Position numbers and translations under genes: made by a program
Shown: piece after piece, positions 1 through 30,468 of the stretch
Position numbering within the stretch: position 1 is the stretch's first letter
Layout: each line of letters opens with the position of its first letter
From: a virus
Direction: 5' to 3' (one strand)
IMG/VR virus record: IMGVR_UViG_3300005260_000048
Coordinates: 1-30,468 of that record
Length of the DNA: 30,468 nucleotides
Notes under the pieces: generated by a model
What the model was told of the DNA's origin: nothing
Seen by the model: only the letters and a program-made list of their open reading frames with translations
Databases searched by the model: none

Positions 1-300
1 GTGTTCGGGTTCGGTGGATGTCGGATCGCCGATATAAGGGAAGTCGATTGGTACCGCAGAACAACACGTGAGTATGACTACGCCGTTGTGAGCTACTGGG
101 GCGTTACTTCCATCGGTAGTCGCACAGGGATTAGCAAGTACGAGGAGATTCCACCGAGCCAAGCTGGACCGGACTATCCCTACATCTGCACAGCCTGCGA
201 TACGCCCCTATGGTTCTGGTCAGACGTAATCGAGCACACAAAAGACGCACAAAGCGAGGAGGAGGCGCCGAACAGTCTATTTAAGAAGTTTCCTTGGTAA
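1..300 (+). CDS. hypothetical protein with a CxxC motif, possibly 5'-partial
   Basis: The frame is open from the first base of the window, where a GTG lies, to a TAA at 298-300, so the true start may be outside. The 99 visible residues are not recognised. The C-terminal half has a C-x2-C pair (YICTACDTP) followed by a histidine (VIEHTK), which could be half of a zinc-binding site. It is followed after 36 bases by another plus-strand gene that has its own ribosome binding site. Base composition is like the phage backbone rather than the GC-rich gene that follows. Function unknown. Confidence 0.5.
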   Translation: MFGFGGCRIADIREVDWYRRTTREYDYAVVSYWGVTSIGSRTGISKYEEIPPSQAGPDYPYICTACDTPLWFWSDVIEHTKDAQSEEEAPNSLFKKFPW

Positions 301-336
301 GATAAATCAAAAGTACGCATCAAAGGGGAAGTACCC

Positions 337-843
337 ATGGCATCACGTACGGTCCTTGTGTCGGACATCACCGGCCAGGACATCACTGAAGAAGAGCGCG
401 TCACGTGCATCATTCGGGAGCACCCCTCCATCGAGTCGCCAGTCAAGCTGGACGCGGCCGACAGCGAGCTGGAGGAGCTACGGAACAACCAGGCAGGCTT
501 CGCGATCATCGAGGTCGTGGACGGCGATGGTGAAGCCGAGCGCCTGGTGGTGTGGGTCGACACGTTCAACGGCCTCATCAACGGCGACGTGGACGAGCTG
601 CTCAGCAACGCCGAGAAGGCCACCGGTACAACGCGGGCACGCAAGGCCGGCGGCGAGCGCATCAACTACGGGACCATCGAGCACGCTGGAGAGGTGCACC
701 GCGGCAAGGTGACCGAGGAGGAAGCCAAGCTCGTGCGTGAGAACCTGGAGAAGGTGAACGAGCGGCTCGCCTCACTCGGTCAGCGCACCATCGACCCGAG
801 CGACCCGAAGATGGCCGAGAGGTACGGGTTCACGACCGAGTAA
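337..843 (+). CDS. GC-rich small protein, homologous at its N-terminus to the protein at 27656-27976
   Basis: 168 residues. The start is set by AAGGGGAAG 8 bases upstream of ATG. Residues 8-14 (SDITGQD) and the following pattern (I-R-x-H, P-x-x-LD, ELE-x-L, IEV-x-DGDG, VVWV) match the 106-residue protein encoded at 27656-27976, so the two share one N-terminal domain. The opening is faintly like the Lsr2 dimerisation domain (VxxxDxxG...LD), but this is only a resemblance. The C-terminal third (EHAGEVHRG, IDPSDPKMAERYGF) is of a type I associate with small actinobacterial proteins. Codons end mostly in G/C, unlike the flanking phage genes. A strong terminator follows immediately, so it looks like a self-contained acquired gene (moron). 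Function not established. Confidence 0.8.
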   Translation: MASRTVLVSDITGQDITEEERVTCIIREHPSIESPVKLDAADSELEELRNNQAGFAIIEVVDGDGEAERLVVWVDTFNGLINGDVDELLSNAEKATGTTRARKAGGERINYGTIEHAGEVHRGKVTEEEAKLVRENLEKVNERLASLGQRTIDPSDPKMAERYGFTTE

Positions 844-854
844 CCAACAAAGCG

Positions 855-886
855 AAGAGCGCCCGTAGAACGTGGGCGCTCTTTTG
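855..886 (+). terminator. rho-independent terminator
   Basis: Perfect 9-bp stem AGAGCGCCC (856-864) / GGGCGCTCT (874-882) with a 9-base loop, followed by a short T run. It lies 12 bases after the stop of the gene at 337-843 and separates it from the convergent lysis genes. Confidence 0.9.
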
Positions 887-956
887 CTATGGGCCTGACA
901 TCGTCGTGGTGTTCAAACACGGCTCAGACGCGAGCTGTGAAGCTCAGACGGCACCT

Positions 957-1139
957 TTATCGCTTCACAGCAGGCACGGCTACGTTCCACACGACCGACA
1001 CAGCCATGGCAAGTGCTGATAACACAGCGGCTTTGAGGGTACTCAAGTTAGTCACATTGGCTATGTTCGTTGACATCGCGGCTAAGAAAGCCTGTACGAA
1101 GGTCTTCACTGCTCTCACTAATACTTCTTTGCTATCCAT
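957..1139 (-). CDS. phage holin, r1t-type
   Basis: 60 residues. It is probably an inner-membrane pore former that times lysis and lets the adjacent endolysin reach the wall. The N-terminal RAVKTFVQAFLAA segment followed by a short polar turn and a second hydrophobic helix (LSALAMAVSVVWNVAV) is the arrangement of the r1t holin family. Two ATGs are possible. AAGGAG directly abuts the first (1145) but is correctly spaced for the second (1139), so 1139 is preferred. It lies 10 bases downstream of the endolysin gene in the same transcript. Confidence 0.8.
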   Translation of the reverse strand: MDSKEVLVRAVKTFVQAFLAAMSTNIANVTNLSTLKAAVLSALAMAVSVVWNVAVPAVKR

Positions 1140-1149
1140 GTTCATCTCC

Positions 1150-1836
1150 TTATTTAACTAGGTAGGTTCCAGGTTTAAGCACGGTCGGCTTAGCTGCCAG
1201 CGCTGCACTCACCTTCTTCTGACGATTCGTGTACTCCGTCGAGTGCGTCAGCGCATGAAACACTTCGTTCCACGGCTTACCGACAAACGACTTTAGTCCT
1301 GCGTCGTCGGCTGGTCGGCCGAGTAGTGCTTGATACATGTTAATGACGTCACCCTTGTTCATAGGTGCTTCCTCCTGTGAGTTACTTACTAATGGTCGTA
1401 GTACGCCGGTGATCGGTCGGTAATCCCATGCCCAGGTAGCCGGATGCGGCTTCTCCCCCGTACCGGAATCTTGCTGAATCATCGTGTAGGTCGAAGCGTT
1501 GTAGCTGTGCAGTACTCCAGTATGGCCGTACGGATTCTCATACTGGTTCGTGTAACCAGGAGCCGACGTCGGCCCACATACAAGGATGTCGCCCTGCTGG
1601 AGTGCCATGCCACGCTTGAACGGTATCTTCTGGAAGTACTTAGGATTAGCTGCAACGAAGAGGTCTTTGGCGTTGCCGTAGCCAATTAGAGTAGGCCAGC
1701 CAACTCCAGGGAATAGATGCTGAGCCCAATCTTTCGGGACATCGACACAATCGAAGTCACCCGATTTATCGATGTCCAGCGGTGGCCCGCTCGTTATCTG
1801 CTTTTCCCATGCTGCGTATTGTGTTGCTAGAGACAT
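1150..1836 (-). CDS. endolysin with CHAP-type peptidase domain and C-terminal DUF4214-like module
   Basis: 228 residues. Residues 20-145 look like a CHAP cysteine amidase/peptidase that cuts peptidoglycan. C30 sits in DCVDVPKDWAQ, H105 in YGHTGVL, and D123 follows a beta strand (MIQQDS), giving a plausible Cys-His-Asp site. Residues 159-207 (NKGDVINMYQALLGRPADDA...) resemble the DUF4214 module, which ends many secreted and cell-surface proteins and may bind the wall. There is no signal peptide, in keeping with release through the holin encoded just downstream. AGGAGG precedes the ATG. The catalytic assignment is by motif only. Confidence 0.85.
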   Translation of the reverse strand: MSLATQYAAWEKQITSGPPLDIDKSGDFDCVDVPKDWAQHLFPGVGWPTLIGYGNAKDLFVAANPKYFQKIPFKRGMALQQGDILVCGPTSAPGYTNQYENPYGHTGVLHSYNASTYTMIQQDSGTGEKPHPATWAWDYRPITGVLRPLVSNSQEEAPMNKGDVINMYQALLGRPADDAGLKSFVGKPWNEVFHALTHSTEYTNRQKKVSAALAAKPTVLKPGTYLVK

Positions 1837-1858
1837 TTATCCTCCTGAACTCATTTTC

Positions 1859-2458
1859 TCACAAAAGGTTCAACGTTAATAGCTTGCCTACGCCGAGTGA
1901 GAACACAGGAGTGTGAGCGGCCGGCTGAGGGTTTCCTGCTGGCGGTTGGGGATTACTAGTCGGTGGCTCTGGTGGCGCTGTAGGTGCCGGGGTCTTTGTT
2001 GGAGGGTTAGTCGATTGACGGGCTGGGACGGTAGCGGCCACAGACGGCTCTGGCTCCCTCTGTGCGGATGATGGCGCAGTACCACTCGTGCTCTGGTTAT
2101 CAGCTCCGCTTTGTCGTGCTGGAGCACTAGGAGCAAAGCTCGTATCCTTGATGCAGGCATTGAACTGTGCACGGGTAACGACGGCTGATCGGTCGCGACC
2201 AAGCAAGGCAAGCTGACATGTATTAATCTCAACTTGTTCCGCCTGCGTCTTGTGAACTCTATCGAGTGCTGCCTCTGTATCAGCGTGAGCCTGTCGCAGT
2301 GAGCCCTTCTGCTGATTGATGAGCGTGTTCAACTGAGCGATCTGTACGTTCTGTTGGCGCAAGATCTTGATGAGCGTAAAGGCTAGAACAAGAATCGCAG
2401 CGAATGTCACATAGGGCAGCACATCGATTGCTTGCTTTTTGATCTCACGTCGATTCAT
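1859..2458 (-). CDS. membrane protein with coiled coil and proline-rich tail, lysis region
   Basis: 199 residues. A short basic N-terminus (NRREIKKQ) is followed by one transmembrane helix (about 13-32, VLPYVTFAAILVLAFTLIKI), then a coiled-coil stretch (33-75), two cysteines (80 and 100) and a proline/threonine-rich tail from about 130. The topology (N-in, long exterior part) recalls i-spanin-like or Rz-like lysis accessories, or a wall-spanning protein, but I see no family-level match. Its ATG overlaps the upstream stop by 4 bases (ATGA), so the two are translationally coupled. It lies between that coiled-coil membrane protein and the endolysin gene. Confidence 0.75.
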   Translation of the reverse strand: MNRREIKKQAIDVLPYVTFAAILVLAFTLIKILRQQNVQIAQLNTLINQQKGSLRQAHADTEAALDRVHKTQAEQVEINTCQLALLGRDRSAVVTRAQFNACIKDTSFAPSAPARQSGADNQSTSGTAPSSAQREPEPSVAATVPARQSTNPPTKTPAPTAPPEPPTSNPQPPAGNPQPAAHTPVFSLGVGKLLTLNLL

Positions 2459-2727
2459 TTGCCGCCCCCTTGTGTGATAACCACCAGGGCGGCCACGACA
2501 GCACCGAGAGCAAGCAGGAGCTGTTTCACGACGTCCTTAGTCTGCTTGGAGTCAGATGGGGTCTTTTCAGTGCGCTTGTACTCCTCGACGGCGGTTCGGG
2601 CGATCTCTTGATCTCTCCGCCAGGTCTTCAGGTCTGTAACGTCAGCAATCACTTCACCTACCTCTTTTTTAACGGCCTTAATCTCTTTCAACAAGTCAGC
2701 ATTGGTTGGGTTCTTACGCTCAGCCAT
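2455..2727 (-). CDS. small coiled-coil protein with C-terminal membrane anchor (XhlA-like)
   Basis: 90 residues. A charged helical region (residues 8-60, heptad-like LLKEIKAVKKEVGEVIADV) is followed by one transmembrane helix (about 69-86, VVKQLLLALGAVVAALVVI). This layout matches phage hemolysin XhlA-like lysis accessory proteins. The upstream region lacks a clear Shine-Dalgarno sequence and contains a GC hairpin (GGGCC/GGCCC) instead. It overlaps the next gene by 4 bases. It probably assists the holin. Confidence 0.7.
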   Translation of the reverse strand: MAERKNPTNADLLKEIKAVKKEVGEVIADVTDLKTWRRDQEIARTAVEEYKRTEKTPSDSKQTKDVVKQLLLALGAVVAALVVITQGGGK

Positions 2728-2834
2728 CGACTTGTATCAACTAAGGGCGGGCCTTCTGGGGCCCACCACACCGTTCTGTTAATAATGCCATGCCTTCAAT
2801 ATAAAGCAGATACTGCAATCAATAAAGCTAAAGT

Positions 2835-3512
2835 TTAGTTATGCCCCAGGATTATAAGCTCTGAGCCTATGGCGAAATCACCCGTACCGGTGTTCACCAG
2901 ATCCACCTGTGAGATCTGCGCCGAGGTATTAACCCACTTTCCACGGAAGTCGAAGCTCGTAGGTCTACTTGAGGCAGCACCGTTTTGCCCGATACCTTGG
3001 CCCGCGATAAGCTTTGCCTGCGCGAGAATATTCAGAACGTCAAAGCTGCAACATTGGTTAGCTGATACGGTGGCGCCAACGACCATTGATGTTTGTGAGA
3101 CGTTTCCAGACCAGGCGCCGCCATCCGATGACGACCAGTCGGCATAGTTAGTGCCGGTATCGCCATTAAAGCGTATACGCATGTTTATTTGGCCGCTGTT
3201 CAAAGCGGTAGCCATTATCTTCAGATGGTTGCGTGCTGGCAGTGAAGAGATAGATAAGGTATCGCCTGCGGAAGTCAGTGTTAACCGGCCAATCTCCTCC
3301 CACCAGACGCCAGCACCCGAACCACCGAAATCAATCTTAGGTGCAGTGACGGCAGTATTAGCTAGCTTGGCAGTCGTTACGGCAGCGTTCGCCAAGTTGG
3401 CAGTCTCGATGTTCCCGTTTATGACGGCAGCCAGCTGGTTAACTGGAGTATTGATGTCAGCGGCATCGATTGTCTCGCCATCGGATGATTGACTTGGTGA
3501 GATTGTTCCCAT
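2835..3512 (-). CDS. tail fibre / receptor-binding type virion protein
   Basis: 225 residues. The N-terminus contains the fibre-like repeat ETANLANAAVTTAKLANTAV, a heptad-like pattern common at the base of trimeric phage fibres. The rest is beta-rich, with many S/T/G/N residues and no catalytic motif, and ends in a likely globular tip. Its ATG overlaps the stop of the ejection-protein gene by one base (TAATG), with GGAGG upstream. It is the last virion gene before the lysis genes. A role in host binding is inferred. Confidence 0.7.
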   Translation of the reverse strand: MGTISPSQSSDGETIDAADINTPVNQLAAVINGNIETANLANAAVTTAKLANTAVTAPKIDFGGSGAGVWWEEIGRLTLTSAGDTLSISSLPARNHLKIMATALNSGQINMRIRFNGDTGTNYADWSSSDGGAWSGNVSQTSMVVGATVSANQCCSFDVLNILAQAKLIAGQGIGQNGAASSRPTSFDFRGKWVNTSAQISQVDLVNTGTGDFAIGSELIILGHN

Positions 3513-5416
3513 TACATAGTGCCTCCTAAAGCACTTACTAGATCTGAGGCACTTGTCGACGGCCCGGAATAACTGACGATCGGTGTGAAGAAGCCGCGGA
3601 GGTTAGCAAGCTTTGTCGCTTGCGCTTGCGGGGAGTCGCCAGGCTGCGGCAAATAGGTCTGTTCATAGAAGCGCTCTTCACTCGGTGGCATGGCTGCTCC
3701 GGTGTTGATGCGGGCAACCGAGTTAAGAATGTTGTGTGTCAGCGCCCGATACTGACTGGTGCCAAGCGCACCACTCTCAAATCCGCCTACAAGCGGCAAC
3801 CCTTGCCCTGGTGCAGCATTCTTATTAACTACGCCAGGACTACCACCAAGCATCTGCTCAAGCTGTGCAATTGACTGCAAACCACCAACCGCCTGAGAGT
3901 ATTGCGCGGCCGACGGCTTTGAATAACCAGGAGACCCGTTGCCGCTGGGGTTCAACTTCTGCATAGCCTGGACAATGTTCAAATAATCGCTGACATCCTT
4001 CGCCTTGCCGCCGTTCGCAATGATGTGCTCTATGGTCGTTTGCGCGTTGGTAGGATTGAAAGGGCTTGATGGGTCGAGGCCACCGCCGGCCGCTGCTCCT
4101 GGCGAGGTAGGACTACCGGGGATCATGCCAGTTTCGGGCGGCATCTGACCGGCATTTGGCGTACCAGTGGGCTTGGACGATTCAGCCTGCAACGCGCCAA
4201 CTGGTAGTGCCCGACCGGCGATTTCCTTTGCACCAAATGCATTCTTGGCCTCATTCGGTGCAGCTTTTTGTAGCAGAGAGCCAGCAACAGACTTTCCAGC
4301 CTGTGCGGTGTCGTTACTTCGCAGGAAGCCGAACACACCACCACCGCCCTGGCTCTGGTCGGTAACAGCCTTATTCGCACCTACTAAGAATTCTTTCGCT
4401 TTGGCGAGATCAGCATATGAGCGATTAGCTTTGGTGATGCCGGGTGCTAGCTTCTCTGTTGCGTTCGTCAGCACGTCGCGGAAGTTGCGAGCTGCGAGCT
4501 GCTTTGCGGCGAGGGCCGTGCTTGGATTCTGGTTGAAGTTAATAACCTGCTTGTCTAGGCCGCGACGGAAGTTGACGACGCTCTTCACGTCGCTCGTTTG
4601 CTTGAGGAAGTTATCTGCTAATGTCGTCGCCTTCTTAAGAGTTAGTTCATCCACACCAGGCTGTTCACTAATGCTCTTAAGAAAGTCCTGCGCGATAGAC
4701 TCGCGTTGAGCGGGCTTCAGAACAGCATTGTTAGTCATGAGGTGCGTATCAATGTTCTGACCGTGCGTCGCCAGCGCGTCCTCTACTGCCTTCACTCGCG
4801 CTTCTGGTGAACCAGGCTTGATTCCCTCGCTCTTGAGGGTCTGCCTGATAGCTGCACTGTCATAGAAGCCCAGCGGCTGAGAACCTGCCGCCTTCTCTCC
4901 GATACCGAAGCCACCAGCTCGGGCTTCCGTCTGAGCGCCCTTGTTGGCTATGAACTGTCTGAGTGCACTTGGAGCAGTCCCCTTCTCACCAGCAGTCGCT
5001 AGCGCGTCGGCAAGACCTGCTCCACCTTTAAGTGCACGAGCTCCACCTATGACGGCCTTCCCGAGCCGTATCGGGCCAGCGGAAAGCGCACCCTGTTCGA
5101 GGGCCTGGCCGACCACGCCGCTCCCAAGACCCTTACCTTCAACCTTGTTCTCAACGACCTTGCCGGTAGCACCACCGGCAGCTCCACCAAGGAGCGCACC
5201 AAGTAGGCCACCAACAGCCGTACCAACGCCTGGAAGCACGGCGGTTCCCGCCAGTGCTCCACCGGCAGCTCCACCCGCCGCACCACCACCAATGCCGCCG
5301 ATAGTCGGGAACATGTGGGTTAAGAAGTTGCCACCAGATCTTTTTCGTGGATCAACATATGCAACTGGTGATACTGCATCATTGAATCCTGCTTTGTCGA
5401 AGCCCTCAAGTCTCAT
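3512..5416 (-). CDS. internal virion / DNA ejection protein with glycine-zipper region
   Basis: 634 residues from the ATG at 5416, chosen because it follows the previous stop and has GGGGGA upstream; the longer frame would overlap the previous gene heavily. Residues about 35-80 are an alternating Gly/Ala hydrophobic region (GGAAGGAAGGALAG...) typical of glycine-zipper membrane-inserting segments. A long helical middle follows (residues about 140-360), then a Gly/Pro linker and a conserved-looking C-terminus (RINTGAAMPPSEERFYEQTY). Internal proteins of short-tailed phages leave the head and form a channel across the envelope during ejection. That role is inferred from position between nozzle/fibre genes and from the glycine zipper. 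Confidence 0.7.
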   Translation of the reverse strand: MRLEGFDKAGFNDAVSPVAYVDPRKRSGGNFLTHMFPTIGGIGGGAAGGAAGGALAGTAVLPGVGTAVGGLLGALLGGAAGGATGKVVENKVEGKGLGSGVVGQALEQGALSAGPIRLGKAVIGGARALKGGAGLADALATAGEKGTAPSALRQFIANKGAQTEARAGGFGIGEKAAGSQPLGFYDSAAIRQTLKSEGIKPGSPEARVKAVEDALATHGQNIDTHLMTNNAVLKPAQRESIAQDFLKSISEQPGVDELTLKKATTLADNFLKQTSDVKSVVNFRRGLDKQVINFNQNPSTALAAKQLAARNFRDVLTNATEKLAPGITKANRSYADLAKAKEFLVGANKAVTDQSQGGGGVFGFLRSNDTAQAGKSVAGSLLQKAAPNEAKNAFGAKEIAGRALPVGALQAESSKPTGTPNAGQMPPETGMIPGSPTSPGAAAGGGLDPSSPFNPTNAQTTIEHIIANGGKAKDVSDYLNIVQAMQKLNPSGNGSPGYSKPSAAQYSQAVGGLQSIAQLEQMLGGSPGVVNKNAAPGQGLPLVGGFESGALGTSQYRALTHNILNSVARINTGAAMPPSEERFYEQTYLPQPGDSPQAQATKLANLRGFFTPIVSYSGPSTSASDLVSALGGTM

Positions 5417-5420
5417 AATT

Positions 5421-6149
5421 TTAGGTCCCCCAGAATAATGGGCTAAATTCTTGTTGCAGTGCCTCAGGATGCTTGTTGTACCAAGCCTGATTGGCCCGAA
5501 TCTGGTTGTAGGCTTGCTTCGCGTACGTGTCACCCTGCGAGGCCATCTGATGTAGCAGCGTGCCGATAGGAACCTTGTTCATGCTTGCGTACGAGGCTGC
5601 GCTTATTGCCTTGCCGGTTGAATCACTGAAGTTGAAGCCACCGTTCGGGCGTTTAATCATCATGGCAGCCGGCGTTACGGGTGCTGCTGCGGAACCACCG
5701 CCACCACCATAGAGCGATGACATAAGCGCGTCCTGCTTAGCTTGTGCCCGCTGCTGTGCGGCTAGTTGTTCACGTTGGAAGTCGAGCTGTTGCTGTTGCT
5801 GTTGTGTACCCAGCGCAGTCTTGCGTTGGTCAATGCCGAGGTTGTTAAGCGAATCAAGCAATGAGGTCTTCTGGTTTGTGTAGGCTTGCTTAGTCTTGGC
5901 GACAGCTGGAAGGAAGTTGCTCGCCGTATAGGTAGCCTGTTCGCTCAGCGGTATCCCAGAAAAGCCCATGCCCCGATCGCGTGCACCGTTCGTGATGTCG
6001 TTAAACGCCTGGTCTTTGGTCGCGTTGAGCCCCGAGATGTCAGCGTTTTCCTGTCCCGGCAATGCCGCGATCTGCTGGTTAATCAGCTTCCTCGAAGGGT
6101 TATACGAGGCATCTAGACTTTTTATAATCTGGTCGAGTGTCTGAGCCAA
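5421..6149 (-). CDS. internal virion protein, Q-rich coiled coil
   Basis: 242 residues. The N-terminal half is helical (ARDRGMGFSGIPLSEQATY, KTKQAYTNQKTSLLDSLN). A glutamine run (QQQQQQ near residue 120) follows in a predicted coiled coil, then a Gly run (GGGGGS) and a C-terminal domain. Proteins with this layout lie in the ejection gene block of short-tailed phages. It ends 4 bases before the preferred start of the 634-residue ejection protein. It is probably one of the internal core proteins; specific function unknown. Confidence 0.65.
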   Translation of the reverse strand: MAQTLDQIIKSLDASYNPSRKLINQQIAALPGQENADISGLNATKDQAFNDITNGARDRGMGFSGIPLSEQATYTASNFLPAVAKTKQAYTNQKTSLLDSLNNLGIDQRKTALGTQQQQQQLDFQREQLAAQQRAQAKQDALMSSLYGGGGGSAAAPVTPAAMMIKRPNGGFNFSDSTGKAISAASYASMNKVPIGTLLHQMASQGDTYAKQAYNQIRANQAWYNKHPEALQQEFSPLFWGT

Positions 6150-6211
6150 GAACTACACCGACACCTACCCTAATAGCTAAATAATACCATTAAGGATAGT
6201 AGAATCAAATA

Positions 6212-6826
6212 CTAGTTTGTCGACTCCTGCAAAATGTAGTACTTCACGGATTGCGACGATACGGTGCCTCCTGGCACGATTCTTGTCAGATAGATATTCG
6301 TCGCATCCGACGACACGAATGTCATGTCAGTAATCACGCCCGTGCTGCTGCTCACTCCGATGCTAGGACAGAGGTTGAACGACGAGCCAAACTGTACAGT
6401 GCCCATCACAATAGGCGTGAAAGATAATCCGTGGGCTATTGTCTTGGTGCTGCTTGACGTGCCGGATGACGGTATGGTTCCGGTGTCCGTAGCGACAATC
6501 TTAAAGACATCCTGTGCGCTGTTGAATACCAGATCGCTATTGCTTCCCGTCACCGCATCCTTGCCGGTCTTTGCTACCTTCAAGACAGGATTATTATTTG
6601 CGTCAATGTAGGCAGCGATACTTACGGCACCGGTCGTATCTTTCATAAGTATCCCGGTGCCTAGATTGTTCGGCAACTTACCTTGTATGAAGGTCGGCGT
6701 ACCAACAGGGCCATTAAAGGTCTTGGTCACCGCTTCGTTGTCAAGCTGCGCGAAGTTGTTGTTGATGGTCGCCAGCGCTTGCTCCCAATTAGTACCCGAC
6801 TGGATAGGTGAAAAGAGGTTAGGCAT
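6212..6826 (-). CDS. tail fibre-like protein
   Basis: 204 residues. The N-terminus (SGTNWEQALATINNNFAQLDN) is typical of phage fibre or tail-spike attachment segments. A beta-rich body follows with repeated S/T/G turns (SSGTSSSTKTIAHGL...). No enzymatic motif is seen. Its ATG overlaps the stop of the nozzle gene by one base (TAATG), so it is translationally coupled to it. A likely role is fibre or tail appendage. Confidence 0.7.
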   Translation of the reverse strand: MPNLFSPIQSGTNWEQALATINNNFAQLDNEAVTKTFNGPVGTPTFIQGKLPNNLGTGILMKDTTGAVSIAAYIDANNNPVLKVAKTGKDAVTGSNSDLVFNSAQDVFKIVATDTGTIPSSGTSSSTKTIAHGLSFTPIVMGTVQFGSSFNLCPSIGVSSSTGVITDMTFVSSDATNIYLTRIVPGGTVSSQSVKYYILQESTN

Positions 6827-8799
6827 TAGATTAACCTCTGTGTTTCTATGGTTAATACGTGGCCGTCAAAGCTGATGGGCTCACGAGCAGCGTGGTGAGC
6901 GTATCGAATCTGGAGACGTCGCCATTCACCGTTAATCCGAAGGCTACTATCCATAGGGTTCAGCTGTTTTGATGACCCATATACCGAGCCATCGCCCCAC
7001 CTGACACCTGATCCGAACTTCGGCCCCGTTGCCTGCACCGATACGATGGTAGCGGTAAAGACGTCTCTGTAATCGACGGCATACCCTACCTCGACGCTAT
7101 AGTTGCCAGATTGCGCAGTAAAGTGTGGCCTGTACATCGGTGCGCGTTTCAGCTGGGCCGGCGTCTCATAGTGTTCATAACGTGTGCGCAGCTCGTACGT
7201 CAGCGGCTCACCCATGTTCGTGTAGTCATTGGTGCTCTGCTCGGCGAGCATCAGCATGCCCACACGATTAGAGGCAAGCAAGAAGTAATCGTTAGTATCA
7301 AAGCGTGAGTAGGTTCCACCGACATACATATTGAGGTCTTTGCTTTCCCATATATCGTACGCGATGTTGTACACCAGGCAGGCACTGTTTATTGCACTAC
7401 CGTTCTCGGTATAGAAGACGTACAGTCGGTTGTTGCGCAGCTCCAATACCGTGTTTTCCTTCTTGAGTATGCCTGTCCACGTATCAAGGACGTCTTCGGC
7501 GATGTTCTTCTCTTGCGTGCCGTTGAACTGGTAAATGCCGTCGTCTGAAGCTATGTAGGCGAAATTCTGATCGAAGGCCACCGACTCCTGGCTGTACGTG
7601 CCCTTCTGGCCCACGGCGTTGTCGAGGCGGAAGGTGGCGTTTTCCGATCCATAGAGCACATACTTATCGTTGCGCGTACAGAAGTACAGGTTGCCCATGA
7701 TGTTGAACTCGGCTTTCACCGGATCGCTGGTCTTAGGCGCGGGAACGTAGAAGAAATCGGTACTGGTGAAGGTCTCGTATATACCAAAGTTGGTGTAAAA
7801 GACCTTCTCTGGGTCATCCGATGACACATAGAACACCACTCCCTTGTGCTGGATGATGCCAGCGGCGTTTTCTGGAGCAGTCGTTACCTCAGCGGCACTT
7901 GTAAAGTCATACTTGCGCGGCTTCTGCTGTCCAGTGACGTAATACAGCACGTCACTGACAAACTCGAAGCGGCAATAGGTAGATGCTCCACTGAGCCCAC
8001 TATCAACGAGCGTCGTGGCACCCGTGGTTTCGTCAACTGAGTAGACGTTCGTGCTATGCGCGAAGAACGTATAACTGGCACCGTTCGGCCTGCGGATACG
8101 AATCGAGCCAATACAACCACTAGCCGTCGCCGTCGAGAGTCTGACGTTCAAGGCGTAGCTCTGGCTGGTCCACGTGCTACCGGAGGTGGTGCTGGTCTCA
8201 CCGGTTGACGCTGATGTCGTGCTGCTCACCGAGTAGCTGCCACTGCCGCCGGCCTGGACGTAGCCCACGATCCAGTAGCTCGTGCCGTTGACGATGGATG
8301 GGCAGGTGATGAACCTCCCCATGCAGTACGCGTAGCTGCTGGTCACTACCGAAGCCTTGATGGTGGTGCTTGCCAGCTCGATGCTGGGACCACCGTTGTC
8401 ACTGTAGAGCGCTAGCACTATCGTGCCGGTGGCGCCGGACGCGTTCTTGATGTTCGCCTCTAGACCAGTCAGGTTGCCGTCTGCGACCGCGGTGACCTTC
8501 TGGGCGAACCAGTTGCTTACCCCAAAGCTGACGTCACCCGCGCCGCTCGTCGAGGTGACAGAAGCGTTCACAGTCTCGCCAATAGGGATACTGAATAGAT
8601 CCGTCCCCTTGCGGGTGGTCCACTCACCTATACGTGTCTCACGGGCATCAGTGACATAACGCCACTGATTAGTAGGCATGTCATCGTTGCTCAGGTTGGT
8701 GTTGAAACCTTTAATGTATTCGCAGTCCTTAGTGACTGTCTTGGTGGTCGTCACCTTTGGCACGTTCACCGGCCGACGAAGACGTGAACGGCTATACAT
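6826..8799 (-). CDS. tail nozzle / tail tube protein (P22 gp10-, T7 gp12-like)
   Basis: 657 residues. The N-terminal segment (CEYIKGFNTNLSNDDMPTNQWRYVTDARETRIGEWTTRKGTDLF) is of the kind that opens podovirus nozzle or DNA-stabilisation proteins. The body has beta-propeller-like repeats, e.g. GIIQHKGVVFYV, MGNLYFCTRNDKYVLYGS and FAYIASDDGIYQFNG. Residues about 70-225 look like an inserted S/T-rich beta domain. It would form the distal tube below the adaptor encoded immediately upstream, which it overlaps by 8 bases. The size matches tail tubular protein B-type proteins. Confidence 0.75.
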   Translation of the reverse strand: MYSRSRLRRPVNVPKVTTTKTVTKDCEYIKGFNTNLSNDDMPTNQWRYVTDARETRIGEWTTRKGTDLFSIPIGETVNASVTSTSGAGDVSFGVSNWFAQKVTAVADGNLTGLEANIKNASGATGTIVLALYSDNGGPSIELASTTIKASVVTSSYAYCMGRFITCPSIVNGTSYWIVGYVQAGGSGSYSVSSTTSASTGETSTTSGSTWTSQSYALNVRLSTATASGCIGSIRIRRPNGASYTFFAHSTNVYSVDETTGATTLVDSGLSGASTYCRFEFVSDVLYYVTGQQKPRKYDFTSAAEVTTAPENAAGIIQHKGVVFYVSSDDPEKVFYTNFGIYETFTSTDFFYVPAPKTSDPVKAEFNIMGNLYFCTRNDKYVLYGSENATFRLDNAVGQKGTYSQESVAFDQNFAYIASDDGIYQFNGTQEKNIAEDVLDTWTGILKKENTVLELRNNRLYVFYTENGSAINSACLVYNIAYDIWESKDLNMYVGGTYSRFDTNDYFLLASNRVGMLMLAEQSTNDYTNMGEPLTYELRTRYEHYETPAQLKRAPMYRPHFTAQSGNYSVEVGYAVDYRDVFTATIVSVQATGPKFGSGVRWGDGSVYGSSKQLNPMDSSLRINGEWRRLQIRYAHHAAREPISFDGHVLTIETQRLI

Positions 8800-9451
8800 G
8801 TACCCGAACCCTCGATGACTTCATACGGGCTGGTCCTACTCTGGTAGCGGGCGCGTAGCGGATAAGCATCGATTCCCGCATGTCTTCGTAGTCCTGCTTG
8901 TACGTAGCAGCTATGTCGTGGTTGCCGCGATACTTCTCAGCCTTGGCAAGCGCGTAGAGCTCTAGAAGCTCACGGAGACTTTCAGGTACATCGGGTACGT
9001 CATCTGGGGCACTCAGCCTGGTTGCTGATCGGTAGTAGCGCTGTTTCAGTGTGTATGCCTTATCGACAGGGCAGTTGAAATAGAGCTGATCGCCGAACTC
9101 CGTCCATGCTCGCGGCATGGCGTTTGTCTGTATCTCTGGAGCAGGGTACTGGTCAAAGAAATCACGATGCGGCAGGTAGCTATTTTCATCAAGGATGAAA
9201 CGAGAGCCAGTATTGCTCGGATCGTACAGCACGCCACCAATAGTCGATTGATGGTCGAGCTGCTGACCATAGGTATATTCACCAATCGTTAGCGAGCCAG
9301 AGATCCGTTTCTCACAGAACTTGAATAGGTGCGTGTTGAATATGTCAGCTTGGCCGGCGTTCAAGTAGCGGCTTATTCTATCCGTAGAAAAGCTGCTATC
9401 CTTCAAATCATCCTGGACGGAGGATTGCAAGTCCGAGAGCGTATACGCCAT
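8792..9451 (-). CDS. head-to-tail adaptor (tail tubular protein A / gp4-like)
   Basis: 219 residues. An N-terminal helix (TLSDLQSSVQDDLKD) is followed by ISRYLNAGQADIFN, then a beta-rich middle with DQLYFNCPVDKAYTLKQRYYRSA, and a C-terminal helix pair (LRELLELYALAKAEKYRG). This is the pattern of adaptor proteins that sit under the portal in T7/P22-type phages. It lies directly upstream of the nozzle gene and shares 8 bases with it. Ribosome binding site is weak. Confidence 0.78.
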   Translation of the reverse strand: MAYTLSDLQSSVQDDLKDSSFSTDRISRYLNAGQADIFNTHLFKFCEKRISGSLTIGEYTYGQQLDHQSTIGGVLYDPSNTGSRFILDENSYLPHRDFFDQYPAPEIQTNAMPRAWTEFGDQLYFNCPVDKAYTLKQRYYRSATRLSAPDDVPDVPESLRELLELYALAKAEKYRGNHDIAATYKQDYEDMRESMLIRYAPATRVGPARMKSSRVRVHV

Positions 9452-9507
9452 TTAATCTCACGACACTTACCCTATGCCATAAAGTATACATCACTCGGCG
9501 CATAAAC

Positions 9508-11256
9508 TTAATTGCCTGGAATGAATGCCCCGGTCTCTTCGACTTTTGGTGTCCAGCTTCCAGTGCCCACATCATCTCCACCACTGATCGTGGCAGTAAC
9601 TTCATTTTCCGGAATCCACACCACTGCTGCACTGTCATCGCCCACCGGCAATAGCACGAGCACGGTCGGCGCATAGAAGCCCACTATCAAAGCTGCCGTA
9701 CCGGGTTTCGCTATTGGGTTCGTGATTCCGCTGACTGTTGGCGGGAATGCGCTCATAACAAGATGCAGCACGCTCGGCGTTACTGAGACGGGTAGAACCA
9801 CCCTGGGCGCAAACTTCGAGATGGTGAGCGATGCTATGCCCGGCACAACCGTGCGTGGTCTCACTACCGTTGGCGCGTAGGTAGAGATAGCTATGGCTCT
9901 TACGCCTGGTACTACGACCAACTGACTGCTCAACACCACGGTGGGCGCCTGGCCGGTGAGTGTCAGCGAGGCCGTAGCCACCTGCACGGTGCGGTTGGCG
10001 GTAGCCGAGACCACAGGTGCGAGACGCGTCAGCGTAATCGAAGCCGTGCTTGGTGTGGCTTGCCGGGGCGTATGAACGTCTGGAGCTAGCCGGGTCGTCG
10101 ACAGCACCGCGGCGGCTGGCTTCACGGTGACCGGCGTCGAGCTGGTAGGTGCGTACGTACTAAGGCTGAGCGAGGCCCGGCCTGGTATCACGGTCATGTT
10201 GGCCGAGGTCGTGACGGTTGGAGCGAACCGGCTTACCGTCAAGCTCGCCGCAGGGATAACCACTGAGCGGTTGGCGGTAGCCGTCACGGTCGGCGCGTAG
10301 GTGGTCAGTGTGAGCGCCTTGGTCGACGGTACGGCCTGCCGAGGTGTGACAACCGATGGCGCGTAGGTCGTGATGCTCAACGAGCGGGCCGGCGGCTTCA
10401 CCACCTTGTTGTCGCTGACACTGATGCTCGGGGCGAAGCGACTGGTAGTGAGGGACGCTATCGCTGGCGTCACCCGCTGGTTGTTGCTCACGCTCACCGT
10501 AGGGGCGAAGCGACTGGTAGCCAAGCTCCGAACGCTCGGGATAACGGTCTTCGGTAGCAGGATCGTCGGGGCGAAGCGTGATGTGGTCAGGCTTGCGACG
10601 TTTGGCGTGACGGTAACGCTCGTCACTAACTTGAACGTTGCAGCCAACATCACCCAGTGACCGCTTGGCGCTAAGGTCATGGTGGCCGTTTGCGCACCCG
10701 TGGCACTAACCGTCTTGTCTTCTATAGCAGCCGCTTGCAGTGAAGTTGTATTCACTACCTGCACTTTGTTCCCATAGCCAGTGCCAGCGGTAAAGGTGGT
10801 GGTCGAGGTATCGTTAGTCATGCCGCCACCAATAACTAGCTCACTCGCCTGTGTCGTTGCAGGCGAAGCTCCCGAACTCATGGCGGTACCCGTTATAGCG
10901 TGGGCCTTGGCTACCTGATCGAGGGGGCTAGACGTAAGTAGTCCTGAGTATTCAGCGAGAACCACAGCAGCGACGACCGAGTGGGCATAGTTAATGGTGA
11001 CGGTGTTCGCGCCACCGGTAGGACTAGGGGCGTACCATATCTCACCATCAACGAAGCTACCCTCGGTGTCGGCTACTGCACGAGCATAGGTATTACCAAG
11101 CGAATCAGTAATGCTACTAATCTGGTTGAGCACACCAAAGTCATCACTCGACACCACGATAATGGTGTTGCCGGCCGTGATGTTACTGGTGAAAGTCGTC
11201 GCTATCGAAGTTGCTGCGGCACCCAGACTGTTCGTTTTAGTCTGTACCTGTGCCAT
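9508..11256 (-). CDS. virion-surface repeat protein: beta-domain plus about 14 tandem 22-25-residue units
   Basis: 582 residues. Residues 1-210 form a beta-rich domain of adhesin or decoration type (DSLGNTYARAV, AEYSGLL, WVMLAATFK). From about residue 214 to 545 there are about 14 tandem units. Each has the core P-x2-A/R-S-L-T-x-S-x-F/Y-A-P-T/S-V, for example VIPSVRSLATSRFAPTVSVS and VVPGIASLTISKFAPRVVLP. A short acidic tail follows. The gene stands between decoration-type proteins and the head-tail adaptor, so the product is probably on the capsid or tail surface. The repeats may be stacked short beta units acting as a fibre or spacer. GGAGG precedes the ATG. Family not recognised. Confidence 0.75.
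   Translation of the reverse strand: MAQVQTKTNSLGAAATSIATTFTSNITAGNTIIVVSSDDFGVLNQISSITDSLGNTYARAVADTEGSFVDGEIWYAPSPTGGANTVTINYAHSVVAAVVLAEYSGLLTSSPLDQVAKAHAITGTAMSSGASPATTQASELVIGGGMTNDTSTTTFTAGTGYGNKVQVVNTTSLQAAAIEDKTVSATGAQTATMTLAPSGHWVMLAATFKLVTSVTVTPNVASLTTSRFAPTILLPKTVIPSVRSLATSRFAPTVSVSNNQRVTPAIASLTTSRFAPSISVSDNKVVKPPARSLSITTYAPSVVTPRQAVPSTKALTLTTYAPTVTATANRSVVIPAASLTVSRFAPTVTTSANMTVIPGRASLSLSTYAPTSSTPVTVKPAAAVLSTTRLAPDVHTPRQATPSTASITLTRLAPVVSATANRTVQVATASLTLTGQAPTVVLSSQLVVVPGVRAIAISTYAPTVVRPRTVVPGIASLTISKFAPRVVLPVSVTPSVLHLVMSAFPPTVSGITNPIAKPGTAALIVGFYAPTVLVLLPVGDDSAAVVWIPENEVTATISGGDDVGTGSWTPKVEETGAFIPGN
9624..10620 (-). repeat. protein-level tandem repeat array, about 14 units
   Basis: Units of roughly 66-75 bases encode 22-25 residues with an invariant alanine-proline or proline-proline pair near the middle (FAPT, YAPT, LAPD, FPPT). 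At DNA level units have diverged, although neighbouring copies keep shared stretches such as the GGGGCGAAGCGACTGGTAG found near 10433 and 10502. This suggests both old and recent unit duplication. Confidence 0.8.
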
Positions 11257-11270
11257 ATGCTAGTCCTCCA

Positions 11271-11693
11271 TTAAGCCAAGGTGAATACGCCACTCGCATT
11301 AATCTGCACAGTGAGGGTATTACCATCCGTGGCGGTCACATCGGCTGGCGTAGAGTCGAGCAAGCAGTAGCAGAGCACCTTGCCGCTCACCTCGTAGATG
11401 ACTGCAAATCGGGCAGTAATCGACCCGCCTGAAGCAGTCCACGTTTGGTCGTCACAATCCACTGTTACCGTTGTTGTTCCGCTCAAAGCCATAGTCAATG
11501 TCTTGCCACCTGTGGTATACCCATTGGCGCTTGCTACTTCGTTCGTAAGACCTGCATAGGTAGTGCTTGAAGCGCCTATGTTTGATGTTGATAAGAACAG
11601 CGCCATCTTGAATGTGTCGCTATCGAGGTCAAAGTCTCCGTTTACGAGGCTGGTCCTCCCTGAGTTCGTGAATGTCCATGTGCCGGCGGCCAT
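11271..11693 (-). CDS. phage structural protein (minor virion component)
   Basis: 140 residues. It is beta-rich, with DSDTFKMALFLSTSNI, TTYAGLTNEVASANGYTTGG and SGKVLCYCLLDSTP. I associate this pattern with a family of small phage structural proteins found among capsid/tail genes. It is preceded by GGAGAT and by a promoter-like -10, and lies just after a terminator, so it may start a separate transcript of the lower late genes. Exact position in the virion unknown. Confidence 0.65.
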   Translation of the reverse strand: MAAGTWTFTNSGRTSLVNGDFDLDSDTFKMALFLSTSNIGASSTTYAGLTNEVASANGYTTGGKTLTMALSGTTTVTVDCDDQTWTASGGSITARFAVIYEVSGKVLCYCLLDSTPADVTATDGNTLTVQINASGVFTLA

Positions 11694-11719
11694 AGTTTAT
11701 ATCTCCATTTATACTTTGG

Positions 11720-11725
11720 ATTATA
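11720..11725 (-). promoter_or_regulatory. possible -10 box (TATAAT), minus strand
   Basis: TATAAT lies about 25 bases upstream of the 140-residue structural gene and directly downstream of a terminator. It is preceded by TTGTT, the same context as the -10 at 20635-20640 (TTGTTTATAAT in both). The -35 is poor. It could restart transcription of the distal late genes. Confidence 0.35.
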
Positions 11726-11736
11726 AACAATAAGTA

Positions 11737-11766
11737 CAAACAAAAACAGCCCCAAAAGAGGCTGTG
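11737..11766 (-). terminator. rho-independent terminator inside the late gene block
   Basis: On the minus strand ACAGCC (65 to 60 of the 11700 block) pairs with GGCTGT (51 to 46), with an 8-base loop, followed by TTTT-G-TTT-GT. It lies 18 bases after the stop of the 131-residue gene and would reduce read-through from capsid genes into tail genes. Confidence 0.75.
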
Positions 11767-11784
11767 ATTGCGTACGAGGCGACG

Positions 11785-12180
11785 TTAGACGCGAAGTAAC
11801 GAGTAACCAACCGAGTACGTCACGCTGTTTGCATTGTTAGCAGTGACGGTAATACGGAAGGTTGTTGGCAAGTACTCTTGCGCAATAGCGTTAGCTGATG
11901 CGGCAATTGTTGGGCCAACCTTGTAGTAGTTGGTCGTCACGGTCGTGACCGCAGCACCTTGCAGCAGTGTGCGGTACTTACCGGAAGCAGCATCCTTACC
12001 TTCAATTAAGATGGTGACGCTGCCTGTACCGGCGGTGGTGACGTCGAGACATACCACGAGCGTATTAGCTGACAGGTTCGTGATGTCCGAACCAGTCTGC
12101 GTGGTTGTACGAGCGGCCGAGGCCAGAAGGGTCACATCTTGGTTGACCCTCGTGTTCTCGATTTCGGTGAGGCTATACAT
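11785..12180 (-). CDS. probable capsid decoration protein
   Basis: 131 residues, beta-rich. Features: LLASAARTTTQTGSDITNLSA, VVCLDVTTAGTGSVTILIEG, KDAASGKYRTLLQGAAVTT. Small proteins with this pattern often follow the major capsid gene and are thought to decorate the head; the assignment rests on pattern and position. AAGGAG precedes the ATG. It is followed by a terminator, so it ends the capsid transcription unit and is likely made in large amounts. Confidence 0.65.
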   Translation of the reverse strand: MYSLTEIENTRVNQDVTLLASAARTTTQTGSDITNLSANTLVVCLDVTTAGTGSVTILIEGKDAASGKYRTLLQGAAVTTVTTNYYKVGPTIAASANAIAQEYLPTTFRITVTANNANSVTYSVGYSLLRV

Positions 12181-12193
12181 TTAGTGTTTCTCC

Positions 12194-12490
12194 TTATTGG
12201 GCGGCTGGCCGGAAGTCGCCGGCCAACGAGCCCTTCAACGTCGTTTCAAGCTGGTCGGCACGTTTCTTCAACCGCTCCATGCTCCAATCCGTCATCGCTG
12301 CAATAGTCTGGGCTGGTGCATTAGTTAAAAGTTGATGGTCGACAATGTCTTGGACCGTAGCTTGATTGCGAATCGCGCTGGAGGGGTCTTGCATCTCTTT
12401 AAGCTTCTGCTCGCGGAGACTAAGCACTTCACCCTCTTCAGGCTTCGACTCAGGCTTTGTTTCTTCGGACGTTGGTTTAGTAGTTGACAT
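12194..12490 (-). CDS. hypothetical charged protein between capsid and decoration genes
   Basis: 98 residues. An acidic, disordered N-terminus (residues 1-25, rich in E, K, P, S, T) precedes helical segments (LSLREQKLKEM, TIAAMTDWSMERLKKRADQLETTLKG). Not recognised. AAGGAG upstream of ATG and 13 bases to the next gene show it belongs to the capsid operon. It could be a head-completion or capsid-associated factor. Confidence 0.6.
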   Translation of the reverse strand: MSTTKPTSEETKPESKPEEGEVLSLREQKLKEMQDPSSAIRNQATVQDIVDHQLLTNAPAQTIAAMTDWSMERLKKRADQLETTLKGSLAGDFRPAAQ

Positions 12491-12541
12491 ATGAATTCTC
12501 CTTGATGGCGCTAGGGGCAGGTTATGCCCCTAGACAGCCGA

Positions 12542-13387
12542 TTAGACGAAGCTAATCTTGACGGCGGTGTTGCTGCGAAGAGCTGTGGTGCCATAGATGA
12601 CATCACTGCGCTGTTCCCAAGCACCAGAACGAACGTTGTCCCAGCCAGTTACGTCAACACCCTTTTGGAGTGCGAGCGCAGCTGACTCTTTGTGGAACAT
12701 CAGGGCGTACCCGGAACCGATGTTGTTAGAGACACGAACCTCGATGCCATACAGGGCGAGGACACGGCCACTCACAACCGGCTTACCGTTGGTATCCATG
12801 ATGTAGTCCGAGCTGGAGAAGCGAGTCTCAGCCAAGATGTCATTGAATCCATCTGGGTTAACTGCCAAGGTGACGTTTTCCCAGTCCTGGACGTTCTGCT
12901 CACCGAGCACCTGCATAGCTGCACGGATCTTGCTGTCAGTCAGGCCGGTAGAGTTAGCTGCTATTGCGTAGCTAGCACCACCAGCTGTAACAGAAGCAAG
13001 TATAGCGGTCACAACATCTTGCTCGATCGCGTCGTTCAGGACATAGGCTGCATCAGTGGTGTACTTAGAGCGAAGCTTGTACTTGCTCTGCACTTCCAGC
13101 ATCTTGTAGATCTGGTGCGCTTTGTACTTCCACTTGTTGATAGCTAACTGGATTGCTGTCTCGGTAGCGGTGTCAAAGGTGACATCCGTACCCTGAGCCA
13201 GGTCACGAGCTGAGCCTGAAGTACTGAACGGCAGGATGTTAATCGACTGGCCGTACTCTTTTACTTCGTCGTCATAGCGGTCGATACGTTCCGCTAGAAC
13301 TAGCTTCTTTTTAAGGTAATCTAATGTATCTGCTGCCCACAGTTGCGGGCGATAATCTGAATGGGTTGTGGTTGTTGAACCTGCCAT
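12542..13387 (-). CDS. major capsid protein, HK97-fold (P22 coat / T7-like)
   Basis: 281 residues. N-terminal YRPQLWAADTLDYLKKKLVLAERIDR is followed by a strand segment (YGQSINILPFSTSGSARDLA) and a spine helix region (TDAAYVLNDAIEQDVVTAIL). The A-domain-like region contains VTLAVNPDGFNDILAETRFSSSDYIM and YGIEVRVSNNIGSGYALMFHKESAAL. This order matches coat proteins of short-tailed phages. It directly follows the scaffold gene in transcription order. There is no N-terminal prohead protease or delta-domain, in keeping with a separate scaffold. Confidence 0.85.
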   Translation of the reverse strand: MAGSTTTTHSDYRPQLWAADTLDYLKKKLVLAERIDRYDDEVKEYGQSINILPFSTSGSARDLAQGTDVTFDTATETAIQLAINKWKYKAHQIYKMLEVQSKYKLRSKYTTDAAYVLNDAIEQDVVTAILASVTAGGASYAIAANSTGLTDSKIRAAMQVLGEQNVQDWENVTLAVNPDGFNDILAETRFSSSDYIMDTNGKPVVSGRVLALYGIEVRVSNNIGSGYALMFHKESAALALQKGVDVTGWDNVRSGAWEQRSDVIYGTTALRSNTAVKISFV

Positions 13388-13457
13388 AATTGGTCTTTCT
13401 TATGACTGCGGTTCCTCCTTGCCCTAGTTCGGAAGTAAACTCGCTGTCTTTAAATTG

Positions 13458-14210
13458 CTATGACAACAAGTTGTTCACGATCTTCTGTGTCTCAGGCTTC
13501 GCACGTTCGGCTGATGATAGCCCCGCATACCAGGAGTCGAAGTTGTCCTTCGTCACCTCGGCGGTACCCATTGCCGATGTCGTCGCCGCACCGTGTATCG
13601 CTTTCGCTTGCTGTTTAGATGCGACGTCTTGGAGTGCTTCTTTCCCGCCAGCGGCTTTCAAATCAGCATCACGATTGGTATCACTACCACGAGCCATGCT
13701 GTATAGCTGATCGAGTGATAGATAGCCAGACTTCACGAGCAGCCCGAGGTTCGGGTTCTCTGTGACAATCTCAGCCATCTTCGGCTCTAGCGTTCGGTCA
13801 TGGCCTTCCTGTTGCCAGAAGTCATTGACCGCTAGTTTCAACTCAACCGCTTGGATGCGGGCGAGCGCCGGGTCGTCTTCTGATCCTTGGGCCGGCGTCT
13901 CAGGCTGCTGCAGCGCTTTTCCAAGCTCTGATGCCTGTTGACGGGTGCGCTGATACTCCGCCTGGTTATCCATAGCGATTTTGGCTGCTTTTAAAGCCCC
14001 CTCGCTGTCAAGGGTAATGCCCTTGCTCTCGGCGTAAGCTTTCAGCTTCTCATCCACTTCGGGTACTGATGCACCTGCATCGCCCGCGGTTGATGATTTA
14101 TCTTGCTGTTCGCTGGTGCTATCCGCCGGTTGTTCCGCCGTTTGCTCTGGTAGTGCTTCTTCAGCGCCAGGACTGCCGGCAGAGGTCTCGGTAATGGGTT
14201 GTTCGTCCAT
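13458..14210 (-). CDS. scaffolding protein
   Basis: 250 residues. It is highly acidic and glutamine/serine-rich at the N-terminus (residues 1-60), with helical, coiled-coil-prone middle (LKAAKIAMDNQAEYQRTRQQ) and a C-terminal helical region (NFDSWYAGLSSAERAKPETQ). Composition, size and position directly before the major capsid gene are those of phage scaffold proteins that guide procapsid assembly and then leave. No protease motif is seen. Confidence 0.75.
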   Translation of the reverse strand: MDEQPITETSAGSPGAEEALPEQTAEQPADSTSEQQDKSSTAGDAGASVPEVDEKLKAYAESKGITLDSEGALKAAKIAMDNQAEYQRTRQQASELGKALQQPETPAQGSEDDPALARIQAVELKLAVNDFWQQEGHDRTLEPKMAEIVTENPNLGLLVKSGYLSLDQLYSMARGSDTNRDADLKAAGGKEALQDVASKQQAKAIHGAATTSAMGTAEVTKDNFDSWYAGLSSAERAKPETQKIVNNLLS

Positions 14211-14268
14211 TGAACGTTCCTCCGTTTATTATCTATATCCCCTAACCACGGCTCAAGGTGGTTAATTG

Positions 14269-14520
14269 TTAGTTGGGGCAGTCACTACAGCCAGTCGTAC
14301 TGCCATTGCATCCGTTCTTGCATTTTGTTTCTTTTTCGTTGAGCAACCGCAAACTATCAAGTCTGTTGCCCCTGGCGTCGTAGCAGCGAATCTTCCACTC
14401 GCTACCAACAAAGGATTGGTCGTACTCAATCATTATCTTTGTTGTACCCTCGGGAAATTGATTCAAGAGGGTATTGCCTATATCTTTGTAAAAAGTAAGT
14501 ATGTTGCTTTGGATATGCAT
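14269..14520 (-). CDS. small hypothetical protein with cysteine-rich tail
   Basis: 83 residues from the ATG at 14520, which has AAGGA at good spacing; the longer frame would need TTG. The body has alternating strands (TKIMIEYDQSFVGSEWKIRCYDARGNRL) and the tail holds C-K-N-G-C and C-S-D-C, giving four cysteines within 15 residues, a possible metal site. It lies between the scaffold gene and a structured non-coding stretch. Not recognised. Confidence 0.65.
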   Translation of the reverse strand: MHIQSNILTFYKDIGNTLLNQFPEGTTKIMIEYDQSFVGSEWKIRCYDARGNRLDSLRLLNEKETKCKNGCNGSTTGCSDCPN

Positions 14521-14571
14521 AGCTATTCCTTTCAACTTGAGCCGCAGATAGGGATATAGATTGTTAATGTC

Positions 14572-14682
14572 GCAACCCTCGACCTAGCCGCAGACTCATT
14601 AGGGTAAGTGGAGGTTTTTAGCCTCTAGCAATTTGCTTTTAGTTGCAAAACGCTCTGCTGCTAGGTGTTGGGTCGGGGTTGC
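14572..14682 (-). ncRNA. candidate multibranched structured RNA in the late transcript
   Basis: Read on the minus strand, a nested stem closes the whole element. GCAACCC (14682-14676) pairs with GGGTTGC (14578-14572). CG then pairs with CG across bulges (one side 1 nt, other side 7 nt). ACCTAG pairs with CTAGGT (14666-14661 with 14587-14582), then GCAGA with TCTGC (14658-14654 with 14594-14590). About 20 base pairs enclose about 60 bases with two hairpins: TTTGC/GCAAA with loop AACTAAAA, and GAGG/CCTC with loop CTAAAAA. Both loops carry CTAAAA. It is not a tRNA by T-arm or anticodon criteria. It sits between the 84-residue portal-linked gene and the scaffold region, inside the likely polycistronic late mRNA. 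Function unknown. Confidence 0.5.
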
Positions 14683-14727
14683 CCCCGCTACTGCCATCGA
14701 GTGATAGCACTAGCCGAGGCACACCAG

Positions 14728-14982
14728 CTAATTCTTCTTATCGAAGTGCCCCCCTTCTAGTAAGCGTGCACGCTCTTGTAAGAAGTCGATAGCAAGCTTG
14801 ACACCAGCTGCGCGCTCAACACACATAGCTTTCTGCGCAAGCGATAATCCATGCTTCTCAGCCTCTTGGTGCAGTGCGTTGTACTGAAGCGAGAGCTGGG
14901 TGATGTAGTACTTGCCGAACTCACTGCTGAGAAAGATCTGACACAGCTCGGCTACCTTCTTTGCGGTTAGCTTGTCTTTCAT
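14728..14982 (-). CDS. small helical protein coupled to the portal gene
   Basis: 84 residues, helical throughout, with LTAKKVAELCQIFLSSEFGKYYITQLSLQYNALHQEAE and AAGVKLAIDFLQERARLLEGG. A protein of this type occurring beside portal genes would fit a head-assembly factor, but I cannot name a family. Its ATG overlaps the portal stop by 4 bases (ATGA), so it is translationally coupled. The next gene is separated by the structured non-coding region. Confidence 0.65.
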   Translation of the reverse strand: MKDKLTAKKVAELCQIFLSSEFGKYYITQLSLQYNALHQEAEKHGLSLAQKAMCVERAAGVKLAIDFLQERARLLEGGHFDKKN

Positions 14983-16673
14983 GCTGCTACTCCTTGCGGT
15001 GCCATCTCAGGAGCCGGCCCGGCGCCAGGCATGGGGCCTGCTGCCTCTCCTGGTGCCCCTGTCGGCATGGATGGCTGCATAGGCTTCTGTGAGCCGATTA
15101 TCTTGTCCAGCTCTTCCTCGGACAGGTCGAACATCTTGGGGTAGAGAATCTTCTTCGCTTCCCATAGGTCGTTGGTGGGATCAGCAATGATGACCTCGTA
15201 CGCCTGGGTGGTCTGTTGCTGCGTCTTCTGCTTCTGATTCTGAATGTTCGCTTCAAGCTGGATTTTCGGCTCGTAGGTCTCATCAAAGTGAGATGGGTCG
15301 TACTGCATGAACTTCGGGCCACCAACCGAGCTGACCGGCACGAGCTGCTTCTCTTTGATGTGGTGCAGCATCATCTTGTAGACGATCTTCGCCCGCTGGT
15401 AGAAGCCTTCACGCTCCAACATGCGGATGTAGAGATCGAAGCGTTGGCCGGCTTGGTTAAGCTGCGCCTTTATCTCAGTTGCGGTGTTAGTTTGGTCGCT
15501 CACCGTGCCTTTGACTATTTGATCGACGCCAGTGGCTTCATTTATCTCATTCTTGATGTTAAGTCGCTCATTGAAGGCCGCGGATGGCACGATTGGCTTA
15601 GTCACTGGCGCGAGCGAGCCAGGCTTAAACGGATGCACGGTGCCGGGAGCGTTTGTTAAGTCTTCAAGGTAATCCGAATAGACCGGGTCGAGCTCGTACT
15701 GTGGATTCAAGATGTCAGTCACCGCGTCGACGCTCTGGTTCGTCATGTCGTTCAACAGCTCGACGGCCTGAGCGATAGGATCAATGATGGCCTTGCCGTA
15801 GATGATGGATTCGTCAGCGATGAAGCGGTGAATCACGAGGTTATGCATGCCCAGGTCGTTTGGTCGGTTCTCTATCTCAGTCGTGCGGTTGGCAACGCTC
15901 CGGATAGTCTCGCCATCGTTAATCTCGATGACTTCCACCAGCTTTGAGCTATCGCCGATGGAGCCGATGAACATCTCTTTCAACTCTTTATCGGTCTGAT
16001 CACCATTCCCCTTGCCTGGTATGACACCGGATAGGTTGCTGAAGCGGTTCTTAACCTTCTTGGTATCCGGATCAAGGATCACCTCGGCTTCAAGCGCTTC
16101 TTTGGTCGTCATATAGCGGCGACCGGTGTAGAAATCCTTTGGATCGGTAATAAGCTGCATGGGATCTGTCAGCTTGGGATCAATGATCGCGTCGCGCACC
16201 GGCAGGTTGATGATGCGTGGCTTATCCACATCCCAGTACACATACTCACAGCTCGTACCAAAGATGAAGCCATTGCGAATCGTCTTGATACTCTTAACGT
16301 CCCAGTTGTCGCAGTCCCAGAAGTAATCGAACTGGGCGTTGAGCGCCTTGAGGTTCGGCTCCTTGCCACCGTTTTGATAGGTGGTCATGATGTACTGGAA
16401 CATGTCTTGCGGGACGAAGTCGATCGATGGCCGGCCGGCGGCGAGCGCAGCGGTGATCGTCTCGACCATTGAGAAGGGCATCGGCACGAACGTATTGGTA
16501 ATGCCCTTGTAACTTTCCATCCAACGCTGGTTGTTGTACAGCTTGTAGTTACGCTTCCAGCGGTCGTGATGGTTATCTTTAGCGTACGTCCATGAGCTGT
16601 CGAATAGATCTACGACGTCTTTTACCGCAGCGGTGGGCTTGCGTTTGTTGCTGTTGTTTGATGCTTTAGCCAT
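14979..16673 (-). CDS. portal protein (P22-like)
   Basis: 564 residues from ATG 16673; an in-frame GTG at 16694 is possible, and neither start has a convincing Shine-Dalgarno. The portal forms the dodecameric ring for DNA entry and exit. Matching features: DRWKRNYKLYNNQRWMESYKG, FVPMPFSMVETITAALAAGRPSIDF, GFIFGTSCEYVYWD, and the helical barrel region with LNQAGQRFDLYIRMLEREGFYQRAK. The C-terminus ends in a glutamine-rich coiled coil and a Pro/Gly/Met tail. It lies 61 bases downstream of TerL, the usual order. Confidence 0.88.
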   Translation of the reverse strand: MAKASNNSNKRKPTAAVKDVVDLFDSSWTYAKDNHHDRWKRNYKLYNNQRWMESYKGITNTFVPMPFSMVETITAALAAGRPSIDFVPQDMFQYIMTTYQNGGKEPNLKALNAQFDYFWDCDNWDVKSIKTIRNGFIFGTSCEYVYWDVDKPRIINLPVRDAIIDPKLTDPMQLITDPKDFYTGRRYMTTKEALEAEVILDPDTKKVKNRFSNLSGVIPGKGNGDQTDKELKEMFIGSIGDSSKLVEVIEINDGETIRSVANRTTEIENRPNDLGMHNLVIHRFIADESIIYGKAIIDPIAQAVELLNDMTNQSVDAVTDILNPQYELDPVYSDYLEDLTNAPGTVHPFKPGSLAPVTKPIVPSAAFNERLNIKNEINEATGVDQIVKGTVSDQTNTATEIKAQLNQAGQRFDLYIRMLEREGFYQRAKIVYKMMLHHIKEKQLVPVSSVGGPKFMQYDPSHFDETYEPKIQLEANIQNQKQKTQQQTTQAYEVIIADPTNDLWEAKKILYPKMFDLSEEELDKIIGSQKPMQPSMPTGAPGEAAGPMPGAGPAPEMAPQGVAA

Positions 16674-16734
16674 GTACTGATGATTTAAGAACACCTATTA
16701 TGATCTGCATTATAAATCATGCTCATGGTTTTGC

Positions 16735-17922
16735 CTATCTTTGATTTATACGCTGCTGCACCCATGCTGGCGTCTTAGAGCGAGTTACCTTCATAGGCCG
16801 TAGGCTTTCCATGCCGTAGCGGGCGGCGTCGAGTGCGTGGTCATTACCACGCTCAGGCTCATTTATCTGCTTACCATCTCTGTCAGTCATCCATAAATAA
16901 CCCCGATACTCACGGATGAGGTTTACGGACTGCTTGGTCACACTGATCTTCTGCTCCTGGACGAACCCTATACTGGCCTTCAAGTATGACTTCTTGCCAT
17001 CGCCCACCTTCTTTGCACCCAAGATATTGACGCCGTATTGCTTCACTTCCTCAATGCTCTTAGGTTCTGCTGAGTCTGCCATGACGAGCGTGTTCGGCCG
17101 ATCGAGCATATTCAGAAAGTCAGCAAGTGGCTTGTTCGTCATTCCCTTGCGATATAGCCGCTCGTTAAGTATATAGCCGCCGTTGTAGTAATAGATGTCC
17201 ACTATGGCCGCTGGGTCGACACTAAAGCCGAAGTCCAGGCCACGACGCTCTAGGCGTGCCTCGAAGGGAATGTCATCTATGATCTGCCAGCCGGTGTAGA
17301 TGCGTCCCTCAACCTCACCGAGCTGCCCGAGGCCGTAGACCTGCCACCAGTTCTTGTTGTACTTGTGGCTCTCGATGTCCTGCACGATCGAGGCGTCCAG
17401 GCCCTCGTTGTCGAGGTAGGTCAGCGTCAAGAAGTCGTGCTCATAGTTGGGTACGACTTCCGTGTACCACCAGAACTCACTGACGGGGTTCCAGTCGAGC
17501 CAGATGGTCTTACGCGTACGGATGCGCAGCTGGTCGAACGCTTCATACGGGATGTTGTTGGCTTCGTTGACGAACAACACATCACGCCGAGGACCACGGA
17601 CCTTGCCCGGCTGGTCAGCGCTGAAGAACTCAATCTTGCTGCCAGTCTCGAACGTGTAGGTGAAGTCGGTCTTACTCCAGCGATCGTCCTTGTAGTAGCC
17701 CTGCGCCTCCATGATGTTCAGGAAGTCACGCATAGCACCGCGGCGAAGGTGTGGGAAGCTCTCAGAGACAACACTGATTAACTCGCCCTTAGTGCTCTGG
17801 GCGTAGTCAATGAGGATCTGCAAGATAGAGATGGTCTTGCCGGCCGACGTACCACCAGCCACACCACGGATGCGCTTGTTGAGCTTAAGAAGCTTGTGGG
17901 TCGCTGTCGTCGGGACGAACAT
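16735..17922 (-). CDS. terL: terminase large subunit, PBSX-type (TerL)
   Basis: 395 residues. This is the packaging motor ATPase and headful/cos nuclease. Walker A is GGTSAGKT (23-30). Walker B is DVLFVNE (114-120), with a catalytic Glu at 120. The RNase H-like nuclease domain has LDFGFSVDPAA (D230), MADSAEP (D283) and NDHALDAARYG (D361, D365). The length is short compared with T4-like TerL but normal for the PBSX/Terminase_3 group. The ATG overlaps the TerS gene by 38 bases. It works with TerS (upstream) and the portal (downstream). Confidence 0.92.
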   Translation of the reverse strand: MFVPTTATHKLLKLNKRIRGVAGGTSAGKTISILQILIDYAQSTKGELISVVSESFPHLRRGAMRDFLNIMEAQGYYKDDRWSKTDFTYTFETGSKIEFFSADQPGKVRGPRRDVLFVNEANNIPYEAFDQLRIRTRKTIWLDWNPVSEFWWYTEVVPNYEHDFLTLTYLDNEGLDASIVQDIESHKYNKNWWQVYGLGQLGEVEGRIYTGWQIIDDIPFEARLERRGLDFGFSVDPAAIVDIYYYNGGYILNERLYRKGMTNKPLADFLNMLDRPNTLVMADSAEPKSIEEVKQYGVNILGAKKVGDGKKSYLKASIGFVQEQKISVTKQSVNLIREYRGYLWMTDRDGKQINEPERGNDHALDAARYGMESLRPMKVTRSKTPAWVQQRINQR

Positions 17923-18280
17923 TGGTTGTGCTCACGCTGCTGCCACCGAGAATCGGCTTCGGCATTAATTGCTCACCATCTTTGCCGGTCAGCTCGGCAC
18001 GGGTGCTGAACTCATCCTTCTTCTTGCGTCCCAGGAAGTCGATAGCAAGCTTAGGATCACGCTGCAAGCCTCTGACCACTGACTTACGAGCAAGCATGAT
18101 CGGTGTTTCCTTGAGTTCAGCTTTGCGCTGTGCATACCCTGGATTCTTCTCTTGATATTGGTACAGCGTCTTTGTGCCTATGTCAGCCCATAAACAAGCC
18201 TCTACGTCACTACATCCCCAGGCGAAGGCTTCCTCTAGCTTGGCTATCACCGCCTTAGTCATGACGGTTGGTCTACCCAT
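17885..18280 (-). CDS. terS: terminase small subunit (TerS)
   Basis: 131 residues from ATG 18280, chosen because GGAGG lies 6 bases upstream; the longer frame overlaps the preceding gene fully. The N-terminal half holds a helix-turn-helix (AKLEEAFAWGCSDVEACLWADIGTKTLYQYQ) as expected for the DNA-recognition domain of TerS, then a helical oligomerisation segment (LARKSVVRGLQRDPKLAIDFLGRK). It overlaps TerL by 38 bases and the 60-residue gene before it by 8. TerS selects phage DNA and activates TerL. Confidence 0.85.
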   Translation of the reverse strand: MGRPTVMTKAVIAKLEEAFAWGCSDVEACLWADIGTKTLYQYQEKNPGYAQRKAELKETPIMLARKSVVRGLQRDPKLAIDFLGRKKKDEFSTRAELTGKDGEQLMPKPILGGSSVSTTNVRPDDSDPQAS

Positions 18281-18455
18281 CTTGCGCCTCCACGGTGACA
18301 TCAACCAACACATCCGGGGCGAAGTTATCCAGCAGCATTGCAGTTTGGTCGTCAGTACGCAGCACAACCTCATACTGCTTATCTAAACTAGCAAGCTTCT
18401 TAACGCTCACTTGCTTAATCTCGGAAGGGAATGTGACTTTGAACTTATTAGCCAT
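18273..18455 (-). CDS. small hypothetical protein, first gene of the packaging block
   Basis: 60 residues, strongly strand-forming (FKVTFPSEIKQVSVKKL, KQYEVVLRTDDQTAMLL, DVLVDVTVEAQDG). No family recognised. Its stop lies inside the TerS start region (8-base overlap), so translation is probably coupled to TerS. Confidence 0.6.
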   Translation of the reverse strand: MANKFKVTFPSEIKQVSVKKLASLDKQYEVVLRTDDQTAMLLDNFAPDVLVDVTVEAQDG

Positions 18456-18481
18456 TACTTTATGTATAGCACATTTCGCGC

Positions 18482-18901
18482 TTATATACCATCCAGTGCT
18501 AGCCGACCTGCTTGCACTATGGTGTGAGTCGCTACAAGTGCATCTCGTATAGCTATGTCCGGTGGCATCTCACTACGAAGCCAGTTATGGATATACCGCT
18601 TACTAGCTGAAGTCGCTTCATCATCTAGTAGTCCAAGTTCATTCACGGTGATAAGCGCAGTGAACTCAGCCTGAAACTCTTTCACTCCGCGGTGCTCTTC
18701 AAAGTCAGTCTGCGTCAGGGCTGTATGGCCAAGCAGGATATGTGCCCACTCATGGAACATGACCATTGTCGGATGCGGAGCAGCATCACTGATAGCGTAC
18801 TGCCGGCCTATGCTGTAACCCTCCCAGGTGGTCCGTGAAGGGTCGAACGGCATGCGGGTTATGTCTAGGTTCTTATGTGCAAGCTGTTGATTCCATTCCA
18901 T
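18482..18901 (-). CDS. zinc metallopeptidase-like protein (ArdC C-domain / ImmA-IrrE type)
   Basis: 139 residues. HEWAH (50-54) in MVMFHEWAHILLGH is a clear HExxH zinc-binding and catalytic motif. EFQAEFTALI (75-84) supplies the acidic third ligand about 25 residues later, as in ArdC C-terminal and ImmA/IrrE zincins. The ending KRYIHNWL resembles the (Y)I-x-x-W segment that closes ArdC-type domains. There is no ssDNA-binding ArdC N-domain. Likely roles are anti-restriction or proteolysis of a repressor; neither is proven. It is followed after 26 bases by the packaging genes, and sits 6 bases after the CAP gene. Confidence 0.75.
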   Translation of the reverse strand: MEWNQQLAHKNLDITRMPFDPSRTTWEGYSIGRQYAISDAAPHPTMVMFHEWAHILLGHTALTQTDFEEHRGVKEFQAEFTALITVNELGLLDDEATSASKRYIHNWLRSEMPPDIAIRDALVATHTIVQAGRLALDGI

Positions 18902-18907
18902 ATAGTT

Positions 18908-19459
18908 CTACCGCCACCAGTTATCTCTCTGCCACTTGATAAATCCTGCTACTCCAGCACACACCACGAGCACCAGGACGAGCACGAGCGATACAGGGAA
19001 CGATCCCCCATGATTGGCTTCGGGAGGCAGCGTGATCGGTGGCATTGATCTCGGCAAGGTCTCCACGTAGGGCGTAGCGAACTCGTTGACGACGATGTAT
19101 TGGTGCGTCTGCCCTTGGAAGTGCTGACACAACACGTAGCCGATACCAGTCCTCTGATACTCCCCCACCATGTTGCTGTAGTGCTCCGGGCTGTTCTCCC
19201 AATCACTCATATATATAGTGCCCGAGCTGCTATCGCTGTGGTCGATGTTCTCGCCGGCCATCGAGTAGTCGTAGTGTGCATGCTTGAAGAAATCGGTCCA
19301 CTTCACCCGCGAGGTGGTGTGTGCGTAGTAGTTGTGCGAGCACATGTCCTGCGCTCTAGCGTGAGCTATCTTGTCGAGCGCGGCGTCTTCGCGAAGCGGC
19401 TTGAGGTGCTTCTCTGCCCGTATCGCGTTCAGCTGGACGATCATCTTCTGGATGTCCAC
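18908..19459 (-). CDS. CAP/SCP-domain protein with C-terminal transmembrane helix
   Basis: 183 residues from a GTG with GAGGAG 6 bases upstream. Residues 5-130 form a CAP (SCP/PR-1) domain: AHARAQDMCSHNYYAHT (H47), AGENID (E70), WENSPEHYSNMV (E92, H93) and YIVVNEFATP, so the usual His/Glu/Glu/His cavity residues appear present. A Pro-rich linker leads to one transmembrane helix (about 155-174) and a basic end (KWQRDNWWR). No signal peptide is visible, which is unusual for this mostly secreted family. The basic tail suggests the CAP domain faces outward if inserted. Neighbours are a zincin and a duplicated-unit protein. Role in host envelope interaction is speculative. Confidence 0.75.
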   Translation of the reverse strand: MDIQKMIVQLNAIRAEKHLKPLREDAALDKIAHARAQDMCSHNYYAHTTSRVKWTDFFKHAHYDYSMAGENIDHSDSSSGTIYMSDWENSPEHYSNMVGEYQRTGIGYVLCQHFQGQTHQYIVVNEFATPYVETLPRSMPPITLPPEANHGGSFPVSLVLVLVLVVCAGVAGFIKWQRDNWWR

Positions 19460-19485
19460 GGCGGCTCCTCGGTGCTGGCGGCATT

Positions 19486-19875
19486 CTAATCCTCATAATC
19501 AATCCCGTCTATCTCTCTGCATGCCAGCTCGAACACCACATGATTAAGCTCTCGCGTGAGCACTAATCGGTTATCACCATCTTGCTCGGCAACACGACGC
19601 ATAGCGAGATAGCCAAGGTGCACCTGTAACTCACATGCTTGCCACTCGACATAATCGCGTTGTTGTTCTACTTGCATGCCTGGTTCTTCATCTTCAAAAC
19701 TCCCTTCTTCTAGTCTGCTCGACATCTCAAACACTAGGTGTGTCATCGCTCGGGCGATCAATGCCTGCCGGTCGACATCACGTTCTGCCGCGTGGCGACT
19801 AGCTAGGTAATTCATTTGGCTTTCTAGATCACATGATCGCCATTCGGTGTAGTCGTAGAGTCCCTCTGCCGCCAT
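19486..19875 (-). CDS. protein made of two copies of a 50-residue unit
   Basis: 129 residues. Residues 8-58 and 74-124 are an obvious internal duplication: DYTEWRSCDLESQMNYLASR aligns with DYVEWQACELQVHLGYLAMR, and MTHLVFEMSSRLEEG with LNHVVFELACREIDG. A short acidic linker (FEDEEPG) joins them. Each copy is predicted to be two helices with an aspartate-rich turn (ERDVDRQ / EQDGDNR). No family recognised. The gene follows the terminator of the DUF3846 gene and starts the group running into the packaging genes. There is no clear Shine-Dalgarno. Confidence 0.7.
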   Translation of the reverse strand: MAAEGLYDYTEWRSCDLESQMNYLASRHAAERDVDRQALIARAMTHLVFEMSSRLEEGSFEDEEPGMQVEQQRDYVEWQACELQVHLGYLAMRRVAEQDGDNRLVLTRELNHVVFELACREIDGIDYED

Positions 19876-19901
19876 ACATTAGTTGCCCGTTTAAGTGTTG
19901 A

Positions 19902-19942
19902 GTGGTCGTCCGCCGGCTGGGGAAGTGTCGGCGGACGACCAG
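19902..19942 (-). terminator. perfect 13-bp hairpin terminator without U tract
   Basis: TGGTCGTCCGCCG (19903-19915) and CGGCGGACGACCA (19929-19941) are perfectly complementary with a 13-base loop. It lies 13 bases after the stop of the DUF3846 gene. GC-rich stems lacking a T run are typical of high-GC actinobacteria. Confidence 0.8.
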
Positions 19943-19954
19943 GTTGGTGGTGGG

Positions 19955-20446
19955 CTAGGCGGCGATGACTCGCACGTCCTGGACGGCGTCCCAGCGTGCG
20001 GCCTGGTCGATGGCGCACGTGTAGGCGCTCTTCGAGTCCGTGAACTCCAGCGGGAAGCGGAACCAACGTTCCTCACCCTTGTTCTGGAGTTCCACCGCGT
20101 ACTGGTCCGTCTTGCCGAGGAGCTGCACCAGCTCGTCCGGGGCAGGGGTGTCGTCGCCCTCCTTGTCCGGTGGGCCGACGATGAAGACGTCACCCATCAG
20201 CACGTCGCGGAACCTGAAGAGTGCGTTGTGCACCCACAGGATGCGCGTCGCCCGGTAGTTGAGCGGCTTCTCCTTGATCTTCCCCTCATCATCGATGTAG
20301 ACCGTGGCCGGTGGCGTCTCCAGGTTGATTGCCTGGAGGTATCCCCCCACGAGCCGCTGCTTCTCATCGAGGCCGACCTGTGGGATCTGCTCCACACGTA
20401 GGGGCTGGTCCTCGTCGGCCGGAATCACGATTGCCGTGATGTCCAT
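19955..20446 (-). CDS. DUF3846 domain protein
   Basis: 163 residues. The N-terminal ~100 residues have the DUF3846 pattern: IPADEDQPLRVEQI, LVGGYLQAINL (VGG core), VYIDDEGKIKEKPLNYRATRI and DVLMGDVFIVGP. DUF3846 proteins occur in phages and plasmids, with unknown function. The C-terminal 50 residues (ELQNKGEERWFRFPLEF...AAHR-like helix) are an extra segment. Codons are GC-rich compared with the genes on either side, and the gene has its own terminator. A possible promoter at 20635-20640 and a hairpin leader lie upstream. GAAGG is close to the ATG. Confidence 0.75.
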   Translation of the reverse strand: MDITAIVIPADEDQPLRVEQIPQVGLDEKQRLVGGYLQAINLETPPATVYIDDEGKIKEKPLNYRATRILWVHNALFRFRDVLMGDVFIVGPPDKEGDDTPAPDELVQLLGKTDQYAVELQNKGEERWFRFPLEFTDSKSAYTCAIDQAARWDAVQDVRVIAA

Positions 20447-20549
20447 CCTTCACACACCTTTGAACCGCTGTGTTCTGTTGCCTGGTGGGGCGGTTCTTCC
20501 GCACCAAGCCGAGAGCACCGTGAGTGCTTCCGGTCTGGCGCTGAGGCGT

Positions 20550-20640
20550 GAAAGCCCCACGCGATGAAACGTGGGGCGGGACGGCAATCAAACTAAATGT
20601 TCGGAGCGTTTAGATATAGTGCCGTCCGGGTCGTATTATA
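20550..20640 (-). ncRNA. possible attenuator leader or small RNA upstream of DUF3846 gene
   Basis: This fills most of the gene-free 20447-20799 interval. On the minus strand a TATAAT (20635-20640) would start RNA near 20628. The first 43 bases fold: CGGCA (20624-20620) pairs with TGCCG (20586-20582), with inner ATCTAAAC/GTTTGAT pairing (one bulge). A second hairpin follows, GCCCCACG/CGTGGGGC (20577-20554, 8-base loop), then TTTC. The second hairpin looks like a terminator, so the product would be about 80 nt or a regulated leader. The -35 is weak (TTTAGT), so this is tentative. Confidence 0.4.
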
Positions 20641-20748
20641 AACAAAAATCGTGTGCAACTAAAGATGCGACGTTCAAATGCGACCTCTACCACTGTTGGC
20701 GTTCTTCGCCATGTCGCACAATGTATATTTTATGACCGCACCTACTAG

Positions 20749-20757
20749 TGTTATACT
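20749..20757 (+). promoter_or_regulatory. extended -10 promoter (TGtTATACT) for the HTH gene
   Basis: TG-T-TATACT fits an extended -10. The -35 position (TTTATG) is poor. It lies about 43 bases before the ATG at 20800. Between them are two TGCGCA palindromes (20775-20780, 20784-20789) and a third inside the gene (20822-20827), which may be binding sites for the encoded HTH protein. Confidence 0.4.
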
Positions 20758-20799
20758 TTTATTCGTTGCTTAAATGCGCACACTGCGCACCATAATTTT

Positions 20800-21009
20800 A
20801 TGTCGAAGCCAAATCCTACTGTGCGCAATCAAAAGATCGTGGCGGCTTATGAGTCCGGTCACTTTACGACCGAGCGCATTGCTGAAGCGTTCGGCCTGAA
20901 GCGCCGGCGCGTGCTACAAATCGTGAAGGCCGCGGGTGTCGTAAGGACACGAGCGGAGGGCAACCGCGTGGCTGCTCCATTGAAGCGCAAACATCGCCTA
21001 CATATATAG
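20800..21009 (+). CDS. small helix-turn-helix DNA-binding protein
   Basis: 69 residues. Residues 10-45 form a homeodomain-like/sigma-region-4-like HTH: IVAAYESGHFTTERIAEAFGLKRRRVLQIVKAAG, with the recognition helix around KRRRVLQIV. The C-terminus is basic (PLKRKHRLH). No clear Shine-Dalgarno precedes the ATG. It is followed at once by a 15-bp perfect terminator, so it is a single-gene unit. It may regulate itself or the divergent minus-strand DUF3846 gene; TGCGCA palindromes around its start are candidate operators. Confidence 0.7.
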   Translation: MSKPNPTVRNQKIVAAYESGHFTTERIAEAFGLKRRRVLQIVKAAGVVRTRAEGNRVAAPLKRKHRLHI

Positions 21010-21053
21010 AGCAGCCGCCCTGCTCCGGGGGGGTTACGAGCAGGGCGGCTGCG
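21010..21053 (+). terminator. perfect 15-bp hairpin terminator
   Basis: GCAGCCGCCCTGCTC (21011-21025) and GAGCAGGGCGGCTGC (21038-21052) pair perfectly, loop 12 bases (seven Gs), no T run. It begins 2 bases after the stop of the HTH gene and may also stop minus-strand transcription coming from the MerR-like genes. Confidence 0.88.
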
Positions 21054-21095
21054 GCCTAGAAGTATTCGATTAGATCCAGCTCACGCCACGCATGG

Positions 21096-21377
21096 TTACC
21101 TCTCTACTAGTTGGGCTGCGATGTAGTCCCGTATCATCCAGAGCGTTGGTGCGGAATCAAGCACGCGAATCAACTCTTCAAGCTCCTCGCGCAGATACCG
21201 GCGATGCTCACGGGGCCGCATCTGTATGTGGGAGATGACGCCTTCTCTGGCCCAGTTGCTCAGTGTCTTAACGGGAACGTCCACGAGGTCGCTTGCTTGG
21301 GTCGGTGTAATCCAGTGCCCGTTCTCGACGCCCTGGACAGCAGCGAACCATCCCCACCGGAGCGGCATCTCAGGCAT
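21096..21377 (-). CDS. MerR/BldC-like HTH protein (excisionase-type)
   Basis: 93 residues. Residues 23-65 (ITPTQASDLVDVPVKTLSNW, AREGVISHIQMRPREHRRYLREE) form a winged HTH of the BldC/excisionase kind: helix, turn, W-A-x-x-G, then a wing with HRRY. It could be an RDF-type or a transcription factor; without an integrase in the window the latter is favoured. AGGAG precedes the ATG. It lies 11 bases after another gene of the same fold, suggesting duplication and divergence. Confidence 0.75.
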   Translation of the reverse strand: MPEMPLRWGWFAAVQGVENGHWITPTQASDLVDVPVKTLSNWAREGVISHIQMRPREHRRYLREELEELIRVLDSAPTLWMIRDYIAAQLVER

Positions 21378-21388
21378 AAGAGGGTCTC

Positions 21389-21748
21389 CTAAAACCGGTC
21401 GGTTGGCCTGCCGCCCCGACTGCGTAGGGTGGTGTGCTTCTCAAGAAGCCGGCGCGTCACGCCATAGTCGTAACCGAGTCGGCTAGCTACCTGGCGGATA
21501 CTCCATCCCTGGTCGTATAAACGCACAGCATCCAACGTCGTGGGGTCAATAGGTGGTGGTCCGGCTTCTTCGAGCAACTCACGAATGTACGACAGGACGT
21601 AGCGCCGGTGACCGCCAGGCGTGAGTATCGCCGTAAGCTTTCCTTCTCGTGCCCACCGGGCAAGCGTGGTTGGACGTACACCGAACATCTCCGCGACCTC
21701 TCTTGGACGGAGGAGATTAAGTTGTGGCTGATCTAGTGGATTACTCAT
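21389..21748 (-). CDS. BldC-like transcription factor with a second HTH
   Basis: 119 residues. Residues 12-50 (LLRPREVAEMFGVRPTTLAR, WAREGKLTAILTPGGHRRY) closely follow the BldC pattern (LL-x-P-x-EVA-x-MF ... WA-x-x-GKL ... GGHRRY). BldC binds DNA as head-to-tail oligomers and controls development in Streptomyces. The C-terminal half (TTLDAVRLYDQGWSIRQVAS, RLGYDYGVTRRLLEKHTTLR) is a second, resolvase-like HTH, which is not part of BldC itself. The two-HTH layout suggests a regulator recognising a bipartite site. Confidence 0.8.
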   Translation of the reverse strand: MSNPLDQPQLNLLRPREVAEMFGVRPTTLARWAREGKLTAILTPGGHRRYVLSYIRELLEEAGPPPIDPTTLDAVRLYDQGWSIRQVASRLGYDYGVTRRLLEKHTTLRSRGGRPTDRF

Positions 21749-21862
21749 GGTGTCTTTCTTTAATCCGGGAGATGAGCGGGGCGACCCAGCTCTCCCCTTC
21801 TGGGCCGCCCCTCATCAGAGACACATCATCCGGACGGGGGGCCTGGATGATGTGGCTCTGGC

Positions 21863-22216
21863 TTACTGGTCGACTACCCGTCGAATGCGTGACGGTCGGT
21901 AGCCCACACTTATGTCGATGAACCTGGTCTTGCCCTGCGATTCGAGGGTTCGTCTCGCGTCGGGAAACATTCTGTCGATCGGTCCGAGGTGGCTGATTGA
22001 CGGAGTGAGAATGAACGCCGAGCGAGTGTTGAGCGCCGCAGCCATCGTCTTATAGGCGTCGTACTGGAGTCTGTCTGCTGGATGGGCGTAGAAGATAGCG
22101 AGTATCGTGAATTCCTTCTTCTCCGCATAGTCGCGGACTTCTTGTTCCATCCTGCGAGTATCGGCATCCGATTCTTGGACGTGGATGTAGCCGAAGGCGA
22201 AGATATGGTTTCCCAT
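21863..22216 (-). CDS. serine-recombinase-fold protein lacking the catalytic serine
   Basis: 117 residues. The fold pattern of the resolvase N-terminal domain is clear: FAFGYIHVQESDADTRRMEQ for A-x-GY-x-RVS-x-x-x-Q, a helix VRDYAEKKEFTILAIFY, then TRSAFILTPSISHLG for the (V-x-TPSLDHLG) strand and RMFPDARRTLES. The nucleophilic Ser of RVS is replaced (HVQES), the usual catalytic arginine context is absent and there is no DNA-binding C-domain, so it should not recombine DNA. GAGAGG precedes the ATG. It lies 48 bases after the ATPase gene and may be a co-regulator. Confidence 0.65.
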   Translation of the reverse strand: MGNHIFAFGYIHVQESDADTRRMEQEVRDYAEKKEFTILAIFYAHPADRLQYDAYKTMAAALNTRSAFILTPSISHLGPIDRMFPDARRTLESQGKTRFIDISVGYRPSRIRRVVDQ

Positions 22217-22264
22217 CTGCGTGCCTCTCTGCGAAGTAGAACAGCCCTATTACTGCGGGGAGCA

Positions 22265-22738
22265 CTAAGAAACCCTCTGCTCCGTCCAGACGACCTTGCC
22301 GCCCTCACGGCAGCGGATCGCGTCCCAGCGGGCGCACATGAACTCGATGATCCCGAGTCCCCTGTGGTGTATATCGAGGTCTTCGGCTGGTATGCGTACC
22401 GGTAGAAGCGGGTTGATGTCCCAGACTTCGGTGAAGAGGCTCGGTGCGTTCCAGCGCAGCTTCAGCTTGAGACGGCCGACCTCGTTGAGACCGCGTGCCT
22501 TGTGATAGTCGAGCGTGGCGTTGAGTGCGTTGGTCATCAGCTCGGAGATCACTACTTCGTGATCCTCGGCTAACGAGGCGGGTAGGTGCCAGTGACGCAG
22601 CACCTCCCCCACGAGCCGACGCGCCAGGGGGACGGCGTTGGTCACCGCGACGAGCGTGACCGCTTCATCCGTATTGACCGGGAAATGGGCGACTACCGGC
22701 CACTGTGGGCGTGACGGGCATGCTGGTGGAGTCGTCAC
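22265..22738 (-). CDS. HATPase_c anti-sigma/AbaA-like ATP-binding regulator
   Basis: 157 residues from a GTG with GAGGTGA upstream. It has the GHKL fold of RsbW/SpoIIAB-type kinases: N box HEVVISELMTNALNA (E66, N70, N73), D107 in EVWDINP, and the G box HRGLGIIEFM (125-134) followed by strand GGKVVWTE. In Streptomyces such small ATPases sit beside XRE-DUF5753 and DUF397 genes in AbaA/WhiJ-type loci. Here it is divergent from the XRE gene across a 157-base control region. It may bind or phosphorylate a partner; substrate unknown. Confidence 0.82.
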   Translation of the reverse strand: MTTPPACPSRPQWPVVAHFPVNTDEAVTLVAVTNAVPLARRLVGEVLRHWHLPASLAEDHEVVISELMTNALNATLDYHKARGLNEVGRLKLKLRWNAPSLFTEVWDINPLLPVRIPAEDLDIHHRGLGIIEFMCARWDAIRCREGGKVVWTEQRVS

Positions 22739-22895
22739 TAGAGATCACCTCAGATCGACCACATCTCCCTAGATCGACACACGGGGTGTGTGCCGGATGT
22801 GGCACTCTGTAGGTGCTCAAGTGTGTACCTGACAGCTAGGAACTTGCAAGGGTATGCATTTGATCGGTACCGCGTTCTTCTCTGGGAGGCTTCCT
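22739..22895. promoter_or_regulatory. divergent control region with AGATCGAC repeats
   Basis: Lies between the ATPase gene (minus) and the XRE-DUF5753 gene (plus). AGATCGAC occurs at 22752-22759 and 22771-22778 (19-base period), with a related GAGATCACC at 22741-22749. ACACACGGGGTGTGTG (around 22778-22792) and GTGCC/GGCAC (22790-22805) are inverted repeats. These are plausible operators for the XRE protein. GGGAGG at 22884-22889 sets the XRE start. Clear -35/-10 hexamers are not seen. Confidence 0.5.
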
Positions 22896-23747
22896 ATGCC
22901 AGCTCGACCACGCGCCACGGTCCGACTGAGGCGACTCGCTGGGGCAGTCCGCCGGCTACGTGAGACACGTGAGCTGAGCAGGGAAGACGTCGAGGAGCAG
23001 ACGGGGATCAATACCGCCACGCTCTACCGGATCGAGACGGCCAAGGTTCGGCCGCAGGCGCGCACGCTGTCGGCGCTCCTCAACCTGTACGAGGTGGAGA
23101 AGGATGAACGCGGCCACCTACAGAAGCTCCTACGGGAGTCGAAGCAGACGGGCTGGTGGCAGGCGTACACAGAAGAGATGCCCGAGCAGTACATGTCCTT
23201 CGTAGAGTTCGAGGATGAAGCCGAGACCGTCTGGAACTACGAGTCGCTGTTTGTTCCGGGGCTTCTACAGACCGAGGACTACTCCCGAGCTCTCATCCGC
23301 GGTGTGCTCCCCGGTGCCACGAAAGATCAGGTCGAACAACGCGTCGACGTCCGCAAGCGCCGCCAGGCCGTGCTTGAACGCGAGCAACCACTGAGACTGT
23401 GGGCTATCTGTGATGAGGCTGCGCTTCACCGGATGGTTGGTGGTCCCAAGGTCATGCGGGAACAACTCATGCACCTGGTGGTCGTGGCCGAGCAGCCGCA
23501 CGTTACCCTCCAAGTCGTCCCGTTCAACGTTGGTGCTCACCCAGGGATGCCAGGATCGTTCATGGTGCTGCGGTTCGATGACGCACCGAGCGTCGTCTAC
23601 GTGGACTCGATGGCTGGCGACCTCTTCCTTGAAGAGGAAGGCGAGGTAGCTCGCTACACTGGTCTCTACGAGCACCTTCGAGCCGACGCGCACAACCAAG
23701 ATGCAACCAGACAGCTTCTTACGCGTGTGGCTGGGGAGCTGAAGTGA
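22896..23747 (+). CDS. XRE-family HTH regulator with DUF5753 domain (WhiJ-like)
   Basis: 283 residues from ATG 22896, chosen for GGGAGG 6 bases upstream. Residues 17-68 are an XRE helix-turn-helix (LRETRELSREDVEEQTGINT, ATLYRIETAKVRPQARTL). Residues about 95-270 are the DUF5753 domain: ETVWNYESLFVPGLLQTEDY, RRQAVLEREQPLRLWAICDE, HVTLQVVPFNVGAHPGMPGS, VVYVDSM. This is the standard Streptomyces WhiJ/AbaA-ORFA layout. The next gene starts 15 bases later and encodes a DUF397 fragment, the usual partner. Codon choice is GC-rich. Likely controls the divergent ATPase operon; target unproven. Confidence 0.9.
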   Translation: MPARPRATVRLRRLAGAVRRLRETRELSREDVEEQTGINTATLYRIETAKVRPQARTLSALLNLYEVEKDERGHLQKLLRESKQTGWWQAYTEEMPEQYMSFVEFEDEAETVWNYESLFVPGLLQTEDYSRALIRGVLPGATKDQVEQRVDVRKRRQAVLEREQPLRLWAICDEAALHRMVGGPKVMREQLMHLVVVAEQPHVTLQVVPFNVGAHPGMPGSFMVLRFDDAPSVVYVDSMAGDLFLEEEGEVARYTGLYEHLRADAHNQDATRQLLTRVAGELK

Positions 23748-23762
23748 GAGGAGGGACGGTCA

Positions 23763-23885
23763 GTGCCCGACGACCTGTCCCGAGCTGAGTGGCGTAAGAG
23801 CAGTCGCTCAGGTAATGGAGCCTCGTGCGTGGAGGTCGCCCCTATCAACGTTGGCCTCGACGCTCCTCATGAAGACGAGGACTAA
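23763..23885 (+). CDS. truncated DUF397 protein
   Basis: 40 residues, GTG start with GAGGAGGG 7 bases upstream. DLSRAEWRKSSRSGNGASCV and EVA match the first half of DUF397 (W-R-K-S-S-x-S...G-x-CVEVA). The usual second half (V-x-V-R-D-S-K-D-P ... W-x-x-F) is replaced by a short acidic end (APHEDED). Full-length members are about 60 residues. It lies 15 bases after the XRE-DUF5753 gene and before a terminator, so it is co-transcribed. Either a natural short form or a decayed partner. Confidence 0.75.
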   Translation: MPDDLSRAEWRKSSRSGNGASCVEVAPINVGLDAPHEDED

Positions 23886-23902
23886 GACAGCCGGCCAGGA
23901 CG

Positions 23903-23940
23903 AAGCCGCCCGTCACCTATCTAGGTGCGGGCGGCTTTCG
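23903..23940 (+). terminator. hairpin terminator after the XRE/DUF397 unit
   Basis: AAGCCGCCCG (23903-23912) pairs with CGGGCGGCTT (23928-23937), and CACCT (23914-23918) pairs with AGGTG (23923-23927) inside. TTTC follows. It separates the XRE operon from the convergent HNH gene. Confidence 0.85.
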
Positions 23941-23953
23941 TTGGTCTTACAGG

Positions 23954-24616
23954 CTAATGTCGGCGGACAAATTTGCCGTAGTATTTATCAGCAGCTTGGC
24001 TATATGCCCTAGCTGCCTCCTCTTTTGAGGCGTAAGAGCCAAGACTTATGAGCTTGCCCTCTACACTAATGCGCGCCTGCCATCGACCGGACGCCCGGTT
24101 GAGATAAGCACCTTTAAAGCCGGACGTATTATTGGACTGAAGACCTCTATTGCGAGAGCTCTCAAGTGGACTGGCAAGCCGTAGGTTAGAACGAACATTA
24201 TTGAGTGTGTTGCCGTCAATATGGTCAACGAACCTATATCGTGGCGGATTTAAAACTGCACGCTGCAACTGTATTGACGTATGCTTACGGCGACCGGTTG
24301 CTGGATCGATGTATACGACTGGTGTCGTAACATACCCATCGGCGCGACCATACCAGGGCATGCATATTAATCGCTCGTAGTCACACTCATCGACTAGTGC
24401 AAACCTTCCTACGCCATACTGGCCACGTAAAGGTATACGTTTCACCTTACCTGGTAGAGCAGGAAGGTCGATACATACTTTCCCTTGTAGCATCTTCGTG
24501 TAGTAGCGGCGGACAATGGCATTAGCGATATAATTTAGGTCCTCATCCTCCCAAGCGGCCGGCGCATATTCTTCGACAAGCCTCTCGATGCCCTCCAGTA
24601 AATGGTCTCGATTCAC
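23954..24616 (-). CDS. HNH endonuclease with AP2 DNA-binding domain
   Basis: 220 residues from the GTG at 24616, preferred over 24646 because AAGGAGGTGA lies just upstream and overlap with the previous gene is avoided. Residues 60-150 are HNH: RFALVDECDYERL, VDHIDGNTLNNVRSNLRLAS (D131, H132, N135, N144). Residues about 162-215 are an AP2-like domain (SGFKGAYLNRASGRWQARIS, LGSYASKEEAARAYSQAA). This is the usual free-standing phage homing-endonuclease layout, cutting a cognate site. The N-terminal ~55 helical residues (HLLEGIERLVEEYAPAAWED) are an extension. Last gene of the early-type operon. Confidence 0.85.
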   Translation of the reverse strand: MNRDHLLEGIERLVEEYAPAAWEDEDLNYIANAIVRRYYTKMLQGKVCIDLPALPGKVKRIPLRGQYGVGRFALVDECDYERLICMPWYGRADGYVTTPVVYIDPATGRRKHTSIQLQRAVLNPPRYRFVDHIDGNTLNNVRSNLRLASPLESSRNRGLQSNNTSGFKGAYLNRASGRWQARISVEGKLISLGSYASKEEAARAYSQAADKYYGKFVRRH

Positions 24617-24629
24617 ATCACCTCCTTGC

Positions 24630-24908
24630 TCATGTCCTACCTCCACTTTGTTTGATTAACTGCTCCAATTCAGCTACCCGATCAACGAGCGCTTGTAGTG
24701 TCCACTTGTCATCTTTCCGATTTAAGAGGGAGTTCAGCTCCGCCAATACTTCTTTCTGTACGTGAGTGTTGATGGCTGCTTCGGCTTTAGATACGTCAAT
24801 GTCCGGCGGTTTCAGATTCCAGAGCTTATCGGCGTGCTGCTTTAGAAAGCTCTTTAAAATCTTGCTTGGCTCGCTCTCACTAGTAGACTCTGGAGTTTGT
24901 TTGCTCAT
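24630..24908 (-). CDS. hypothetical small helical protein
   Basis: 92 residues. A disordered start (residues 1-15) precedes helices KILKSFLKQHADKLW, SKAEAAINTHVQKEVLAELNSLL and a C-terminal leucine-rich coil (LQALVDRVAELEQLIKQ). Not recognised. Its start overlaps the stop of the 51-residue gene upstream by 4 bases (ATGA). Both genes begin MSKQ with similar start-region DNA, a possible duplicated translation-start segment. Confidence 0.6.
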   Translation of the reverse strand: MSKQTPESTSESEPSKILKSFLKQHADKLWNLKPPDIDVSKAEAAINTHVQKEVLAELNSLLNRKDDKWTLQALVDRVAELEQLIKQSGGRT

Positions 24909-25060
24909 GACATTGCCTCCAGCATGTCGATTATCCTGCGTAACTTACGCTCAAGCCTACGATCACTGCAATCAGTCTCTTCATCATCGATGTATACAAA
25001 TAATGCCTGTCTGGCAAGCTTCACTTCCTCTAGGGCAGTTTCAATGTTTTGTTTGCTCAT
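24905..25060 (-). CDS. small hypothetical protein, 51 residues
   Basis: A short gene missed by length cut-offs: ATG at 25060, TGA at 24907-24905. The product starts MSKQNIETALEEVKLARQAL and ends RRLERKLRRIIDMLEAMS, mostly helical with an acidic turn (DDEETD). ATG shares its first base with the last base of the YopX stop (TGATG), and its own stop overlaps the next ATG by 4 bases, so it is translationally coupled both ways. Not recognised. Confidence 0.65.
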   Translation of the reverse strand: MSKQNIETALEEVKLARQALFVYIDDEETDCSDRRLERKLRRIIDMLEAMS

Positions 25061-25536
25061 CACTTTCCTTTCTCTGCTAAAAGCTCGGGGGTTTCGTAGA
25101 TGTTGCCGATGACTTCAACCTCACAGTACTCTCGCCACATTAGATAATCGTAGAGAGTTTCTGTTTCGAATCGACTACCCTTAGGGCCGACTTCTCTATG
25201 TATCACAAATGAGCCGCGCAAGAATTCAACAACCGACCTGCCGTCCTCCGGGTTACTCCAATCGATCTTTCTAGGATCAAACCAGTGGACTACGTCCCCC
25301 TCAAAAATCTCACGGCCTTGTACATCGTGACGGCCGATATATTGACCTATAGTACGGGGGTCAACCTCGAACCATACGGGTTCACTGTCGTATTCCGCAG
25401 GGCCATTCACATCATCTGGCTTTGCCTGGAAACCTTCCTCGCATATTATCCATGCTCTATCTTGAGCTTCATAGAGGTAGCCATACATCCAGGCTTCATC
25501 GCCTAATCGCTGGCCCCGGAATTTTATACCTCTCAT
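25060..25536 (-). CDS. YopX family protein
   Basis: 158 residues. Starts MRGIKFRGQRLGDEAWMYGY and has EVDPRTIGQYIGRHDVQGRE, IFEGDVVHW and EVIGNIYETPELL, which is the full YopX pattern (IKFRG ... TIGQYTG-x-D-x-x-G-x-EI-x-EGD ... VIGNI-x-x-x-PELL). YopX proteins are widespread in phages and prophages, with unknown function. AAGGAGA precedes the ATG and it directly abuts the previous stop. Member of the 27467-to-23954 operon. Confidence 0.85.
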   Translation of the reverse strand: MRGIKFRGQRLGDEAWMYGYLYEAQDRAWIICEEGFQAKPDDVNGPAEYDSEPVWFEVDPRTIGQYIGRHDVQGREIFEGDVVHWFDPRKIDWSNPEDGRSVVEFLRGSFVIHREVGPKGSRFETETLYDYLMWREYCEVEVIGNIYETPELLAEKGK

Positions 25537-25842
25537 CTACTTCTCTCCTTTAGCTAGCTTATGGATCAGGGTGCGCCAGCGTGCGTTAGTATCGTTTTGG
25601 CCGTCGTCGTAGTGTGCCTGCTTGGCATGTTCGTCATCTATTGCGTAGACGTGTTTGCGTGAGGACTTATCAATATCCGCCGGCCCTTGCTCATCTAAGG
25701 CTTGTAACAACTCTTCGCGTTGGGTAGCGATGTGGGCGAGGATGGCTTGCTTGGCGTTTGGTGCCCAAGTTGGTAATATCGCCATTACTGGTTTAGAGAA
25801 AATACCTTCTAACCAGTCTTCTGTTTCTTGCTTGGCTGTCAT
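25537..25842 (-). CDS. hypothetical protein
   Basis: 101 residues. Helical N-terminus (QETEDWLEGIFSKPVMAILP) then NAKQAILAHIATQREELLQALDEQG, with a charged C-terminus. No motif recognised. ATG overlaps the upstream stop by 4 bases; the downstream YopX gene begins immediately after its TAG. Confidence 0.6.
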   Translation of the reverse strand: MTAKQETEDWLEGIFSKPVMAILPTWAPNAKQAILAHIATQREELLQALDEQGPADIDKSSRKHVYAIDDEHAKQAHYDDGQNDTNARWRTLIHKLAKGEK

Positions 25843-26042
25843 CGGTTTGGCTCCTCGCTATACATCTCATGTTTGGTCTGTGCGTCGCGGTACATCCGGT
25901 TCCATTCAAAGTCAAAGTAATCCTTCCGTTCAGCGTGGCCAGTCTTGCCGCACTTCTCGCAGACAGCGTCGATAACATCATCTGTAAGCTGGACTATTTT
26001 TACGTCTGCGTTCGTGCACTCGTGTTTGGTATTCGTGCTCAT
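25839..26042 (-). CDS. small zinc-ribbon-like protein
   Basis: 67 residues from ATG 26042, with GAGGAG upstream and an ATGA overlap with the previous gene; the longer frame is unlikely. H8-x-C10 and C28-x2-C31 (VCEKCGKTGH) with H36 could coordinate zinc. The remainder is charged and helical. Not recognised beyond that. Confidence 0.65.
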   Translation of the reverse strand: MSTNTKHECTNADVKIVQLTDDVIDAVCEKCGKTGHAERKDYFDFEWNRMYRDAQTKHEMYSEEPNR

Positions 26043-26635
26043 ACATTTTTCTCCTCTGTTAATTGCTCCCCGCACTTCCCACAGCTACAGTCCTGCAATA
26101 CCCCAGCATCGTCGTAGTAGCTTTGGCATAGGTATTGGTCTGTGGGGAGTTGGTTTTTGATGGCGGCGGAGTATTCGGCAACTGCTTTGTTGAAGCCTCT
26201 AGCGTGATCGAGCCTAAGATTTTGATGATCTTCAGTGTGAATCCATTCGTTCCGTTTCTCCGGTGCAACAGCCAACATCGCCTCCCCCTGCTTTCTTAAA
26301 GCCTCATCTGTACGGGATTGGACATAGGATTCGATATGCGGCAGCAATATGCGTGCCAGTTGAGAGGCATGATCCTTAGTGTCGCCTCCGAACTTTGCTA
26401 TCTCAGCTATCAATTGCCCCATTAGGCTTTTGGCGACTACAGCGGGTTTAGTCTCCCCCTGCTCCCTAAGTGCTGCTGCTTTGTCTTGGGCGAGGAGCTG
26501 CACACCTGACTCGATTGCTTCATCGAGTATCTGTTTGAATTTCTTTGGTTCAACCAGATAAGCCGTTGCCTCGAAACCTACTGCAAAGATTTCAGCTAGA
26601 CCTTTTCTCAGCTCTGTCTCATTTGATGCAGTCAT
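26039..26635 (-). CDS. hypothetical helical protein with C-terminal cysteine cluster
   Basis: 198 residues. Two helical halves of related look are present: FKQILDEAIESGVQLLAQDK, then ARILLPHIESYVQSRTDEALRKQ. WIHTEDHQNLRLDHARGFNKAVAEYS follows. The end has C-x-C-x2-C (DCSCGKCGEQL) plus an earlier Cys, a possible zinc knuckle. Overlaps both neighbours by 4 bases (ATGA). Not recognised. Confidence 0.6.
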   Translation of the reverse strand: MTASNETELRKGLAEIFAVGFEATAYLVEPKKFKQILDEAIESGVQLLAQDKAAALREQGETKPAVVAKSLMGQLIAEIAKFGGDTKDHASQLARILLPHIESYVQSRTDEALRKQGEAMLAVAPEKRNEWIHTEDHQNLRLDHARGFNKAVAEYSAAIKNQLPTDQYLCQSYYDDAGVLQDCSCGKCGEQLTEEKNV

Positions 26636-26781
26636 GACTTATACCTCCTCCGTATAAAGAGATAGATTAACTTAAAGCGCCAAAGCATCCACTTCGGCAC
26701 ATGGCCTTGCTCAGGATGGAATGGTTCCCAGGGATGGTGGTACATCCACAATGGTCTATTCGGGTCTGGTAACTTGATCAC
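26632..26781 (-). CDS. small basic aromatic protein, 49 residues
   Basis: Short gene starting with GTG at 26781 (GAGGAG 5-6 bases upstream). It overlaps the preceding stop as GTGA and the following start as ATGA, so both ends are coupled. The product MIKLPDPNRPLWMYHHPWEP continues to WMLWRFKLIYLFIRRRYKS and is rich in W, H, Y and R. The C-terminal hydrophobic-basic helix may bind membrane or nucleic acid. Not recognised. Confidence 0.6.
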   Translation of the reverse strand: MIKLPDPNRPLWMYHHPWEPFHPEQGHVPKWMLWRFKLIYLFIRRRYKS

Positions 26782-27170
26782 GACGCTCTCCTCTCTTTCT
26801 CTCGAAGCTTCGAGATTGCTTCATCGTCGTCACATAGTCGGGCCGCAAAGCATGGAAGACATAGGAAGCCTGCGCCTCCTGGACACACGGCGTTGAACAC
26901 TTGGTGTGGTAGTAGCGACCAATCCGCGAACTTGTTGCCACAGTCAGAGCATGTAGCACCACTATCAATCAGGGGCTCAGCGCTCAGTGGACGGCCACCA
27001 GTGCTTATTTTGTCTCGGTACTCTTGAACTGCTTCGGCTTTGATTGTTTGCTCACGAGCTTCAATTAGGCGCGTAATCTTGATGTGCTCAACGTCCGTTA
27101 TGCCTGGCAGTAACTCCATCAGCTTGTCGTCCAGCTCCTTATTGTGTTCTGTGGGCTCGGGATTACTCAT
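26778..27170 (-). CDS. zinc-finger-type hypothetical protein
   Basis: 130 residues from ATG 27170 (GGAAG upstream; the frame upstream has no such site). Helical N-terminal half (DKLMELLPGITDVEHIKITR) precedes C-x2-C (CSDCGNKFADW) and C-x-n-C-x2-C (CPGGAGFLCLPC), likely one zinc site. GTGA overlap with the next gene. Similar CxxC proteins are encoded on both sides. Function unknown. Confidence 0.65.
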   Translation of the reverse strand: MSNPEPTEHNKELDDKLMELLPGITDVEHIKITRLIEAREQTIKAEAVQEYRDKISTGGRPLSAEPLIDSGATCSDCGNKFADWSLLPHQVFNAVCPGGAGFLCLPCFAARLCDDDEAISKLREKERRAS

Positions 27171-27309
27171 GGTTCTTCCTTTCATGCGATACGGGCTTAC
27201 CTGTTACTGAACAGCAGAGGTTCTCGTAATCGTCATCCCAATACGTTGGAGCATGATGCTCAGGGCATAGGGAGCCGTAGAATATGCGGAGCTTAGTTAA
27301 GATGTTCAT
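27163..27309 (-). CDS. small cysteine-containing protein, 48 residues
   Basis: Short gene, ATG 27309 with GGGAGGAG at ideal spacing. Product starts MNILTKLRIFYGSLCPEHHA and contains ENLCCSVTG; the C-x2-HH ... CC arrangement could bind metal. It overlaps the next gene by 8 bases and its start overlaps the previous stop by 4. Not recognised. Confidence 0.62.
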   Translation of the reverse strand: MNILTKLRIFYGSLCPEHHAPTYWDDDYENLCCSVTGKPVSHERKNHE

Positions 27310-27467
27310 GCTCTCTCCTCCCGTTGTCTTAATGAATCCATAACTTGCACCTCATGGTCGGCGAGCACATCAGCGTGCCGGCCGTCGTCGTGGATTACGA
27401 AGTAGACGGCTGGGTCGTTCTCGGGGTCTTGCTCGTGTACTTCTGGTGGTGGTAGATGCTCACTCAC
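27306..27467 (-). CDS. small acidic protein, first gene of the early-type operon
   Basis: 53 residues, GTG at 27467 with AAGG about 9 bases upstream (AAACAAGGTAAC leader). MSEHLPPPEVHEQDPENDPA is followed by strand AVYFVIHDDGRHADVL and helix EVQVMDSLRQREERA. Not recognised. It lies about 30 bases downstream of the -10 of a DnaA-box promoter, so it opens the operon that runs to the HNH gene. Confidence 0.62.
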   Translation of the reverse strand: MSEHLPPPEVHEQDPENDPAVYFVIHDDGRHADVLADHEVQVMDSLRQREERA

Positions 27468-27496
27468 TAAATTGTTACCTTGTTTAACTGCCCCTA

Positions 27497-27553
27497 ACTA
27501 TGAGCCGATTGAATGGTTTAGTCAATACTAAGTTGTATAGCAGGTGTGGATAA
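27497..27553 (-). promoter_or_regulatory. promoter of the minus operon with upstream DnaA box
   Basis: Minus strand: perfect DnaA box TTATCCACA (27553-27545), 19 bases, -35 TTGACT (27525-27520), 17 bases, -10 CATAGT (27502-27497). The -35 is embedded in CAACTTAGTATTGACTAA. The leader ends TTAAACAAGGTAACAA before the start codon. The same arrangement is repeated at 29852-29908. Confidence 0.7.
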
Positions 27554-27655
27554 GTGCCGCATATTTCTGCGTTTTAGGTGGCTGTGTTAATAATAGGGAT
27601 GTGCATTCCACAATCCCGTGGAGCGCAAGCACGCCGAGTTAGGAAGGGGCCTTTA

Positions 27656-27976
27656 ATGGCCATCAAGGTCATTCAGCAGAAGCTGAGCGATCTCAGCGGC
27701 ACCGAGGGGACTGACGATCAGTTCGTCGAGGTCATCGTGCGACAGCACAAGGCCATCGACAAGCCGAGGACGCTGGACGTTCTGACGACCGAGCTGGAAG
27801 CGCTGAAGCCCATCACTGACCTCGTCGCACTCGAAGTCCGCAATGCGGACGGCACCACCCGAGACGTCTACGTCCGGCAGGCCGAGTTCGACAAGTGGTG
27901 CAGCGACAACGCACTCCAGAACGCCAGGAGCACCCGTGGAAGGGTTCCGGGAACCCGCATCAACGGGCAGCACTGA
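27656..27976 (+). CDS. GC-rich small protein, paralogue of the N-terminal domain at 337-843
   Basis: 106 residues from ATG 27656, with GGAAGGGG upstream. SDLSGTE near the N-terminus, then VIVRQHKAIDKPRTLDVLTTELEAL, LEVRNADGTTRDVYVRQAEF and NARSTRGRVPG match the protein at 337-843 segment by segment, without its C-terminal third. Codons are GC-rich. A hairpin terminator follows. It is divergent from the early-type operon across about 190 bases. Possibly a DNA-associated or regulatory domain with remote Lsr2-like look; unproven. Confidence 0.78.
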   Translation: MAIKVIQQKLSDLSGTEGTDDQFVEVIVRQHKAIDKPRTLDVLTTELEALKPITDLVALEVRNADGTTRDVYVRQAEFDKWCSDNALQNARSTRGRVPGTRINGQH

Positions 27977-28006
27977 CCCACGCGGTCATGTCCACCCATC
28001 CAACTC

Positions 28007-28062
28007 ACCCCGCCAGACCGACTCACCCACACACGGGTTTGAGACAGTCTGGCGGGAAAACA
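28007..28062 (+). terminator. long hairpin terminator
   Basis: CCCGCCAGAC (28009-28018) pairs with GTCTGGCGGG (28047-28056). Inside, CTC (28022-28024)/GAG (28041-28043) and ACCC (28025-28028)/GGGT (28035-28038) extend the stem. AAAA then follows. It lies 32 bases after the stop of the gene at 27656-27976. Confidence 0.75.
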
Positions 28063-28151
28063 GGTTTGCAGGTAGAAGCGAGGGATTACATTGAGCGGGT
28101 AAGAGAGACTTCTTAGGTCAATGCCCTCACTCGTATCTACAAGCCGAAGCG

Positions 28152-28157
28152 TATAAT
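28152..28157 (+). promoter_or_regulatory. possible -10 box (TATAAT)
   Basis: A perfect TATAAT lies 23 bases upstream of the small membrane protein start. No good -35 is seen at normal spacing. The rest of 27977-28180 holds only the terminator. Confidence 0.4.
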
Positions 28158-28180
28158 GGGAAGTGTTAAGAGGGTACAAC

Positions 28181-28399
28181 ATGTTAGAAGCTCTGATAAT
28201 CGCCCTGGTGATACTTTTCTTCATCGGGCTAGGCGTCCACGTTGGAGGCGGGTTAATCTACCTGCTGCTCGTGGTGGCACTTGTAGGTGTTTATCGTGAG
28301 GCTGGCGCAAGGGCGACGACTATAAGGCCGCCCGAACCTTGGCCTCTTCGTGCACTCGTAAAAGACGTTCGTATGTGCGGTCTAGCTTCTTCTGATTAG
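28181..28399 (+). CDS. small membrane protein, DUF5670/Lmo0937-like start
   Basis: 72 residues from ATG 28181 (AGAGGG 6 bases upstream). MLEALIIALVILFFIGLGVH and GGGLIYLLLVVALVGVY form two hydrophobic helices joined by a GGG turn, matching the Lmo0937 (DUF5670) family of 45-50 residue membrane proteins. The remaining ~30 residues run into the 3' end of the convergent GIY-YIG gene (80-base overlap) and look unconstrained, so the C-terminus may be extended by loss of an earlier stop. Confidence 0.6.
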   Translation: MLEALIIALVILFFIGLGVHVGGGLIYLLLVVALVGVYREAGARATTIRPPEPWPLRALVKDVRMCGLASSD

Positions 28400-28814
28400 T
28401 TACTACAAGACTTCCCCCGCGCACGTTCTCTGTGCCGTAGACCTCCATCAGGTCGAGAGTCTTAGCCGTCTCTGCCGCTACGGCCTCGCTCTCGCACAAC
28501 TTCCCGATGGGGTATGACTCTTCGATGCCTAGAGGCTTGTGGAGCTTCGTCCACTTGGCTCCTGTGCCAGAAACATGCTGCTCGTAGCGAGCTTGAACCT
28601 TCTGAGCTGTGACTCCTACATAGCGCTTATCATGTGCTAGTAGTAAGACATAGATTTTCCAGTAGCGGACACGGCCACCAGGACGGTGCTCTACCGGCTG
28701 CAAGTCAGTAGTGGTCTTCTTTATCAGCACTCGTCGCCGGCGCTCGTTCCGCAGTCGGTTAGACAGCTCTACAAGCTCACGGTCACTAAGTTGTTGTAAG
28801 TCATATGCGTTCAT
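28320..28814 (-). CDS. GIY-YIG nuclease
   Basis: 164 residues. Catalytic domain at 52-135: KIYVLLLAHDKRYVG (IYVL 54-57, YVG 65-67 for GIY...YIG), R76 in QARYEQH, H80, and E115 in AAETAKTLDLMEVYG, followed by TENVRGGSLV, a common ending of free-standing GIY-YIG nucleases. An N-terminal helical arm (residues 1-35, very arginine-rich) may contact DNA. Single-strand or double-strand cleavage at specific or branched DNA is expected. It is convergent with the small membrane protein gene. Confidence 0.82.
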   Translation of the reverse strand: MNAYDLQQLSDRELVELSNRLRNERRRRVLIKKTTTDLQPVEHRPGGRVRYWKIYVLLLAHDKRYVGVTAQKVQARYEQHVSGTGAKWTKLHKPLGIEESYPIGKLCESEAVAAETAKTLDLMEVYGTENVRGGSLVVTNQKKLDRTYERLLRVHEEAKVRAAL

Positions 28815-29023
28815 ATTTCGTTCGCTTGACGAGTGTGGTATATAAACCGTTCCCGTGTTCCTGATTAGCCTGTCCGATAGGTGGAAGTCCCCCCGCTACG
28901 GTTCTTTTAGCTTGGTAGCGGTCAAGCTCTTCCACCTATCGGCTCAGGAGCACGAGGTTTCCGGTATTAAGGGTTTTCGCGGGATATTGTCTAGCTCCCC
29001 GTAACTAGCACATCTAGCAGATG
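28815..29023. other. gene-free stretch with a 99-base compound hairpin
   Basis: No coding frame is supported between 28815 and 29137. The hairpin at 28855-28953 has an outer stem GTGTTCCTGA/TCAGGAGCAC (9 of 10 pairs), a 9x1 internal loop, a perfect 14-bp stem CCGATAGGTGGAAG (28874-28887)/CTTCCACCTATCGG (28929-28942), and an inner 7-bp stem CCGCTAC (28893-28899)/GTAGCGG (28915-28921). No T run follows on either strand, so it is not a simple terminator. It may be a structured RNA or a DNA element such as a replication or nicking site. Confidence 0.6.
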
Positions 29024-29094
29024 TTGACTTTAGTTATACGCCCATGTATAAATTAAAGCAAGAACGAAAGTTCGTTGAGAAGCACATCTAGCAG
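29007..29094. repeat. 14-bp direct repeat flanking a promoter
   Basis: AGCACATCTAGCAG occurs at 29007-29020 and 29081-29094, 74 bases apart. The first copy is just upstream of the -35 of the promoter at 29024 and the second lies inside the RNA it would make. Confidence 0.75.
29024..29052 (+). promoter_or_regulatory. promoter TTGACT-17-TATAAA
   Basis: -35 TTGACT (29024-29029), 17-base spacer, -10 TATAAA (29047-29052). The same TTGACT -35 is used by the two DnaA-box promoters, but no DnaA box is present here. Predicted start near 29059. Confidence 0.7.
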
Positions 29095-29125
29095 TACCCC
29101 CTAGCAATAGGGGGCTTCTCTTTTA
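29059..29125 (+). ncRNA. probable ~66-nt small RNA or attenuator leader
   Basis: From the promoter at 29024 the transcript begins near 29059. It forms GAAC-GAAA-GTTC, a stem with a GNRA tetraloop (29062-29073). Then GAGAAG (29077-29082) pairs with CTTCTC (29115-29120), enclosing CCCCCTA-GCAA-TAGGGGG (29097-29114), again with a GNRA loop. TTTT (29121-29124) ends it as a terminator. The next gene starts at 29138, so the RNA is either independent or a leader controlling that gene. Confidence 0.62.
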
Positions 29126-29137
29126 AAGTAACCAAGC

Positions 29138-29332
29138 ATGAACATGAAGCACTACAAAGTACCAGGCTTTAAGCCATCACCACCGCCCCAACCCAACAAA
29201 AAGGAGCTTGCCCGATTACGCAAGCTCAGAGAGAAACGTGAGGCCGAGAAGAAGCGCCAGGAGCAAGAGCAGCTAGTAGAGAATCAACGGCTCAAGCATC
29301 GCCTGCGCGCTAAGGGTATTGATGTTGTGTAG
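29138..29332 (+). CDS. small highly charged coiled-coil protein
   Basis: 64 residues (or 62 from the second ATG at 29144). Pro-rich start (PGFKPSPPPQPNKK) then a continuous charged helix (LARLRKLREKREAEKKRQEQ) to the end. Resembles other small Lys/Arg/Glu helices in phages with no assigned role. Shine-Dalgarno is weak. Its stop TAG is directly followed by the stop of the convergent gene. It may be regulated by the terminator-bearing leader before it. Confidence 0.55.
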   Translation: MNMKHYKVPGFKPSPPPQPNKKELARLRKLREKREAEKKRQEQEQLVENQRLKHRLRAKGIDVV

Positions 29333-29596
29333 CTACTTCAATCTTCCTTGCTTCGCCAGCTTGATACCGAGCTTGCACAGGACCTCTCTTGGCGTCCGTG
29401 CCTTAGCAGTGAAATCAAGGTTCATCTGTATGCCGGCGGCTAGTTCGTACTGCGCGTACCACCAGTCACTCATCCCGCCAGGCTTGAGCGCCAGGAACAG
29501 CATGTTGTTCTCTACGCCTGGATAATCAAGGGAGTGGGGAAGGTAGGCGAGTAGCTCGTCTGTGGTCATCGTTGCTAGTTTGTCTTCTATGTTCAT
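29333..29596 (-). CDS. hypothetical protein, 87 residues
   Basis: Start at ATG 29596 chosen for GGAGG 5 bases upstream. MNIEDKLATMTTDELLAYLP begins an acidic helical region; NNMLFLALKPGGMSDWWYAQYELAAG and TPREVLCKLGIKLAKQG follow. Not recognised. Co-transcribed with the membrane protein gene upstream, 8 bases away. Confidence 0.6.
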   Translation of the reverse strand: MNIEDKLATMTTDELLAYLPHSLDYPGVENNMLFLALKPGGMSDWWYAQYELAAGIQMNLDFTAKARTPREVLCKLGIKLAKQGRLK

Positions 29597-29604
29597 ATCG
29601 CCTC

Positions 29605-29826
29605 CTACCCTAACTTGATTACTATGTCTATAAAGAAGATTGCTACCACGGCCAGCGTAAGGCCGGTCATCAGCGCCAGTTGCATCAATGCGTTCGGCTG
29701 CTTCTTGTGGTAGTACCGGCGAGCAGGGCGCATAAGGCGCGTGCCACGGTAGCTTATTTCGTGCGCCCACTTCTGCCTACGGCTAAGGCCGCGGAGTGCG
29801 AGGCGGAGGTTTTCTTGCTGAGTCAT
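29605..29826 (-). CDS. small basic protein with C-terminal transmembrane helix
   Basis: 73 residues from ATG 29826, which follows the AACAAGGTAACAA leader. Basic N-terminal part (RGLSRRQKWAHEISYRGTRL, RPARRYYHKKQ) and one membrane helix near the end (LALMTGLTLAVVAIFFIDIVI). A tail-anchored layout with positive cytoplasmic part. Not recognised. First gene after the second DnaA-box promoter. Confidence 0.6.
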   Translation of the reverse strand: MTQQENLRLALRGLSRRQKWAHEISYRGTRLMRPARRYYHKKQPNALMQLALMTGLTLAVVAIFFIDIVIKLG

Positions 29827-29851
29827 ACTTGTTACCTTGTTTAATACCTTC

Positions 29852-29908
29852 AGTATGCGCCCAAGATCAAACTTAGTCAATACCAAGTTGCGCTATTCAT
29901 GTGGATAA
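29852..29908 (-). promoter_or_regulatory. second promoter with upstream DnaA box
   Basis: Minus strand: perfect DnaA box TTATCCACA (29908-29900), 19 bases, -35 TTGACT (29880-29875), 17 bases, -10 CATACT (29857-29852). CAACTTGGTATTGACTAA surrounds the -35 and TTAAACAAGGTAACAA precedes the ATG. Spacing and boxes are identical to 27497-27553. Confidence 0.7.
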
Positions 29909-29910
29909 CT

Positions 29911-30468
29911 CTACGCCAACCAGGCAGGCCATTCTTCCATCGAGAGCACCTTAAATAGTGGCTGTGCTTCTTCAGGTTCTTGTCGCAGAATCCAGCGCAG
30001 CTCGTCCGCACGATACTCGTCCACCGCAGCAAAGATTACGTCGGGGAATACAAGCCTTGCTTCCTTGTATGAGTTCCCCTCGTCGTCAACTAGGTAGTCG
30101 TAGAGCTTCCGACCATCTTCGTCGCGTTCAAAGAGATGCTCAGGCCAACCCTCCTCTCGGCCATATTCATACGCACGCCGGTAGTCCAGCATCTTCTGCT
30201 TAATATGCCGCTGACCTTCAGTGCCCATATCCACCTCCAGCCAGATCGGGTGCCTACCCTTTATCTCTATGTACAAGTCTGGCTTGAGGTGGTGACCATC
30301 TATTTCCACATGACAATCAGGCTCTCTTGAATAGCCGAGTATCTGAAGCGTGCCGGCTCGCTCAAGCTGGAGCACACTAATGTACATGTCAGCTATCGCT
30401 AGTGCGTGGTAGTCAACGGCGCGTCGCGGCCGATAGCGACCCTTGTGGTAGTCCTCCCAAGCAAGTGG
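29911..30468 (-). CDS. replication-relaxation (Replic_Relax) family protein, 5'-partial
   Basis: The frame is open to the right edge of the window, so the start lies beyond 30468; 185 C-terminal residues are visible. HALAIADMYISVLQLERAGT, the strand HHLKPDLYIEIKGRHPIWLE and VDMGTEGQRHIKQKM, then LVFPDVIFAAVDEYRADELRWIL match the replication-relaxation family (KPD ... LEVD-x-GTE ... I-x-K-x-x-Y ... FP-x-V). Those proteins belong to plasmid mobilisation and replication (relaxosome) systems. The DxK-like acid pair (KPD, LEVD-x-GTE) is nuclease-fold-like. Finding it beside phage structural genes supports a phage-plasmid. N-terminal HTH, usual in the family, is not visible. Confidence 0.72.
   Translation of the reverse strand, partial: PLAWEDYHKGRYRPRRAVDYHALAIADMYISVLQLERAGTLQILGYSREPDCHVEIDGHHLKPDLYIEIKGRHPIWLEVDMGTEGQRHIKQKMLDYRRAYEYGREEGWPEHLFERDEDGRKLYDYLVDDEGNSYKEARLVFPDVIFAAVDEYRADELRWILRQEPEEAQPLFKVLSMEEWPAWLA

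What the first reader, a model, noticed from the sequence alone, without database searches (positions are those of the whole stretch)
14572..14682. Multibranched structured RNA candidate inside the late transcript, beside packaging genes
A nested closing stem of about 20 base pairs (GCAACCC/GGGTTGC, CG/CG, ACCTAG/CTAGGT, GCAGA/TCTGC) encloses two hairpins whose loops both contain CTAAAA, in a region with no coding frame. It sits between the portal-linked gene and the scaffold side. Packaging RNAs are known in phi29-like phages, but this phage has a PBSX-type TerL, so a different role is more likely (mRNA processing, translational control, or a new RNA).
Basis: seen in the sequence. Interest (0 to 1): 0.7.

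Follow-up and report, generated by a model that had tools for sequence, protein, structure and literature searches.

The report
Structured RNA leading phage scaffold gene
Between two head genes of this soil phage lies a real, evolutionarily conserved folded RNA that belongs to no catalogued family and sits just ahead of the capsid-scaffold gene in its relatives, where it most likely controls how much scaffold protein is made.

Summary
The structure is real. On the minus strand (that of the late genes) 14572-14682 folds with z = -6.2. Portal-guided searches of IMG/VR found relatives with a structured gap in the same slot: portal, small ORF, RNA, scaffold, major capsid gene. In the window's class (11 loci, plus L209 found by DNA pattern alone) the outer stem, inner stem and hairpin P4 show compensatory changes; hairpin P3 is supported by energy; P5 is marginal. 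A covariance model from six members recovered three of five held-out members and nothing credible elsewhere in 485 kb. About 35 more distant relatives carry another fold in the slot: a long stem whose apical loop forms a strongly covarying pseudoknot with bases ending a median 22 nt before the scaffold AUG. No Rfam family matched. Phage SU10 has the same gene order with no gap. The RNA persists while the capsid gene is swapped between unrelated families, so it tracks portal, small ORF and scaffold. Best reading: a cis-acting leader of the scaffold gene controlling its translation. Ligand and mechanism are inferred; an RNA-decay or processing barrier is the main rival. The pseudoknot is shown for the relatives, not for the window. 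In this phage alone an 88-codon ORF separates RNA and scaffold.

The parts
14572..14682 (-). Structured RNA element (E2 class): outer stem, inner stem, junction with three hairpins
   Evidence: fold z -6.2; compensatory changes in relatives; CM finds held-out relatives
14676..14682 (-). P0 outer stem, 5' strand GCAACCC
   Evidence: 5'/3' flank pairing specific to each phage: 187 vs 143 +/- 9, 0/20000
14572..14578 (-). P0 outer stem, 3' strand GGGTTGC
14655..14666 (-). P1 inner stem, 5' strand ACCTAGCaGCAG
   Evidence: compensatory pairs in alignment A7
14582..14593 (-). P1 inner stem, 3' strand CTGCgGCTAGGT
14627..14654 (-). Hairpin P3, A-rich loop
   Evidence: summed energy of 11 relatives -70.8 vs -21.4 +/- 5.6 shuffled
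14611..14625 (-). Hairpin P4
   Evidence: all 6 aligned pairs have compensatory changes
14594..14609 (-). Hairpin P5, loop CCCTAA (14599-14604); marginal support
   Evidence: p = 0.043 for the class; a loop-GGG pseudoknot is not supported in this class
14680..14721 (-). Upstream hairpin E1, just after the small ORF stop; a hairpin recurs here in the class
   Evidence: folds of window and relatives
14728..14982 (-). Small ORF (84 aa), predicted three-helix protein, always upstream of the RNA
   Evidence: alignment A11 and AF2 model pLDDT 94.9; SU10 has a 78-aa ORF in the same place
14269..14520 (-). Orphan Cys-rich ORF between RNA and scaffold, this phage only
   Evidence: no homologue in the loci held, no Pfam family
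14536..14559 (-). Left arm of the inverted repeat flanking the orphan ORF
14233..14257 (-). Right arm of the inverted repeat flanking the orphan ORF
13458..14210 (-). Scaffold gene (assigned by position and homology to the relatives' gene; no named family hit)
   Evidence: single BLAST cluster with relatives; SU10 order portal-small ORF-scaffold-head
12542..13387 (-). Major capsid protein
   Evidence: phrog_267, Phage_capsid_2
14979..16694 (-). Portal, SU10 type
   Evidence: PF23899
16735..17922 (-). Terminase large subunit
   Evidence: PF04466/PF17288, phrog_2
17885..18373 (-). Terminase small subunit
   Evidence: phrog_4102

Best explanation
A real structured RNA that forms the intercistronic leader of the scaffold gene in the late mRNA. 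Shown: the fold and its conservation; its fixed slot after the small ORF and directly before the scaffold gene in relatives; the pseudoknot of the distant class ending about 22 nt before the scaffold AUG; its persistence when the capsid gene is exchanged. Inferred: it acts in cis on scaffold expression, most likely as a translational operator. The fold abuts the ribosome binding site, and binding by a late protein (unassembled scaffold is the first suspect, as in P22 scaffold autoregulation, known to me from the literature but not retrieved here) or a change of fold would set how often ribosomes load, uncoupling scaffold output from portal output. Confidence steps: real conserved structured element 0.95; cis-acting leader of scaffold 0.75; translational operator 0.45.
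For: Compensatory changes in both classes. Portal - small ORF - structured gap - scaffold - MCP in the loci with an intact interval; 52 of 66 gaps fold with z < -3. Spacing: distant-class pseudoknot to AUG median 22 nt, 24 of 30 within 16-25; window class outer stem to AUG 15-32 nt in 11 relatives. Class E2 occurs with two unrelated MCP families, D1 and D2 with several, while portal, small ORF and scaffold each stay essentially one cluster. SU10 overlaps small ORF and scaffold without RNA. Precedent: the T4 gene 32 pseudoknot operator (PMC3014915, PMC535899).
Against: No expression, binding or mutational data. In this phage the scaffold AUG is 361 nt away because of an inserted ORF; the flanking inverted repeat could loop it out, but that is unproven. 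The pseudoknot next to the RBS is not supported in the window's own class. Different folds occupy the slot, and the two models do not cross-detect each other, so common descent is not shown. No RNA-binding domain was recognised in scaffold or small ORF.
Confidence: 0.45

Rival explanations
1. mRNA processing or decay barrier: the fold marks or protects a new 5' end in the late mRNA (RNase III-type cleavage of the long stem, or an xrRNA-like block to 5'-3' decay by RNase J), so that scaffold and capsid mRNA outlives portal mRNA.
For: Long near-perfect stems between cistrons; the distant class has the same order of elements as plant-virus xrRNA-D (stem, nested hairpin, loop pairing just 3' of the stem), and some xrRNA-D lie between genes upstream of coding sequence (PMC6299227). 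Scaffold and capsid are needed in far more copies than portal (general knowledge).
Against: The covarying pseudoknot and tight spacing to the AUG are not needed for a plain cleavage site; the window class lacks a supported pseudoknot; no RNA-end data.
Confidence: 0.3
2. A DNA-level element (packaging, recombination or protein-binding hairpin) rather than RNA.
For: Covariation alone does not fix strand or molecule; the G-U versus A-C test is not significant (26:18 and 14:11).
Against: It lies inside the transcribed late operon, the fold is better than chance on the transcribed strand by a wider margin, and it is spaced from the scaffold AUG.
Confidence: 0.08
3. A trans-acting small RNA cut from the late transcript.
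For: Compact fold that could survive processing.
Against: Fixed spacing to the scaffold start; no promoter or terminator beyond chance in the window; no second copy seen in the loci searched.
Confidence: 0.07
4. A self-cleaving ribozyme of twister-like topology.
For: Stem, internal loop, nested hairpin and loop-to-3' pseudoknot resemble the twister layout (from memory; pseudoknot shown in the distant class only).
Against: No Rfam ribozyme match down to E 5-10; no conserved unpaired core seen in the joining strands.
Confidence: 0.03
5. A phi29-type packaging RNA.
For: It lies beside packaging and head genes.
Against: No Rfam match; terminase large and small subunits are both present; coupled to the scaffold start, not a genome end.
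Confidence: 0.02

Closest known systems
T4/RB69 gene 32 pseudoknot translational operator (PMC3014915, PMC535899)
   Same: Phage mRNA leader with a folded element upstream of the ribosome binding site of one gene; A+U-rich unstructured stretch between fold and start; between cistrons
   Different: Different fold; pseudoknot shown here only in the distant class; gene is scaffold, not ssDNA-binding protein; ligand unknown; 15-32 nt rather than 67 nt from the AUG
Plant-virus xrRNA-D (PMC6299227)
   Same: Stem with nested hairpin whose loop pairs just 3' of the stem (distant class); can lie between genes upstream of coding sequence
   Different: Eukaryotic RNA viruses and Xrn1; conserved L1/L2B sequences not examined here; no resistance data; the window class has two extra hairpins
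P22 scaffolding-protein autoregulation (own knowledge; no paper retrieved)
   Same: Same gene slot (portal, scaffold, coat); scaffold as the regulated product
   Different: No structured leader of this type is known to me in P22; regulation not tested here
Phage SU10 head module (KM044272)
   Same: Portal type, small ORF, scaffold, head gene in the same order
   Different: Small ORF overlaps scaffold; no RNA
Twister ribozyme
   Same: Order of stems and pseudoknot in the distant class (from memory)
   Different: No sequence-model match and no conserved core

Membership tests
Any Rfam 15 family | Covariance-model score at or above the gathering threshold | tested here: not met
   0 hits in the window and in 15 relatives; only chance hits below threshold
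T4 gene 32-type pseudoknot operator | Pseudoknot upstream of the RBS of the regulated gene | tested here: inconclusive
   Shown by covariation in the distant class; not supported in the window's class
T4 gene 32-type pseudoknot operator | Bound and repressed by the product of the downstream gene | not testable with these tools
   needs binding and translation assays
xrRNA-D | P1 and P2 plus loop pseudoknot immediately 3' of P1 | tested here: inconclusive
   met in the distant class; not in the window class
xrRNA-D | Conserved L1 and L2B sequences | not tested
   the consensus was not available in text form
xrRNA-D | Blocks a 5'-3' exoribonuclease | not testable with these tools
   needs RNase J/Xrn1 assay
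Twister ribozyme | Match to the family's covariance models in Rfam | tested here: not met
   no hit at E <= 10 for the window region and E <= 5 for nine relatives
phi29-type pRNA | Match to a pRNA model; packaging motor that uses pRNA | tested here: not met
   no Rfam hit; terminase TerS/TerL present

The most novel reading that the evidence does not exclude
A family of phage riboregulators in which a folded leader (pseudoknotted in most relatives) senses head assembly through free scaffold or another head protein and gates translation of the scaffold gene. It would be kept through exchange of the capsid gene and would be a pseudoknot operator for a structural gene beyond the T4 gene 32 case.
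Probability: 0.27. Interest if true: 0.8.

Novelty: new variant of a known kind. Interest (0 to 1): 0.6.

Why it matters
Phages must make scaffold and coat in large, balanced amounts relative to portal from one late transcript. A conserved, uncatalogued RNA sitting exactly at the scaffold start in a whole group of SU10-like phages (bacterial carriers found include Arthrobacter and Naasia) gives a concrete, testable candidate for how that balance is set. A 2010 review of T4 post-transcriptional control called the gene 32 pseudoknot possibly the only viral pseudoknot used in translational autoregulation (PMC3014915); this would offer another. Different folds in one slot also make a natural experiment in RNA structure turnover.

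Tried and rejected
Pseudoknot P5-loop/GGG in the window's own class: the complementarity exists (ACCCU/AGGGU) but is no better matched to its own partner than to other phages' (102 vs 111 +/- 8, p 0.87); dropped for the window, where the GGG pairs in P0 instead. Strand test by G-U versus A-C counts: not significant. Stop-codon readthrough into scaffold: gap lengths vary modulo 3 (89, 91, 93 nt in L025, L033, L031), rejected. Capsid-protein-specific operator: RNA class is independent of MCP family, disfavoured. One common family for all classes: model R2 does not hit the E2, D2, D3 or D4 loci (one chance-level hit, E = 2), and R1 has no credible hit outside E2; not claimed. Copies in host genomes: R2 finds none in 395 genomes of the class, though an empty answer there is weak. 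Loose DNA pattern scan: mostly chance matches, but it yielded one genuine new member, L209. Structure search with the small ORF: no confident match. Literature on scaffold-leader RNAs: nothing relevant retrieved; the 2017 Weinberg survey of candidate RNAs is not held.

Full report
WHAT WAS CHECKED. All head genes run on the minus strand, so the relevant RNA is the minus strand of 14572-14682. It folds at -44.5 kcal/mol against -25.1 +/- 3.1 for dinucleotide shuffles (z -6.2, 0/200); the plus strand also folds well (z -4.1), as expected for a paired element. In a scan of the whole window, both strands, the element ranks third of 2024. Stability alone is therefore suggestive, not decisive.

SURROUNDINGS. 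The order is TerS (17885-18373), TerL (16735-17922), SU10-type portal (14979-16694), an 84-aa ORF (14728-14982), the RNA, an orphan 88-codon ORF, the scaffold-position gene (13458-14210) and the capsid gene (12542-13387). Phage SU10 has portal, 78-aa ORF, scaffold and head gene in the same order, with the small ORF overlapping scaffold and no room for an RNA. A more distant portal relative, MW202692, has only short gaps.

RELATIVES. Portal searches gave about 85 loci in IMG/VR, many of them the same contig fetched twice, and eight in bacterial genome contigs, including Arthrobacter cavernae and Naasia lichenicola; other hits are in metagenome-assembled bins whose host labels are uncertain. The gap between small ORF and scaffold is structured throughout: 52 of 66 gaps have z < -3. 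I sorted them by eye into five classes: E2 (the window and close relatives), D1, D2, D3 and D4.

WINDOW CLASS (E2). On a sequence-only MAFFT alignment of 11 loci, P1 and P4 have 85.9% paired cells versus 70.8% in shuffles, 12 of 14 pairs with compensatory changes, and covariation score 0.553 versus 0.287 (0/500); sliding the partners destroys the signal. The outer stem P0 was tested by asking whether each phage's 5' flank pairs best with its own 3' flank: 187 versus 143 +/- 9, 0 of 20,000 permutations (12 loci). P3 is supported by summed energy; P5 is marginal (p 0.043). A covariance model from six members found L072 (E 2e-7), L005 (2.5e-4) and L073 (2e-3), none of which were used to build it, at the homologous place, and missed L007 and L008; the only other matches in 485 kb had E of 1 or more. 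A loose DNA pattern, independent of protein searches, then turned up L209 (E 8e-12), which has portal, small ORF, RNA, scaffold and capsid gene in order and an 11-bp P1.

DISTANT CLASS (D1). A 22-sequence alignment gives 83.4% paired cells versus 65.7%, 22 of 27 pairs with compensatory changes, and score 0.453 versus 0.183 (0/500). The apical loop pairs with the bases just 3' of the long stem (for example CUAGCCCG/CGGGCUAG, CCUGCC/GGCAGG, UCGCCC/GGGCGA). Loop and flank match their own partner at 512 versus 352 +/- 19 (0 of 20,000). The segments were registered by hand, which favours the match; on the unadjusted alignment the pseudoknot helix still pairs in 87% of cells. A model built from this class without the pseudoknot recovered 13 loci outside its training set, all in the gap, though several of these are near-duplicates of training members. 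The pseudoknot ends a median 22 nt before the scaffold AUG, 24 of 30 within 16-25 nt. In the window class the outer stem ends 15-32 nt before the AUG in 11 relatives.

WHAT TRAVELS WITH IT. Class E2 occurs with two unrelated capsid-protein clusters, D1 and D2 with several; portal, small ORF and scaffold each form essentially one cluster. The RNA is therefore unlikely to be an operator for one particular capsid protein.

THE WINDOW'S EXCEPTION. Only in this phage does an 88-codon Cys-rich ORF lie between RNA and scaffold, putting the scaffold AUG 361 nt away. It is bracketed by an imperfect inverted repeat (14536-14559 / 14233-14257) that is paired in the predicted fold of the whole interval (z -6.4) and could bring the RNA back near the scaffold start. 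That last step is inference.

MECHANISM. Position at the scaffold start, near-constant spacing, independence from the capsid gene and absence in SU10 favour a cis-acting scaffold leader. The closest functional precedent is the T4 gene 32 pseudoknot operator (PMC3014915, PMC535899). P22 scaffold autoregulation, known to me but not retrieved, makes scaffold protein the first suspect as ligand. The main rival is an RNA-processing or decay barrier; the D1 fold has the layout of plant-virus xrRNA-D (PMC6299227). Neither is tested.

LIMITS. Covariation does not fix strand or molecule, and the G-U versus A-C test was not significant. Common descent of the classes is not shown. The pseudoknot is not claimed for the window. 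The scaffold gene is named by position and homology, not by a family hit. Related sequences inflate shuffle-based statistics; the flank permutations and held-out model searches are the stronger tests.

Noticed in passing
14269-14535 (-): Orphan Cys-rich ORF found in no relative held here, bracketed by an inverted repeat (14536-14559 / 14233-14257); looks like a late insertion between RNA and scaffold.
   Followed up: partly
29011-29120 (+): Strongest folding signal of the whole window (z -7.1), between ORFs near the right end; not examined.
   Followed up: no
12542-13387 (-) and relatives: Capsid genes of unrelated families are exchanged between phages whose portal, small ORF and scaffold stay homologous.
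   Followed up: yes
L135, L136: Naasia lichenicola YIM 131853 carries near-identical loci of this phage type on two scaffolds, either two prophages or an assembly duplicate.
   Followed up: no
L012, L017, L052, L067, L133-L135 gaps: Class D2 shares a hairpin loop near CCGUCCAAAG and often a second hairpin (CCUCUCC..GAGAGG); no pseudoknot partner found.
   Followed up: partly
14680-14721 (-) and relatives: Hairpin E1 followed by a GGGG..CCCC mini-hairpin directly after the small ORF stop in the window class; role unknown.
   Followed up: partly
14728-14982 (-): Small ORF predicted as a confident three-helix protein (pLDDT 94.9) without a solved relative; a similar-sized ORF sits after the SU10 portal.
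   Followed up: partly
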